Shown: one piece after another, positions 1-64,000 of the stretch
How the letters are laid out: every line of letters begins with the position of its first letter
How positions within the stretch are numbered: the first letter of the stretch is position 1
Source: Proteus vulgaris
GTDB lineage: Bacteria; Pseudomonadota; Gammaproteobacteria; Enterobacterales; Enterobacteriaceae
Assembly: GCA_901472505.1 (NCBI GenBank)
Contig: LR590468.1
Coordinates: 2,889,501-2,953,500 of the forward strand
Direction of reading: 5' to 3'
Length of the DNA: 64,000 nucleotides
The notes under the pieces: generated by a model
Told to the model about the DNA's origin: nothing
Databases searched by the model: none
Seen by the model: only the letters and a program-made list of their open reading frames with translations
Program-made: the position numbers and the translations under genes

Positions 1-93
1 AACCTGCTCAATACGGGAGCCGTTAATGATAATGGCGTGGTTTTCTAAACGGTCGTAACCTGTATAAATAACAGCATTTGTTAAGGCAAACAT
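1..93 (-). CDS. nagA: N-acetylglucosamine-6-phosphate deacetylase, N-terminal fragment
   Basis: Only the first 31 codons lie in the window; the gene runs off the left edge. The ATG is at 93-91 on the minus strand and the frame stays open to base 1. The peptide begins MFALTNAVIYTGYDRLENHA, which follows the start of enterobacterial NagA. Position directly downstream of nagB in the same direction is the classical nagBA order. NagA removes the acetyl group from GlcNAc-6-phosphate to give the substrate of NagB. Identification rests on the short N-terminus plus synteny. Confidence 0.85.
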   Translation of the reverse strand, partial: MFALTNAVIYTGYDRLENHAIIINGSRIEQV

Positions 94-217
94 ACCTTTG
101 TCTCCTGATAAGGGAAGTCAATCTAAAAAGCCGATATCAGCCAGCAAATTCTGGCTGATAAGTAAGAGAGCTTAGCCTTTTCCACTACTTAATCAGTAGG
201 TACTTATTTTACTAAAC

Positions 218-1024
218 TTAGTCTTGGTATTTCTGACACTCTTGCGCTTCAATCTGTTGGAAATAACGCAATGTTTTAACACGTAATTCCATTGTGGCAG
301 GATCATCACACACTATAATTGCTTTCGGATGAAGCTGAACACACGAAATGGTCCATAAATGGTTAACTGCGCCTTCAGTGGCGGCATGTACAGCTTGTGC
401 TTTATTAAAACCTGTTGCCAAAATCATTAATTCTTCAGAATCTAATAATGTGCCAACACCCACAGTCAGTGCGTATTTAGGAACATGATTAACATTATTA
501 TCGAAGAAACGTGAATTCGCTAAACGCGTGTCTTCGGTGAGTGTCTTCATGCGAGTGCGTGAAGATAGTGATGATGCCGGTTCATTAAAAGCGATGTGAC
601 CGTCATTACCAACACCACCCATAAACAGATTGATTTTGCCATAAGACTTTATTTTAGCCTCATAACGGGCACATTCTGCTTCTGGATCTTCTGCGTTGCC
701 GTTTAATAAATTGATATTTTCATCTTTAATATCAATATGATTAAAAAAGTTTTCATACATAAAAGTACGATAACTTTGTGAATGATCTGATGGAATACCA
801 ACATATTCATCCATATTGAATGTCACCACGTGTTGAAAACTGACTTTTCCAGCACGGTGTAATTCAATCAGTTCTTTATATGTTGCCAATGGCGTGCCAC
901 CAGTCGGTAAACCAAGTACAAAAGGGCGATCTGCGGTTGGGTTAAATGCGTTGATCTTCTCAACGATATAATTTGCAGACCATTTACCAACTTGTTTTGC
1001 CGTAGATAGGGGGATTAACCTCAT
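218..1024 (-). CDS. nagB: glucosamine-6-phosphate deaminase
   Basis: A 268-aa protein that converts glucosamine-6-phosphate to fructose-6-phosphate and ammonia, the last step of amino-sugar breakdown. The start is placed at ATG 1024-1022 ([10 protein letters not shown]) rather than an in-frame start 8 codons upstream, because this matches the family N-terminus and GAGG sits just before it. Visible motifs are the phosphate-binding GLPTGGTP (38-45), NMDEY with Asp72, and [14 protein letters not shown] carrying Asp141, His143 and Glu148, the family's catalytic residues. nagA follows after about 120 bases on the same strand, and nagE is divergent with a shared control region that contains CRP- and NagC-like sites, so induction by GlcNAc-6-phosphate is expected. 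Confidence 0.97.
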
Positions 1025-1223
1025 AGTAACCTCATAGAAAAAAGACAAATCTGATAATTCATGAAGGTGTTATTTCATTGTGTGATTATCAGTGGCTCAT
1101 CTATAACACGAATTTCTTTTCATTTTTAGTCGATGATCTAATTTGTCCCGCCAAAAGATATTTTTAATCATAAAATAAGCTTTCTGACTTAGCCAGCATT
1201 TCAGCTAAAAAATATACTATATT

Positions 1224-1239
1224 GGTGACTTAAATCACA
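1224..1239 (+). promoter_or_regulatory. CRP-like binding site upstream of nagE
   Basis: GGTGA-CTTAAA-TCACA matches the CRP consensus TGTGA-N6-TCACA in 9 of 10 conserved positions with the correct 6-base spacer. It lies about 140 bases upstream of the nagE start in the nagB-nagE divergent region, which fits the known cAMP-CRP activation of nag genes in enterobacteria. Confidence 0.7.
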
Positions 1240-1249
1240 AATTATGACT

Positions 1250-1275
1250 AATTAATTTGCGATACGAAATAAATT
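1250..1275. promoter_or_regulatory. NagC/Mlc-like operator upstream of nagE
   Basis: ATTTGCGATACGAAAT at the centre of this stretch is an imperfect palindrome with flanking A/T runs. That is the layout of NagC operators (A/T arms around a TTCG/CGAA-like core). It begins 11 bases after the CRP-like site. Assigned by resemblance and context only; a second operator nearer nagB was not identified. Confidence 0.5.
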
Positions 1276-1378
1276 TTTTAGACTAAAAATGGAATTAAAT
1301 AATTAGCTCATCAATTTTTTATAAAATATGAATGAGTATGAATAAGATCCCGTATAGGGGCTATCCAAGGGGGAGTTT

Positions 1379-3421
1379 GTGAATATTTTAAGTTATCTGC
1401 AGAAGATAGGACGGGCACTGATGGTGCCAGTTGCTACATTACCTGCAGCAGCAATTCTGATGGGGATTGGCTACTGGATTGATCCAGTAGGCTGGGGTAG
1501 TGATAACGCGCTTGCTGCCTTACTCATCAAATCTGGTGCTGCTATTATCGACAATATGTCAGTTTTGTTCGCCATCGGTGTTGCTTATGGTATGTCAAAA
1601 GACAAAGATGGTGCTGCCGCTTTAACGGGGTTTGTGAGTTTCTTGGTTGTCACAACGCTCTGTTCACCGGCGGCGGTTTCCATGATCAAAGGTATTCCAT
1701 TAGAAGAAGTACCTGCTGCATTTGGTAAAATAGAGAACCAATTCGTGGGGATTTTAGTGGGTGTGCTTTCAGCGGAACTTTATAACCGCTTTAGCCAAGT
1801 TGAATTGCCTCTCGCGCTCTCTTTCTTTAGTGGTCGACGTTTAGTTCCTATTTTAGCGTCATTTCTCATGATCATCGTCGCCTTTATCTTAATGTATGTC
1901 TGGCCTGTTATTTATGGCGGATTAGTCAGCTTTGGTGAAAGTATTAAAGATATGGGGGCATTGGGTGCCGGTATTTACGCATTCTTTAACCGCTTATTAA
2001 TTCCTGTTGGTCTACATCACGCGTTGAACTCTGTATTCTGGTTTGACGTTGCGGGTATCAATGATATTCCTAATTTCCTTGCGGGTCAGAAATCTATCGA
2101 TGCGGGCTTAGCGACTGTGGGGGTAACAGGTCGTTATCAAGCAGGTTTCTTCCCTGTAATGATGTTTGGTTTGCCAGGTGCTGCGCTTGCAATTTATCAC
2201 TGTGCACGTAAAGAAAATAAAGCAAAAGTGGCTGGTATTATGATGGCGGGTGCATTTGCTGCATTCTTCACCGGTATCACTGAACCGCTCGAATTCTCAT
2301 TTATGTTTGTTGCGCCAGTGCTTTATGTTATTCACGCATTCTTAATGGCAATCTCTGTTTATATTGCTGCAAGTATGGAGTGGATATCAGGATTTGGCTT
2401 TAGTGCGGGCTTAGTGGATATGTTCTTATCCTCTCGTAACCCACTTGCTGTGCACTGGTACATGCTGATTGTCCAAGGTATTGTGTTCTTCTTCATTTAC
2501 TACGGTATTTTCCGTTTCACTATCACGAAATTCAACTTAAAAACACCGGGTCGTGAAGATGACGTGTCTGGTGATGAAACCGCAGATGGTTATAATGAAG
2601 ATATCACAACAGCGCCTGCAAATAGCAAAGAAGGTGTCCAGCAGGAAGCTCGTCAATATATCGCGGCTATCGGTGGTTCTGATAACTTAACTGGTATTGA
2701 TGCTTGCATTACACGTTTACGCTTAAATGTAAAAGATGCCACGCTTGTTAATGATGCCTATGCAAAACGCTTAGGTGCATCAGGTGTTATTCGCTTAAAC
2801 AAACAAAGTGTTCAAGTGATTGTGGGTACGCGCGCAGAGCTTGTGGCTAACGCAATGCGTGATGTATTAACGCAAGGTCCCGTTGCCGCTTATGAAGGTG
2901 CATCTGCTTCAACCGTGTCTACTGAAAAAACACCTGTAAAACAAGCTAATGCTAATGCAAAAGTATTACTTGAAATGATTGCACCTTTTGATGGTGAAAT
3001 TGTGGCATTAAACGATGTGCCTGATGAAGCTTTCTCAAGTGGTGTTGTAGGGGATGGCCTTGCGATTAAACCAACCTCTAATATTGTTATGGCACCTGCA
3101 ACGGGCTCAGTCGTTAAGATTTTTGAGACTAACCATGCATTTTGTATTGAAACTGATAATGGTGTTGAAATCATCGTTCATATGGGGATTGATACTGTTG
3201 CATTAGGTGGTAAAGGCTTTAAGCGTTTAGTTGAGGAAGGCGCAGACGTTAAAGTCGGCCAACCTATCTTAGAATTAGATCTAGAATATCTGAACGCTAA
3301 TGCTAAATCGATTATAAGCCCTGTCATTGTCAGCAATATTGATGATTTTGATAAAATTGCTGAACAAGTTACTGGTGATGTGGTTGGAAATAAAACCATT
3401 ATCTACAAAGTATTAAAATAA
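1379..3421 (+). CDS. nagE: PTS N-acetylglucosamine transporter, EIICBA
   Basis: A 680-aa inner-membrane permease that imports and phosphorylates N-acetylglucosamine. Domain order is C-B-A: a polytopic EIIC half (about 1-385) with the GLHHALNSVFWF signature; an EIIB domain whose phosphorylated cysteine is Cys443 in GIDACITRLRL; and a crr-like EIIA domain with the active histidine His601 in IIVHMGIDT. The start is a GTG preceded by a strong purine-rich site (AAGGGGGAG). The protein is somewhat longer than E. coli NagE (about 648 aa). It is transcribed away from nagBA, with CRP- and NagC-like sites between them, and is followed by an intrinsic terminator. Confidence 0.96.
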   Translation: MNILSYLQKIGRALMVPVATLPAAAILMGIGYWIDPVGWGSDNALAALLIKSGAAIIDNMSVLFAIGVAYGMSKDKDGAAALTGFVSFLVVTTLCSPAAVSMIKGIPLEEVPAAFGKIENQFVGILVGVLSAELYNRFSQVELPLALSFFSGRRLVPILASFLMIIVAFILMYVWPVIYGGLVSFGESIKDMGALGAGIYAFFNRLLIPVGLHHALNSVFWFDVAGINDIPNFLAGQKSIDAGLATVGVTGRYQAGFFPVMMFGLPGAALAIYHCARKENKAKVAGIMMAGAFAAFFTGITEPLEFSFMFVAPVLYVIHAFLMAISVYIAASMEWISGFGFSAGLVDMFLSSRNPLAVHWYMLIVQGIVFFFIYYGIFRFTITKFNLKTPGREDDVSGDETADGYNEDITTAPANSKEGVQQEARQYIAAIGGSDNLTGIDACITRLRLNVKDATLVNDAYAKRLGASGVIRLNKQSVQVIVGTRAELVANAMRDVLTQGPVAAYEGASASTVSTEKTPVKQANANAKVLLEMIAPFDGEIVALNDVPDEAFSSGVVGDGLAIKPTSNIVMAPATGSVVKIFETNHAFCIETDNGVEIIVHMGIDTVALGGKGFKRLVEEGADVKVGQPILELDLEYLNANAKSIISPVIVSNIDDFDKIAEQVTGDVVGNKTIIYKVLK

Positions 3422-3475
3422 ATTCTATACAGATATTTAATCCTCTATAAAGAGATGGTTAAATAAGACGATAAA

Positions 3476-3507
3476 ACGGGGAGTCTTTCAAACTTCCCGT
3501 TTTTTTA
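3476..3507 (+). terminator. intrinsic terminator after nagE
   Basis: The stem ACGGGGAGT / ACTTCCCGT with a 7-base loop is followed by a run of seven T residues. It lies 55 bases downstream of the nagE stop and before glnS, so nagE is terminated separately. Confidence 0.85.
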
Positions 3508-3612
3508 TCTCTATTTTGATAAATATCTCAGGGGTGTATTTCGCTAAGGTATTTATGAAACCTGCTTATTGGATTATAGTGGGTTAATTATGCGTTTTGC
3601 TTTGAGGAAAAA

Positions 3613-5286
3613 ATGACCATGAATGAGGCAGATGCCCGCCCAACTAACTTTATTCGTCAAATAATCGACGAAGATCTGGCAACAGGGAAACATGATAGCG
3701 TGCATACGCGTTTCCCACCTGAACCTAATGGCTATCTTCATATCGGCCATGCGAAATCAATTTGTCTGAATTTTGGTATTGCTAAAGATTACCAGGGTAA
3801 ATGTAATTTACGTTTTGATGATACCAATCCAGTAAAAGAAGATATTGAGTATATCAACTCAATTCAAAAAGATGTTCAGTGGTTAGGTTTCCAATGGGAA
3901 GGTAGCGTTCATTACTCCTCAGATTATTTTGATCAACTTTACCAATATGCGATTGAGTTGATTAATAAAGGCTTAGCTTATGTTGATGAGTTGAGCGCTG
4001 AAGAAATTCGTGAATACCGCGGTACATTAAAAGAGCCCGGCAAAAATAGCCCTTATCGCTCACGTAGCGTAGAAGAAAACTTGGCACTATTTGAAAAAAT
4101 GCGTGCAGGGGGTTTTGAAGAAGGAAAAGCGTGTCTACGTGCGAAAATTGATATGGCATCACCCTTTATCGTTATGCGTGATCCAGTACTTTATCGTATT
4201 AAATTCGCTGAACACCATCAAACTGGGAATAAATGGTGCATTTACCCAATGTATGATTTTACCCACTGTATTTCTGATGCACTGGAAAATATCACACATT
4301 CTTTATGTACGTTAGAATTCCAAGATAACCGTCGTTTATATGATTGGGTGTTGGATAACATCACTATCCCTTGCCATCCTCGTCAATATGAATTCTCACG
4401 TCTTAACCTTGAATACACTGTGATGTCAAAGCGTAAGTTGAATCAACTTGTGACAGAAAACATTGTTGATGGTTGGGATGACCCTCGTATGCCAACGATT
4501 TCAGGCTTACGTCGTCGTGGATATACCGCTGATTCTATTCGTGAATTCTGTTTACGTATTGGTGTAACGAAACAAGAAAATAATGTTGAAATGGCGGCTT
4601 TAGAATCTTGTATTCGTGATGATTTAAATGAAAACGCACCACGTGCAATGGCTGTTATCGATCCCGTTCGTTTAGTTATTGAGAATATGCCAGAAGGTGA
4701 AGAGATTTTAACTGCACCGAATCATCCGAATAAACCTGAAATGGGGACTCGAAAAGTACCTTTTAGTCGTGAAATTTATATTGATCGTGCTGACTTTAAA
4801 GAAGAAGCAAATCGCCAATATAAACGTCTAGTTTTAGGAAAAGAAGTACGTTTACGTAATGCTTATGTGATTAAAGCAGAACGTGTTGAAAAAGACGAAC
4901 AAGGTGAAATCACAACCATTTACTGTACTTACGACCCAGAGACCTTAAATAAAGATCCTGCGGATGGACGTAAAGTAAAAGGTGTTATTCATTGGGTTAG
5001 CATTCCACATGCCATTCCTGCTGAGATTCGTCTTTATGATCGACTGTTTAGCGTACCTAATCCTGCTGCAGAAGAAGATTTCTTATCAACAATTAACCCT
5101 GAATCTTTAGTTATTCGTGAAGGTTTTGTTGAGCGTAGCTTAAAAGATGCGGCTATCGAAAAAGCGTATCAGTTTGAGCGTGAAGGCTATTTCTGTGCTG
5201 ATAAACTATCAACAGCAGATAAGTTAGTGTTTAACCGTACCGTGGGTTTACGTGACACTTGGGCGAAGATTTCTCAGCAAGGTTAA
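3613..5286 (+). CDS. glnS: glutaminyl-tRNA synthetase
   Basis: A 557-aa cytoplasmic class I aminoacyl-tRNA synthetase that charges tRNA-Gln. It carries the HIGH motif at about residues 43-46 (YLHIGHAK) and the KMSKS-type loop VMSKR near residue 270, and is near-identical to enterobacterial GlnS along its length (E. coli 554 aa). Two ATGs compete for the start: 3613 (MTMNEAD) and 3619 (MNEAD). The GAGGAAA purine tract ends 2 bases before the first and 8 before the second, and the second aligns better with the E. coli N-terminus, so the true start may be 3619. Single-gene unit with its own terminator. Confidence 0.97.
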
Positions 5287-5336
5287 TTTGAACTTTTTTA
5301 AGTTACATTGAGTATAATTAAAGCTTAAATTAATAG

Positions 5337-5370
5337 AATGCTCGGTAATTATTTATCGAGCATTTTTTTA
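5337..5370 (+). terminator. intrinsic terminator after glnS
   Basis: The hairpin AATGCTCG / CGAGCATT is followed by a T tract, about 50 bases beyond the glnS stop codon. Confidence 0.85.
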
Positions 5371-5802
5371 TCTGTTTTACCGCTTATCTTGACTGATTTT
5401 TCATCTATTGATATTAAATATTTACTATTCTTAATTTAATTAGTCTCTCGTTTTCTCTTTTTTAGGTGATAAATTTCTATTTGTTTCGTTTGAAATAGTT
5501 TATTCACTATCGCTTTATTCTTTTGTTTTTTCAGATCATCACGCTAAATAAAGCTGTAATAAGAAAAATGTGATTCATACCTCATATTTTACATTGTTAA
5601 AAAAGATTATTTATAAATACTACTTATTATTCTTTTCTATAAAAACGAAATCTAATATCAATTAAAGATTGATTTAAAAAATTATTTTAAATCAATGCAT
5701 TATATTTTTTTTAAATAGAGTATTATAAACGTAAGAAAGTGAAACGATCATTTAGTTATGTGCCCTTGGTCATATTTTGATAAAAATTCTTTTTTTGGGG
5801 TT

Positions 5803-5827
5803 GATAATTCGCGTCGCGAAAAATATG
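5803..5827. promoter_or_regulatory. NagC-like operator upstream of chiP
   Basis: TTCGCGTCGCGAA (5808-5820) is a perfect 13-base palindrome flanked by A/T arms, the form expected of a NagC/Mlc operator. chiP is a NagC target in E. coli, and the site lies about 110 bases upstream of the chiP start. The assignment to NagC rather than Mlc is inference. Confidence 0.6.
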
Positions 5828-5911
5828 CTGTTTCTAACCTAATTTAGGTTTTTTCCCCAATTGGGGTTTTATATTTGGAAATAGGCATCGTGCTTATTTC
5901 TTTTTTAGTCA

Positions 5912-5926
5912 AAGTCGAAGAGGAAA
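5912..5926 (+). promoter_or_regulatory. chiP ribosome binding site, possible ChiX pairing site
   Basis: AAGTCGAAGAGGAAA covers the Shine-Dalgarno of chiP. In E. coli and Salmonella the small RNA ChiX pairs across the chiP ribosome binding site through a GUCAAAGAGGAA-like target. The sequence here differs from that mainly by one base (GTCGAAGAGGAA). This suggests the sRNA control is conserved; the chiX gene itself is not in the window. Confidence 0.45.
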
Positions 5927-5933
5927 CAATGCT

Positions 5934-7328
5934 ATGGTTATGCAACATGCTAAACCAGGCAGGGTGGCACTTGCCGTTATAGGCGCATTGCTTGTAACTG
6001 CACTACCTGCAAAAATGTCTCATGCTGAAGGGTTTATTGATGACTCAACTTTAACGGGTGGCCTTTTTTATTGGCAACGTGATCGTGACAGAAAAGAGTT
6101 AACACCAAATAGTCCTGATTACGGCAAATACAAAGCTAACCTACATCATTCTACATTCAACGCTAATTTAGATTTTTCTTCCGGTTATCTAGGCGATTTT
6201 ATTGGTTTTGATTTAGCGGCTTTTGGCGCAGCTGAGCTGAATAATAGTGGCCCAGCGGCACCTAATGAAATCGGCTTTAGCGATGCTAAAAGTCGTTGGG
6301 ATGAAAAATGGACAGGCGATCGCAGTGGTATGAGCGTGTATAAAGCCGCTGCAAAATTCAAATTAGGTAACTTTTGGGCCCAAGGTGGCTATATTCAACC
6401 TAAAGGTCAAAGCTTATTGCGTCCGCACTGGAGTTTCTTACCGGGAACTTATCGCGGCGCGGAAGCAGGTGCCGTTTTTGATTTCGATAAAAGTGGTGAA
6501 TTATCTTTCTCCTATATGTGGACTGATGAATATAAAGCACCGTGGTATCGGAATATGTATAACTTCCGTAAAGCTGATCTAGAAACGAATATCAGCTATC
6601 TTCACTCTTTTGGCGCTAAATATGATTTTAAAAATAGCTTAGTGTTAGAAGCGGCATTCGGTCAGGCTGATGGCTATATCGACCAGTATTTTGGTAAAGT
6701 CTCTTATGATTTCCCAATTGCTGATAATGCATTAAGAACATCTTATCAATTCTATGGTGCTAAAGATAAAGTGACGGGAGGAGGGGTTAATGACGTCTAT
6801 GATGGGCTGGCATGGCTACAAGCGCTGACTTTCGGTTATACCTACAATGTCTTTGATTTCAAAGTAGAAGGTACATGGGTTAAAGCAGAAGGTAATCAAG
6901 GTTATTTTTTACAACGTATGACGCCAGGTTGGGCGACATCAAATGGTCGTCTTGATATTTGGTGGGATGGTCGTTCTGACTTTAACGCGAATGGTGAAAA
7001 AGCCCTTTATGCTGGCGTGATGTATGATCTGAAAAACTGGGATCTATCAGGCTGGGCAGTAGGAACTTCTTATATTTACGCATGGGATGCTAAGCCAAGT
7101 GGTAAAGCCATTTATGACCAAGGACAACGCATCAGAGAAAGTGCATGGAATGCGGATATTATGTATACGGTTCAAGAAGGTCGCGCTAAAGGAACACTCT
7201 TTAAGCTTCATTATACCCGTTATGATAATCATTCCGATATTCCAAGCTATGAAGGTGGTTTTGGTAATATTTTCCAAGACGAAAAAGACGTTAAATTTAA
7301 CGTAATTATGCCATTTACTATTTTCTAA
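5934..7328 (+). CDS. chiP: chitoporin, OprD-family outer membrane porin
   Basis: A 464-aa protein with a signal peptide (basic start, hydrophobic [16 protein letters not shown], likely cleavage after SHA near residue 31) and a beta-barrel body rich in alternating aromatic residues, ending in phenylalanine (MPFTIF), typical of outer membrane porins. Sequence and position after glnS match E. coli ChiP (YbfM), which admits chitosugars. An out-of-frame ATG at 5929 is ignored; the ATG at 5934 is 9 bases after AGGA. No chiQ lipoprotein gene follows, unlike E. coli. Expected regulation is NagC repression and ChiX pairing at the ribosome binding site. Confidence 0.88.
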
Positions 7329-7340
7329 TATTAGTGTGAG

Positions 7341-7368
7341 GGGTAAAGTGTATTATTGCACTTTATCC
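7341..7368 (+). terminator. probable terminator hairpin after chiP
   Basis: GGGTAAAGTG / CACTTTATCC forms a 10-bp stem with an 8-base loop, 12 bases after the chiP stop codon. The following T tract is weak, so it may be a partial terminator or an RNA-stabilising hairpin. Confidence 0.5.
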
Positions 7369-7876
7369 TTTATAAAAATAAAAAGTTAAATACGATTACG
7401 ATAAGTAAAAATAAGTAATAGAAAGAGTTGAGATGAGAGAATTAAAAAGCATAGATATTATTCTTAAAAATTAACTTCGTTAATAAAGTGAAGTTGTCAG
7501 TCGTAGTCATCTGTAAAAGTAAAAGAGTTGTATTAAAAAGCAGTAATGTGTTGGTTTAAAAATCGCAGTATGTCGTAAAACGTAATGAAGTAAAGTCGTC
7601 ATGTCATGTCATGTCGTCTGAGATAAATGTGAGTAGGTTATTTTTATCTCTTGTGCTTCAGTTATTTCGCAGAATTTGCGTAAGGTATTTACCCTAAAAG
7701 GCAGTCAGAGTGGGTATTGTAGTGGGAGGGTAAATACCTTTATTTTTAAATCCTTTCTTTTTCATCCTTGTGCGTTTTTTCATTCTATGGCAAATTTCTT
7801 CTCATTCATTTTATCACTCCTTATTTATTATTCTGCATTTAATGTTATTTAATAATGCACGTTTTCAGGAAGAAGC
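7369..7876. other. gene-free region between chiP and the DUF817 gene
   Basis: About 500 bases without a plausible coding frame. Notable contents are three tandem ATGTC units (7601-7615) within a patch rich in GTCGT words, and a 14-base perfect inverted repeat at 7682-7740 (separate entry). The ribosome binding site AGGAAG of the next gene lies at the right end. Confidence 0.6.
7682..7740. repeat. 14-base perfect inverted repeat
   Basis: AAGGTATTTACCCT (7682-7695) recurs as its exact reverse complement at 7727-7740, separated by 31 bases. A few T residues follow on the plus strand. It could be a long-loop transcription terminator, a pair of binding half-sites or a small mobile-element remnant; the sequence alone does not decide. 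Confidence 0.7.
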
Positions 7877-8718
7877 ATGTTAAAACGATTGGATGATTTT
7901 TTATTAGAACCTCCATTAAGGCCTTTTAAAGGTATAAAACGATTTATTGTTGAGTTTCTTTTTTTTTGGTGTAAAAGAAGCGCGTTCTTGCTTATTTGCC
8001 GGTTTTTTCTTTTTTATTTTATTTGCGGACACCCAGTAAAGGAATATTGGGTATACCTCGTTATGATGTTTTACTTATTCTTGCTATTGCTTTCCAACTG
8101 TGGATGGTATGGGGAAAACTTGAAACATGGGATGAATTAAAAGCGATCTGTTTTTTCCATATTGTGGGTTTTGTTATGGAATTATTTAAAACTTCGGCTG
8201 CGATAGGATCGTGGAAATACCCTGATTTTGCTTACACAAAGTTGTGGGAAGTGCCTTTATTTACAGGGTTTATGTATTCAGCTGTGGGGAGTTATTTAAT
8301 TCAAGCATGGCGCTTTTTAAAAGTACGAATTGAACATTATCCACCTTATTGGATGGCAACGTTGGTCGCACTTGCTATCTATATTAATTTCTTTTCTCAT
8401 CACTTTATTGGTGACTATCGTTGGTATTTAACCGCCTTTATTTTAGGTCTTTATGCGCGTAGTGTCGTTTATTTTACGCCTTATGACACAGAGCGAAAAA
8501 TGCCACTATTATTGGCTTTTGTTCTGATTGGTTTTTTTATTTGGCTTGCTGAGAATTTCGGTACATTTTTTGGTGTTTGGCAATATCCCAACCAAATTGG
8601 TGCTTGGTCTGCTGTACATGCAGGCAAATGGGGCTCTTGGTCATTATTGGTCATTGTTACATTTACTATTGTGGTTCATTTAAAACATATTAAACAGAGT
8701 ATCAGTGTGGCTAAATAG
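7877..8718 (+). pseudogene. DUF817 (YoaT-type) membrane protein, frameshifted
   Basis: This is a polytopic membrane protein of the DUF817 family; the conserved GIPRYDVLLIL, KLETWDELK, NFFSHHFIGDYRW and WQYPNQIG stretches are readable. The frame breaks twice. One T too many in the nine-T run at about 7951-7959 separates IVEF from FFGVKEARSCLFAG, and one extra T in the T run around 8003-8008 separates that from the long final frame. Removing two bases gives a 279-aa product of normal family length. The ATG at 7877 follows AGGAAG. Function is unknown. Both breaks are in T homopolymers, so sequencing error is more likely than real decay. Confidence 0.7.
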
Positions 8719-8747
8719 AGTTATTTTATCTTCAAATTTAGGGCAAT

Positions 8748-8777
8748 AAAAAAGGAACTGTGAACAGTTCCTTTTTT
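8748..8777. terminator. bidirectional terminator between the DUF817 gene and fur
   Basis: AAAAAAGGAACTG / CAGTTCCTTTTTT is a near-perfect hairpin with A and T tracts on both sides, placed between two converging genes. It can terminate both the DUF817 gene (plus) and fur (minus). Confidence 0.88.
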
Positions 8778-8802
8778 CTACTGAGAGATTATCCAGAATG
8801 AA

Positions 8803-9249
8803 TTATTTCTCATCATGTGCGTGGCTATCTTCTTTACAATTGCCTTCAGCACAGTGGCCATATAAATAAAGGCTATGATTGGAAAGTTTGATACCATGAC
8901 GTTCAGCGATGTTTCTTTGGCGCACTTCAATCGCATCATCTGTAAACTCGATAACTTTACCACAATCAAGACAAATTAAATGATCGTGATGGTGTTGTTG
9001 AGTTAATTCAAATACTGATTTACCCCCTTCAAAATTATGTCGGGTAACAATACCAGCATCGTCAAATTGGTTTAAGACGCGATACACGGTTGCCAGACCA
9101 ATCTCTTCACCGATATCGATGAGTTTTTTATAGAGATCTTCAGCACTGACATGATGGCACTCAGGATCCTGGAGCACTTCCAAGATCTTTAAGCGAGGAA
9201 GTGTAACTTTTAACCCAGCATTTTTTAACGCTTTATTATTGTCGGTCAT
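8803..9249 (-). CDS. fur: ferric uptake regulator
   Basis: A 148-aa iron-sensing repressor with an N-terminal winged helix (about 1-80) and a C-terminal metal-binding dimerisation domain. The HHHDH cluster (86-90) and the zinc-ligand pair Cys93 and Cys96 in LICLDCGK are present, as is the His/Cys-rich tail. Length equals E. coli Fur. It sits downstream of fldA on the same strand with about 190 bases between them; a Fur-box-like sequence in that gap suggests autoregulation. Confidence 0.97.
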   Translation of the reverse strand: MTDNNKALKNAGLKVTLPRLKILEVLQDPECHHVSAEDLYKKLIDIGEEIGLATVYRVLNQFDDAGIVTRHNFEGGKSVFELTQQHHHDHLICLDCGKVIEFTDDAIEVRQRNIAERHGIKLSNHSLYLYGHCAEGNCKEDSHAHDEK

Positions 9250-9403
9250 GCGGATTTAATCCTGTTGCTAATGGTGAATTTAATTTTTGTGCTCACTAAT
9301 AGGGTTTATTCATTAACGCTCGGGTGAATAAATAACCTTATTGATTATAGGCATGATATTTAAAAATAAACACCCCTACCTATCACACTATCTTAGCACA
9401 CCA

Positions 9404-9425
9404 TTGAATAATTATCATTCTCAAT
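9404..9425 (-). promoter_or_regulatory. Fur-box-like sequence upstream of fur
   Basis: Read on the minus strand, the core GAGAATGATAATTATTC matches the 19-base Fur box (GATAATGATAATCATTATC) well. It lies between the fldA stop and fur, about 155 bases before the fur ATG, which suits Fur autoregulation. Confidence 0.6.
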
Positions 9426-9439
9426 ATTGAGTATTTATT

Positions 9440-9967
9440 TTATCCCAGAATTTCGTCTAGGCTCATTTCTTCTTTAATTTGAGCAACCCAAGCGTCAACA
9501 CGCTCTTCGGTTAGTTCTGGTTGGCGATCTTCATCAATTGCAAGGCCGATAAAGTGATTATCATCTGCAAGCCCCTTAGAGGCTTCAAAATGATAACCTT
9601 CAGTTGGCCAGTGACCCACAATGACTGCACCACGAGGCTCGATAATATCGCGGATTGTACCCATTGCATCACAGAAGTATTCAGCATAGTCTTCTTGGTC
9701 ACCACAACCGAACAATGCAACTAACTTACCCTCAAAATTAATATCTTCTAATGTCGGGAAAAAGTCATCCCAATCGCATTGTGCTTCACCATAATACCAA
9801 GTAGGAATACCAAGTAACAGAATATCAAATGCTTCGATATCTTCCTGACTAGATTTTGCAATATCATGAACTTCGGCATTATCCGCGCCCAATCGTTCTT
9901 GAAGCATTTTGGCAATATTTTCCGTGTTGCCGGTATCACTGCCGAAGAATATACCTATGATTGCCAT
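9440..9967 (-). CDS. fldA: flavodoxin I
   Basis: A 175-aa long-chain flavodoxin that carries electrons in the cytoplasm (for example to IspG/IspH, pyruvate formate-lyase activase and biotin synthase). The FMN phosphate loop SDTGNT is at residues 10-15, and WYYGEAQCDWDDF supplies the aromatic flavin-stacking face. Length is the same as or close to E. coli FldA (176 aa). It is transcribed upstream of fur, the conserved enterobacterial arrangement. Confidence 0.96.
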   Translation of the reverse strand: MAIIGIFFGSDTGNTENIAKMLQERLGADNAEVHDIAKSSQEDIEAFDILLLGIPTWYYGEAQCDWDDFFPTLEDINFEGKLVALFGCGDQEDYAEYFCDAMGTIRDIIEPRGAVIVGHWPTEGYHFEASKGLADDNHFIGLAIDEDRQPELTEERVDAWVAQIKEEMSLDEILG

Positions 9968-10239
9968 AAAGTGAGATAACCTCTTTTATTCTATATTCGT
10001 TATACATCAAGATGTTGCATTATTGGCTACATTTATTCTCACTAATCACATACTTTGTATACTACTAGTGATTCATTTAACGCTTGCCTAGCTATACCTC
10101 GAAATATTTAGATTATATTTGTCTGTGTTTGAACAATTACTAGTGAAAAATAAGCTTCATGTTTTCATGATAGAAAACTAAAAAATGTATTTTGACGAAA
10201 ATAGCAGGGTAATTCTGTCGAATTTGTGTGGTTTAGTTG

Positions 10240-10548
10240 CTAGCTATTCTCATTTTGATGCATTTTTAAGGCGTAATTTTGTGCTAATTGCTCTAGTAAT
10301 ATTTCTTCAATAAGTTCGCTACGACTGACATTTCTTGCTGTCGCCAACTCATTAAGTGCATTCACAGCGTCTTCATTTAATTTCAACTCAACTCGACGTA
10401 AACCATTGACTCTGTCTCGTCTTAATTGATTGCGTTTATTAATTCTAAGCTGTTCATCCCGAGAAAGCGGGTTTGTTTTAGGTCGCCCAGGTCTGCGTTC
10501 ATCTGCGAACAAATCCAGTGTGGTGCGATCAGTTTGTTCTTTTGCCAT
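10240..10548 (-). CDS. ybfE: LexA-regulon DNA-binding-type protein YbfE
   Basis: A small basic protein of 102 aa that begins MAKEQTDRTTLDLFADERRP, as in E. coli YbfE (97 aa). A longer in-frame extension of 27 residues upstream to 10629 does not resemble the family, so the ATG at 10548 is preferred. The C-terminal half (VELKLNEDAVNALNELATARNVSRSELIEEIL) looks like a ribbon-helix-helix DNA-binding fold. In E. coli the gene is SOS-controlled; I could not find a clear CTGT-N8-ACAG LexA box here. It lies between ybfF and fldA on the same strand. Confidence 0.9.
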   Translation of the reverse strand: MAKEQTDRTTLDLFADERRPGRPKTNPLSRDEQLRINKRNQLRRDRVNGLRRVELKLNEDAVNALNELATARNVSRSELIEEILLEQLAQNYALKMHQNENS

Positions 10549-10751
10549 AAATTTTGCTGTGAAAGGGCGTATACCAATGACTAAATTGCGAAACGCCCAA
10601 TAATACCCCACATAGTGGCGTCCTGCCACTGCTTCCTGAGTTTAACCTATTGTCATTTGGTCTTTTTATCGACACATGGTGTGATTAAGTACAATAATTA
10701 TACATTCAGGTAAGTTATTACTTTCTTAATGAGGTCATTTTAGGTAATTAA

Positions 10752-11534
10752 TTAAACTTTGGATAAAAAACGACGAATAGCGTTAATAACCGTGTCAGGT
10801 TTTTCTGAATGTACCCAGTGCCCAGTATTGGCTACGACAAAAGCGCTAGCAAGCGGAAATTGATGTGCAATATCATGACGATATTCATCTAAGATGTAAG
10901 GTGATAAGCCACCACGAATAAATAACACAGGATAATGCCAAGCAGGAACGTTTTGCCAACCAATAATATCTGAATAGGCTTTTTTGATTGCAGGTAAATT
11001 AAATAACCATTCACCGTTTTTGAAGGATTTAAGTAAAAATTGAATAACCCCTTCTTCCTTAATAAAAGGGCGCATAATTTCTGCGGCATCTTGGCGTCGT
11101 GTGACTTTAGCTTCAGTGACGGCTTCTAGCGCTGCAAAAATCTTATCGTGGCGACGAACATTGTAAGCTACTGGCGACATATCAATGACTACAATGCGAG
11201 CAATTCGCTCAGGTGCTAATGCGGTCATTGCCATTGCAATTTTTCCACCCATGGAGTGGCCGATAATAATAGCTTTTGAGATCTGTAAACTATCAAGCAA
11301 TGTAAGTACATCTTGTGCCATATCTTGATAATTCATACTTTCACTATGAGGTGAATGCCCATGATTACGTACATCAATCTGTATCACGGTGTTGTCTTGA
11401 CGCAGATTACGTCCTATTGCGCCTAAGTTATTTAAGTCGCCAAAAAGACCATGGATCAAAACAATAGGTAAATCAGATGCAGGAACTGTTTCTGGTTGAT
11501 GTAATTGATAATTTAATAATGTGTTGAGTTTCAT
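10752..11534 (-). CDS. ybfF: alpha/beta-hydrolase esterase YbfF
   Basis: A 260-aa alpha/beta-hydrolase. It carries the oxyanion HGLFGDLNNLG segment, the nucleophile elbow GHSMGG and the late histidine in NTGHWVHSEKP. It follows E. coli YbfF (254 aa), an esterase acting on acyl thioesters and esters. The start is at ATG 11534 (MKLNTLLNYQ), matching the family; the in-frame ATG 15 codons upstream is not supported. It is divergent from seqA, as in E. coli. Confidence 0.93.
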   Translation of the reverse strand: MKLNTLLNYQLHQPETVPASDLPIVLIHGLFGDLNNLGAIGRNLRQDNTVIQIDVRNHGHSPHSESMNYQDMAQDVLTLLDSLQISKAIIIGHSMGGKIAMAMTALAPERIARIVVIDMSPVAYNVRRHDKIFAALEAVTEAKVTRRQDAAEIMRPFIKEEGVIQFLLKSFKNGEWLFNLPAIKKAYSDIIGWQNVPAWHYPVLFIRGGLSPYILDEYRHDIAHQFPLASAFVVANTGHWVHSEKPDTVINAIRRFLSKV

Positions 11535-11992
11535 GTAAATGACCAAAATAAGTGCGATTTTTTCTATGATGACATGCACTAGGTGCTAAGCCAACTTATC
11601 GTCATAATATACATCAGTAATTAAGAGTGGAAATAATTAACACAAGTAATTTATAAAAAACTATATAAATGTATTTTTATGGCTTTTTATTCCAAAGTAA
11701 CATAAAAAGTTGAAATATTGACATTACTCAAAAATAAATACTTAGAATTTTATATCATTTAATGGTTGGTGTATGTGAGAAGGCGGTATTTGACACAGGG
11801 TTTGTTTGAATAAGTTCAAAGAATAGAAGATGATACCGAGATAAACAATAGGATAAATACCAAGCTTAGCCATTGAAATGGCTGGATCTTGTATAGATCT
11901 TCTTTAAGTTATTGAAATTTTACCTATTTTGTTTTTAAAGATTATATCTTATAATCCTAACTACTTTTTTTTGAAAACAGTACTGGGTAGCA
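11535..11992. promoter_or_regulatory. ybfF/seqA intergenic region
   Basis: About 460 AT-rich bases between divergent ybfF and seqA. A TATAAT-like -10 is visible at 11950-11955, about 40 bases before the seqA ATG, without a clear -35. A hydrophobic 43-codon minus-strand frame occurs at 11742-11873 but has no ribosome binding site (see findings). Confidence 0.5.
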
Positions 11993-12544
11993 ATGAAAAA
12001 GATAGAAATTGATGACGAACTTTACCGCTATATTGCTAGCGAAACTAGACATATCGGTGAAAGCGCTTCAGATATTTTAAGGCGTCTACTGAAGCTTGAT
12101 GCCAAACAGCCCGTACAGCCAGTCGTTGTCACTGAGTCAGTACAAGCACCTGTTATTAAACAGGACGCTGAACCTAAATCGATTACACCAGCAAAAAATC
12201 CGGTCCGTGAAATGCGAGAACTATTGTTATCTGACAGTTATGCTGAAAAAACAAAATCAGTTGATCGCTTTTTACAGATCCTTTCTACGTTATATAGCTT
12301 AGATAGCGCTACTTTTACTCAATCAGCTGAAACAGTACATGGACGAACACGCATCTATTTTGCTGGTGATGAACAAACATTACTCGATAGCGGACGTCAT
12401 ACAAAACCGCGCCATATTCCAGGTACGCCATTTTGGGTTATTACTAACTCGAATACAGAGCGTAAAAGAACAATGGTACAAAGCATCATGCAGGATATGC
12501 AATTTCCTGCGAATGAGATTGATAAGGTGTGTGGAACTATCTAA
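11993..12544 (+). CDS. seqA: negative modulator of replication initiation SeqA
   Basis: A 183-aa protein that binds hemimethylated GATC sites, sequesters oriC after initiation and organises newly replicated DNA. The N-terminal oligomerisation domain (MKKIEIDDELYRYIASETRH) is conserved. A linker of about 60 residues leads to the C-terminal GATC-binding domain, including GRHTKPRHIPGTPFWVITNS. Length fits E. coli SeqA (181 aa). It is followed after about 75 bases by pgm, with which it is usually cotranscribed. Confidence 0.97.
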   Translation: MKKIEIDDELYRYIASETRHIGESASDILRRLLKLDAKQPVQPVVVTESVQAPVIKQDAEPKSITPAKNPVREMRELLLSDSYAEKTKSVDRFLQILSTLYSLDSATFTQSAETVHGRTRIYFAGDEQTLLDSGRHTKPRHIPGTPFWVITNSNTERKRTMVQSIMQDMQFPANEIDKVCGTI

Positions 12545-12618
12545 CCACTATTGTTAATTGATGCATTGCAAAGGCTTTTGTTTAAAGCGTGATTGTGATG
12601 TCAAATAGGAGAAGATTT

Positions 12619-14259
12619 GTGGCAATTCATCCAAGAGCAGGGCAGCATACTCGTCAAAGTGATCTGATTAATGTGGCACAATTAACGTCGCAATATTATT
12701 CACTTAAACCACAAGCTAGCATTAATGCTCATCGTGTGAAGTTCGGTACATCTGGCCATCGCGGAAGTGCAAATCGCCATAGTTTCAATGAAGCCCATAT
12801 TTTGGCAATTGCACAGGCTATTGCTGAAGTCCGTGCAAAAAATGGAGTAACAGGGCCATGTTATGTGGGTAAAGATACCCATGGACTATCAGAGCCTGCA
12901 TTTATTTCTGTTTTAGAAGTACTTGCTGCCAATAAAGTGAAAGTGATTATTCAAGAAAATAATGGCTATACACCAACACCGGCAGTCTCTTTTTCTATTT
13001 TGACATACAACGACGCACATCAAGATATTGCTGATGGTATCGTGATCACTCCATCCCATAATCCACCAGAAGATGGTGGTATTAAATATAATCCATCAAA
13101 TGGCGGACCGGCTGACACCGATTTAACTTCTGTTATTGAAAAACGTGCGAATGAACTGCTCGAAAATAACTTAATAGGGATCAAACGTCTTTCTTATGAT
13201 GAAGCGCTGGCAAGTGGTTATATTGAAGCTCAAGACTTAATTATGCCTTATGTCAAAGCGTTAGGTGACGTTGTTGATATGGAAGTAATTAAGAAAGCAG
13301 GCCTAAAATTAGGTGTTGATCCATTAGGTGGTTCCGGTATCGAATATTGGAAGCGCATTGGTGAGTATTACGATCTTGATCTTGAATTGGTCAACGATCA
13401 AGTCGATCAAACATTCCGTTTTATGACACTCGATCATGATGGTGTTATTCGTATGGACTGTTCATCACCATGGGCAATGGAAGGTTTATTACAACTGCGT
13501 GATAAATTTGATTTAGCCTTTGCTAATGATCCTGATTATGACCGCCATGGTATTGTGACACCGTCTGGTTTAATGAATCCTAACCACTATTTAGCAGCTG
13601 CAATTAACTATCTTTTCCGTCATCGCCCACAATGGGTTAATGATGTAAAAGTAGGTAAAACTCTGGTTTCAAGTGCGATGATTGACCGAGTTGTGGCTGA
13701 CTTAGGACGCGAGCTGGTTGAAGTTCCTGTTGGTTTTAAATGGTTTGTACAAGGTTTATTTAGCGGTGAATTTGGCTTTGGTGGTGAAGAAAGCGCAGGT
13801 GCTTCTTTCTTGCGTTTTAACGGTAAACCATGGTCAACTGATAAAGACGGTATCATCTTATGTTTGTTAGCTGCTGAAATGAAAGCAGTGACAGGCAAAG
13901 ATCCACAAGAGCATTACAATGAACTAGCACAGCGTTTTGGCTCCCCAAGCTATAACCGTATTCAAGCATCAGCAACCCATGAACAAAAAGCACTGTTGTC
14001 ACGTTTATCGCCAGAAATGGTAACTGCAAGCACGTTAGCGGGCGACCCAATTACTGCTCGTTTAACACATGCTTCAGGTAATGGTGCTTCTATTGGTGGT
14101 TTAAAAGTGATGACAGATTACGGCTGGTTTGCAGCTCGTCCATCAGGCACAGAGGAAGCGTATAAAATTTACTGCGAAAGCTTCCGTGGCCCTGAGCATC
14201 GTGAGTTAATTGAAAAAGAAGCCATTGAAATAGTAAATAATGTCTTTGCTAACAAATAA
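12619..14259 (+). CDS. pgm: phosphoglucomutase
   Basis: Interconverts glucose-1-phosphate and glucose-6-phosphate. The start is placed at GTG 12619, preceded by AGGAG, which gives a protein of 546 aa, exactly the E. coli Pgm length, beginning MAIHPRAGQ; an in-frame upstream extension to 12589 is unlike the family. The phosphoserine is Ser146 in [12 protein letters not shown]. The metal loop DPDYDRHG, the sugar-binding [11 protein letters not shown] and the C-terminal phosphate-binding [10 protein letters not shown] are all present. It sits downstream of seqA and has its own terminator. Confidence 0.97.
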
Positions 14260-14285
14260 GTTAGTGTAATAAGCTATTTATATAG

Positions 14286-14320
14286 AATACACTCTACCAA
14301 AAGGTAGAGTGTATTTTTTT
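14286..14320 (+). terminator. intrinsic terminator after pgm
   Basis: A 13-bp stem (AATACACTCTACC / GGTAGAGTGTATT) with an AAAA loop is followed by a T run, about 27 bases after the pgm stop. Confidence 0.93.
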
Positions 14321-14400
14321 AATCATTACATATTTTTAGATCACAGCATTGATATCCATCATTGAGGTTGATTTAGAATTAAAAATAGAGTGGATAATCA

Positions 14401-14883
14401 ATGCAAAATAATTTTGTTTTACGCAGTGTACGTTACATGTTGGATCTAAGTGATGCACATGTTGTTGAAATCATGAAACTAGCTGATTACACCGTCACGA
14501 AAGAATTAGTCAATAGTTGGCTGAAAAAAGACGATGAACCTGAATTTGTCGAGTGTGACGATAATGCGATGGGACATTTTTTAAATGGCTTAATTTTTTA
14601 TCGTCGTGGAAAAGATGAAAACTTCCCAGCACCTGAAGTTGAAAAGCGTATAACTAATAATATTATCTTAAAAAAATTACGTGTCGCTTTTGAGCTAAAA
14701 GATGTGGATATTCTAAAGATTTATGAGCTTGCGGATTTCCGTGTTTCTAAGCCAGAGTTAAGTGCTGTATTTCGTAAACCAGGACATAAAAACTACCGTA
14801 ATTGTGGCGATCAACTTGTAAGATACTTCCTGAAAGGATTAACCGAAACCCTGCGTGGTAAAGGTAAAGCAGTGAAGAAATAA
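14401..14883 (+). CDS. yehS: DUF1456 family protein, YehS-like
   Basis: A 160-aa cytoplasmic protein made of two similar halves (about 4-75 and 80-152), each with an LRxVRYxL/LKKLRVAF-type helix, the DUF1456 architecture. It follows E. coli YehS (156 aa), including NGLIFYRRGKDE and HKNYRNCGDQLVRYFLKGL. Function is unknown. In E. coli yehS lies beside the yehI-yehQ cluster; here a version of that cluster starts about 2 kb downstream on the other strand, so the physical link is partly kept. Single gene with its own terminator. Confidence 0.85.
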   Translation: MQNNFVLRSVRYMLDLSDAHVVEIMKLADYTVTKELVNSWLKKDDEPEFVECDDNAMGHFLNGLIFYRRGKDENFPAPEVEKRITNNIILKKLRVAFELKDVDILKIYELADFRVSKPELSAVFRKPGHKNYRNCGDQLVRYFLKGLTETLRGKGKAVKK

Positions 14884-14925
14884 GTTCAGGGTACTTTAAG
14901 TTATAAAATTATCTATTTACTGATG

Positions 14926-14966
14926 ACACCCCAAAAATTGGTTTTCAATATTGGGGTGTTTTTTTA
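14926..14966 (+). terminator. intrinsic terminator after the yehS-like gene
   Basis: ACACCCCAA / TTGGGGTGT with a 16-base loop is followed by seven T residues. Confidence 0.88.
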
Positions 14967-15360
14967 TGGTATTATCTTGATTTCCCTGCATAAATATTTC
15001 ATTAATCACTGCTAAATATATTATTCAGTCGTAGATAATTTAGCAGTAGCTCTATGTTATTAATACTACAGTCCGCATTCTTGAATATCCAACCTCTCTT
15101 TCTTTATTTGATTTTTTTCTTTTTTGATAATTTATTCTCAAAATTATTTACTACAACTTTTATCAAGTAAAAATACCGATCTCATTTTGTTAATAGTTGT
15201 GTAATTTATGTTTCAACTTTGTTTCCATAATGAAATTTAATTACATATCAAGAAAAATAAAGGTGATTTTTCGCACGAATTGAGTGGTCTGATCAGTAGT
15301 AAAATTTCATCAAATGAGGTAAAATTTCAACATCAATTAATTGCTATGCAGGAGAACACT
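14967..15360. promoter_or_regulatory. upstream region of ybfA
   Basis: About 390 AT-rich bases between the preceding terminator and the ybfA start. No credible gene is seen. An in-frame extension of ybfA to 15280 exists but lacks family similarity. The ribosome binding site AGGAG is at about 15350-15354. Confidence 0.5.
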
Positions 15361-15567
15361 ATGCCAGCTTATAACGAATATACAAAAACACATGTATTGG
15401 CCCGTCGTACTGGTGCTATTGCGCTAGGTGTTGTGGCATTTCCTGTTATGATTTTCCATCCTAAACGTGCACAATTTTATAGCTATATACACCGTGTATG
15501 GTCTAAAACAAGTGATAAACCTGTTTGGTTGGCAAAATCAGAAGTGGCGTTAAATAGCCACAAATAA
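15361..15567 (+). CDS. ybfA: small membrane-associated protein YbfA (DUF2517)
   Basis: A 68-aa protein with one hydrophobic segment (TGAIALGVVAFPVMIFHP) followed by the conserved RAQFYSYIHRVWSKTSDKPVW, which is nearly identical to E. coli YbfA. The ATG at 15361 is preceded by AGGAG at good spacing and gives the family's usual length; a longer frame from 15280 is rejected. Function unknown. Followed by an intrinsic terminator. Confidence 0.9.
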   Translation: MPAYNEYTKTHVLARRTGAIALGVVAFPVMIFHPKRAQFYSYIHRVWSKTSDKPVWLAKSEVALNSHK

Positions 15568-15580
15568 CAGAACATCAAGG

Positions 15581-15608
15581 TAACGCCTAGTAAGTAGGCG
15601 TTATTTTT
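15581..15608 (+). terminator. intrinsic terminator after ybfA
   Basis: TAACGCCTA / TAGGCGTTA hairpin with a 5-base loop and a trailing T tract, 14 bases after the ybfA stop. Confidence 0.88.
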
Positions 15609-15790
15609 ATCACTTCTTTAAAGCATTTTTCCAATGCAATCTGCTTGTTTTTCCTCACTTTCAAATAACCTTCAAGTTTTACGTTACAATAAAGAATAAT
15701 GATTTATTTAAACGGATACCTTTAACCTATTGCTATTTATTCGATTGTTATATAAATAGTGGCATTCGTGATAACAGGGAAAAGAATGAG

Positions 15791-16534
15791 ATGAAAAATA
15801 CCGCTCTAGAATTAATCATCAATGAAAAGCTCAGTATTGAGAATTTCCAGGACTACGCACCTAATGGCCTTCAAGTAGAAGGGCGTCCACATATTCAAAA
15901 AATAGTTACGGGTGTGACTGCCAGCCAAGCATTACTTGATGAAGCAGTCGCATTAAATGCGGATGCAATTTTAGTTCATCATGGTTATTTTTGGAAAAAT
16001 GAGCCTGTTGTCATTCGCTCAATGAAACGCAATCGTTTGAAGACATTACTTTGTCATGACATTAATCTTTTTGGTTATCACTTACCGTTAGATGCGCACC
16101 CAATTTTAGGTAACAATGCTCAATTGGCATTAAAAATGGGCGTTAAAGTTGAAGGTGAAATATTACCTTTAGTGCCGAAAGGTGTGTTTGATTTGCCTTT
16201 AGCGCCTCTTGAATTAAAAGCACGTTTAGAAAAAGCATTGCAACGTAATGTATTGCATTGTGGTGATAATGCACCTGAAGCGATCCGCAGTATTGCTTGG
16301 TGTACTGGAGGGGGACAAGGCTTTATTCAAGATGCAGCAGATGCTGGAGTGGATGCTTTTGTGACGGGGGAGGTCTCAGAACAGACTATTCATATTGCAA
16401 GAGAAATGGGCGTTCATTTTTTTGCTGCAGGACACCATGCAACGGAGCGTTATGGTATTAAAGCATTAGGTGAATGGCTAGCTCAAACACATAACTTGGA
16501 TGTAACGTTTATTGATATTGATAATCCAGCATAA
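15791..16534 (+). CDS. ybgI: NIF3-family dinuclear metal protein YbgI
   Basis: A 247-aa protein of the NIF3/DUF34 family, equal in length to E. coli YbgI, a toroidal hexamer with a two-metal site. Metal-binding motifs are visible as VHHGYFWK (near residue 63) and GHHATERYG near the C-terminus, with GEVSEQT between them. Biochemical role is not settled; it is often discussed as a metabolite-damage or metal-related hydrolase. Terminated by a hairpin shared with the converging minus-strand operon. Confidence 0.95.
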   Translation: MKNTALELIINEKLSIENFQDYAPNGLQVEGRPHIQKIVTGVTASQALLDEAVALNADAILVHHGYFWKNEPVVIRSMKRNRLKTLLCHDINLFGYHLPLDAHPILGNNAQLALKMGVKVEGEILPLVPKGVFDLPLAPLELKARLEKALQRNVLHCGDNAPEAIRSIAWCTGGGQGFIQDAADAGVDAFVTGEVSEQTIHIAREMGVHFFAAGHHATERYGIKALGEWLAQTHNLDVTFIDIDNPA

Positions 16535-16554
16535 GCCCACTTATTCTTATCTTA

Positions 16555-16590
16555 AAAGCTACCTCTCTTTAATTAGAGAGGTAGCTTTTT
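16555..16590. terminator. terminator between ybgI and the converging yeh-like operon
   Basis: AAAGCTACCTCTCT / AGAGAGGTAGCTTT is a 14-bp hairpin with an 8-base loop and a T tract on the plus strand. Because A residues flank the left arm, it can also act on the minus-strand operon that ends at 16603. Confidence 0.88.
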
Positions 16591-16602
16591 CGCTAATACC
16601 AA

Positions 16603-16977
16603 TTACTCGTTAAGTTGAATAGGTAACGGACTTTGCAATTGTTGCAGATTATCGCATAGCCAAATTAACTGTAATAATGCCCGTGGATCACGGGAAGTTA
16701 ATGCCAAATAATAAGCTAATTGCTCAGCAATTAATGTCATTCCTAAATCATCTGCGGTGTGTTTGCTTATTTCTAATTGCTCTTTTTGCATTTCAGAGAG
16801 TAATTCCCGTCCAGTACAGGCTTGAGCTTCTAATACGGACAAAATAGGACGACAGAATTTTTGTGTTAACGTCGGTTCACTGTGATGCATTACTGTTTGT
16901 TGCTTACGTTTAGCCATATATTCTTGGATACGGCTAATAAAGCCTGATTGTTTTTTCTTACGTGGAAAATTGGTCAA
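16603..16977 (-). CDS. small hypothetical protein, last gene of the yeh-like operon
   Basis: A 124-aa protein I do not recognise. It has a very basic N-terminus (MTNFPRKKKQ...MAKRKQQ) and a helical, leucine-rich C-terminal half (LIAEQLAYYLALTSRDPRALLQLIWLCDNL). No signal peptide or membrane segment is apparent. Its start overlaps the end of the SWIM-domain gene by 20 bases, so it is almost certainly translated from the same message. That makes it a candidate partner of the AAA+/VWA/SWIM proteins encoded upstream. Confidence 0.7.
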   Translation of the reverse strand: MTNFPRKKKQSGFISRIQEYMAKRKQQTVMHHSEPTLTQKFCRPILSVLEAQACTGRELLSEMQKEQLEISKHTADDLGMTLIAEQLAYYLALTSRDPRALLQLIWLCDNLQQLQSPLPIQLNE

Positions 16978-18676
16978 AATCGAGATAAAACAGTTCGATG
17001 CCTCTCTCTGTTCTGATCCAAATAGTCGTTGGCAACAAGTCTATATTGAGATCACGTCGAACGGGTTGCACAGTGACTGCGACAATTTCTAACTCTTTTT
17101 TGGTAAGAAAGCGCAATTCTTCTAGATTATTTTGTGTTGTTCCTTCCCAATAAAGGCGCAAGAAAGCTGAATTTTTATGATTATCTGATACTTCCCAAAT
17201 CACACATTGCTCTACTTCATACCAAATTAACGGTTTGTAGTGTTTGATATGCAGAACCAGAGGGGAAAGAAATCCTTCTGTTTGATGGGCAAAATAATCG
17301 GGTAAATCTTGCCAGTTATTGATGCCTAGCTCAGTTTGCAAATTGTTGTAGTCCGTAATATCAAGAAAATCCGCGTGATTTTGAGCAAAGCTCTCGCCAA
17401 TAGTGGCTAGTTTTCCTTCATCAGAAATACGGGGTTCTTGTAATAAAAAAGGACGACGCATTAATTTATCCGCAGTTTGTTTCCATAATGACAAACTGTT
17501 CCAAACACCATAACGATTAAATAAGGTATCAAGCTGATTAGGACGTGCTTGTGTCGCTTGTAATAGCTGTTTTTCTTCGCTATCCCAAAAGGTAAAGGTT
17601 GCACCTAATGCGTCACTTTGTGCTGTCCACCAATTTGCCCCAACCGGAATAAGAGAAAGGCTAGTTTTTTTATTATCATATTGACGGCGAAGTTGCCCTC
17701 GTAACGTTTTTAACTGCTCTGGTGTCGCATGAGATAATTGGAATAGATAGGCAGAAACATGGGCTAATAAACGCAAGACATGGCTTTCATCCATGGTGAA
17801 ATGTCTTTCTGCCAACAGTTTGACTTGAGTGCTTAATGTTCGTAAATAAGACGCTAAACGAGGTAAACCTTCCGCTCGAGCGGACATATTTAATAAGTGT
17901 AACTGTGTGGCACTGCTTAAGCTGATATGTGATAGCCCTTGGCGTAATAAATCATCAATAAATTGTTCAATGGTATTAATTAGAGCTATTTCTTCATCAT
18001 TCAGGGGATGTTTAGAAGATTGCACCGTAATTAAATCTTCAGGCCACGTCCAAGGTTTCGTGTGTTGCTCAAATAATTTAGCCACGATAGCGAGATGAAA
18101 GGCTTTTTTCTGTGAGTCAGAAAAAGGCGATAACATGCCATCATATCCGCCACCTTGTAAGAAAATAACAGGCTCATCAACATCAGGAAGTTGGATTTTT
18201 AATTGAGTCCCTGTGTCTTCTAGGCTGAATGTTGAGTTTTCCCACTGTCCGATTAATTTAATCGCTGTTCGACAGGCAGGTTTACCCGCTTTTTTGATTA
18301 ATGCTTCTGGATCAAGAGCAAATAATGTGGGTAACAGAGGAACGATTGCAACAGGCTCAGTAATGGCTTCTGATGATATTTCACTACTATTATCATTATT
18401 TGAATTATCAGTATTATTATTAGCTTGGAGCCATAAAATAGCAGCTAAAATATGTTTACAGCAACCTGATGCAGAACAATCGCAACTGGCTTGTTGAATA
18501 CCCGCTTCGTGTAAAACAACATTTTGCCCATCACTACTGAACTGCCCTGTATTGCTATCAGTGAGAGATACTTTTTCGTTATCAAGGTCTTTTTTGGCGC
18601 GTCTTAATAATCCTGCATTTGCAAAAACTGTGAGCGCATCTTCATCGTAATGAAAGTAAACTGTTTGCCAACTCAT
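16958..18676 (-). CDS. yehQ: SWIM zinc-finger protein, YehQ-like
   Basis: A 572-aa protein with an N-terminal SWIM zinc finger: Cys65-x-Cys67-x5-Cys73-x-His75 in CDCSASGCCKH. The remainder is a long alpha-rich region of unknown fold. SWIM domains bind DNA or proteins in other systems. The start ATG overlaps the stop of the upstream VWA gene (ATGA), and its own stop overlaps the next gene, so translation is coupled. Position in an AAA+/VWA operon corresponds to E. coli yehQ. Molecular role unknown. Confidence 0.8.
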   Translation of the reverse strand: MSWQTVYFHYDEDALTVFANAGLLRRAKKDLDNEKVSLTDSNTGQFSSDGQNVVLHEAGIQQASCDCSASGCCKHILAAILWLQANNNTDNSNNDNSSEISSEAITEPVAIVPLLPTLFALDPEALIKKAGKPACRTAIKLIGQWENSTFSLEDTGTQLKIQLPDVDEPVIFLQGGGYDGMLSPFSDSQKKAFHLAIVAKLFEQHTKPWTWPEDLITVQSSKHPLNDEEIALINTIEQFIDDLLRQGLSHISLSSATQLHLLNMSARAEGLPRLASYLRTLSTQVKLLAERHFTMDESHVLRLLAHVSAYLFQLSHATPEQLKTLRGQLRRQYDNKKTSLSLIPVGANWWTAQSDALGATFTFWDSEEKQLLQATQARPNQLDTLFNRYGVWNSLSLWKQTADKLMRRPFLLQEPRISDEGKLATIGESFAQNHADFLDITDYNNLQTELGINNWQDLPDYFAHQTEGFLSPLVLHIKHYKPLIWYEVEQCVIWEVSDNHKNSAFLRLYWEGTTQNNLEELRFLTKKELEIVAVTVQPVRRDLNIDLLPTTIWIRTERGIELFYLDFDQFST

Positions 18677-19827
18677 TGCATTACCTCAGCTAGCCATTGC
18701 GCGAAATGTTCTGGTGTTAAGGCGGCAACTTGCATACCTCTGTCTGCGAGTTTTTGTGCAATCGCAGAGTCATAAACAGGTTGAGCTTCATCATCAAGTG
18801 CCGCGAGACCTAATAATTTAACTTGTTGGCTATTAAGGCGTTGTGTGCAATCTAATAAGCGGTTTAATGAGCCACCTTCTTCAAAGTCACTGATAAGAGA
18901 AATAACGGTGCGTTTGGGATTTTTGACTAAACTTTCACAGTATTGAATTGCACCTGCGATATCAGTACCGCCTCCCAATTGTACCGTCATTAAAACTTCA
19001 ACGGGATCGTCTGCCAAATGCGATAAATCGACAACTTGAGTATCAAAAACGACTAAAGAGACATTAACGGCAGGTAATGAGGCTAAAATACTGGCACAAA
19101 CAGCTGCATACATAATGGAGCTAGACATTGACGCGCTTTGGTCAACGCAGAGAATAACATCCCATGGAAAATGCTGTTGCATCCGTGAGTTAAAGTAAGG
19201 TGTTTCAATCACTAAACGGCGGTTTTGAGTATCGTAATGTTTTAAGTTTGCAGCAATGGTCGCACGCCAATCAAAGTTGCGACTATTAGGCACTAAAGAG
19301 CGTCTAAAACGATTACGGCGACCTGTTAATGATTGGCGAAAGTTATTGCGAATTTGACGTAAAATATCTTCAACTACTTTGCGAATAATGGTTTTAACGG
19401 CATCTCGCGTTTCTTCACTCATGCGCCCACGTAAGCTTAATAATGTTTTGGCTAACGCTTTCGTGGGCTCCATTGCTTTTAACGTATTGGGATCTTTAAG
19501 AAAACTACTGATTTGATAACGTTCAATAGCTTGTGATTGCATACGTTCAAAGGTGCTATTAGGGAATAGCTTACGTGCTTGATTGAGCCAGTTTACCGCG
19601 GTAAGTTGTGATGCATCGAGTGAACCATGGCGTCCTCGCTCTTGGCGCAAGCCTCGCCGCTGGTATTCTCGGCGATAAAGAAAATCGAGCGTACGTTCAA
19701 CTTTAAGATCTTCGGCATTAAATGTGGCTTGCCCAAGAGCGTCATCAGCATATTGGCCCAAAATCAGGCGCCAGCGTTTTGCTTGTCGTATTTTATCTTC
19801 AGGCATATCGTCATTATGCTGACTCAT
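18673..19827 (-). CDS. yehP: VWA-domain protein, YehP-like
   Basis: A 384-aa protein whose C-terminal half is a von Willebrand A domain with the metal-ion-dependent adhesion motif DQSASMS (Asp229 from the chosen start), a TDIAGAI threonine/aspartate loop and SDFEEGG. The N-terminal half is basic and helical. Start choice: ATG 19827 (MSQHNDD) has GGAG 9-10 bases upstream; an alternative ATG at 19833 is too close to it, and a start at 19863 would give 396 aa. The chosen length is close to E. coli YehP (378 aa). It overlaps the upstream gene by 14 bases and the downstream one by 4. VWA proteins typically act as substrate adaptors for MoxR-type AAA+ ATPases. Confidence 0.85.
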   Translation of the reverse strand: MSQHNDDMPEDKIRQAKRWRLILGQYADDALGQATFNAEDLKVERTLDFLYRREYQRRGLRQERGRHGSLDASQLTAVNWLNQARKLFPNSTFERMQSQAIERYQISSFLKDPNTLKAMEPTKALAKTLLSLRGRMSEETRDAVKTIIRKVVEDILRQIRNNFRQSLTGRRNRFRRSLVPNSRNFDWRATIAANLKHYDTQNRRLVIETPYFNSRMQQHFPWDVILCVDQSASMSSSIMYAAVCASILASLPAVNVSLVVFDTQVVDLSHLADDPVEVLMTVQLGGGTDIAGAIQYCESLVKNPKRTVISLISDFEEGGSLNRLLDCTQRLNSQQVKLLGLAALDDEAQPVYDSAIAQKLADRGMQVAALTPEHFAQWLAEVMQ

Positions 19828-22396
19828 GGGCATTGTCTCCGTTCTCTGCTTTCTTAGTATCAAACCAAGAAATGATGCCTTGTTCCATTATACGTTGTTG
19901 TAGTTTTTGATTAAGCTTAGTCGCTTCAATCATTTGTTTAGCACTAAATTCTGACTGCCATAATGATAATGCTTGCGTATCTAAACCAATATCGCTGGCG
20001 ATATATTGTGCAAGCTCTGCGTTTTGCTTGGGATTAAGTTGGCTAAATGCAAAACGCAGATCAGGCAAGATCTGAATAAAACGCTCTTCATCCCATTGCT
20101 GTAACAAGGTATTTAAGTGATCAACCAATAAAGGTAAGCGGATCACAAGCTCTGGTGCTGTTCGCATAATTCCCACAAAATAACCAATGGCTTGTTCAGG
20201 AGAACTTCCCGTACTAAAAGTGGCATTCAATGCGCTTGTCAGTGTGGTTTCGTCAATATATGAGCCTAAATAACGTAATGCATCAACAGCACCTTTTAAT
20301 AAAGGAACAGTATCTAGTTGTCCATCAAGGCGATTGAGTTGCTGATAAAGGTCGCTTTTATAATCATGTTGATTATTGAGAGATGGCATAAATTCAATTA
20401 ATTCACGTAAAGAGAGTAGGGCTTGTAAATTACTTTCTTGTTGTTGCTCATCACTTTGAGCGAGTTGTTCTAAACAAAAGAATGCTTGAGGGATAACTTG
20501 ATGCAGGCGATTTTCAAGCGTCAGCTCATCGGTAATATCAAGGTATTGGCGACCTCGCCATAAATGAATTAATTTGTGGCCACATTGGGTTAATGACCCA
20601 AGGCGAAAATCTTGTTGGATATAGTTATCTAACAACTTAAATAATGATGGAATACGCTGGTGGAGCCCAATTAATGCTGCTTGTGTTAATAAAGTGACAG
20701 CACTTTGGCTTGAACGACTTTGGCCTTGTTCTTCAAGCTGTTTTTCCATAGATAACAACTTAGTTAAGGCGATGGCTTCAAGTTGAGAGCCTTTCTCTGA
20801 TAATGAAATCAATTCACCTTCGACATTGGGTGTCCAAGCGTATTGCCACTCTTCAAACAACAAATCCAATTGATGGCCAGAAAGAAAGTCAGGGCCATTG
20901 ATTCGATGTGCAAAGTGAATTTCTAAGAAAGCCAATAAATGTAAAAAACGACTTCTTAAGCGATGTTGAGGGTTGCGGTAAACATCACATTTCGTGGTTT
21001 TTACTAATGTATCATCAAGTTTAAAACGAAAACTTTTGGCACGTTCATAGGTTTCATTTACCAACGGTGGTGTTGCCGTACCTAATGGAATTTTGCCTAA
21101 TAGATAGCCTGAAAAACAGGTTTTAATTTCTGTCCATAACTCGCTTTGGCTATCATCTAAACTGCCCTTAATAAAGGCACTTTGTAAACCATCAAGCAAA
21201 TCATAGCGACCCATACCAGCGTGATCTCTAAGTAAAGCAAGGCGTAAACTTTGCTCGGCAGCCAGTTTTACGGCTAAATAGCTAGGTGGATTATCAAATT
21301 GTTTTTCTCTAATAGATTGAGCCACTGAGCTTAAAAATGCGATCCCCATTTTATTGCGATAAATTTGGGTTGGCTGTTTAGCAAGACCATTATTTTCTAA
21401 TTTATCATGATGTTGTTGCATTAAACTTTGCCAAACTTGTTGATAAAAAGCTGGAGATGGCATACCAGAAGCATAGCCATTAAGTGCATCTAATCTGTCA
21501 AAACTGTAGCGAATAAGCCAAGCTTGTTCTTTTTCGGCCATTCTTTGCATTTTAGTGAATTGCTTTTGCTCTGTGCTAGAAATAGCGAAAGATTGAGATT
21601 GTGAATTGGTTAGACCTTCAATTAATGCAAGGGTATGAAATCCGCCTGTTACAATTAAAATCTTGGCATTGGGCTCTTGTTGTTTGATGGTTTGAATATG
21701 AGTGAGCATATGTGCTTCACGTTGCGAAGAACCTTCTGATCCAAGTACTTCTGGCTCATAATCAAGACGCGCAAGTGCACACCAAATAAAGGTATCATTA
21801 AAGAAGGATTGCCAATCAGCTAAAGCTTCAATGTTGCGTAGCTCAAAAAGATGCTCCCAAACATCATCATGGTCACGGCAATGACATTTTTTGGCTAATT
21901 GTGCAATAAACTGACTATGGGCTAAATAACGTTCTTTTTGTAAGCTACGACTTTGTGAATCACTATACTCTTCGTTATTAACTTGAGCCGCCCATGGCAA
22001 ATCGATAAAGCGTGTTTTTGCATTGATGCGTAAACCACCTCGCAATGCTTGCCATTCAGGTGAATATTCACAAAATGGGAAATAAGCAGAATGCAGTGAT
22101 TTTTCTCGCTCTTCTTGGTTACCATCATTATGCAAATATTCTGCTTGCCCCATAATAGCCACTGGAGGCAGGGTATCTTTATCAGTCAGACTTGGAATAA
22201 GAGAATTAAAGGTATCAGGGCCTTCAATTAATATATAGTCAGGCTTTACCGAATCAATTAGTGATAAAACAGCATAAGCACAAGCAGGGCTGTGATGGCG
22301 TACAGGGGCAAAATAGAGATGTTGTTGCTGTAACGACGTCCATTTCAGTCGTGCTTGGTCAATTCTTTCTGGTAAAGGTATTGAAGGTAGCGTCAC
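19814..22396 (-). CDS. yehM: DUF5682-like protein, YehM-like
   Basis: An 860-aa cytoplasmic protein. The N-terminal quarter has the DUF5682-type signatures PVRHHSPAC (31-39), YILIEGPDT (54-62) and IVTGGFHTLAL (248-258), which recall the TraB/erythromycin-esterase-like fold with conserved histidines. The rest is alpha-helical and leucine-rich. It lies between the AAA+ and VWA genes in an operon matching E. coli yehL-yehM-yehP, and is about 100 residues longer than I recall for E. coli YehM. If the histidines are catalytic it could be the effector of the system; that is inference. Confidence 0.75.
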   Translation of the reverse strand: MTLPSIPLPERIDQARLKWTSLQQQHLYFAPVRHHSPACAYAVLSLIDSVKPDYILIEGPDTFNSLIPSLTDKDTLPPVAIMGQAEYLHNDGNQEEREKSLHSAYFPFCEYSPEWQALRGGLRINAKTRFIDLPWAAQVNNEEYSDSQSRSLQKERYLAHSQFIAQLAKKCHCRDHDDVWEHLFELRNIEALADWQSFFNDTFIWCALARLDYEPEVLGSEGSSQREAHMLTHIQTIKQQEPNAKILIVTGGFHTLALIEGLTNSQSQSFAISSTEQKQFTKMQRMAEKEQAWLIRYSFDRLDALNGYASGMPSPAFYQQVWQSLMQQHHDKLENNGLAKQPTQIYRNKMGIAFLSSVAQSIREKQFDNPPSYLAVKLAAEQSLRLALLRDHAGMGRYDLLDGLQSAFIKGSLDDSQSELWTEIKTCFSGYLLGKIPLGTATPPLVNETYERAKSFRFKLDDTLVKTTKCDVYRNPQHRLRSRFLHLLAFLEIHFAHRINGPDFLSGHQLDLLFEEWQYAWTPNVEGELISLSEKGSQLEAIALTKLLSMEKQLEEQGQSRSSQSAVTLLTQAALIGLHQRIPSLFKLLDNYIQQDFRLGSLTQCGHKLIHLWRGRQYLDITDELTLENRLHQVIPQAFFCLEQLAQSDEQQQESNLQALLSLRELIEFMPSLNNQHDYKSDLYQQLNRLDGQLDTVPLLKGAVDALRYLGSYIDETTLTSALNATFSTGSSPEQAIGYFVGIMRTAPELVIRLPLLVDHLNTLLQQWDEERFIQILPDLRFAFSQLNPKQNAELAQYIASDIGLDTQALSLWQSEFSAKQMIEATKLNQKLQQRIMEQGIISWFDTKKAENGDNAHESA

Positions 22397-22420
22397 CGTG
22401 TCGATCCCTTTTCTGGGTGA

Positions 22421-22448
22421 AAAGGCAGAGTCAGTGAACTCTGCCTTT
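22421..22448. terminator. stem-loop between yehL-like and yehM-like genes
   Basis: AAAGGCAGAGT / ACTCTGCCTTT is a perfect 11-bp stem with a 6-base loop in the 99-base gap between two operon genes. There is no T tract on the minus (coding) strand, so it is more likely an RNA processing or stability element than a full terminator. Confidence 0.55.
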
Positions 22449-22495
22449 AATTGATAAATAACGTATTTTATTGTGTAGCAATGAGTTTCAGCGTG

Positions 22496-23605
22496 TTATT
22501 GCCAAAACTCTTTTGATGCATCAAAGAACGCTTTCCACTCTTTGCTGTTTCTTGCGCGTTCTCTAGCGACATTGTCCATGTAATAACGAATACGTTTAAT
22601 ATCATCAGCATTGTCTTTTAATACAACACCGATTAATTGGCGCGCAATCGCACCTGCATTCATTACGCCATCACCTAAATAATGTGCTTCTAAGGCACAA
22701 GCATAAGCAATGTTCACCGCTTCTGCGGTTGACATAACCGCATCAGGGGTTTTGATATTACCGCCATCTTGTGTATTACCTGAACGTAGTTCTTGGAATG
22801 TGGTTACCAGTAATTCCACTACATCAACAGGTATCGTCACTTCATTAGCTAAAGAGCCTAATTCATTTTCTAGCTGTGATTGAATTAAGCTGATTTCAAA
22901 TGCTGGATCACGAATGGGTTTTACCGTTTCGAAATTAAAACGACGTTTTAATGCGGCAGACATCTCGTGGACACCACGATCACGTAAGTTTGCTGTACCG
23001 ATAAGGTTAAATCCAGGTTTTGCACTAATACGCGCACCATCCCCCATTTCGGGGATCATTAACTGTTTTTCTGACATCAAAGAAACCAGTACGTCCTGAA
23101 TTTCAGGAGGACAACGGGTTATCTCTTCAAAGCGAACAATTTTACCTTGTAACATACCTTGATAAAGCGGCGATCCCACTAAAGCGCGCTCTGTTGGGCC
23201 TTCTGCTAATAACAACGCATAGTTCCATGAGTACTTGATGTGATCTTCTGTAGTGCCCGCAGTGCCTTGAATAGTTAGCCCTGAATCACCACTGATGGCA
23301 GCGGCAAAAAGCTCTGAGAGCATCGATTTTGCTGTACCTGGCTCACCAACTAGCATTAAACCTTGCTTGCCTAATAATGTGACAATTGCGCGATCAACCA
23401 AGGCATCGTCGCCGAAAAACTTAGGTGTGACGCCTAATGCATCATCACCTAAAATAAATTGTCGTACAGCACGAGGAGAGCGAAGCCATCCTTGTGGTTT
23501 AGGATTATTAACATCTGCTTTTGTTAAGCGCGCTAACTCTTGAGCAAATCGAACCTCAGCACTTTCCCTGATTGCTTGTTGATCTGCGGGTGCTTTTTTA
23601 GCCAT
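22496..23605 (-). CDS. yehL: MoxR-type AAA+ ATPase, YehL-like
   Basis: A 369-aa AAA+ ATPase. Walker A is GEPGTAKS (87-94), Walker B is KIVRFEEI (155-162), sensor 1 is the Asn in GTANLRDRG, and an arginine-rich segment ALKRRFNFE follows; this is the MoxR/AAA_5 layout. Length is close to E. coli YehL (362 aa). MoxR ATPases work as chaperones or remodelers with VWA partners, and the VWA gene is two positions downstream. It begins 25 bases after the end of the DUF4132 gene, in one operon. Confidence 0.88.
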   Translation of the reverse strand: MAKKAPADQQAIRESAEVRFAQELARLTKADVNNPKPQGWLRSPRAVRQFILGDDALGVTPKFFGDDALVDRAIVTLLGKQGLMLVGEPGTAKSMLSELFAAAISGDSGLTIQGTAGTTEDHIKYSWNYALLLAEGPTERALVGSPLYQGMLQGKIVRFEEITRCPPEIQDVLVSLMSEKQLMIPEMGDGARISAKPGFNLIGTANLRDRGVHEMSAALKRRFNFETVKPIRDPAFEISLIQSQLENELGSLANEVTIPVDVVELLVTTFQELRSGNTQDGGNIKTPDAVMSTAEAVNIAYACALEAHYLGDGVMNAGAIARQLIGVVLKDNADDIKRIRYYMDNVARERARNSKEWKAFFDASKEFWQ

Positions 23606-23630
23606 ATTCTTTCCTAGTTATCCCTAATTA

Positions 23631-26600
23631 TTACCAAGGTGTTTTCTTTTCCCATTCAGGATCGAATCCTGCACAAGCTTCAGCGATTTTTAGATAATCA
23701 GCATAGCTTTCTGCTAATAAAATTGGCGGAACTTCTTTTAGCTCAATATTATTGCGATCCCAGTAATCTTGCTGATTTTTCTCAAAACTTAAATCAAATA
23801 AGACCGCAGGAATGTTTTCTTCAGGCACATAGCTACCACTGAAACCGATATTGACGTAGTAGTTTAAACTAGAGAAGAATTTGTAATAGTGGGAGAACGA
23901 GCCACCATCTTCAGCAGGGCCACGTTGATACCCCATTTTGGTTAAAATACCGCGTAAAGTGAAGGTGTCTGTGAGCCAGCCTTTTCGGTCTTCAACCTCT
24001 GTTTGCGTTAGATCTAATTCAGGGATCTTATGTTCCATTTGTGAGAACAAAAACTTCACTTTGTAATCTTTAAAGTGAGCAATCCATGCTTTGCGTTCAT
24101 CTTCATTAACTAATGCCGCGTGGGCTAATTGAATAAATGAATCGTTTTGTAAACTGACTTCGTCATCTTCAAGGTTAAGTAATGCACCATCATCAGAAGG
24201 GCGGAACGTATTGATCACTTCGCCATCCTTAACTTCCTGCCAAACTAATTGTTCAATTAATTTATGCATAATTGGGTGAGCTAAAATGTATTCTTGCCAA
24301 TCTGTACTTAACCATTGACGTTGAGCACACATCGCTTCATATAAACGCACACTTTGTAGCTCAATAACTTGTTTAAGTTCTTTTTTACTCGAAGTGAAGA
24401 GCTTTTTCGCTTCTTTAATCAGCTCAGCATCATCATTTTTACGCGCAGCAGGTAACGCCTTAACTTCTTTGCCTTCTGGATTAAACAGAACAAGTTTTTG
24501 TTTTGCATCCATTTTTGCAGTGAAAATACGTTCACCATATTCCAGCACTAATGTTCCAGTATCATCAAAACCTGCGGTTGGAATAGTTCTATCAGCTAGC
24601 TCATCTGCACTCCAGCCATTACGCTCCGCAATTTGCGTAACTAAATTACGGGCTTTTTCCTGAACAGATGCAGTGCGATAACGACGAGATAACGAAAGAA
24701 GAAGCTGGATGATAATCGGATCATTGCTTGAAGCAACGGCATCAATCATCGCTTCAATTTGAGCACGACGCTGATAATGATCGCGCATATAGTTGCGTAA
24801 TACAGATACCGCAACATGGCCTTCAATGCCACAGATAAGCGCAAGCATACCTTTATCACTGATTGCTGAGCCTAAATAACGACGTAATACCTCGTTTTTA
24901 ATCTCTTCAACCACTTGTTCTAATGTGAAGTTTTCATATTTAGCATAATATTCAGGATAACGTTTAGCCCAGTTTTGATAATTACTTAAACGCCCCGGCG
25001 CTTCACGTTGGGCTTCAATCATCGCTTCTTCTAGTGATGGCCCTTTAATATCCTGAGCAACAAAAGTATGCAGAATAAAGCTTGAAAGTTTATGTTGACT
25101 ATCCGTAGAAAGCAGGCTGATATAACGTTGTAATAGTGCGTTACCTCCAGGCATTTTTAACTTTACTGCCAGAATAATCCACCAGCGAATAATTGCGGGA
25201 TCAACCGCTTTCTTGTTTTCCCATGTTAATGCGGGAATTGCATCGAAATTAAACCAAGCAAGGCTTGCTGGTGCTTTGGCTTTAAGGCCTTTTTCAGCTT
25301 CTGCTAATAATGTTTTTGGTGATAAATAGCTTGAAATATCTTCACCTAGTTGCTCTAACGCAGTAAGTAAAGAGGCTCGTACTACTTCGCGTTTTTCTTT
25401 TTTCAATAAGGCATTAAGCGCAGGTAAGGAATCCGGATTATTTAAGCGAGCTAGCCATTCAATGGCTGTAACACGAATTTCTTGTTTACTAGAGGTTAAT
25501 CCTTCTTGTGCACTTAAATGAATATTAGGCAGTGTTTCTAATAACTTTTGTGCAGAAACGCGGTGTGTTTTATTTTCACCTAATGCCAATTCCATGATGC
25601 GTGGAACAAATTGCGCAGGAATTGTTGGGAAACGACTTAATACTTCAATACCTTGTGATGTTTCAAATTGGCGATAGCGGTGTTCACTTTGATTTGGCAT
25701 TAAGTTTAACGCTTCTGCAATGTAATCAGTATGTTGAGAGAAGAAAGGCCAAACTTGTTCTGGTTTACGAAAACAGCGTAAGCTATCTTCATAAGATTCT
25801 AAACATAATGCAGCAGTAAGGCGGGTTGCATTTTTAAAGTTGCAACGTTGTAGCACATCTTCAATATGACGTAATTCAATATTACTAAATAAGCGCTCAG
25901 GAATTTCACCATTAAAATAGTAAGAGGAAAAGTGATCGGCATGTTGGCGGTTATTGGTGATCACGCGTACTGCATGGAAAAACGTGTATTCAGGTAAATT
26001 AGGAATACGGTTTTTGTATTTGATTATTTGGATCTCATTTGATTGAATTGTGCCCTGTCCGCTATTGAGTTTATCCACTAATGCGCGACACTGTTTTTCA
26101 TCAATTTTAGATAAATCTTTATAATGGCGTTGTGCCCAATTATAAGAGTGTTTAGCCGTTTTATTTTCTTCAATTTCACGTTCTGCATTTTCCTTTGCTT
26201 TAACTAACATTTCATTGAAGTTATTGACCATAATATCACGGGCACTATCGGGTAACGGCGTATCTTCTAATGGTGTAAAGTCAGGCACTTCGATGGCTTC
26301 AACAGTATTTGCATTATCAGCAACACTAAAACGTTGTAGGGCACTTTCAATGCTCTTGATGACCGTTTTTGAGGTTTCATGTTTTAAGGCTTCTTCAAGT
26401 ACACCGCGATTTTCACCTTGGCGAGCAAATAAGTCAGCAGCTTGTGCACGTTGTTTCGGTGTACCCTTCATTAAAACATGAGTTAAATTTTCTTTTACGA
26501 TCTCTGCTGGTAAAGTATTTAAAATAGGTTCCGCGGTTTTTTTTACTGTTTTTAAACTGCTGGTGGCCAGTAAAACAATAATATCTGCAAAAGTGTCACG

Positions 26601-27359
26601 TAATACTGTATTTTTATTTAAGTAATTAATTAGCTCGACTAAACCATTTGCTGATAGTTTTTCAATGAGTGCTGTTCTAATAAATTCTTGATGTGAAAGC
26701 AGATAATCTTTTAAATCACGAAGTTCATAAATACGCTTAAGATTAGAAGCATAGTATTCAGAGATATCTTTTCTATCAAATACGGCGAATAATGCATTTT
26801 CACCCGCAATATTGGCCTCAGCTTCGACCATATTGGCGATAAATTCCATACTCCAATGTTTACGATGTTCTAAATTAAGATTACGTGCATTATCATAAGT
26901 GGTGTAAAACGCATCAACTAACAGGTAAATAACCCAAGTCGGTACTTCAGTTGTTGTCACTTTGATATTGATATCTTGGCATGCAGCGGCAATGACTTTT
27001 GCATAACGAGCGACTTGTTCTAAGGAAAAGCTTTCGCCAACTTTAGAGTAAAGTTTATGGCGGGCATTAAGACCTTGGGTGATAACTTTATTATATTTTC
27101 CTGTATCAACATTACTGGCATACCACCATTCTAATGTTCCTGCACGATGAAAATAAACGGCTGCTTTTGCTGCATCCAGTTTATTTAATTCAAAAAGAAT
27201 TTCTGGGTTTTTGCCTGTAAGTACATAATCTAATGCACGTTTAGGTAAACTTTCATCAAATATAGCAAGCAGTACAAGAGATTCTTGAAGATATTTTTCA
27301 GTAATATCGACGTCTTTTTTCCCAAAAAGAGGGAGGAGGTCTAAGATTTTTTTTATCAC
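23631..27359 (-). CDS. yehI: DUF4132 protein with HEAT-like repeats, YehI-like
   Basis: A 1242-aa soluble protein and first gene of the operon. The C-terminal 250 residues are the DUF4132 domain (AQRQWLSTDWQEYILAHP, GYQRGPAEDGGSF, YYVNIGFSGSYVPEENIP). The middle (about 580-680) has HEAT-like repeats (SSKQEIRVTAIEWLARLNNP, REVVRASLLTALEQLG), and the N-terminal half is mainly helical. It corresponds to E. coli YehI (about 1210 aa), historically linked to molR. The start is GTG 27359-27357, with AAGGA 7 bases upstream. No catalytic motif is recognisable; a scaffold role is possible. Confidence 0.8.
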   Translation of the reverse strand: MIKKILDLLPLFGKKDVDITEKYLQESLVLLAIFDESLPKRALDYVLTGKNPEILFELNKLDAAKAAVYFHRAGTLEWWYASNVDTGKYNKVITQGLNARHKLYSKVGESFSLEQVARYAKVIAAACQDINIKVTTTEVPTWVIYLLVDAFYTTYDNARNLNLEHRKHWSMEFIANMVEAEANIAGENALFAVFDRKDISEYYASNLKRIYELRDLKDYLLSHQEFIRTALIEKLSANGLVELINYLNKNTVLRDTFADIIVLLATSSLKTVKKTAEPILNTLPAEIVKENLTHVLMKGTPKQRAQAADLFARQGENRGVLEEALKHETSKTVIKSIESALQRFSVADNANTVEAIEVPDFTPLEDTPLPDSARDIMVNNFNEMLVKAKENAEREIEENKTAKHSYNWAQRHYKDLSKIDEKQCRALVDKLNSGQGTIQSNEIQIIKYKNRIPNLPEYTFFHAVRVITNNRQHADHFSSYYFNGEIPERLFSNIELRHIEDVLQRCNFKNATRLTAALCLESYEDSLRCFRKPEQVWPFFSQHTDYIAEALNLMPNQSEHRYRQFETSQGIEVLSRFPTIPAQFVPRIMELALGENKTHRVSAQKLLETLPNIHLSAQEGLTSSKQEIRVTAIEWLARLNNPDSLPALNALLKKEKREVVRASLLTALEQLGEDISSYLSPKTLLAEAEKGLKAKAPASLAWFNFDAIPALTWENKKAVDPAIIRWWIILAVKLKMPGGNALLQRYISLLSTDSQHKLSSFILHTFVAQDIKGPSLEEAMIEAQREAPGRLSNYQNWAKRYPEYYAKYENFTLEQVVEEIKNEVLRRYLGSAISDKGMLALICGIEGHVAVSVLRNYMRDHYQRRAQIEAMIDAVASSNDPIIIQLLLSLSRRYRTASVQEKARNLVTQIAERNGWSADELADRTIPTAGFDDTGTLVLEYGERIFTAKMDAKQKLVLFNPEGKEVKALPAARKNDDAELIKEAKKLFTSSKKELKQVIELQSVRLYEAMCAQRQWLSTDWQEYILAHPIMHKLIEQLVWQEVKDGEVINTFRPSDDGALLNLEDDEVSLQNDSFIQLAHAALVNEDERKAWIAHFKDYKVKFLFSQMEHKIPELDLTQTEVEDRKGWLTDTFTLRGILTKMGYQRGPAEDGGSFSHYYKFFSSLNYYVNIGFSGSYVPEENIPAVLFDLSFEKNQQDYWDRNNIELKEVPPILLAESYADYLKIAEACAGFDPEWEKKTPW

Positions 27360-27760
27360 GCCAGTTCCTTAAGCTATGTATGGATAAACAGTTTTTTTTA
27401 CCATGAAATAGCAAAACGAACAATTTGATTATCACTATTGAAAATAAAACCTAGGCATCCCATTTGTTAAATTTATAGATATAAACACTGAAAAAGCCGA
27501 TCTAACTTTATTAATATTCAATTCTTCATTATATAAAACGCTATATCAGGAAAAAGTGCTGAAAATGAAGAGGTGATAATAAAGGTGTTTTTTTGTGGGA
27601 TTTAAAAAGATTAAGAATTGTCTGTTTAATAAAATAAGCGTTAACACTTAGCTAAATTGATTAAAAAATAACAGTCAGAAGTAAAGGTAAATAAGTGTTA
27701 ACAATCCCGTATTTTTAAGGGATTTTGTTCCTTTTGATTTTATATGAATATCATAAAATA
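27360..27760. promoter_or_regulatory. upstream region of the yeh-like operon
   Basis: About 400 AT-rich bases between the DUF4132 gene and the terminator of the convergent-side exporter gene. It must hold the operon promoter. I see no clear operator or coding frame in it. Confidence 0.45.
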
Positions 27761-27796
27761 AAAAGAGCCACTTATATTGATAAGAGGCTCTTTTAA
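27761..27796. terminator. terminator after the Bcr/CflA-type gene
   Basis: AAAAGAGCC / GGCTCTTTT hairpin with a 16-base loop. On the minus strand it is followed by a T-rich run and lies just downstream of the corrected end of the exporter gene. Confidence 0.8.
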
Positions 27797-27801
27797 ATTA
27801 A

Positions 27802-28933
27802 TTATTTTTCTATTTGGCGAGATAAAGAGAGTAGCAATGAACCTAGACTACAAATTAGTAAGGTGATTGATAAACTTTGTCCCCATCCTGCAAGTGCAAG
27901 TCCACCACCAATTAATAAATAGTAGAACAAGCCTAATAATGCCCCCCGCAGTGCCTAAACGATCTTTATATTGTGCTAGGGCAGTGGCCAAGATATTTGG
28001 AATAGCAATGCCATAAGCAACGACACTTGTCATCATTGGAATAATAAAACTAATGTGATTACGTAATAAATAAACACCGACTGCACTAATCAACGCAATA
28101 AAACTAGCAAGTAACACTAATTTCTCACATTGCCAATGGTGGTTTAATAGTGCTTTATTAATATAAGAGCCTATGCCTACTCCCATTGCTAATATAATGC
28201 CACTATAGCCAAAGGTACTTGTACTATATCCTTGTTTATCAAACATAAAAGGAGCTAATTGATAATAAGCAAATAGACTGATATTAAAAAAGGCAATTAA
28301 TAATATTGTTTTGGCAATTTGCTTATCTTTCAGCATTTTTATTGCAGTTTTACCAATAGGCGTAGTTTTTATCGTTTCAGGGCGACTTTCTGGTAAGGCA
28401 AAAGTACTCCATAACAATAAAATAATAGCAAGAAAGGCAAGACCACTAAAAACGCCTTGATAGCCTGCATAACTGACTAATAATGAACCACTTAACATAC
28501 CTATTGCTGGACTTAATGCGATAGCAGCGCCCATTACTGAGAAAACTTTCGCTAATTCATCACCACTATAGACATCACGCATAATAGTTTGTGTGCCCAC
28601 TGAGCCTACCGCAGCACCAAAAGCAGAAAGCATACGTAATCCCAATAAGACTGAAAAATCTTTTGTCACAAATACGCCAAGACAAGCAATAGCATAAATA
28701 ACCAATCCAGCTAACATTGTCGGACGACGCCCAATGACATCACATAATCGACCCCATATAATGACCCCTAATGCAAACGCAAAGAAATAGAGCGAAAGTG
28801 TTTGCCCTGCTTCATTTGCACTGACATGAAAGCCATTTGAGATGTCAGTCAGTGCTGGGCTATAAATGGTTTCTGCAATTTGCGGAAACATCATTAACGC
28901 AATTGCTAACCATAAAGAGAGTTTTCTGTTCAT
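27802..28933 (-). CDS. Bcr/CflA-type drug exporter of the MFS (frameshifted near the 3' end)
   Basis: A 12-helix major facilitator of the Bcr/CflA group, with GRLCDVIGRRP between helices 2 and 3 and the SALSPAIGMLSG-like region of helix 5. As written, the frame leaves the family after KDRLGTAGG because the C run at 27942-27947 (six C) has one base too many. Removing one base continues as GALLGLFYYLLIGGGLALAGW and ends ...LSRQIEK at the stop 27804-27802, giving 376 aa. A product read without correction would end at 27848 (361 aa). It is divergent from an AraC-type regulator that probably controls it. Substrate unknown. Confidence 0.8.
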
Positions 28934-29034
28934 TTTTTTTATCCTACATCTTTAAATCTGAATGACAGAATACAGAGATAATGAGTGTCTTGTTATAAAC
29001 ATAAAGACATATTATATTTCAAATAGGACAAATA

Positions 29035-29796
29035 ATGGCCTGGCTTAATCAATACGACCACTTTGTGCCAGAAGAGCATCTTGCATCAGTCGTCGGTATT
29101 GCAGCAGAAATGGGAAAGCACGACTCTGGGTTTCATTCTCACGATAGAGGGCAATTATTATTTACGCAGTCAGGGTGTATGCGAATCACTTTGGCCTCTC
29201 GCGTTTCTGTATTACCCCCCATGAGAATTGCGTGGATCCCTGCAAAATTAGAACATCGAGTCGAAATGTATGCCTCTGTGGGATATCGCTCTGTTTATAT
29301 TTCCGATAAATATCATGATAAATTTCCAAGTGAGAGTGAGATATTTACGCTTTCTCCTCTTTTGCGGGAAATACTTGAGCGTATTTCTGTTGCTGATTTT
29401 GATACGCAATGGGAAGAAGGGCGTTATGCAAATCTATTAGCGGTTTTCTTTGATGAAATAGCATATGCACAACGGCAACCTAATCATTTATCTATGCCGA
29501 AAGATAGGCGATTAAAGCGTTTATCATTTGATGATTTGCCACCACCGTTACAAGAAATGGCGAAATGTGTCGGGGCGAGTGAAAAAACTATTACACGCTT
29601 ATTTTACAAAGAAACGGGGTTGAGTTATCAACAATGGCGCCAACAATGGCGATTAATGAAAGCAATTGAATTATTAGCTACCCATCATCGCTATATTGAT
29701 ATTAGCCAGATATTAGGATTTGCCAGTGACAGCGCCTTTATTACTTTTTTCAAAAAAATGACAGGGCAAACACCGCAAGAATATTTGAAAAGCTGA
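29035..29796 (+). CDS. AraC-family transcriptional regulator
   Basis: A 253-aa regulator with an N-terminal cupin-like sensing domain (GFHSHDRGQLLFTQSG, PPMRIAWIPAKLEHRVEM) and a C-terminal double helix-turn-helix (about 165-250). The second helix-turn-helix ends with the family signature ILGFASDSAFITFFKKMTGQTPQEY. This subgroup commonly sits divergent from MFS exporters and activates them, as here. The ATG at 29035 is preceded by AGGAC. Inducer unknown. Confidence 0.9.
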   Translation: MAWLNQYDHFVPEEHLASVVGIAAEMGKHDSGFHSHDRGQLLFTQSGCMRITLASRVSVLPPMRIAWIPAKLEHRVEMYASVGYRSVYISDKYHDKFPSESEIFTLSPLLREILERISVADFDTQWEEGRYANLLAVFFDEIAYAQRQPNHLSMPKDRRLKRLSFDDLPPPLQEMAKCVGASEKTITRLFYKETGLSYQQWRQQWRLMKAIELLATHHRYIDISQILGFASDSAFITFFKKMTGQTPQEYLKS

Positions 29797-29824
29797 TTGG
29801 ATTTTATCGATAACTTTAAAACAT

Positions 29825-29850
29825 AAAGCCCCGATTTAAACGGGGCTTAG
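29825..29850. terminator. terminator between the AraC gene and gltA
   Basis: AAGCCCCG / CGGGGCTT with a 7-base loop. On the minus strand a T-rich sequence follows, so it serves gltA; it may also end the AraC transcript. Confidence 0.85.
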
Positions 29851-29876
29851 CAAGATAAATAATTAATAAACCTCAA

Positions 29877-31160
29877 TTATTTCTTTTTAATTTCACTTTT
29901 AAATTTGCGTTCATCATAACCGGTATAAAGCTGACGAGGACGCGCAATTTTCAAACCATCTTCGTGCATTTCATTCCAGTGAGCAATCCAACCAATTGTA
30001 CGTGCAATAGCAAAAATAACAGTAAACATATTCGATGGAATACCTAACGCTTTAAGGATAATACCAGAGTAAAAGTCAACGTTAGGGTACAGTTTTTTCT
30101 CAATAAAATACGGGTCGTTTAGGGCAATACGTTCTAATTCCATTGCCACTTCAAGTAAGCTGTCATTGAGGTTTAATTCTTTTAACACTTCATGACAGGT
30201 TTCACGCATAACTGTTGCACGAGGATCATAGTTCTTGTAAACACGGTGACCAAAGCCCATTAAACGGAAGGAGTCATTTTTATCTTTTGCACGTTTAATG
30301 AATTCAGGAATGTGTTCAACGGTTTTGATCTCTTCTAGCATACGTAGACACGCTTCGTTTGCACCACCATGAGCTGGTCCCCAAAGTGACGCGATACCTG
30401 CTGCAATACAGGCAAATGGATTTGCACCAGAAGAGCCTGCGGTACGTACTGTAGATGTTGATGCATTTTGTTCGTGATCAGCATGAAGAATAAAAATTCT
30501 ATCCATTGCACGTTCAAGTACTGGATTGACCACATACTCTTCACACGGTGTTGCAAACATCATGTGTAAGAAGTTACCAGCATAAGAAAGGTCATTTTTT
30601 GGATAAACGAACGGTTGACCAATAGAGTATTTGTAACACATTGCCGCGACTGTCGGCATTTTGGATAATAGACGATAAGCTGTGATATCGCGGTGAACTG
30701 GGTTACTGACATCCAGTGCGTCATGATAGAACGCAGCTAAAGCCCCTGTCACACCACACAATACAGCCATTGGATGTGAGTCACGACGGAACCCATTGAA
30801 CAGCCGAGTAATTTGTTCATGGATCATGGTATGGCGAGTAACCGTCGTTTTAAATTTATCGTATTGCTCCTGCGTTGGTGCTTCACCATATAGAAGGATA
30901 TAGCAAACTTCCAAGTATGTTGATTCTGTCGCTAATTGCCCGATAGGGAAACCACGGTGAAGTAAGATACCGTTTTCACCATCAATATAGGTGATTTTTG
31001 ACTCACAAGATGCGGTTGAGGTAAAGCCGGGATCATAGGTGTAATAACCTTTGGAGCCGAGAGTACGAATATCAATAACTTTGGAACCGAGTGTAGGGGA
31101 TAGAACGTCCAAGTCTACAGATGTTTCATCAATCGTTAGCTTAGCTTTGTTATCAGCCAT
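29877..31160 (-). CDS. gltA: type II citrate synthase
   Basis: Condenses acetyl-CoA and oxaloacetate into citrate, the first TCA step. It is 427 aa, the same as the E. coli NADH-sensitive hexameric enzyme. The catalytic regions are recognisable: [10 protein letters not shown] with the acetyl-CoA-binding histidine, [13 protein letters not shown] with the oxaloacetate histidine, and the late aspartate segment NVDFYSGI. It is divergent from sdhCDAB across a 624-base control region, exactly as in E. coli. Confidence 0.98.
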
Positions 31161-31488
31161 TTATAATCTCCTTAGCGCTTATATGTCTCCTAACAAAGTC
31201 GAGGGTATCTTCATAAAGATGCACTTCGATAGTGAAACTATAGTTGATGTAAGGTACCCAGATGAGTTTTATTTAATGCCCGTCATGCCTAGGTCTATAG
31301 TGTGTCACTTATGTTAAGGAGCTTTTGATGTTATGTTTTTTAGGTGCTTTTTTATGCAATGCTCTTAGAATTAGTACTGCTAACACTTTTACACAAGTTT
31401 GAGGTTTCTGGAAGCGAGTTTGCGCACAAAAAAACATAAACATTAAAATAATGCAGTAAATGTAATAAAAATGTTGTACATGTGTCAA

Positions 31489-31507
31489 AAGTGATAATCA
31501 TTTTTGC
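31489..31507. promoter_or_regulatory. Fur-box-like core upstream of sdhC
   Basis: TGATAATCATT is an exact match to the central 11 bases of the Fur box, embedded in AT-rich sequence about 290 bases before sdhC. The outer bases match poorly, so this is a weak call. Confidence 0.3.
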
Positions 31508-31577
31508 ATCAGATGTATTAAATAGTGATCCTTCTCACTGTTCGAGGCAAATGTCGGGCACACAAGTTGTGTGGTAA

Positions 31578-31606
31578 TTGTAATAAGTTTGTGAAGCACT
31601 TATACT
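31578..31606 (+). promoter_or_regulatory. probable sdhCDAB promoter
   Basis: TTGTAA (31578-31583) and TATACT (31601-31606) are separated by exactly 17 bases, close to the sigma-70 consensus. This would give a leader of about 170 bases before sdhC, which is similar to the E. coli sdh layout. Confidence 0.65.
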
Positions 31607-31784
31607 GCGCGCAGGTCTCCGGAACCGTTGTTGTATGGAGAACCAGCGTAACGAATCCACACTTTCTGTAAAATAGACGGATTTAACATTTTACTTAAAA
31701 TGTGCCTTTGTACCCCATTCGCTGTTTGATTTCCATCCAGGTCCGGAGGAAGGAAAAATTATAAAAGCTGTGTGGGCATAAATT

Positions 31785-32162
31785 GTGAAAAAACAAAGAC
31801 CTGTCAATCTGGATTTACAGACGATACAGTTTCCACTCCCTGCTATCGCATCGATCTTGCATCGTGTCTCTGGGGTTATCATGTTAGTCGCAGTGGGTAT
31901 CTTACTGTGGTTACTTGGCACCTCTCTCTCCTCTCCTGAAGGTTTTCAGCAAGCAGCTGAAATCATGACTGGTTTCTTCGCAAAGTTTATTTTGTGGGGC
32001 ATCCTAACGGCATTGGCCTACCATATTTGTGGTGGTATTCGCCATATGCTAATGGACTTCGGCTTTATTGATGAAACCTTGGTTGTAGGTCGCAATTCGG
32101 CGGCTGCATCCATGATTATTACGGTTATTTTATCAATATTGGCGGGGGTTTTAGTATGGTAA
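31785..32162 (+). CDS. sdhC: succinate dehydrogenase cytochrome b556 subunit
   Basis: Membrane anchor of complex II with three transmembrane helices. It carries the quinone-site SILHRVSGV and the heme-ligand region [18 protein letters not shown]. From GTG 31785 it is 125 aa, and the ribosome binding site before that GTG is poor. The E. coli protein begins MIRNVKKQRP; the bases here would read M-G-I-N-V-K-K-Q-R-P from a GTG at 31772 if one T of the TT at 31783-31784 were removed. The annotated start is therefore uncertain. It overlaps sdhD by 7 bases. Confidence 0.92.
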
Positions 32163-32500
32163 GTAATTCTTCTACTTTAGGCCGTACTGGCATACAGGAT
32201 TGGTTATTTCTGCGTGCCTCAGCCATCATCATCGTTTTATATGTTCTTTACCTTGTGGGTTTTATTGCAACCACAGAAATTACCTATGAAGTATGGCGTG
32301 GGTTCTTTAGCTCATCCTTAACCAAAGTGTTCACCATTTTGACTCTGCTTTCTATTCTTATTCATGCGTGGATCGGAATGTGGCAGGTGTTAACGGACTA
32401 TATTAAACCTCTGGCATTACGCCTGACTTTACAACTGATTATTGTTGTTGCGCTGTTGGTTTATCTTATTTATGGAACAATTGTGGTGTGGGGTGTGTAA
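32156..32500 (+). CDS. sdhD: succinate dehydrogenase membrane anchor subunit
   Basis: A 114-aa three-helix membrane protein, the second anchor of complex [17 protein letters not shown] near residue 71 contains the heme-ligand histidine. Length equals or is close to E. coli SdhD (115 aa). It overlaps the end of sdhC, and its TAA shares one base with the sdhA ATG (TAATG), so translation is coupled through the operon. Confidence 0.95.
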
Positions 32501-34267
32501 TGAATCTGCCAGTAAGAGAGTTTGATGCAGTTGTTATTGGTGCAGGTGGTGCCGGTATGCGTGCCGCTTTACAGATTTCTCAAATGGGTCTGTCTTGTGC
32601 ACTGATTTCTAAAGTTTTTCCTACTCGTTCTCATACTGTTTCCGCTCAAGGAGGTATCACTGTTGCACTTGGTAATACCCATGAGGACAACTGGGAATGG
32701 CACATGTACGATACCGTAAAAGGTTCCGACTATATCGGTGACCAAGATGCTATCGAATATATGTGTAAAACCGGTCCTGAAGCAATTTTAGAACTGGAAC
32801 ATATGGGGCTTCCATTTTCTCGCTTAGATGATGGCCGTATTTATCAACGTCCATTTGGTGGTCAATCTAAGAACTTTGGTGGCGAACAAGCGGCACGTAC
32901 TGCGGCAGCGGCTGACCGTACTGGGCACGCATTATTGCATACCCTATATCAGCAAAATTTAAAAAATCACACAACTATCTTTTCTGAGTGGTACTCACTG
33001 GATCTCGTGAAAAACCAAGATGGTGATATTGTCGGGTGTACTGCAATTTGCATTGAAACCGGTGAAGTGGTTTATTTCAAAGCTAATGCCACTATTTTAG
33101 CTACGGGCGGTGCTGGTCGTATTTATCAATCCACCACGAATGCGCATATCAATACAGGTGATGGTGTCGGTATGGCCGTTCGTGCAGGTGTTCCACTACA
33201 AGATATGGAAATGTGGCAATTCCATCCAACAGGCATCGCAGGTGCAGGTGTATTAGTGACTGAAGGTTGCCGTGGTGAAGGCGGATATCTGTTGAATAAA
33301 GACGGTGAACGCTTTATGGAGCGTTATGCACCAAATGCCAAAGACCTTGCGGGTCGTGACGTAGTGGCTCGTTCAATCATGATTGAAATTCGTGAAGGTC
33401 GTGGTTGTGATGGCCCTTGGGGTCCTCATGCGAAATTGAAACTTGATCATCTGGGTAAAGAGGTCCTTGAATCACGTTTACCGGGTATTCTCGATCTTTC
33501 TCGTACATTCGCACATGTTGACCCCAGTTAAAGAGCCAATTCCTGTTATTCCTACTTGTCACTATATGATGGGAGGGATCCCAACGAAGGTGACTGGTCA
33601 AGCCATTCGTGTGAATGAAAAGGGCGAAGATGTGGTTATTCCAGGATTGTTTGCTGTTGGTGAAATCGCTTGTGTTTCTGTTCATGGTGCAAACCGTTTA
33701 GGGGGTAACTCACTGTTAGACCTCGTTGTATTCGGTCGTTCAGCCGGTGTTCATTTAAAAGAATCACTGATGGAACAAGGCACAATGCGCGATGCCAGTG
33801 ACTCCGATGTTGAAGCTGCATTAACTCGTTTACACCGCTGGGAAAACAACCGTTCTGGTGAAGATCCTGTTGAGATCCGTAAAGCACTGCAATCTTGTAT
33901 GCAACATAACTTCTCGGTATTCCGTGAAGGTGATGCAATGGCAAAAGGCTTAGAAGAACTGAAAGTCATTCGTGAGCGCTTACAAAATGCACGACTCGAT
34001 GATAATTCAAGTGAATTTAATACACAGCGTATTGAATGCTTAGAATTAGACAACTTGATGGAAACAGCTTATGCCACTGCGGTATCTGCGAATTTCCGTA
34101 CTGAAAGTCGTGGTGCTCATAGCCGTTTCGATTTCCCAGAACGTGATGATGCGAACTGGTTATGCCATACATTATATCAACCGCAAACCGAAACAATGAC
34201 ACGCCGTGAAGTGAATATGCAGCCAAAACTGCGTGAAGCTTTCCCACCAAAAGTGCGTACATATTAA
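32500..34267 (+). CDS. sdhA: succinate dehydrogenase flavoprotein subunit (one-base frameshift as written)
   Basis: Catalytic subunit of complex II that oxidises succinate to fumarate with covalently bound FAD. The FAD histidine is His45 in [11 protein letters not shown]; the dinucleotide fold GAGGAGM and HPTGIAGAG are present. The frame breaks at FAHVDP: the run CCCC at 33522-33525 has one C too many, giving a premature stop at 33529-33531, and the family sequence [17 protein letters not shown] continues one frame over to 34267. Removing one C yields 588 aa, exactly E. coli SdhA. Start is ATG 32500 ([10 protein letters not shown]), overlapping sdhD; a start at 32488 is not supported. Sequencing error is the likeliest cause. 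Confidence 0.93.
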
Positions 34268-34301
34268 TTAGCGGTGTTATTGAAGTTGCGGAGACTCAAA
34301 T

Positions 34302-35018
34302 ATGAAACTTGAATTTTCTATTTATCGTTACAATCCCGACGTTGACAATGCGCCGCATATGCAAGATTACACCCTCGAAGTTCCTGAAGGGCGTGACATG
34401 ATGCTATTGGATGCATTAATTCAATTAAAGGAAAAAGATCCTACCTTATCGTTCCGTCGTTCTTGTCGTGAAGGTGTTTGCGGCTCAGATGGCGTAAACA
34501 TGAATGGTAAAAATGGTTTGGCTTGTATCACACCTATTTCATCTTTACAGAAAGGAAGTAAGAAAATTGTGATCAGACCGTTACCTGGTTTACCAGTCAT
34601 TCGTGATTTAATAGTGGATATGACTCAGTTCTATACACAGTATGAGAAAATTCGTCCGTATTTAATTAATAATGGCAAAAACCCTCCTGCTCGTGAGAAC
34701 CTACAGTCACCAGAACAACGCGAAAAGCTTGATGGACTTTACGATTGTATCCTTTGTGCTTGTTGTTCAACCTCTTGCCCGTCATTTTGGTGGAATCCAG
34801 ATAAGTTTATCGGGCCTGCTGGATTGTTAGCTGCTTATCGTTTCTTGATTGACAGTCGTGATACAGAAACAGAATCTCGTCTTGATGATCTTAACGATGC
34901 GTTCAGCGTATTCCGTTGTCATGGCATTATGAACTGTGTCAGCGTATGTCCAAAAGGACTCAATCCGACGAAAGCGATTGGTCATATTAAGTCGATGTTG
35001 TTAAAACGTAGTGCATAA
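34302..35018 (+). CDS. sdhB: succinate dehydrogenase iron-sulfur subunit
   Basis: A 238-aa protein (E. coli 238) that passes electrons from SdhA to the quinone site. The [2Fe-2S] cysteines are in SCREGVCGSDG and GLAC; the 4Fe-4S and 3Fe-4S ligands are in CILCACCSTSCPSFWWN and CHGIMNCVSVCPKGLNP. GGAG precedes the ATG. It is followed by a strong hairpin and a 245-base gap before sucA. Confidence 0.97.
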   Translation: MKLEFSIYRYNPDVDNAPHMQDYTLEVPEGRDMMLLDALIQLKEKDPTLSFRRSCREGVCGSDGVNMNGKNGLACITPISSLQKGSKKIVIRPLPGLPVIRDLIVDMTQFYTQYEKIRPYLINNGKNPPARENLQSPEQREKLDGLYDCILCACCSTSCPSFWWNPDKFIGPAGLLAAYRFLIDSRDTETESRLDDLNDAFSVFRCHGIMNCVSVCPKGLNPTKAIGHIKSMLLKRSA

Positions 35019-35024
35019 AATAAT

Positions 35025-35051
35025 AACCGCCCTAAAATAGTTAGGGCGGTT
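35025..35051 (+). terminator. hairpin between sdhB and sucA
   Basis: AACCGCCCTAA / TTAGGGCGGTT is a perfect 11-bp stem with a 5-base loop just after sdhB. No T tract follows, so it may protect or partly terminate the sdh message rather than fully separate it from suc. Confidence 0.6.
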
Positions 35052-35096
35052 AATGGAAAAACTAAGTTGGGCGTTTGCGGTAAAAAGAATAAGGCG

Positions 35097-35191
35097 CCTT
35101 TAAACACTGTAAGACAGTGCTTAAAGGTTCCTTGAGAGCTAAAGCTCCATATTTAAAGAACCTGCGAGATAGCGGGTCATAAGAGAACCTT
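35097..35191 (+). other. structured leader between sdhB and sucA
   Basis: Several potential RNA stem-loops follow one another before sucA. CCTTTAA-A-CACTGT pairs with ACAGTG-C-TTAAAGG (35097-35130). GGTTC...GAACC encloses GAGCT-AA-AGCTC. A second GAACCTT copy near 35185-35191 can compete for AAGGTTC. The region is gene-free and more structured than its surroundings. Confidence 0.5.
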
Positions 35192-35263
35192 GCAATCGAC
35201 ACCGTTTAATCACGGTATTAGTTATCCACGGCGAACTAAAGCTGTATAGCTTAAGGGATCATA

Positions 35264-38068
35264 ATGCAGAACGGCGCAATGAAGGACTGGCTAGAATCAA
35301 CTTTTCTAGCAGGAGAGAATCAGTCTTACATAGAAGATATCTATGAAGATTACCTAACTGACCCAAACTCTGTTGACGAAAGTTGGAGAGAAATTTTTCA
35401 ACAACTGCCCGCAAATCAAGGCGTAGAACAGTCGCATTCTCAAACCCGCGACTACTTCAGACGCCTCGCAAAAGAATCCACTCGATATCATACCTCGGTA
35501 AGCGATCCGGCAATGGACTCAAAACAAGTTAAAGTTTTGCAGCTCATTAATGCCTTTCGTTTTCGTGGTCACCAAAATGCTAATCTCGATCCGCTTGGTT
35601 TATGGAAACAAGAATCTGTTCCAGATTTAGATCCTGCTTTTCATAACCTCACTAAAGAAGACTTTGAAGAAACCTTCAACGTCGGTTCTTTTGCTATCGG
35701 CAAAGAAACGATGAAATTAGGTGATTTATATGAAGCACTGAAACGTATTTATTGCGGTTCAATCGGTGCAGAGTATATGCACATCACTAATACTGAAGAA
35801 AAACGCTGGATCCAACAACGTTTAGAATCAGTCAATGTTGCTGATCAGTTCACTAAAGAAGAAAAGTTACGCTTCCTAGCAGAGCTAACAGCCGCTGAAG
35901 GGTTAGAACGCTATTTAGGTGCAAAATTCCCTGGTGCAAAACGCTTCTCTTTAGAAGGTGGTGATGCATTAATTCCAATGTTAAAAGATTTAATTCGTCA
36001 TGCAGGTAAACAAGACACTCGCGAAGTGGTTCTTGGTATGGCGCACCGCGGTCGCTTGAACGTTCTTGTTAATATCCTGGGTAAAAAACCCGCTGATTTA
36101 TTTGATGAATTTGCGGGTATTCATAAAGAACATCTGGGAACAGGTGATGTTAAATACCACCAAGGTTTTTCATCTGATTTTGCGACAGAAGGGGCTCAAG
36201 TCCATCTTGCACTAGCCTTTAACCCATCTCACCTAGAGATTGTTAGCCCAGTTGTTATTGGTTCTGTGCGTGCTCGTCGCGATCGTTTAGATGAAGCACG
36301 GAGCAATATGGTGCTTCCTATCACTATTCATGGCGATGCGGCGGTGACAGGTCAAGGGGTTGTTCAAGAAACCTTGAATATGTCTCAAGCGCGTGGTTAT
36401 GAAGTAGGTGGTACAGTTCGTATTGTTATCAATAACCAAGTTGGTTTCACAACATCAAATCCAAAAGATGCTCGTTCAACACAATATTGTACTGATATTG
36501 TGAAAATGGTTCAGGCACCAATTTTCCACGTTAATGCAGATGATCCTGAAGCCGTTGCTTTTGTGACTCGCCTTGCATTGGATTTCCGTAATACCTTTAA
36601 ACGTGATGTGATGATTGATTTAGTTTGTTACCGTCGCCATGGTCACAACGAAGCGGATGAGCCAAATGCGACTCAGCCTCTGATGTATCAAAAAATCAAG
36701 AAACACCCAACACCACGTAAAATTTATGCAGATAAACTGGTTGAGCAATCATTGCTTGATGCTAATGATGTAACAGAGCTGGTTAATCTTTATCGTGATG
36801 CGTTAGATCGCGGTGATTGTGTTGTTGAAGAATATCGTCCAATGGGGTTACATTCTTACACATGGGAACCGTATTTGAATCACGAATGGAATGAAGAATA
36901 CCCACATAAAGTAGAAAAAACGCGCTTACAAGATCTTGCTCGCAAAGTCAGTACTGTTCCGTCAGAAATTGTGATGCAATCCCGTGTTGAGAAAATTTAC
37001 GCTGATCGTGCCGTTATGGCGGAAGGTGAGAAGCTTCTTGATTGGGGGGCCGCAGAAACATTAGCGTATGCCACTTTAGTTGATCAAGGTATTACTATTC
37101 GCCTTTCTGGTGAAGATGCGGGACGTGGTACGTTCTTCCATCGTCATGCCGTTATTCATAATCAAACTAATGGTTCTGTTTATGTGCCATTGGCGAATAT
37201 TCACAATGCTCAAGGACAATTTAATGTCTGGGATTCTGTATTAACAGAAGAAGCAGTGCTTGCATTTGAATATGGCTATGCGACAACAGAACCTCGTGGG
37301 CTGACTATTTGGGAAGCACAGTTTGGTGATTTCGCTAACGTAGCTCAAGTTGTTATCGACCAATTTATTAGTTCTGGTGAGCAAAAATGGGGTCGTATGT
37401 GTGGTTTAGTGATGTTGTTACCACACGGTTATGAAGGTCAAGGACCAGAACACTCTTCTGCGCGTTTAGAACGTTATCTACAATTGTGTGCAGAACAAAA
37501 TATGCAGGTTTGTGTGCCATCAACACCGGCACAGGTTTACCATATGTTGCGCCGTCAAGCGTTGCGTGGTATGCGTCGCCCACTTATCGTTATGTCACCA
37601 AAATCACTGTTACGCCATCCATTAGCTGTTTCTGAATTGGATGAATTAGCTAATGGTAAATTCTTACCAGTCATTGGTGAAATGGATGATTTAAAACCTG
37701 CTGAAGTGAAACGTGTTGTGATGTGTTCCGGTAAAGTTTACTACGATTTATTAGAACAACGTCGTGCTAATGAGCAAAATAACGTTGCCATTATTCGTAT
37801 TGAACAGCTTTATCCATTCCCACACGAAGATATTGCGCAAATTCTTGCTCCTTACACTCATGTAAAAGATTTCGTTTGGTGTCAAGAAGAGCCTCTGAAT
37901 CAAGGTGCTTGGTACTGTAGTCAGCATAATTTCCGTGATGCTATTCCTACAGGCGCAACATTACGTTATGCAGGACGTCCTGCATCAGCCTCTCCAGCAG
38001 TTGGTTATACCTCTGTTCATCAGGAGCAACAAAAAGCTCTGGTTGAAGACGCACTGAAAGTTGAATAA
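35264..38068 (+). CDS. sucA: 2-oxoglutarate dehydrogenase E1 component
   Basis: A 934-aa thiamine-diphosphate-dependent decarboxylase (E. coli 933 aa), first enzyme of the 2-oxoglutarate dehydrogenase complex. Active-site and cofactor regions are recognisable: GMAHRGRLNVLVNILGK, HGDAAVTGQGVVQETLNMS and CYRRHGHNEADEP. The transketolase-like half includes RLSGEDAGRGTFFHRHA. The N-terminus MQNGAMKDWLESTFL follows E. coli. It is followed after 13 bases by sucB. Confidence 0.98.
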   Translation: MQNGAMKDWLESTFLAGENQSYIEDIYEDYLTDPNSVDESWREIFQQLPANQGVEQSHSQTRDYFRRLAKESTRYHTSVSDPAMDSKQVKVLQLINAFRFRGHQNANLDPLGLWKQESVPDLDPAFHNLTKEDFEETFNVGSFAIGKETMKLGDLYEALKRIYCGSIGAEYMHITNTEEKRWIQQRLESVNVADQFTKEEKLRFLAELTAAEGLERYLGAKFPGAKRFSLEGGDALIPMLKDLIRHAGKQDTREVVLGMAHRGRLNVLVNILGKKPADLFDEFAGIHKEHLGTGDVKYHQGFSSDFATEGAQVHLALAFNPSHLEIVSPVVIGSVRARRDRLDEARSNMVLPITIHGDAAVTGQGVVQETLNMSQARGYEVGGTVRIVINNQVGFTTSNPKDARSTQYCTDIVKMVQAPIFHVNADDPEAVAFVTRLALDFRNTFKRDVMIDLVCYRRHGHNEADEPNATQPLMYQKIKKHPTPRKIYADKLVEQSLLDANDVTELVNLYRDALDRGDCVVEEYRPMGLHSYTWEPYLNHEWNEEYPHKVEKTRLQDLARKVSTVPSEIVMQSRVEKIYADRAVMAEGEKLLDWGAAETLAYATLVDQGITIRLSGEDAGRGTFFHRHAVIHNQTNGSVYVPLANIHNAQGQFNVWDSVLTEEAVLAFEYGYATTEPRGLTIWEAQFGDFANVAQVVIDQFISSGEQKWGRMCGLVMLLPHGYEGQGPEHSSARLERYLQLCAEQNMQVCVPSTPAQVYHMLRRQALRGMRRPLIVMSPKSLLRHPLAVSELDELANGKFLPVIGEMDDLKPAEVKRVVMCSGKVYYDLLEQRRANEQNNVAIIRIEQLYPFPHEDIAQILAPYTHVKDFVWCQEEPLNQGAWYCSQHNFRDAIPTGATLRYAGRPASASPAVGYTSVHQEQQKALVEDALKVE

Positions 38069-38081
38069 ATAAGGATAGAAA

Positions 38082-39287
38082 ATGAGTAGTGTAGATATTC
38101 TAGTACCGGATCTCCCTGAATCAGTTGCTGACGCATCGGTCGCAACTTGGCATAAAAAACCTGGTGATAGCATTCAACGCGATGAAGTGCTGGTTGAAAT
38201 TGAAACAGATAAAGTCGTTTTAGAAGTACCTGCCAGTGAAGCAGGGGTTTTAGAAAGTATTCTTGAAGAAGAAGGCGCTACTGTTGGCTCTCGCCAACTA
38301 TTGGGTCGAATTCGTTTAGGTGATAGCACTGGCATTCCAGCTGATGTAAAACCCGCTCAAGATAGCACACCAGCCCAGCGCCAAAGTGCTGATATCGCTG
38401 AAAAAGGCAATAATGATGCACTCAGCCCAACAGCGCGTCGTTTAGTCGCTGAACACGATATTAACCCTGCGGATGTAAAAGGCAGTGGTGTTGGTGGACG
38501 TTTAACTCGTCAAGATATCGAAGGTCATGTTGCTAATAAATCAACAGCACAACCTGTAGCAGAGGTTTCTCAAGCTCCGTTATCTCACCGTAGTGAAAAA
38601 CGTGTACCAATGACACGTTTACGTAAACGTGTTGCAGAGCGTTTATTAGAAGCGAAAAACACTACTGCAATGTTGACAACGTTTAACGAAATCAACATGC
38701 AACCCATCAAAGATTTACGTGCTCAATACGGTGAGGCTTTCGAAAAACGTCATGGTGTTCGTTTAGGCTTTATGTCTTTCTATATTAAAGCGGTTGTTGA
38801 AGCACTGAAACGCTATCCAGAAGTGAATGCGTCTATTGATGGCACTGATGTGGTTTATCACAACTATTTCGATATCAGCATTGCGGTATCAACACCTCGT
38901 GGGCTAGTAACGCCAGTATTACGTGATGCAGATGCAATGAGCATGGCGGATATTGAGAAAAATATCAAAGCATTAGCAGTAAAAGGTCGTGACGGTAAGT
39001 TAACCGTTGAAGATTTAACGGGGGGTAACTTCACTATCACAAATGGGGGGGTTTTCGGTTCATTAATGTCAACACCTATTATCAACCCACCACAAAGTGC
39101 CATTTTAGGGATGCATGCTATTAAAGATCGCCCAATGGCTGTCGATGGTCAGGTTGTTATTCTTCCTATGATGTATCTAGCGTTGTCTTATGACCACCGT
39201 TTAATTGATGGTCGTGAGTCTGTCGGTTTCTTAGTCACCGTTAAAGAGATGCTAGAAGATCCAGCCCGTTTATTACTGGATGTATAG
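38082..39287 (+). CDS. sucB: 2-oxoglutarate dehydrogenase E2, dihydrolipoyl succinyltransferase
   Basis: A 401-aa complex core. An N-terminal lipoyl domain with the lipoylated Lys44 ([11 protein letters not shown]) is followed by an alanine/proline linker, a peripheral-subunit-binding domain ([33 protein letters not shown] region) and a C-terminal catalytic domain with SYDHRLIDG near the end. Slightly shorter than E. coli SucB (405 aa), with the difference in the linker. Translated directly after sucA. Confidence 0.97.
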
Positions 39288-39306
39288 GTAATAAATATCG
39301 CTTTTA

Positions 39307-39328
39307 GGCAGGAGATGCTCCTCCTGCC
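39307..39328 (+). other. hairpin between sucB and sucC
   Basis: GGCAGGAG / CTCCTGCC is an 8-bp GC-rich stem with a 6-base loop, 20 bases after the sucB stop, without a T tract. It is likely an mRNA processing or stability element inside the operon. Confidence 0.5.
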
Positions 39329-39448
39329 TACTTAGCAACAGACACAAGCATCAAAGAAGTACAGTGTGTTCGTGAAGTCAGATTTCTCTGGCTTATAGTC
39401 AAAAAAATAAGAAAGCCCGACTTTCAACAAGATTATGGATAGAACATC

Positions 39449-40615
39449 ATGAATTTACACGAGTATCAGGCAAAACAGCTTTTCACACGGTATGGATTAC
39501 CAGCACCTGCTGGTTTCGCCTGCTCCACACCGCGCGAGGCAGAAGAAGCTGCATCAAAAATTGGTCAAGGCCCTTGGGTTGTGAAATGTCAGGTTCACGC
39601 GGGTGGACGTGGTAAAGCGGGCGGCGTAAAAGTCGTTAAATCTAAAGAAGAGATCCGCGCATTTGCTGAACAATGGTTAGGCAAACGTTTAGTGACTTAT
39701 CAAACAGACGCTAACGGTCAGCCTGTCACACAGATTTTGGTTGAAGCTGCAACTGATATCGCTAAAGAGCTTTATCTTGGTGCGGTTATTGACCGTGGTA
39801 CCCGTCGCGTTGTCTTTATGGCTTCAACTGAAGGTGGCGTAGAAATTGAAAAAGTGGCGGAAGAAACGCCAGAACTTATTCATCGCGCAATTATTGATCC
39901 ACTGACAGGCCCTATGCCTTATCAGGGAAGAGAACTTGCCTTTAAACTGGGTTTAAAAGGTAAGCAAGTCAGTCAATTTGCTAAAATCTTTATGGGATTA
40001 GCCACTATTTTCTTAGAGCGTGATCTTGCGCTAATTGAAATTAATCCTCTGGTTATTACGAAAGAAGATGATCTGATTTGTCTTGATGGCAAATTAGGTG
40101 TAGATAGCAATGCATTATATCGCCAACCTGAAATGCGCGAACTGCATGATCCATCGCAAGAAGATCCGCGTGAAGCGCAAGCTGCACAGTGGGAATTGAA
40201 CTACGTTTCATTAGACGGCAACATTGGTTGTATGGTCAATGGTGCAGGTTTAGCAATGGGGACGATGGATATTGTTAAACTTCACGGTGGCGAGCCCGCT
40301 AACTTCCTCGATGTAGGTGGTGGCGCAACAAAAGAGCGTGTAACAGAAGCATTTAAAATTATTTTGTCAGATGAAAATGTCAGTGCTGTATTAGTCAACA
40401 TTTTTGGCGGTATTGTTCGTTGTGACTTAATCGCAGACGGTATTATTGGCGCAGTTGAAGAAGTTGGCGTTAATGTTCCTGTGGTTGTTCGTCTTGAAGG
40501 AAACAATGCAGAGTTAGGCACCCAGAAATTAGCGGATAGTGGATTAAATATTATCGCAGCGAAAAGTCTAACTGATGCCGCGAAACAAGTTGTTGCAGCA
40601 GCGGAGGCAAAATAA
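39449..40615 (+). CDS. sucC: succinyl-CoA synthetase beta subunit (ADP-forming)
   Basis: A 388-aa ATP-grasp protein (E. coli 388), which binds the nucleotide and, with SucD, makes ATP from succinyl-CoA. The N-terminal [20 protein letters not shown], the [15 protein letters not shown] nucleotide loop and the C-terminal [10 protein letters not shown] and GNNAELG motifs are conserved. Its TAA overlaps the sucD ATG by one base. Confidence 0.98.
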
Positions 40616-41484
40616 TGTCTATTTTAATCGATAAAAATACTAAAGTAATTTGCCAAGGTTTTACTGGTAGCCAAGGAACATTCCACTCTGAGCAAGCAAT
40701 TGCTTATGGTACACAAATGGTTGGTGGTGTTACACCGGGTAAAGGGGGGACAACTCACTTAGGTCTTCCTGTATTTAATACTGTACGCGAAGCGGTTGAG
40801 GCGACAGGTGCTACGGCGACAGTTATTTATGTACCTGCACCATTTTGTAAAGACTCAATCTTAGAAGCGATTGATGCTGGCATTAAACTCATCATTACTA
40901 TTACAGAAGGTATTCCTACACTGGATATGCTAACGATAAAAGTAAAATTAGATGAAGCTGGCGTACGTATGATTGGCCCTAACTGCCCAGGTGTTATCAC
41001 GCCAGGTGAATGTAAAATTGGTATCATGCCTGGTCATATTCATTTGCCTGGTAAAGTGGGAATTGTATCTCGCTCAGGGACATTAACTTATGAGGCTGTT
41101 AAGCAAACAACGGATGTTGGCTTAGGCCAATCAACGTGTGTTGGGATTGGTGGTGACCCAATTCCAGGCTCTAACTTTATTGATATTCTGAAGCTATTCC
41201 AAGACGATCCTCAAACAGAAGCCATTGTGATGATCGGTGAAATTGGTGGTACAGCGGAAGAAGAAGCGGCTGCTTATATCAAAGATCACGTAACTAAGCC
41301 AGTTGTCGGTTACATCGCTGGTGTGACAGCCCCTAAAGGTAAACGTATGGGACATGCGGGAGCTATTATTGCGGGCGGTAAAGGTACCGCTGATGAGAAA
41401 TTTGCAGCACTTGAAGCTGCGGGTGTTAAAACAGTGCGTAGCTTAGCAGACATTGGTGAAGCAATTAAATCAATGATTAAGTAA
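40615..41484 (+). CDS. sucD: succinyl-CoA synthetase alpha subunit
   Basis: A 289-aa subunit (E. coli 289) that binds CoA and carries the phosphohistidine, His247 here (counting Met1) in MGHAGAII. The CoA-binding [13 protein letters not shown] and [18 protein letters not shown] segments are conserved. It overlaps sucC by one base and ends the sdh-suc operon at an intrinsic terminator. In E. coli the 3' end of this operon is processed into the sRNA SdhX; a counterpart here is possible but not demonstrated. Confidence 0.98.
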
Positions 41485-41523
41485 GTAACAATACTGTTAA
41501 TAATTTCAGGTTGATACTATCTT

Positions 41524-41560
41524 AAATGCCAGTTTCTTAAAAGGAGACTGGCATTTTTTA
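41524..41560 (+). terminator. terminator of the sdh-suc operon
   Basis: ATGCCAGT / ACTGGCAT stem, extended by a weaker inner pairing, followed by a T run, about 40 bases after the sucD stop. Confidence 0.88.
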
Positions 41561-42968
41561 TATCTAGTTTCATTTAAATACCTATACTTATTACGAGTCG
41601 GTAATTAATACATCAAGTATCTCTATCGTTTTATACTAACATATTGTTTTATATTGTCTTTTTTAATATGATTATCTATACAAAAGTTCTTTTTTTCTTT
41701 TCATAGTTTTTTTCATAAACTAAAAATAATGATAAATGTTATGAATATTCATTATGTATTATTAAAAATACTATTTTAAATGCATGTTTTTAGATGCAAA
41801 ACATACTAACAAAAGAAAATAAATCGTTATTTTATGTTGATATTATCATGTGTTTTTCTATAAATATTGTAATAACAGTGTCTACATCTACGCTTAGATA
41901 TCGCTGTAAGGCTCATTTTTACTAAGAAGATGTTTTTTTAAACATGTTAATGAGTTAGCGAAAAGGAGGAGTGGTAAGAGGGGTTATATGAGAAAAAATT
42001 CTTTTATTATGATTGGGCATCAAAAAGTGGATTAACGCTGAACAGGTGTCCATTTACACCTATAAAATGTAATGATGAAATGCTTATAATTGTTATGAAG
42101 AATATTCCACTTAAAGAATAAAATTCAATAAAGAAAAGTGAAAATTCTTTTTTATAGTATTGAATTGATTGTTTTTTGACTTCATCTATCTTGTTGATTT
42201 AAATGTTTATTTTTCTAGTCATTAAATTGTTATTTTGCGATTTAGATATATAATACAGATTTATTACAATTTACTAATCTAAAATATAAAACAAAGTAAA
42301 TAGTAGTTAATATTAAAAATAGATAATCACTATTAGGTTTTATTTTTATTTTAATTTGATAAATTAATAAAAAATCATTTTCTGTATTTACATATTTGTA
42401 AATTTCAACTTATTAATTAATATATTATTTTTTTAAAATATTTATTTTTTACCTGAAAAAAAATGATTTTGATATTAAAATTAATAAAACACAACTAAAT
42501 GTGTTTATTTTTAGGTCTTTTATGAAAATAAAAAGTTAATTTTATTATGGAAAATATAAGGAGATAAATTACACTTAAAAATAAAAACAACATGGCATTA
42601 ACACAATGGTAACTATTGGGTAATTTATTCGCAACTAGTTAACATTAAAGTGTTTTTTTGATGTAGGTCAAGTTATTAATTGTGGCAAAAATTTCTGAAT
42701 ATGCTTAAATTGGCACACGATCAAATATGCTGTTACAAACCTAAAAGTCGTATTGTTGACCTAAGCTCAGAATTCAAATCTGGGTCACGCAAAATATATT
42801 TATTATATGTAAATATAAGCGTACTATTTGTAAGGTATTGTGTTTTTGGTCTTTAATATTCGTTGTTGTTTTTAGAGGCATTTATTGCTGGTAGTTATGA
42901 GGCTTTATAATTTAATAAAGTCGGGTTGCCGCAAGTCGGTGTCTTCCTGCTAGGAGCAAGGAGTCAAG
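41561..42968. promoter_or_regulatory. long AT-rich region upstream of cydA
   Basis: About 1.4 kb without a convincing gene, dominated by A and T. A 15-codon frame with a purine-rich leader (41988-42035) is followed by a small AGGTGT/ACACCT hairpin near 42042-42060. The last 370 bases contain FNR- and ArcA-like sequences (separate entry) and the cydA ribosome binding site AAGGAG. In E. coli the mng genes occupy this interval; they are absent here. Confidence 0.6.
42636..42671 (+). promoter_or_regulatory. ArcA- and FNR-like sites upstream of cydA
   Basis: TAGTTAACATTAA resembles the ArcA half-site GTTAATTA, and TTGAT-GTAG-GTCAA (42658-42671) matches the FNR consensus TTGAT-N4-ATCAA at 9 of 10 positions. 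Both lie about 300 bases before cydA. Oxygen control of cydAB by ArcA and FNR is well established in E. coli; the site calls are by eye. Confidence 0.55.
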
Positions 42969-44537
42969 ATGTTTGATATTGTCGAACTGTCACGGTTACA
43001 GTTTGCCTTAACAGCGATGTATCACTTCCTGTTTGTCCCATTAACGCTCGGTATGGCGTTTATGCTGGCGATCATGGAAACGATATACGTCCTGTCTGGC
43101 AAACAAGTTTACAAAGATATGACAAAGTTCTGGGGTAAGTTATTCGGTATTAACTTTGCTCTGGGTGTCGCAACTGGTTTGACCATGGAGTTCCAATTCG
43201 GTACTAACTGGTCATATTTCTCTCATTACGTTGGTGATATCTTCGGTGCGCCTTTAGCAATCGAAGGTCTGATGGCATTCTTCTTAGAATCAACTTTCGT
43301 CGGATTATTCTTCTTCGGGTGGGATCGTTTAGGCAAGAAGCAGCACTTAATGGTAACTTGGTTAGTTGCTTTCGGTTCTAACTTCTCTGCACTGTGGATC
43401 CTCGTTGCGAATGGTTGGATGCAAAACCCTGTCGCTGCAGACTTCAACTTTGAAACCATGCGAATGGAAATGTTGAGTTTTGCTGATCTGGTTTTAAACC
43501 CTGTCGCTCAAGTTAAATTTGTTCACACCGTTGCTGCGGGTTACTGTACTGGTGCATTCTTTGTTTTGGGTATCAGCTCTTACTACCTACTCAAAGGTCG
43601 TGATATTGGTTTTGCAAAACGTTCTTTCGCAGTTGCTGCTACTTTTGGTATCGCTGCTGTATTATCTGTTATCGTACTGGGTGATGAATCTGGTTACGAA
43701 ATGGGTGACGTACAGAAAACCAAACTGGCTGCGATTGAAGGTGAATGGCATACAGAAGCAGCGCCAGCTGCATTCAATTTGATTGCATTCCCTAATCAAG
43801 AAAAAATGGAAAACTCGTTCGCATTACAAATTCCTTATGTTATGGGGATTATTGCAACGCGTTCTTTTGATACGCCAGTGTTAGGTCTTAATGATCTGAT
43901 GAGCCAGCATGAAGTTCGTATTCGTAATGGTATGAAAGCATACGAATTATTAAGCGAACTGCGCGCCGGTAATACCGATCCTGCTATTCGTGCCGCATTT
44001 AATGACGCGAAACAAGATTTAGGCTATGGCTTATTACTTAAGCGTTATACTGATAAAGTTGTTGATGCAACAGAAGAGCAAATCAAATCTGCTGCAAAAG
44101 ACACCATCCCTAATGTCGCACCTCTGTTCTGGTCATTCCGTATCATGGTTGCCGCAGGCTTCCTGATGTTACTGGTTGTTGCGATTTCCTTCTGGACTGT
44201 TCTGTCTAACCGCATTGGTAACTACAAATGGTTACTGCGTGCTGCCCTGTTTAGTATTCCATTACCATGGATCGCAGTGGAAGCAGGTTGGTTTGTTGCA
44301 GAATATGGACGTCAACCATGGGCGATTGGTGAAATCTTGCCTACAGCAGTAGCAACTTCTTCATTGACACAGGCTGATATTCTAGTATCTATGGGACTTA
44401 TCTGTGGTCTGTATACCTTGTTCCTAATTGCTGAAATGTTCCTGATGTTCAAATTTGGTCGCCTTGGCCCAAGTAGCCTGAAGACGGGTCGCTATCACTT
44501 TGAACAGAAGACAGCTTCTTCTGCACAAAGTAAGTAA
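42969..44537 (+). CDS. cydA: cytochrome bd-I ubiquinol oxidase subunit I
   Basis: A 522-aa inner-membrane protein (E. coli 522) that holds the three hemes and the quinol-binding Q loop of the high-affinity oxidase. The heme b595 ligand His19 is visible in [10 protein letters not shown]; the Q loop spans roughly residues 240-380. It is first gene of cydABX-ybgE; AAGGAG precedes the ATG. Expected to be induced at low oxygen by ArcA. Confidence 0.98.
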
Positions 44538-44551
44538 CACAGGAGTCCACT

Positions 44552-45709
44552 ATGTTTGATTATGAAGTATTGCGGTTTGTTTGGTGGCTACTGATTGGTA
44601 TCTTACTGATCGGCTTTGCAGTCACTGATGGTTTTGATATGGGTGTTGGTGTGTTATTACGCGTTATCGCGAAAGATGATACAGAACGCCGTATTTTGAT
44701 TAACTCTGTTGCGCCTCACTGGGATGGTAACCAAGTTTGGTTAATCACAGCGGGTGGTGCGTTATTCGCTGCATGGCCAATGGTTTATGCTGCGGCATTC
44801 TCTGGTTTCTATTTCGGTATGATTTTCGTACTGGCAGCATTATTCTTCCGTCCAGTTGGCTTTGACTACCGTTCTAAACTAGAGTCTCCGAAATGGCGTG
44901 GTATGTGGGATTGGGGTATCTTTATTGGTAGCTTTGTTCCGCCGCTAGTTATCGGTGTCGCTTTTGGTAACCTGTTACAAGGTGTTCCATTAGAAGTCGA
45001 TAGTATGCAACGTGTATCTTATAACGGTACGACTAATGCGCTGATTAACCTGTTAAGTCTATTAAACCCATACGGTTTACTCGCAGGTATTATTAGCTTA
45101 ATGATGATCGTTGCACACGGTGCAAGCTATCTTCAAATGCGTACTACTGGTGAGTTACATGAGCGTACTCGTAAAGCAACTTACATTACCTCTTTAATTA
45201 CTTTCATTGCTTTTGCGGTAGCGGGTGTGTGGTTAATCTATGGTATCGATGGCTTCATTGTGACTAGTGCTATTGATACAGCAGGCCCTTCATCTCCACT
45301 ACTGAAAACTGTTTCTCACGAAGCAGGTGCTTGGATGACTAACTACAACAACTATCCAGTATTATGGGTATTGCCGGCCTTAGGTCTGTTATCTCCATTA
45401 CTGGCAATTGTTGCCACTAAAGCAAATAAAGGTGGTTGGGCATTCCTGTTCACTTCACTGACAATTGCATGTGTTATCCTGACTTGTGGTGCAACTATGT
45501 TCCCATTTGTGATGCCGTCGAGCACATTCCCAGATGTGAGCTTAACAATGTGGGATGCAACTTCTAGCTTGTTTACTCTGCAAGTAATGACCGTTGTTGC
45601 GATTATCTTTGTACCTATCGTTCTCCTTTACACTATCTGGTGTTACTGGAAAATGCATGGTCGCCTCGATAAGAAATTTATCGAAGGTAATAATCATACT
45701 CTTTACTAA
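44552..45709 (+). CDS. cydB: cytochrome bd-I ubiquinol oxidase subunit II
   Basis: A 385-aa polytopic membrane protein (E. coli 379) partnering CydA. Conserved features are FAVTDGFDMGVGVLL, the APHWDGNQVWLI segment and several long hydrophobic helices. It follows cydA after 14 bases, with a GGAG site in the gap, and is followed 12 bases later by cydX. Confidence 0.98.
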   Translation: MFDYEVLRFVWWLLIGILLIGFAVTDGFDMGVGVLLRVIAKDDTERRILINSVAPHWDGNQVWLITAGGALFAAWPMVYAAAFSGFYFGMIFVLAALFFRPVGFDYRSKLESPKWRGMWDWGIFIGSFVPPLVIGVAFGNLLQGVPLEVDSMQRVSYNGTTNALINLLSLLNPYGLLAGIISLMMIVAHGASYLQMRTTGELHERTRKATYITSLITFIAFAVAGVWLIYGIDGFIVTSAIDTAGPSSPLLKTVSHEAGAWMTNYNNYPVLWVLPALGLLSPLLAIVATKANKGGWAFLFTSLTIACVILTCGATMFPFVMPSSTFPDVSLTMWDATSSLFTLQVMTVVAIIFVPIVLLYTIWCYWKMHGRLDKKFIEGNNHTLY

Positions 45710-45721
45710 GGAGCATAGAGA

Positions 45722-45835
45722 ATGTGGTATTTTGCATGGCTTCTAGGCACACTCTTCGCTTGTAGTATTGCGGTGATCGCAGGACTGGCTTACGAGCATG
45801 CTGAAGCAAAAAAAACTTCAGAAAGTGAAGAATAA
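45722..45835 (+). CDS. cydX: cytochrome bd-I accessory small subunit
   Basis: A 37-aa single-helix membrane protein, too short for usual gene-length cut-offs. It begins MWYFAWLLGTLFACSIAVIA, very close to E. coli CydX (also 37 aa), which binds CydA and stabilises the oxidase. AAGGAG lies just upstream of the ATG, and the TAA shares one base with the ybgE ATG. Position between cydB and ybgE is the conserved one. Confidence 0.95.
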   Translation: MWYFAWLLGTLFACSIAVIAGLAYEHAEAKKTSESEE

Positions 45836-46119
45836 TGTTGGATAAAAGCTACCAACTATTAGACAAGGGCCCTATTAGGGCTCTTGTTTTAATCATGGCG
45901 TTGGTCATGGCATTTTGTGTTATGTGGGATCCTAGTCGATTTGCAGCGAACACAAGTTCATTGGCTATTTGGCAAGGTATATTACTAATTTGGTCTGTGT
46001 GTGCAGGTGCGACTTTTGGTTTAGCATTCCGGCCTAAACATAACATCGCAAAATGTTTATTACACCCAATCCCTGCAATTATTATTCTAGTTGTTGGGCT
46101 AATTTATTTCTTCTTATAA
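45835..46119 (+). CDS. ybgE: cyd operon protein YbgE
   Basis: A 94-aa membrane protein with about three hydrophobic helices, beginning MLDKSYQLLDKGPIRALVLI as in E. coli YbgE (97 aa). It is cotranscribed with cytochrome bd; its function is not established. Its ATG overlaps the cydX stop, and an intrinsic terminator follows at once. Confidence 0.93.
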   Translation: MLDKSYQLLDKGPIRALVLIMALVMAFCVMWDPSRFAANTSSLAIWQGILLIWSVCAGATFGLAFRPKHNIAKCLLHPIPAIIILVVGLIYFFL

Positions 46120-46120
46120 A

Positions 46121-46170
46121 AAAACACCTTATTTCTGATCATGTAATGAAAAAGAAATAAGGTGTTTTCT
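46121..46170. terminator. bidirectional terminator between ybgE and the LysR gene
   Basis: A 15-bp perfect stem (AAAACACCTTATTTC / GAAATAAGGTGTTTT) with an 18-base loop between converging genes, with T-rich flanks on both strands. Confidence 0.92.
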
Positions 46171-46209
46171 TTTCTAAATTCTCCTTTTAAGCACTTCTAT
46201 ATTCTCACG

Positions 46210-47097
46210 TTATAACTGGATATTCTCTTTCAGATAATCAATAAATAAACGCGTTTTTCTTGGAATATACTCACTATAAGGAAAAATAATATTAACGGAT
46301 TGTTTTAAGAGTGGAATTTCAGGAAATAACACGACTAATTTTTTTTCTAATAATTCTTGATGAATATACCAATGTGGCAAAATAGCCATCCCAGAGTGGG
46401 CTAGCACCATTTTTTTTAATGCTGCAATAGTGTTTGTTTCAAAATAAGCATCTTGAGCTAACTGAGAGAGTAGGGTATTAAATTCTGAAGACGATGAAAG
46501 CTTACTTTGACGTAAATTACTATTTGCTAAATAAGGAACAGTGTTTAAATCGTTAATTGTTTTTATTGAAAAATTTTTCAACAAATCAGGTGTTATCACT
46601 AAATTTATCTCATAATTGGCCAATTTTGTAGAACGATAATTACTGTCTTTTAATAAACCAAGGCGAACAGCAAGATCAAGTTTATGATTGATTAAATCTT
46701 CGATAGAAGAATTAAATGCATATTGTACTTTTAGTTTTGGGTGTAATTGCATAAATCGATTAAGTAATGGCAAAATGTAATGTTCGCCAAATTCAGCCGT
46801 TGAGCTTAATCGCAACGATCCTTGCAAATCTTGCTGTCCTAATCGCGCTTTATCTAAGGTTTGTTCTAATTGACTTAATACAAGGCGAAAATCTTGATAA
46901 AGCATTTCACCTGTTTCAGTCAGTGAAAAGCGTCGAGTATTACGATTGAGGAGTGAGACGTCTAATTCTGTTTCTAATGTTTTGATATGAATACTTACCA
47001 TCGATTTACTTAGGCGCAGATATTTTGCCGCCTGAGTAAATGATCCTGTATCAACAACAGCAATAAAAGAGCGAATGCGATCAATTTGGTTTTGCAT
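46210..47097 (-). CDS. LysR-family transcriptional regulator
   Basis: A 295-aa LysR regulator: N-terminal winged helix-turn-helix (about residues 4-62, SFIAVVDTGSFTQAAKYLRL followed by SMVSIHIKTLE) and a C-terminal substrate-binding domain from about residue 90. It is divergent from an MFS exporter across 89 bases that contain inverted repeats, so it most likely controls that exporter and itself. Effector unknown. Confidence 0.92.
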   Translation of the reverse strand: MQNQIDRIRSFIAVVDTGSFTQAAKYLRLSKSMVSIHIKTLETELDVSLLNRNTRRFSLTETGEMLYQDFRLVLSQLEQTLDKARLGQQDLQGSLRLSSTAEFGEHYILPLLNRFMQLHPKLKVQYAFNSSIEDLINHKLDLAVRLGLLKDSNYRSTKLANYEINLVITPDLLKNFSIKTINDLNTVPYLANSNLRQSKLSSSSEFNTLLSQLAQDAYFETNTIAALKKMVLAHSGMAILPHWYIHQELLEKKLVVLFPEIPLLKQSVNIIFPYSEYIPRKTRLFIDYLKENIQL

Positions 47098-47098
47098 G

Positions 47099-47177
47099 AT
47101 TGTTTACTCTGATTAAACAATAAGTTCTATTTTGTCAGATAGACGAAATTCGTCAATCTTCCGTACTCTATGTACGG
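47099..47177. promoter_or_regulatory. LysR/MFS divergent operator region with inverted repeats
   Basis: Three palindromic elements occur in 80 bases: ATTGTTTA...TAAACAAT (47099-47121), GACGAA-A-TTCGTC (47142-47154), and CCGTAC-TCTAT-GTACGG (47161-47177). The last abuts the Shine-Dalgarno GGAGG of the exporter gene. The first two could be LysR binding sites; the third could fold in RNA and partly mask the ribosome binding site. Confidence 0.5.
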
Positions 47178-47186
47178 AGGATTTTT

Positions 47187-48557
47187 ATGACTTATCGCTA
47201 TCGAATTGCATCTATATTTCTACTAGGTTTCTTTATAGATTGTATTAATATTTTTATGTCAGCGATTGCATTACCTGCAATCGCTGACGATATGCAGATT
47301 TCAATCGTTTCTGTTACATGGGTTTCAAATAGTTATATTTTGGGATTAACATTAATTATTCCATTAAGTCACTGGCTATCTCAACGCTTTGGAATTAAAG
47401 CATTAATGGTAACATCAATGTTGATGTTTAGTTTGTCTGTAGCACTAGTGGGATATTCACACTCTTTTAGTGAGCTTATTTTTTGGCGCTTTATTCAAGG
47501 GGTAAGCGGGGGGCTATTAATTCCAATTGGGCAGGCATTAACTTTTCAATATTTTCAAGGGGATGAGAGAAGCAAGATCTCAACTTTTATTATGGGAATA
47601 GCCCTGATAGCCCCAGCAATATCACCCACTTTAGGTGGATTTATTGTTGATACAGTTTCATGGCGTTGGGTCTTTTATAGCAATATTCCGTTCTCATTAT
47701 TAACTGCATTTCTAGCATTTATTTGGGTAAAAGAGCCATTATCTAAAGAAAATACGATACCTGATATCAAAGGTGTCATTCTTATTAGCTTGATCATTGT
47801 ATCTGGGTTGTTCGCTTTATCTGCTTATGGTGAATATCACTCAACATTGCTTGCTTTACTTATAGCCATATTTTTAGTGAGCTTTGTCGTACTCTATTAT
47901 TGCCATTATCGACATCATTTATCACCCGTTATTAATTTAGCATTATTGAAAAATAGAAATCTATCACTCTCTATTTTTATTTATTATTGTATTCCTGGTA
48001 TTTTTACTGGAGTGAATATTCTCGCTATTTTTTATTTACAACAATATTTAAAATTCACAGGTCAAAGCACAGGAATTTTTATGTTGTTGTATGCAATTGG
48101 CGCTTTTATTTCAATAATCATAAGTGGTGCTATTTATAATAAATTAGGTATGAAGTGCTTATTTATTTTTGCTTTATTATTACACAGCATTGGTATTTTT
48201 TTATTAACGTTTGTGAATAGTAATACCGATATACCTTTATTGGTTATTGCTTATTTAATTATTGGTATAGGTGGGGGAATAGGTGCAAATACTGCACAAA
48301 CAACGGCATTATACGACTTTAGTTCACAAAAATTAGTTCAAGCAAGTGTCATTTGGAATATTAATCGACAGGTGGTTTTTAGTGTTGGTGCAACGATGGT
48401 CGCTATGTTGTTTAATATTATCTCTCTTTTTTATTTACCACAAACTGCTTATAGCATGACGTTTTTAATATGCGCTTTAATTGGCCTATTACCTCTTACA
48501 TTATTATTTACGTTAAAGAAAAAAAGCATTACACAGGAAATACAAGATGAAATTTAA
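47187..48557 (+). CDS. DHA2-type (EmrB/QacA-like) MFS multidrug exporter
   Basis: A 456-aa protein with about 14 hydrophobic helices and typical DHA2 motifs: DCINIFMSAIALPAIADDM in helix 1, SQRFGIKALMV in the loop after helix 2 and GGLLIPIGQALTFQYF in helix 4, with GIALIAPAISPTLGGFIVD in helix 5. Controlled presumably by the divergent LysR gene. It overlaps the next gene by 11 bases, which suggests coupled translation. Substrate unknown. Confidence 0.88.
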   Translation: MTYRYRIASIFLLGFFIDCINIFMSAIALPAIADDMQISIVSVTWVSNSYILGLTLIIPLSHWLSQRFGIKALMVTSMLMFSLSVALVGYSHSFSELIFWRFIQGVSGGLLIPIGQALTFQYFQGDERSKISTFIMGIALIAPAISPTLGGFIVDTVSWRWVFYSNIPFSLLTAFLAFIWVKEPLSKENTIPDIKGVILISLIIVSGLFALSAYGEYHSTLLALLIAIFLVSFVVLYYCHYRHHLSPVINLALLKNRNLSLSIFIYYCIPGIFTGVNILAIFYLQQYLKFTGQSTGIFMLLYAIGAFISIIISGAIYNKLGMKCLFIFALLLHSIGIFLLTFVNSNTDIPLLVIAYLIIGIGGGIGANTAQTTALYDFSSQKLVQASVIWNINRQVVFSVGATMVAMLFNIISLFYLPQTAYSMTFLICALIGLLPLTLLFTLKKKSITQEIQDEI

Positions 48558-48954
48558 TACTAATTCAATTATAGAAAGCATTAAATCTTTACATGATGAG
48601 ATTGAAGCTGTTTTTACGCAATCTCCACTTTCTGTTGATGCAATAGCTAAGATAGAAAATATTTTATCTAGTGAGTTTTCGATGGTGGGAATCAACGGAA
48701 AAACAGTGAATTATGATGATGTTATCGCGATGTTCAGACAAAATGTAGGGAAAAGACATGGTCTGAAAATAAAAACAGATAATTATAAAATAATTTATCA
48801 ATCAGATTGTTTGGCTTTTGTCAGATATCAAGAAACACACAGTGAAAATGAGAAAATTCTTATGAGGGAGTCAGTGGCACTATTAAGACGCAATTCTCAT
48901 GAGATGAGTTGGCAATGGCACTACCTACATGAAACACAAATCATGAATAATTAA
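48547..48954 (+). CDS. SnoaL/DUF4440-like small protein
   Basis: A 135-aa cytoplasmic protein with the general pattern of the NTF2-like/DUF4440 fold: an N-terminal helix, FSMVGINGKTVNYDDVIAMF, and a final strand series ending MSWQWHYLHET. Assignment is tentative. It starts inside the 3' end of the exporter gene and is followed by a terminator, so the pair forms a two-gene operon. Proteins of this fold are often small-molecule enzymes or binding proteins, so it might modify the exported compound; that is inference. Confidence 0.7.
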   Translation: MKFNTNSIIESIKSLHDEIEAVFTQSPLSVDAIAKIENILSSEFSMVGINGKTVNYDDVIAMFRQNVGKRHGLKIKTDNYKIIYQSDCLAFVRYQETHSENEKILMRESVALLRRNSHEMSWQWHYLHETQIMNN

Positions 48955-48966
48955 TTGATTTATATG

Positions 48967-48995
48967 AAAAACCAGTCTTGTTACTGGTTTTTTTT
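48967..48995 (+). terminator. terminator after the exporter operon
   Basis: AAAACCAG / CTGGTTTT hairpin with a 9-base loop, then a T tract, 12 bases after the stop. Confidence 0.88.
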
Positions 48996-49263
48996 GTCAT
49001 TAAAAATAATACTAATAAATAAGACAATCTATGAATTTCTAATTAGCAAGCATTTTTATGCTGTCTTAATAAAAATATTTTTTCTATTCGGAGCACAAAG
49101 CATATTGCGTGTTGCAAAGAAGAGTTTATGATTGGCGCCTGAAAACTGTGTTTTCTATTCTTTACGTTACTATGATTCCCTTAGAGCGACCTCTTAAGTA
49201 TAGTTAAGTAACCTATAGCTTAATTATTTATGGACTTAACTCGGAAAATGTAAGGAAGATATT

Positions 49264-49659
49264 ATGCAGTTTCTTTGGCCTGTTCGTGTTTATTATGAAG
49301 ATACTGATGCTGGTGGTGTAGTCTATCACGCTAGCTATCTAAAATATTTTGAACGCGCCAGAACAGAACTACTCAGAGAAAAAGGTTTTCATCAGCATGA
49401 TTTACGGGAGTATGATCATGTTGTATTTGTTGTACGTAAATTATCAATAGAATATATTGCGCCAGCTCGACTCGATGAGCTTTTACAAGTAGAAAGTGAA
49501 ATTACCCTATTACGTGGTGCTTCAATGACATTTTCTCAAAAGCTTATTAATCAAGATGGTTGTGTTTTGTGTAGCGCAGATGTGCTCGTTGTCTGCGTAG
49601 ATTCATTAAAAATGAAGCCTGTAGCGCTTCCTAAGTCCATTATCGCGGAGTTTAAGTAG
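49264..49659 (+). CDS. ybgC: acyl-CoA thioesterase YbgC
   Basis: A 131-aa hotdog-fold thioesterase, first gene of the tol-pal operon. The active-site segment [13 protein letters not shown] contains the conserved aspartate (Asp15). It acts on acyl-CoA/ACP substrates and is thought to link Tol-Pal with phospholipid metabolism. Its TAG shares one base with the GTG of tolQ. Confidence 0.95.
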
Positions 49660-50345
49660 TGGCTGACATGAATGTTATCGATCTCTTTCTGAAAGCAGGG
49701 CTTTTAGTTAAGTTGATCATGTTGATTTTAATCGGATTTTCTATTGCATCTTGGGCGATTATTATTCAGAGAACCAAAGTCCTGAATGCTGCCGATCGTG
49801 AAGTTGCTGATTTTGAAGATAAATTCTGGTCAGGTACTGATTTGGCTCGTTTATATAAAGATAGCCAAGCTCGTCGTGATGAGTTATCAGGCTCAGAGCA
49901 AATTTTTCATTCCGGTTTTAAAGAATTTGCACGTTTACATCAAGCAAACGTTCATGCCCCAGATGCAGTCGTAAATGGTGCATCAAGAGCAATGCGTGTT
50001 TCTTTCAATCGTGAATTAGAATCTCTAGAAACTCATATTCCTTTCCTTGGTACTGTTGGTTCTATCAGCCCATATATTGGTCTGTTCGGTACAGTATGGG
50101 GGATCATGCATGCATTTATTGCATTAGGTAGTGTTAAACAAGCAACATTACAAATGGTCGCACCCGGCATTGCTGAAGCGTTGATTGCAACAGCTATCGG
50201 TTTATTTGCGGCGATCCCCGCAGTTATGGCTTATAACCGGTTTACACAACGTGTAACTAAACTGGAACAAAGTTACGATAACTTTATGGAAGAGTTTTTG
50301 ACGATTTTACATCGCCAAGCTTTTGCCTCAGCAGAAAAGAAATAG
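49659..50345 (+). CDS. tolQ: Tol-Pal system proton channel subunit TolQ
   Basis: A 228-aa inner-membrane protein of the MotA/TolQ/ExbB family with three transmembrane helices (about 14-38, 135-160 and 170-195). With TolR it uses the proton gradient to energise TolA. The start is GTG, overlapping the ybgC stop by one base, as in E. coli. The helix 2-3 region [20 protein letters not shown] is highly conserved. Confidence 0.97.
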
Positions 50346-50367
50346 TTAACGCAGAAGGAGATAGCTG

Positions 50368-50793
50368 ATGGCACGGGGTCGCAGTAGCCGCCGAGGCGTA
50401 AAATCAGAGATTAACATTGTTCCTTTGCTTGACGTATTGTTAGTGCTTTTGCTTATTTTTATGGCTACAGCACCCATTATTTCGCAAAGTGTTGAGGTTG
50501 ATCTTCCTGAAGCAACAGAGACACAAACTGTTTCAAGTAGCGATAATCCCCCAGTGATAGTCGAAGTTGCAGGTGTTGGAAAATATAATATTCGTGTTGA
50601 TCAGGAAATATTAGAATTATTGCCTGAAGAACAGATTATGGCTGAAGCGAAACGACAATTGGAAAAAAATCCGAAAGTTGTCTTTCTTATTGGCGGTGCT
50701 AAAGATGTTCCTTATGATGAGATAATTAAAGCGCTCAACATGTTACGTCAAGCAGGTGTCAAATCTGTAGGTTTAATGACTCAACCTATGTAA
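50368..50793 (+). CDS. tolR: Tol-Pal system protein TolR
   Basis: A 141-aa single-pass membrane protein (ExbD family). The membrane helix carries the essential aspartate in EINIVPLLDVLLVLLLIFM (Asp at about 23). AAGGAG precedes the ATG. It is TolQ's partner in proton-driven TolA activation. Confidence 0.97.
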   Translation: MARGRSSRRGVKSEINIVPLLDVLLVLLLIFMATAPIISQSVEVDLPEATETQTVSSSDNPPVIVEVAGVGKYNIRVDQEILELLPEEQIMAEAKRQLEKNPKVVFLIGGAKDVPYDEIIKALNMLRQAGVKSVGLMTQPM

Positions 50794-50808
50794 TAGGTTG
50801 AAATAAGT

Positions 50809-51888
50809 TTGGATAATAGCGTGGGAAAGAAGACGAAGCCAATCCGAAGTAAATTGAGCGGTTCAGTTATCTTGTCTACCGCCTTGCATTTGCTTGTTAT
50901 CGCATTGCTTATCTGGGGGTCATTAACTCAGAAATGGGATTTAGGTGGCGGCGGTGGTGAAGACGGGCAAGTTATTGATGCTATTATGGTTGATCCTAAT
51001 GCTGTCGTGCAACAGTATAATCAGCAAAAAGCACAACAAGCTAACGTCCAAAAAGCAGAGCAAGAACGTAAAGCGCGTGCTGAGCAACAAGAAGAAGAGT
51101 TGCGTCAGCAGCAGATGAAAGAACAAGAACGATTGAAAACCTTAGAAGTTGAGCGTTTACAAGCAAAAGAGGCAGCAGAAGCTCAAAAACGTGAAGCAGC
51201 GTTAGCTGCCGCCAAAGCGAAAGAAGAGCAAAAAGTGGCAGAAGAAGCGGCTGCACAAGCGAAAGCAGAGCGTGATCGTATCTTAAAAGAACAAGCAGAC
51301 GCAAAAGCACAAGCTGAAGCTGAAGCAAAAAAACAAGCAGAATTAGCCGCGAAGCAAAAAGCTGAAGAGGCCAAAGCAAAAGCTGAGGCTGATGCTAAAG
51401 CAAAAGCTGAAGCAGATGCAAAAGCGAAGGCTGAGGCGGATGCTAAAGCGAAAGCCGCTGCTGAAGCCAAAGCGAAAGCTGCCGCAGAGGCCAAAGCAAA
51501 AGCAGCAGCTCAACAACAGAGTAAAGCTGTTGATAGCTTGCTTGATGGCTTAATGGCTGATGGTAACAAACAAAGCGGTGCATCAGCAGCGGGACAAGGT
51601 GGTGGAAATCGTACTGGTGCCAATGGTGAAGGTGTTGATCGCTATAAAGGTCAACTGAAAATTGCAATAGAACAGAAGTTCATTGATCCAGAGTTATATA
51701 AAGGTAAAACGTGTGAACTAAGAATTAGTATTGCACCTGATGGGATGTTAATTAATGTGAAGATTGTAGGTGGTGATCCCGCATTATGCCAAGTGGCATT
51801 AAGAGCGGCAAATACCGCTAAATTACCGAAACCACCGAAAGATGTTTATGAAGAAGTAAAATCGTCAGTAATTGAGTTTAAACCATAA
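50809..51888 (+). CDS. tolA: cell envelope integrity protein TolA
   Basis: A periplasm-spanning protein in three parts: an N-terminal membrane anchor (SGSVILSTALHLLVIALLIWG), a long charged Ala/Lys/Glu-rich helix (about 70-245) and a C-terminal globular domain with the disulphide-type cysteines in KTCELRIS and DPALCQVAL. It is 359 aa from TTG 50809; a GTG at 50821 (MGKKTKPIRS) would give 355 aa and is a reasonable alternative. It is shorter than E. coli TolA (421 aa), the difference being in the repeated helix, which contains tandem KAKAEADA and KAKAAAEA units. Confidence 0.95.
   Translation: MDNSVGKKTKPIRSKLSGSVILSTALHLLVIALLIWGSLTQKWDLGGGGGEDGQVIDAIMVDPNAVVQQYNQQKAQQANVQKAEQERKARAEQQEEELRQQQMKEQERLKTLEVERLQAKEAAEAQKREAALAAAKAKEEQKVAEEAAAQAKAERDRILKEQADAKAQAEAEAKKQAELAAKQKAEEAKAKAEADAKAKAEADAKAKAEADAKAKAAAEAKAKAAAEAKAKAAAQQQSKAVDSLLDGLMADGNKQSGASAAGQGGGNRTGANGEGVDRYKGQLKIAIEQKFIDPELYKGKTCELRISIAPDGMLINVKIVGGDPALCQVALRAANTAKLPKPPKDVYEEVKSSVIEFKP
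51370..51510 (+). repeat. tandem 24-base repeats in tolA encoding KAKAEADA/KAKAAAEA units
   Basis: Octapeptide units KAKAEADA (three copies) and KAKAAAEA (two to three copies) are encoded in tandem in the helical domain. The DNA copies are similar but not identical, so length variation by slippage is possible. Confidence 0.8.
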
Positions 51889-52027
51889 AACTATCTGATT
51901 GTAGGAAAACATACACTAATTTATAGCTATTTTAGAATGTTATTGATGCGTTGTATGGTGTTGTTGAAAAGCGTTTGTTACTATTCTGTGCGTTATTGCG
52001 TAATAATCGCAATAATAAAAGGGAGAC

Positions 52028-53326
52028 ATGATGAAGCAGGCATTAAATGTTATCTTCGGACTTTTAATTTTATGCGTAACCACTCTGGCTAACGCTGAAG
52101 TTCGAATTGAAATTACACAAGGGGTGAATACTGCACGCCCTATCGGTGTCGTTCCTTTTAAATGGGAAGGTACTGGTCAAATGCCAGAAGATATCGCTGG
52201 TGTGATTGCAGCTGATTTACGTAATAGCGGAAAGTTTAATCCTATTGATGTATCACGTATGCCTCAACAGCCTGTCACGGCTTCTGAAGTCCAACCTGCA
52301 TTATGGACTGCATTAGGGATTGATTCTGTTGTTGTTGGACGCGTACAACCGTCAGCGGATGGCCAATATTTAGTAAGCTATCAGTTAGTTGACGTTGCTG
52401 GCTCTCCAGGCGCGGTTTTATCTCAAAGCGAGTTTAAAGTCCCATCTAAATGGCTACGTTATTCTGCTCACACGGCCAGTGATGAAGTGTTTGAAAAACT
52501 GACTGGTATTCGTGGCGCATTCCGTACACGTATTGCTTATGTTGTTGTGACTAATGGGGGCGCATATCCTTATGAATTGCGCGTTTCTGACTATGATGGC
52601 TTTAACCAAGATCGTGTTTATCGTTCATCACAGCCATTAATGTCACCAGCATGGTCACCAGATGGTGCTAAACTGGCTTATGTAACTTTTGAAAGCGGTC
52701 AATCTGCTTTAGTTGTACAAACATTAGCAACAGGTGAAATTCGCCAAATTGCATCATTCCCAAGACATAATGGTGCACCTTCGTTTTCACCAGATGGCTC
52801 TAAACTTGCTTTTGCTCTTTCTAAGAGTGGTAGCTTAAATCTGTATGTGATGGATTTAGCAAGTGGGAATATGACACAGGTAACCAATGGCAGAAGCAAC
52901 AATACCGAGCCAAATTGGATGCCAGATGGACAAACCTTGGTCTATACTTCAGATCAAGGTGGACGTCCACAAATATACAAAGTTAATATTAACGGTGGAA
53001 CGCCAGAACGTATTACGTGGGAAGGTAAACAAAACCAAAACCCAGCAGTAAGCCCAGATGGTAGTTTCTTAGTTATGGTGAGTTCTGAAAGCGGTAGGCA
53101 ACATATCGCTAAGCAGGATCTAGAAACGAATTCCGTACAATATTTAACAGATACGTTTCTGGATGAAACGCCAAGCATCGCGCCTAACGGCACAATGGTT
53201 ATTTATAGCTCTACACAAGGCTTAGGCACCATTTTGCAGCTAGTATCGACTGATGGACGTTTCAAAGCGCGTCTTCCGGCGACTGATGGTCAGGTTAAAT
53301 CACCTGCCTGGTCACCGTTTATGTGA
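52028..53326 (+). CDS. tolB: Tol-Pal system beta-propeller protein TolB
   Basis: A 432-aa periplasmic protein. The N-terminal signal peptide ([23 protein letters not shown]) precedes [20 protein letters not shown], the mature start and TolA box region. A two-domain body follows: an alpha/beta domain, then a six-bladed beta-propeller with repeated SPDG motifs ([28 protein letters not shown]). It binds Pal and colicin translocators. A 140-base gap separates it from tolA. Confidence 0.97.
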
Positions 53327-53372
53327 TGCATAAGAATTATGTATGGCAAACAAAATAAAGGAACAAATAGAG

Positions 53373-53867
53373 ATGCAATTAAACAAAGTGTTTAAAGGGT
53401 TGATGTTAGCATTACCACTCGTTGCTGTAGCAGCATGTAGCTCAAACAAAAACGAAGATCAAACTGACACAAACAATGTACCAGTTGTTGAACAAGGTCC
53501 TACTGCTGAAGAGTTAGCTCGTCAGCAATTAGAACAACTGAAACAACAAAACATCGTTTACTTCGGTTTTGACAAATATGACATTAGCTCAGATTACGCT
53601 AGCCTATTAGATGCACACGCTGACTTCCTGCGTGCTAATCCATCAGTACGTATCACTGTAGAAGGTCATGCTGACGAACGCGGTACTCCAGAATACAACA
53701 TCGCTCTGGGCGAACGTCGTGCTAACGCTGTGAAAATGTACCTACAAGGTAAAGGCGTATCTGCTGATCAACTGTCAATCGTATCTTACGGTAAAGAAAA
53801 ACCAGCTGTACTGGGTCATGACGAAGCCGCTTATGCGAAAAACCGTCGTGCAGTACTGGATTACTAA
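53373..53867 (+). CDS. pal: peptidoglycan-associated lipoprotein
   Basis: A 164-aa outer-membrane lipoprotein. The lipobox LVAVAAC places the lipidated cysteine at residue 22, and the OmpA-like domain contains [22 protein letters not shown], the peptidoglycan-binding motif. Start is ATG 53373 ([10 protein letters not shown]), matching the family; a 10-residue upstream extension to 53343 would spoil the signal peptide. It binds TolB and peptidoglycan to hold the outer membrane in during division. Confidence 0.96.
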
Positions 53868-53876
53868 GAGAACGGC

Positions 53877-54644
53877 ATGAACAACAGTAACTTCAGACCT
53901 TTCTTGATGAGTCTGTTGTTACTGGTTGGCGTAGCGGCTCCTGTAGCCGCTATTGCCCAAGCGCCAATCAGTAATATCGGTTCTGGTTCGACCGATGAAC
54001 GACTCGCCCAACTTGAGCGTTTTTCAAATGCTCACAGCCAGCTTTTGACTCAATTACAGCAACAACTTGCTGATTCTCAGCGTGATATTGATATGTTACG
54101 TGGTCAAATTCAGGAAAACCAATACCAGCTAAATCAAGTTGTCGAACGTCAACGCAATATCTATCAACAATTGGATAGCCTAGGTGGCGGAGCTTCAACA
54201 TCGACAGAAGCCACTCAACCTGATAATGCTACTTCTTCAACACCTTCTGCTACAACTAATTCTGGGCAAGGTGATGAGAAGGCCGATTATAATGCTGCAA
54301 TTGATATCGTATTGAATTCAAAAGATTACGATAAGGCAATTGTTGAATTAAACAACTTTATCAAAAACTATCCGAAGTCTAGCTATCAATCAAATGCACA
54401 TTTTTGGTTGGGTCAGATGTATTACTTAAAAGGTAATAAGGATCAGGCAGCAAGTACATTTGCTATCGTTGTTAAAAACTATCCGAAATCTCAAAAAGCA
54501 AGTGAAGCCTTTTATAAAATTGGTCTGATCATGCAAGAGAAAGGGCAAAAGGATAATGCTAAAGCTATTTATCAACAAGTGATTAAGCAATATCCAAATA
54601 GTGCGGGCGCTAAATTAGCGCAAAAGCAGTTAGCAGCACTCTAA
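53877..54644 (+). CDS. cpoB: cell division coordinator CpoB
   Basis: A 255-aa periplasmic protein (E. coli 263) that links peptidoglycan synthesis by PBP1B with Tol-driven outer-membrane constriction. Signal peptide about 1-28 (cleavage near IAQA), a glutamine-rich coiled coil (about 40-100, trimerisation), a low-complexity Ser/Thr linker, then C-terminal TPR repeats (DYNAAIDIVLNSKDYDKAIV and successors). It starts 9 bases after pal. Confidence 0.95.
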   Translation: MNNSNFRPFLMSLLLLVGVAAPVAAIAQAPISNIGSGSTDERLAQLERFSNAHSQLLTQLQQQLADSQRDIDMLRGQIQENQYQLNQVVERQRNIYQQLDSLGGGASTSTEATQPDNATSSTPSATTNSGQGDEKADYNAAIDIVLNSKDYDKAIVELNNFIKNYPKSSYQSNAHFWLGQMYYLKGNKDQAASTFAIVVKNYPKSQKASEAFYKIGLIMQEKGQKDNAKAIYQQVIKQYPNSAGAKLAQKQLAAL

Positions 54645-54650
54645 TTATTG

Positions 54651-54690
54651 ACCCCGTAATGTAAAATCTTACATTTTCGGGGTTAAATGA
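54651..54690 (+). terminator. terminator-like hairpin after cpoB
   Basis: ACCCCG-TAATGTAA pairs with TTACATT-TTCGGGGT in a long, slightly interrupted stem 6 bases after the cpoB stop. The T tract is delayed, so efficiency is uncertain. Confidence 0.6.
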
Positions 54691-54730
54691 TTGTTTTTTA
54701 AACGCTCGATTGTTTTTTTGAAAAAAAACA

Positions 54731-54758
54731 TTGCACAAAAACATTAAATCAGTATTAT
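54731..54758 (+). promoter_or_regulatory. promoter of the tRNA cluster
   Basis: TTGCAC (54731-54736) and TATTAT (54753-54758) are 16 bases apart and are followed by a GC-rich discriminator (CCCGCCG), typical of growth-rate-regulated stable RNA promoters. The first tRNA starts 40 bases further on. Confidence 0.6.
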
Positions 54759-54798
54759 TACCCGCCGTTGCCACAGAGAATGTGGCAAATTCGAAAAA

Positions 54799-54874
54799 GG
54801 GTCGTTAGCTCAGTCGGTAGAGCAGTTGACTTTTAATCAATTGGTCGGGCGTTCGAATCGCCCACGACCCACCA
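54799..54874 (+). tRNA. tRNA-Lys (anticodon UUU)
   Basis: 76 bases with a complete cloverleaf: acceptor GGGTCGT / ACGACCC, TTCGAATC T-arm, anticodon loop CTTTTAA with TTT, and encoded CCA. First of three tRNA genes after cpoB, the conserved enterobacterial location. Confidence 0.98.
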
Positions 54875-54905
54875 TTTTCGAATACCAATCCGTTTTTATT
54901 GAAAT

Positions 54906-54981
54906 GGGTCGTTAGCTCAGTCGGTAGAGCAGTTGACTTTTAATCAATTGGTCGGGCGTTCGAATCGCCCACGACCCACCA
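54906..54981 (+). tRNA. tRNA-Lys (anticodon UUU), second copy
   Basis: Identical in all 76 bases to the preceding tRNA-Lys gene, including the encoded CCA; a 31-base spacer separates them. Presumably cotranscribed. Confidence 0.98.
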
Positions 54982-54995
54982 TTTAATAATCAAGC

Positions 54996-55071
54996 GGGCG
55001 GTTAGCTCAGTTGGTAGAGCATCTCCCTTACAAGGAGGAGGTCGTTGGTTCGAGCCCAATACCGCCCACCA
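54996..55071 (+). tRNA. tRNA-Val (anticodon UAC)
   Basis: 76 bases with acceptor stem GGGCGGT / ACCGCCC, anticodon TAC in CCCTTACAAGG, and encoded CCA. It follows the second tRNA-Lys after 14 bases in the same transcription unit. Confidence 0.98.
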
Positions 55072-57227
55072 CTTTTCTCTTTTCCTCCATTATGCTTTCT
55101 TATTTATCTTTCGTCTTATTCTTTAAATAATTCATAATAGTTGTTTTGCTTTTTTATTTATGAATAACCACAATATAAGTATATGATTGTTCTGAATTCA
55201 TTTTTCAGTTTATTGCGTTGTATTTATTACAATAATTACTGGTATATGTGCTTTCTAAATCATCGTACTGGCTTCATTTCTTTTTATGTAGCTTCTAGCC
55301 AATAATTTTATTTCCCCCTTGGCTTCTCCCCTTATAAAACTAATTTAGTCTATTAAAGCATTAAACTGTCTATCTTAAAGAAGGCTAACACGTGATTCTT
55401 TATTACAACTTTTTACATTTTGTTATGCTTTATCAGGAAAATAGCGGATTCTCCCCCTAAAAAAACAGTCACTTTTATGTCTTATTGGTCATTCTACTTT
55501 AAAAAAGGAGGCTTAAATCTCTGGATATGATTTACGTATTGACCTAATAACACGCGAAAAACGATATAAATATCAAAAGAAAGATTTACTCCTTTTAGGC
55601 GTTTTTGTGGTTTTTTTCAGTTTATTTACAAAATTAAATAACGTTAAAACAGTATGTTGAATAGCATGGGGCACTTAATAAGATAAAACCCTCATAAAAT
55701 TAGTATGTTAAAACATTTTTTTATGATCATCATAAAAAGATCATTATTTATTTTTGATGAAAAAATGAAGAATTAAAGATAAAAAATGCATTTTATAGTT
55801 AATCTTTCTTAATCATTATTTGTTTTTTACTAACACAATGAAATTAAATGATTAAATATAATAATATTTTATATATTTTTATTCTTCTTTTAAGTAATGA
55901 GAAGATAAAGAGCCTAATCTAACTTGATGATTTTAATGCATTTATAGTTAAAGTTTGATGTTTGTCAAAATTTTCACCATAATGAACTATGGAGTAAATG
56001 ATATGAAGCAAAAAGTACTTATTTAATCAGGAATTGATTTAACCTTAAGTGGTTAATTTCATTTTTTACTGAAAATGGAGAAAATTGTGCATTTAGCAGG
56101 AATATAAATCATATAAAAATATTAATGTTTATTTAGCCCTAAGAATAACTTTTATACTAGATAAGTATAACTACTTAGGATGTGAAAAAAGAATTTTTTG
56201 TATTTTTTAACAAAATTAGATCATACTAAAATTGATATTTAACAGACCATTCCTTTTTAAATTTAGTTTAAGTTGCAATAATAATTTCGATTAGGTGCTA
56301 AAAAAATGAATGTATTTGAGTGAAAAAGAAAGAATAATACGATATGGCGATAAAGTAACCCTAATTTATTATAATAAATACAATATAATTATAACTTTTT
56401 GATAAATAAAAAATTTTTTACAGTTATCCATTTTTTTTTATTGCATGAATGGTTTTTTTAGTTTAAATGAAAATAAAAATGAGTTATTCATTAATAAAAA
56501 TTCAAAGAAAATGGATAATTAAATATATTACCTGTTTATTCCAAAATAATACGTAATTATTATGTTTTAAATATATTTAGTCGAAGATCTAAGGGTTTAT
56601 GCTTATATAAACTAATTAACAAATGTTTAAAAGGTGATCTTTATCTATATTTTATTGTAAATTTTGTAATTTATTGATTTTAAATTATAATTTTTATGCA
56701 TTTATAAATTCATCAGATTTCATTGATATTGCTTAAGCTATTTCATAATAATATGAAAGTCATCTTCTTTATAAGGTTAATTTATTAATTTAAATAAATT
56801 AGACTGACATAACTTGATTTATTTTTACACAAAATAGATTATAGTACTTTAAATCAAAGATAATGTAGATGTTTATTCTAATTAGTGAGTAAAGTTTAAG
56901 AAAAAAAAAGTGCCATTTTATAAATAAAATATTTTAACTATATGAAAATAAAGAGTATATCTCAGTATCCTAGGTATTATTAACTAGCATGAGTAAAATG
57001 CTGAGTTTGTATTGTCGTTTTTCGACTAGTTGAAAGTGTTTAAATGCGTAGTATATTATTTACATATGATAAGTCATATTATGAATTGTGATATTTCTTA
57101 TCTACTAAAATAATATTTTATTAAAACAAAAAGGTGTTCTCAATAATATATGGTTTTATATATTATAACGAGATAATACACCATTATAAAATTAGATATC
57201 AATCAAAGTGAAAAGCGAGAACATATT
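55072..57227. other. 2.15-kb AT-rich gene-free region
   Basis: No reading frame here looks coding and no RNA gene or mobile element was recognised. Composition is extremely A+T-rich, with many short A and T tracts, unlike the flanking core genes. It ends at the MrpJ-like regulator and probably includes that gene's promoter. Such DNA would be expected to bind H-NS; that is inference. Confidence 0.6.
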
Positions 57228-57530
57228 ATGAGTAGCAAGTATCCAGTCGCTTATGCTGTTGGACAAAAAATTAAGTCATTAAGAAAATCTCAAGGTTACA
57301 CTGTATTTCAGTTAGCAAAAGAGATTGATATTAGTGAACAACAATTATTTCGTTATGAGCGTGGTGTAAACCGTATTGATATTGATTGCTTAGTTAGAGT
57401 GCTTGAAGTACTAGGTGTTAATATTGGTAGTTTCTTTGAAGAAGTAACCGGTGGAATGGCTCAAGAAATTGAACGTAATGAACAACATATTCCATCTCAT
57501 TTCGATAGTAAGGCTCTCTCTATTTTCTAA
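57228..57530 (+). CDS. XRE-family HTH regulator, MrpJ-like
   Basis: A 100-aa protein with a single Cro/C1-type helix-turn-helix (about residues 12-67: GQKIKSLRKSQGYTVFQLAK through VNIGSFFEE). Size and layout match the MrpJ family of Proteus, fimbria-linked repressors of flagellar genes. No fimbrial genes are nearby, so this would be an orphan family member. AAGTGAAAAGCGAG precedes the ATG as a modest ribosome binding site. Its own terminator follows. The general HTH assignment is secure; the MrpJ link is from pattern and genus context. Confidence 0.75.
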   Translation: MSSKYPVAYAVGQKIKSLRKSQGYTVFQLAKEIDISEQQLFRYERGVNRIDIDCLVRVLEVLGVNIGSFFEEVTGGMAQEIERNEQHIPSHFDSKALSIF

Positions 57531-57669
57531 AAATATCTTTAAATTAAAAGATCGTCCATTTTAGAATAATTAAATAGAGTAGGATAATTCTTATATAAAT
57601 GTATCTTTTTGATTAGCGAATAATAAGAATTTTCTTAATAATTAAGATGGAACCACTATAATTAAACTA

Positions 57670-57695
57670 ATGCCCTTATTAGGGCATTTTTCATT
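57670..57695 (+). terminator. terminator after the MrpJ-like gene
   Basis: ATGCCCT / AGGGCAT hairpin with a 4-base loop and a T tract, about 140 bases after the stop codon. Confidence 0.75.
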
Positions 57696-57699
57696 TTTG

Positions 57700-58090
57700 A
57701 AGAATGAAAATTTTAATTGGCGAAAGAAAAAGAAAAATCATTTTGAAAAATAACTAAGGTTTATATAAAAAGAGAAATATATTTTCATATCTATTGTGAT
57801 GTGTAAAACAACAGGCGATAGATACTTATTAAAATAAATCTCTCAGAAATCAGTTCTTATATTACTTGCTATAATTTTACTTTTTAATAACATTTATGAA
57901 GCAATTAGGGTTGTAAATTATGTATTTTATATCAATGAGATTAAAAAGAATAAATTTTAAAACGATAAAAATTGAAAAAGAGAATTTAGTCAAAAATAAG
58001 AGCTAGATCAAATTATAAGTATTGAGCATAAAGTGGCAATGTAGGGATAGTCACAAACACTATTCATGATGAAGGAATTCACTACCTCTT
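57700..58090. other. AT-rich non-coding stretch
   Basis: About 400 bases between the regulator's terminator and the receptor remnant. I see no gene or clear structure. Confidence 0.5.
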
Positions 58091-58720
58091 CACCTTCATG
58101 ATGAAAAAACGGTGGTGTATCAAATTATATTCGAGTTGTTGATCTGTCTGAGGGATATTGAAGAATAGTTGGTAAAACTCACACCTAGCACGGTATCAGA
58201 AGAGATATTCCAATTAAAAGCAGTGCTCATGCGCTGACGGGGGTGCTATCTACCACATAACCTTAGCCTTAATTATGCATTAGATTAATGCGATAGCCGA
58301 ACGTGTTGTTATCACCAATAACACTACCTAAACCAAGATGTCCTTTAAATTGGTTATCATTAACATAAGTTGTATTCAGTGAGGTTAAGTTTTTAAAGTT
58401 GGGCGTTGTTGTGTGAAACGAAGCTACCTACTAAGACTTGCTGGCCTATAAAGCGAATCTATTAAATATTTATAATAACGATACGCTCATATATTTTGAT
58501 AAGAAAAGCGGTGATAGAAACAGTATTCATGCCATCCAAGTGAGAGTTAACAACATTACCTAGCATTCTACGGTCACGGCAATTTTTTTAGCGTTTTGAC
58601 AGTGGCTCTGCTTGTAGATATTGCTAATATTTGTGCCATGATACGAGCTATTGTCGAAATAATAACTATCTTCACGATAGACTCCAAAAATGTATTTTTT
58701 AATTATTTAAATCCATCGGT
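58091..58720 (-). pseudogene. decayed TonB-dependent siderophore receptor fragment
   Basis: Read on the minus strand in changing frames, this stretch gives pieces typical of the plug and early barrel of a TonB-dependent receptor. From 5' to 3' they are RMLGNVVNSHLDGMNTVSIT (about 58515-58575), then NFKNLTSLNTTYVNDNQFKG with HLGLGSVIGDNNTFGYRINL directly after it (about 58275-58405), and MSTAFNWNISSDTVLGVSFT (about 58165-58235). Stops and frame changes separate them, and the remaining two-thirds of a receptor is missing. This is a genuine remnant, unlike the intact-length phs genes nearby. The exact ends are uncertain. Confidence 0.5.
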
Positions 58721-58831
58721 ATGAAAAATTCACATAACGATATAGAGCTGACTATACACCGAATAACATACAAATAAAATGATATATTTGTTTGCTAATA
58801 ATTAGATTATAAAAATATTTCTATACTAAAC

Positions 58832-58862
58832 ATCAAAAAATGCCCGTTTGGGCGGGCATTTT
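58832..58862 (-). terminator. terminator of the phs operon
   Basis: AATGCCCG / CGGGCATT with a 6-base loop, followed on the minus strand by TTTTTTGATG. It lies about 80 bases downstream of phsC. Confidence 0.88.
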
Positions 58863-58936
58863 AGATAGAGATACATTCTGTATTGAGTGCTAAGAAAATT
58901 TAATGTTCTACTTTTTCGTTTGCTGAACGATGATTA

Positions 58937-59682
58937 TCATGTTTTTTGGTGACGATGATGACCATCAACCATACTACGGAATGTTTGTGTAAAGGTGTCA
59001 CCCAATGTACATAAATAGAAGTGTGCACAAATAAACATTAATGCCACAATACCTAATACTAAGTGTGCTTTTAACATCCAGTAGCCATAACCAAGCACTT
59101 CTGGATATAAACAGAGTAATCCTGTTACTAATAACAGTGGTACTAGCCCAAACATTACGCCTAAATAAGCAAGTTGCTGAAGTGGATTAAATTTATCAGT
59201 TTCTGTTGCTGCAAAAGGATGGGGTTCGCCTTTCATTATGCCATAGAGGTAAAAGCGAGCTTGTTTAATACAACGACCAATTAATCCACTAAACCTTACT
59301 TTGTAATGTACACCCGTTACTGGTTGTTAAATTGATAAGAATAAAACCAATCCAGAATGCAATAAGTACAAAGCCACAAATTTTTATGTAATAGCACCAT
59401 TGAAGTGACATTTCCAATAGAGAAATGCCCTAAAAAACCACTTAGTAGTAATAAGATAAACAGCAAGGCATTACCCCAGTGCCAAAAACGGATTGCTTTA
59501 GAATATAAATAAACCCGCTCTTCTTCATAATGGCCAGTGTGTTTTGGTGCAAGGGCATAGCGCAACAAGCCATGAATAACCAAAACGGCTATCATGGCAA
59601 CGATTAATAACCCGGCGGCCATTAACCATACAGGCCAATAATCTGGCGTATAATGGAGTTCTGCTCCCCAGATACTAGTCAT
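58937..59682 (-). pseudogene. phsC: thiosulfate reductase cytochrome b subunit PhsC (frameshifted)
   Basis: Membrane anchor that passes electrons from quinol to PhsB. It begins [20 protein letters not shown] and ends [11 protein letters not shown], following Salmonella PhsC, with about five hydrophobic helices and conserved histidines in [12 protein letters not shown] and LKAHLVLG. Two single-base insertions break the frame: one T too many in the T run 59381-59385 (after VLLHK) and one C too many in CCC 59313-59315. Correcting both gives 247 aa. The ATG overlaps the corrected phsB stop (ATGA). Sequencing error is the favoured reading. Confidence 0.8.
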
Positions 59683-60258
59683 GCTTTATCTCCCTGATGG
59701 ATTTCTTTTACGACGGAATAAACTTGGTTTTCCGACATTATCTAATTGGTATTGATAAACGGATTTTTGTTTGATCCATGCCTGAATTTCAGGTGAGTCA
59801 ATGCGACCAAAAGCAAGCGCATCCGTTGGGCAGACTGATACACACGCAGGTAATTCGCCCTCAGTTAAATCGGGTATCAGAGCAGAAGTTACATTTATCG
59901 GCGATATGCGTCATTGGGTTGATATAACGGACATGATAAGGACAAGCACCTACACAGTAATCACAGCCAATACACAGCTCTTTTTTCACCTGTACGATGC
60001 CATTCTCATCGATAAAAGAAGGCGCCAGTAGGACAAACAGAAACACAAGGTGCATCTTCACAGTGCTGACATGAAACACGGAAAAATTGATAATGTGGAT
60101 TTCCCGCCTCATCATTATGTGGGCCTTGAATTTGAACTTGAAGTCGGCTGAAATCCTTCAGGAATATCATTGATGACTTTACATGCAACAGTACAGGCTT
60201 GACACCCAATGCAACGTTTTTCATCGTGTAGCATGACAAATTGTTTATTATTGTTCAT
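59679..60258 (-). pseudogene. phsB: thiosulfate reductase iron-sulfur subunit PhsB (frameshifted)
   Basis: Four-cluster ferredoxin-type electron-transfer subunit. Readable cysteine motifs are [50 protein letters not shown] and [11 protein letters not shown], in the order of Salmonella PhsB. The frame is interrupted four times, each by one extra base: at AAA 60151-60153, within 60011-60020, at AAA 59867-59869 and at TTTT 59706-59709. Correcting all four gives about 191 aa, the family length, with a stop overlapping the phsC start. No in-frame nonsense mutation is needed to explain the breaks. Confidence 0.8.
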
Positions 60259-60272
60259 CGTTATTTTTTTCC

Positions 60273-62554
60273 TTAAGCCCGACTAATTCTGACACCTGAT
60301 GTATGTACATCAGTACCCGATACAGGACTAATTTCATGAGGTAATAAGTTGCCACAGTGAACACCTGTTGTAGTCGCTGCTGTTTTTGCGCCTGCTTTTG
60401 CACCCGACCCCATATAGACAAATACAGTGTCTGGGCGAATACCTTCAGTGATTAAAGCGCGTGCTTTTTCTTTACCTACACTGTTTTCTAGAATGATTTC
60501 ATCGCCATGTTTAATACCGTGATTTTTTGCTGTTTCAGGATGAAGCCAAACAGGGTTTTTCCCACATTAATTCAGCTAATAACGGCACATATTGTGTTGC
60601 ACCATTAGTGTGGACGGCGACTTTACCTTGGATAAAATAAAGTTCATCTTTTTCTTTTAATGGGAAGTTGTGGAAGCGTGGGATACCGTAGTTTTCTAAA
60701 CGGCTTTCTAATTCTTCAGAGTAGATTTCAATTAAGCCGCTTGGTGATTTAAATGAGAGGGCTTTTTCCATGGTATTGTTGCTATCAACCTGTTTGATGG
60801 CATCAGGATATTGATCAACAAAGGCTTTTACATAAGACGGTTCGCGTAATAATAGTGGAACGCCATAAGAGATATAGCCTTTTTTATGCATCTCTTTATA
60901 AAGTTCTTCGCTACCATTAACTTGATAAAGCTGTCTTACACCCATGTTTTCCCAAGGGAAACAGGCTTCTAATCCTAATGCTTTACCTAATTTCCATCCA
61001 AATTAACCAACTCGGTTTAGTATCACCAATAGGTTCGACAACTTGCTGGCGCAATGCATAAGCGGGATTTAAACCTGAAACATCAGCAACTTCTTCATCA
61101 CGTTCTAAATAGGTACACTCAGGTAATAAATAATCGGCATAAGCGGCACTTTCGCTTAAATACACATCACAACTGACAATTAAGTCTAACTTTTGTGCTG
61201 CTTTTTCTAGATCAGGACGGCAACTGACTGTTTGGAATGGATTATGACGAGACATAATCCATGCTTTTGTCTGATACGGCACGCCTTCTAATGTTGAGTC
61301 GATAATCGATTGAACAATACCGCCACCTTTATTGATGTATTTAAATTGAGGTGCTGTTGCATCAATGCGTTTTGCGGTAATTTCAGGCATACCTTTAACA
61401 CTTGGTTTTGCTAATTCAGGAGCAACCGCAATGCCTGCTAATTTATTGTATTTTGTCGCTGCTTTTTTCTGATACAGCCCCCTTCACGTTCAATGTTGCC
61501 GAGTAACGCATTGAAGGTGAAGATCATCCTGCGCATATTAATTTCTTCTTTATTAAAGGTAGCGCGGTGACCAGGCATAATCAGTGCGTGAGGTGCTTTT
61601 GCTGCAATCTCACGAGCAATACGAACAATATCTTTAGCTGGAACATCAGAGTGTGCTTGAGCCCATTCCGGCGTTGTTTCTTGTAGAACGTCTTTTAATT
61701 GTGGGAAACCTACCGTAAATTTCTCAACAAACTCTTTATCGTAGAGATCTTCTTTGATGAGGATATGGCACATGGCCATAAGAACAGGCAAATCTCCTCC
61801 TGGACGAATAGCAAACCACTCATCCGCTTTACTTGAAACAACCGATAAGCGCGGATCAAAACTGACTAATTTTGCACCACGCTCTTGTGCTGTCATGAGT
61901 TCATGTGTTTCAGCAACTTCGATGCCTTCATAAAGGTTGTGACCGAAAGAGAGAATATATTTTGAATTTGCGAGATCCATCTTAAGATCGCCACCCATCA
62001 TAACAGATGCAGCAATCGCTTTACCGGCAGGGCAAGTAGAGGCATGTGTAAAGGTGTTTGGTGAACCAAATGCAGCCGCTAAATGGAATAGGTGAGAGGA
62101 GAGTGAACCTGATTTAGATGAAAAAGGAGATGCTCTCTGCGCCATAGTTTTGTTTTATGGCATTCATTTTTTCTGCTATTTCTTTATAAGCTTGTTCCCA
62201 GCTTATGACCTCCCATTCACCTGCACCTCTTGGGCCTTTATGTTTCATGGGCTTGACAATACGGTTTGGATCATTAACAAGGCTAACGCCACTTCCACCT
62301 CTGGCGCAAACTCGGCTACTTTGATGTTCTGCGTTTCGGTTTCCTTGGATAAATACAGTTTTATTGTTAACAACTTGAGCCTCTATCGGGCAACGATAGG
62401 AACACATCTCACATAGACTCGGTGTTAATGTTGACTGACCCTTAAGAGAATCTACAGGATTAAATGCAAGTGCACCAGGTGGTAAACTACTGACGGTACA
62501 ACCTACACATCCTACCCCCATCCCCTTAATGAAAGAACGACGACTAATACTCAT
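60273..62554 (-). pseudogene. phsA: thiosulfate reductase molybdopterin subunit PhsA (frameshifted)
   Basis: Catalytic subunit of periplasmic thiosulfate reductase, making sulfide and sulfite. The N-terminus MSISRRSFIKG is a twin-arginine signal, and the 4Fe-4S site reads SLCEMCSYRCPIEAQ. It follows Salmonella PhsA throughout (FNPVDSLKG..., STCPAGKAIAASVMMGG, FAIRPGGDLPVLMAMCH, GVHCGNLLPH...). The frame breaks at four points: extra A in 62121-62125, one missing base in the C run 61478-61482, extra T at 60991-60993, and extra T in 60556-60560. The net correction gives about 759 aa (Salmonella 758). GGAGG precedes the ATG. Not a selenoprotein: no TGA in the active-site region. Confidence 0.85.
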
Positions 62555-63410
62555 ATAACCTCCAGTTTCTTCTTATAGCTAAATATTATATATGGACGAT
62601 TAAATAAATATTTGAAGGTGCCTCCAGTTTATTAATTCATAAGTGATAAGTTAGTTGTAAATAATAAATAATAGAGAATAAGACGTTAATAAATGTCACA
62701 AAATAAATTAACTAAAATAGACAAAATTAAATGATAATTATTTTCTTCTATTAACTTATGTTATAAAGGTTATGAGGTTAAAGAGCAGATTTTAATGAAT
62801 GCCATAGTTATATTTACTTCTTTTAAATTCACTCACTTACGTCATTAATCTGTTTTGTTAAAGTGTATTTAAAATATATGATTTATGACAACAAATAATT
62901 GACAAAAAAAACCATCGGTATATAATTATCTATATATCGATGGTGGGTGTTATTGTAATTAATTTGTTATTTAAAAATAAAATTAAATAATATTTTTTAG
63001 CGATATTTAAATCCAGTTTTTTCTTAAAATATAATTTGTAAAAAATAGCTAACTTATTATTTTGATGATAAATACGAGTAAAAGAGAAAAATAAACAGAT
63101 GATGTTTTATACGAAACATCATCATTGAAACGTAATCAAACTGATACGAAAAATGAGACAATCTATAAATTATTATTCATTATGTTTAAATATTAATTAA
63201 TAAAGCTAATAGTTATGGGGTTGTGTGTGGATTGTCAAAAGGAGCTATTTTTTGTTTTATACATCTCAATAATATTAATGCCAAGTAAATGTGCGTAGGA
63301 AAAAGTTTAAAAGGAATGTTAAAAACAAAATGGCTTATTGAATACTGAGAGTCATTGTGTTTGCATGTTGTCAAAATATTTTTCTATCTTTCTTATATAA
63401 AAGAAAGGAT
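62555..63410. promoter_or_regulatory. AT-rich region between phsA and the TauE-type gene
   Basis: About 850 bases without a credible gene, containing the phs promoter (not resolved). Two structures stand out: a hairpin with a T tract on the minus strand (62904-62943, separate entry) and GATGATGTTT / AAACATCATC at about 63098-63123. Confidence 0.5.
62904..62943 (-). terminator. minus-strand terminator downstream of the TauE-type gene
   Basis: CCATCG...CGATGG encloses a second TATATA/TATATA pairing and is followed on the minus strand by a run of eight T. It lies about 470 bases beyond the TauE-type stop, so it may end a long 3' untranslated region or an unrecognised small transcript. Confidence 0.6.
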
Positions 63411-64000
63411 TTAAAGCAACATAATGATTAAGACAAGACTCAGTAACAGGGGATAAACTCTCGCATGCCATTTATCGGGAAAATGAGATAAAAAGCGCTC
63501 AGAGATCTTCAAGCCTATCCATGTACTACAAATCAGAATAAAGACTGCCTTTAGCCAAATATAACCAATAAAACCAGATTCACTATTTAAAGGGGAAGTA
63601 AAGGAAAGTGCGACATAAGTGAAGGTTGCAGTGAGTGCTAAAGGTAAGGTTAATGTATTTGCCATGGCTGCAGATTGTGCCATTGGTGTCCCTCTACGAC
63701 GTAACAGAGGAACAGTCATTACACTTCCGCCAACGCCTAAAAAAGCGGCAATAATACCAATGACAACACCATTAATCGTTTCTCTTGCTTTAGTCACCTT
63801 TTTTGTGTGGTGAGTTGGAGCCATAAAACCAGGACGAAAATAGCAATCTAAAATAGTGACAAAGAGATAGCCAATAAAGATCCATTTGATCCAAGAGCCT
63901 TCAATCGTTAATGCGAGAAGGGCGCCTAAGATCCCCCCACAAGCAATCCCAATAAAAAGGATGAACATGCTATGCCAATTAAGCCTTCTTGCCTTATGGT
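63411..64000 (-). CDS. TauE/SafE-family sulfite exporter-like membrane protein, partial
   Basis: A polytopic membrane protein of the TauE/SafE (DUF81) family; the frame is open to the window edge, so the N-terminus is missing. Visible are an internal repeat start (IACGGILGALLAL), GVVIGIIAAFLGVGGSVMTVPLL, the family signature, AMANTLTLPLALTATFTYV, and a hydrophobic C-terminus. An ATG at 63968 would give 185 aa, but the upstream codons (KARRLNWHS) continue the family pattern. It shares strand with phsABC and could export the sulfite that enzyme makes. Confidence 0.85.
   Translation of the reverse strand, partial: HKARRLNWHSMFILFIGIACGGILGALLALTIEGSWIKWIFIGYLFVTILDCYFRPGFMAPTHHTKKVTKARETINGVVIGIIAAFLGVGGSVMTVPLLRRRGTPMAQSAAMANTLTLPLALTATFTYVALSFTSPLNSESGFIGYIWLKAVFILICSTWIGLKISERFLSHFPDKWHARVYPLLLSLVLIIMLL

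Follow-up and report, generated by a model that had tools for sequence, protein, structure and literature searches.

A five-gene operon of Proteus vulgaris could encode one machine that takes part in the DNA-damage response; the chances of this reading are put slightly above even. Relatives of the operon are found behind DNA-damage sites in some members of three unrelated bacterial groups, which suggests a role in coping with damaged DNA. The data point to DNA damage; an earlier note, made from the letters of this DNA, had named no target. We infer the step from regulation to function, the substrate and the activity. The window is the whole stretch of DNA analysed (64,000 nucleotides).

Gene content of the operon

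The features of the operon are given in Table 1. The earlier note listed six genes in one direction. The same-direction operon is real; the count is five, the supposed sixth gene being the C-terminal end of the SWIM gene, split off from it. The DUF4132/HEAT, MoxR, DUF5682, VWA and SWIM open reading frames (ORFs) that it claimed are all borne out by ORF and Pfam searches. The overlaps of 14 and 4 bases also stand, the former being obtained with an alternative VWA start (ATG at 19827). The sixth gene and its overlap of 20 bases do not. A WGR domain was not found in the window's DUF4132 protein (domain search up to E 10).

Table 1. Features of the operon and its upstream region, sorted by decreasing position in the window. 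aa, amino acids.
Feature	Position	Strand	Basis
LexA-like site AACTGTTTATCCATACATAG, 14 bases upstream of the lead-gene start codon, one base off CTGTN8ACAG	27374..27393	-	LexA matrix
HEAT-repeat DUF4132 protein, 1242 aa, operon lead gene	23631..27359	-	Pfam DUF4132 3.9e-32 at 963-1115; HEAT_2 1.6e-6
YehL-type MoxR AAA+ ATPase, 369 aa	22496..23605	-	AAA_5 1.8e-34
DUF5682 protein, 860 aa	19814..22396	-	DUF5682 E 4.9e-95; model mean pLDDT 87.3
DUF5682 protein residues 1-310, predicted TIKI/EreA/ChaN-type fold; R33-H34-H35, E58, R226-E227 and H254 are conserved	21467..22396	-	structure model
DUF5682 protein residues 538-805, predicted HEAT/ARM-like helical solenoid	19982..20785	-	structure model
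VWA_CoxE protein, 396 aa as listed, metal-binding residues intact	18673..19863	-	VWA_CoxE 4.7e-49
SWIM zinc-finger gene, first part (frame-broken), 572-aa ORF	16958..18676	-	Pfam SWIM 7.1e-4; finger near 18434-18502
Predicted tandem OB fold, equivalent to SWIM residues 335-567 in the intact P. vulgaris protein	16994..17695, approximate	-	structure model
C-terminal part of the SWIM gene, other frame, 124-aa ORF	16603..16977	-	alignment to intact P. vulgaris protein

The small basic protein proposed as the product of its own gene is rejected: the 124-aa ORF is the C-terminal end of the SWIM gene. The 572-aa ORF aligns with residues 8-576 of one intact P. vulgaris SWIM protein and the 124-aa ORF with residues 576-696 of the same protein (98% identity). 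A single intact SWIM gene (696-702 aa) is present in 10/10 other named Proteus loci. The gene is frame-broken in this genome, by a real mutation or an assembly error. The window ORF scores 19.5 bits with Pfam SWIM, just below the cut-off (19.6); the intact P. vulgaris protein is above it. The ligands C72, C74, C80 and H82 (numbered as in the unbroken P. vulgaris protein) are kept in 80/80 proteins of more than 500 aa.

Walker A of the MoxR protein is confirmed at residues 87-94, as is Walker B, which reads F-E-E. G87, A92, K93, S94, E160, E161, N206, R221 and R222 (Walker A, Walker B, sensor 1, arginine finger) are found in all 105 aligned relatives. Walker B carries E-E where D-E is usual. 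The metal-binding motif of the VWA protein is intact, as had been noted: D241, S243 and S245 are kept in 105/105 aligned relatives, T300 in 102/105 and D326 in 103/105. The VWA gene partners MoxR in 80/80 loci. The VWA_CoxE domain corresponds to residues 176-391 of 396 and no other domain kind reaches its cut-off. Ending at residue 391, the domain therefore leaves no effector fused to the VWA protein.

Linkage and joint inheritance

The genes stay side by side even in widely differing bacteria; all five were found together in 76/80 relatives. The 13 genomes (of 299) with DUF5682 all have MoxR as well, and one further genome has MoxR alone. Correlations between the identity matrices of the five proteins are 0.89-0.97 (50 non-redundant loci), and shared ancestry contributes to them. 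The operon is present in 19/20 Proteus genomes. In a second architecture (type II), DUF5691 replaces DUF4132, which suggests that one and the same core can pair with either. This core is always accompanied by DUF5682 and, contig permitting, SWIM proteins. WGR domains occur in related operons of other lineages. The multi-subunit machine proposed in the earlier note is supported by linkage, joint presence or absence and parallel divergence of the five proteins. In the co-occurrence check named beforehand, where frequent separation was to count against such a machine, the genes were not often apart.

DNA-damage-type regulatory sites

LexA sites were scanned in 11 enteric genera (one locus each). 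The best matrix site in the 150 bases upstream and the first 10 bases of the lead gene was compared with shuffled sequences. The Fisher p is 2.6e-10 for all 11 genera, 1.7e-7 when E. coli and Proteus, which gave rise to the idea, are left out and 1.2e-6 for 8 genera (one row per homologous site). The site at the lead gene is strong in Pectobacterium, E. coli and the genomes g43 and g57; Proteus and Xenorhabdus have a weak one, and five of the 11 genera scanned have none. The score of the Proteus site is reached by 47/5000 shuffles of the 160-base region. Its 16-base core is identical in 18/18 other Proteus genomes, as is much of the surrounding DNA. Judged by this site, LexA may exert weak control over the Proteus operon.

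The best DdrO-type site (RDRM) of the 29.4 kb Deinococcus taeanensis locus scores 22.7 bits (rank 1 of 29,370; next, 9.5) and ends 19 bases upstream of the annotated SWIM start. For D. deserti, the accessible text of PMC2669436 gives a radiation response motif upstream of the five-gene operon Deide_18730-18690; by its locus tags, MoxR is third and VWA fifth, matching the type II order. In actinobacteria, the PafBC-type motif used was tTGTCRgtg-8-TannnT (as given in PMC5656591). In 6/6 Promicromonospora loci, the operon lead carries a match to 10-11 of its 12 bases; at least 10 of 12 bases occur at just 18 of 593,782 positions (15 actinobacterial loci). The locus's best site falls at the lead in 7/16 actinobacterial loci vs 1/86 others (Fisher 4.5e-6). 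LexA-, RDRM- and PafBC-type sites are confined to parts of three groups; other lineages are without them.

Published work agrees in part, namely for the D. deserti MoxR-VWA operon and for mitomycin C-induced DUF4132/WGR proteins. The WGR protein DR2173 and the DUF4132 protein DRA0166 are described as DdrO targets that are raised by mitomycin C and IrrE-dependent (portion available of PMC8533742). molR is listed among LexA-regulated genes (excerpts of PMC4576408 and PMC11039860). In the record of an E. coli plasmid, a LexA site was also read upstream of its WGR-DUF4132 gene.

Predicted folds

The DUF5682 protein had been called DUF5682-like. The family was right and the qualifier too weak: with 319.9 bits for PF18934 (curated cut-off 26; E 4.9e-95), the protein is therefore a full member. 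The structure model suggests, without certainty, a TIKI/EreA/ChaN-type fold. H34 is kept in 105/106 relatives, H35 in 104/106, E58 in 105/106 and H254 in 106/106. The fold, as predicted, would resemble that of the TIKI superfamily (EreC, ChaN, HopBA1), with His, Glu, Arg and His in the same order. The Arg is 28 residues from the last His, as for R261/H289 of EreC (numbers from the part of PMC7979712 consulted). No equivalent of EreC E47 was seen in DUF5682; this Glu, which precedes the first His by three residues, is the fourth member of the 2His/2Glu catalytic set. Unlike the TIKI superfamily, DUF5682 has an added C-terminal arm predicted to be HEAT-like. For the SWIM protein, modelling suggests two adjacent OB folds (tandem OB), likewise not certain. 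The net charge of this predicted region is positive in just 3/31 homologues; it is mostly acidic. Judged by net charge, this speaks against the basic DNA-binding surface of tandem-OB ssDNA-binding proteins.

Related systems

The E. coli yehI-yehL-yehM-yehP-yehQ genes (YehL subfamily of MoxR ATPases) belong to the same families, in the same order, as the window operon. The earlier note had named them as its counterpart; family and order hold, and the relationship is distant (DUF5682 about 28% identical). In E. coli, a WGR-DUF4132 gene lies in front and about 1 kb separates yehI and yehL. At least 80% of yehL-M-P-Q was found in 5155/5426 complete E. coli genomes. No assigned function was found for these genes in the literature searched, which covers few subscription papers. 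The D. deserti operon has MoxR and VWA where type II expects them and the radiation motif ahead of its first gene; it was compared through its published description, the D. taeanensis sequence being a stand-in. In D. taeanensis, DUF5691 takes the place of DUF4132, and an additional annotated ORF, a small one, separates MoxR from DUF5682. NorQ-NorD, CbbQ-CbbO and RavA-ViaA associate a MoxR AAA+ protein with a VWA partner, as here; these systems are not known to have DUF5682, SWIM or DUF4132/DUF5691 partners.

Putative mechanism and alternatives

In the proposed DNA-damage machine, the MoxR ring would be coupled to its target through the VWA protein. Holding the target on or near DNA could be the task of the DUF4132 scaffold (WGR-bearing in other lineages) and of the SWIM/tandem-OB protein. 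ATP hydrolysis would remodel the target or pull it apart, and the DUF5682 subunit, with its putative TIKI-type hydrolase fold borne by a HEAT-like arm, would then cut or modify it. A narrower version is the least probable of the readings given here: OB/SWIM and WGR-type subunits would mark single-stranded or broken DNA, MoxR-VWA would unfold proteins trapped on it and DUF5682 would cut them. If true, it would be a functional bacterial counterpart of DNA-protein-crosslink proteolysis.

The operon could instead encode a maturation chaperone like NorQ-NorD or CbbQ-CbbO, in which MoxR and VWA metallate or activate one enzyme and the damage sites reflect general stress control. This is rather unlikely. 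MoxR plus a VWA protein with intact metal-site residues is the NorQD arrangement (sections available of PMC9976466). No recurring client adjoins the operon: response regulators (7) aside, no Pfam family exceeds 2/126 flanking ORFs (E <= 1e-8; top 25 of 90 families by count), although a client could be encoded elsewhere in the genome. Such a chaperone would hardly explain control by three unrelated DNA-damage regulators. The DUF5682 and SWIM proteins that accompany the core are not known from NorQD/CbbQO. A general proteostasis or stress machine (e.g. desiccation, membrane stress) with no DNA-specific role would be in keeping with the acidic OB region, with MoxR proteins being called chaperone-like (PMC3893208, as far as accessible) and with the chaperone proposed in PMC2669436, in the part consulted, for the D. 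deserti MoxR-VWA pair. WGR domains in related operons and the LexA-, DdrO- and PafBC-type sites make this machine quite improbable.

The earlier note also hinted at defence, for which no support was found. If the operon were a conflict or anti-phage system of MoxR-vWA type, it would be switched on by phage-inflicted DNA damage. MoxR-vWA ternary conflict systems, described in the accessible part of PMC7159879, likewise add further partners to a core of MoxR and vWA; their third component is not among the families named by Pfam/NCBIfam in the window ORFs, and their variable effector fused to vWA has no counterpart in the window's VWA protein. The ATPase matches bpMoxR of conflict systems below threshold (22.8 bits, cut-off 27). 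Some copies of the operon are plasmid-borne, one adjoins a type I restriction system and effectors occur among TIKI-type folds. However, no operon ORF has a PADLOC 2.0.0 match at E <= 0.001, and the flanks of 17 loci are not enriched (6 PADLOC families in 126 ORFs vs 16 in 124 same-genome control ORFs; E <= 1e-10). The presence of the operon in Proteus (19/20) and E. coli (5155/5426), a VWA protein with nothing fused to it (domain ending at 391 of 396) and DUF5682 motifs kept in 104-106 of 106 relatives also weigh against a conflict system, which appears improbable, marginally less so than the proteostasis machine. One of the control stretches seems to carry a Qat set.

The DNA-damage machine, if real, could be a new component of the DNA-damage response, Deinococcus included. 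Relatives lie behind three unrelated types of DNA-damage switch; a role is therefore now testable for a gene set of 95% of complete E. coli genomes. Concrete fold predictions are gained for DUF5682 and the SWIM protein.

Gene content of the operon

The window derives from a 3.92-Mb Proteus genome, and its DUF5682 protein is 91% identical to the P. mirabilis counterpart. The operon ORFs match the Pfam families DUF4132 (with HEAT repeats), AAA_5 (MoxR-type ATPase), DUF5682 and VWA_CoxE; the SWIM finger scores just below the Pfam cut-off. Profile searches found no credible family in the last ORF (124 aa) and no WGR domain in the DUF4132 protein of the window. Residues 8-576 of the intact P. vulgaris SWIM protein align with the 572-aa SWIM ORF, and residues 576-696 with the 124-aa ORF. 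These ORFs are one SWIM gene, which is single and intact (696-702 aa) in 10/10 named Proteus loci, and the operon therefore comprises five genes. The earlier note had counted six; its "small basic protein" is the C-terminal piece of the SWIM protein. The SWIM gene of the window is frame-broken, through mutation or assembly error.

Coordinates of the features. L078, L088 and L125 are Proteus loci with a second DUF4132 protein directly upstream of the lead gene; no such second ORF is listed upstream of the lead gene in the window.
Feature	Sequence	Coordinates	Strand	Remark
Operon ORFs	window	27359 to 16603	minus	
DUF4132 (lead gene)	window	23631-27359	minus	
Block resembling GATAATCAAATTG	window	27421-27433		~60-75 bases before lead gene
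AAGC-rich tandem repeats	window	51285-51503		within an ORF; perhaps a TolA-like Ala/Lys region (a guess)
Low-GC stretch	window	56001-58000		GC down to 22.5% vs 33-43% in adjacent stretches
872-aa DUF4132 protein	L078	2029-4647		DUF4132 and HEAT matched
872-aa DUF4132 protein	L088	2021-4639		
872-aa DUF4132 protein	L125	2024-4642		
Complete type I operon	L005 (Iodobacter plasmid pl1)	4279-17569		

Linkage and joint inheritance

Named loci were recruited via DUF5682, and the best 80 of 124 confirmed loci were retained. They carry DUF5682 (80), VWA (80), ATPase (79), SWIM (78) and DUF4132 (77), and the complete five-gene set is found in 76/80. Of the four incomplete loci, three are contigs or pieces measuring 4.4-11.4 kb, and the fourth begins at a contig end. 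Neighbouring genes in this set are mostly separated by 100 bases or less (DUF4132-MoxR, 55/63; MoxR-DUF5682, 69/78; DUF5682-VWA, 75/76; VWA-SWIM, 76/77). Among 299 evenly drawn Pseudomonadota genomes, 13 encode DUF5682 and 14 a YehL-type ATPase (E <= 1e-30): the same 13 and one more, whose ATPase (locus L228, genome G289; E 9e-94) is partnerless within the 20 kb retrieved. Over 50 non-redundant loci, correlations between the identity matrices of the individual proteins range from 0.89 to 0.97 for the five; common ancestry by itself contributes to these values.

Architectures and distribution

Architectures were compared in another 17 loci: the phylum sample supplied 13, not counting the window's own genome, and the family sample 4. 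Type I, with DUF4132, is found in 11/17, 10 of which have a long SWIM protein; the eleventh stretch ends before that point. Type II, with a shorter SWIM protein and DUF5691, is found in 5/17, and one further locus is broken off by a contig end. None of the 17 carries both DUF4132 and DUF5691, which thus seem to replace each other as partners of a common core. Deinococcus, Rhizobium, Methylosinus and Hymenobacter have type II on plasmid records, and type I in a different gene order is seen in records of Sinorhizobium and Agrobacterium. A WGR domain is present at the N-terminus of some type I DUF4132 proteins, that of E. coli included (E 6e-18); across the set, 11 ORFs match, one being truncated. 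The plasmid of L005 is mobilizable (77 kb); its operon adjoins a type I restriction-modification set, and its SWIM protein is divided over two ORFs.

The system is patchy in the family sample of one genome for nearly every genus (6/119, own genome counted) and nearly fixed in Proteus (19/20). DUF4132 is matched in 19/24 genomes of genus g90 (probably Providencia), partially in two (G149, G155). At least 80% of yehL-M-P-Q is present in 5155/5426 complete E. coli genomes.

Regulatory sites

The idea of damage regulation was prompted by a report that a WGR protein and a DUF4132 protein belong to the DdrO regulon and are raised by mitomycin C (PMC8533742), and by a near-LexA site upstream of the Proteus operon. 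That site alone is unremarkable: the window holds 19 one-mismatch LexA-like matches vs 17.95 expected. The idea was then examined in Enterobacterales, Deinococcota and Actinomycetota.

In 11 enteric genera, roughly the final 150 bases ahead of the lead gene were scored with a LexA matrix that, here and in the cross-control, did not include the molR site. Best scores are 21.2 (genus g57), 17.0 (E. coli, from a plasmid record bearing the chromosomal region), 16.5 (Pectobacterium), 14.2 (genus g43), 11.7 (Proteus) and 11.1 (Xenorhabdus). No LexA-type site was found in these ~150 bases in Providencia or in genera g49, g79, g291 and g311. Fisher values are 2.6e-10 over the 11 genera and 1.7e-7 minus the two discovery genera. 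The candidate sites of Proteus, Pectobacterium and Xenorhabdus look homologous. The block resembling GATAATCAAATTG is common, with changes, to Proteus, Providencia and Pectobacterium; it is possibly a regulator site.

The Deinococcus taeanensis locus has a single strong RDRM (22.7 bits; next, 9.5), 19 bases ahead of where SWIM is annotated to start. In D. deserti, this motif is reported to precede an operon of five genes that includes MoxR and VWA (PMC2669436, which also names D. radiodurans and D. geothermalis). A PafBC-type promoter motif is found at the operon lead in 6/6 Promicromonospora loci (L132, L134, L139, L141, L143, L146). The best such site of both Nonomuraea loci matches 10/12 bases, and one coincides with the called start codon.

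In the cross-control, the locus-best LexA site is at the lead in 7/28 Enterobacterales loci vs 1/74 others (Fisher 4.1e-4) and the locus-best PafBC site in 7/16 actinobacterial loci vs 1/86 others (Fisher 4.5e-6), counts that overstate independence because same-genus loci are related. Counting by genus instead gives rough binomial values of 8.7e-6 and 0.009. Outside Deinococcota, the locus-best RDRM is at the lead in 1/101 loci.

Proposed role

The best explanation for finding one conserved machine behind three unrelated DNA-damage regulators is that it takes part in the damage response. Rival readings of lower probability are metal insertion, defence and general proteostasis. Beyond the damage-response role, we infer the mode of action from the parts.

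MoxR subfamilies, YehL among them, have been described (PMC3893208). Earlier publications also cover LexA regulation of molR, the D. deserti operon with its motif, and induction in D. radiodurans. A literature search, mostly without subscription papers, found no report of the link between these pieces, the revision to five genes, the existence of two architectures, the predicted folds or the PafBC sites.

Annotation of related records

Some public DUF5682 entries are titled "4-aminobutyrate aminotransferase" or "BREX-2 system phosphatase PglZ"; both titles look like mis-annotations. An unverified 14-kb "bacteriophage" record (L155, MT835988) carries the MoxR, DUF5682 and VWA genes of the system and is probably a bacterial contig.
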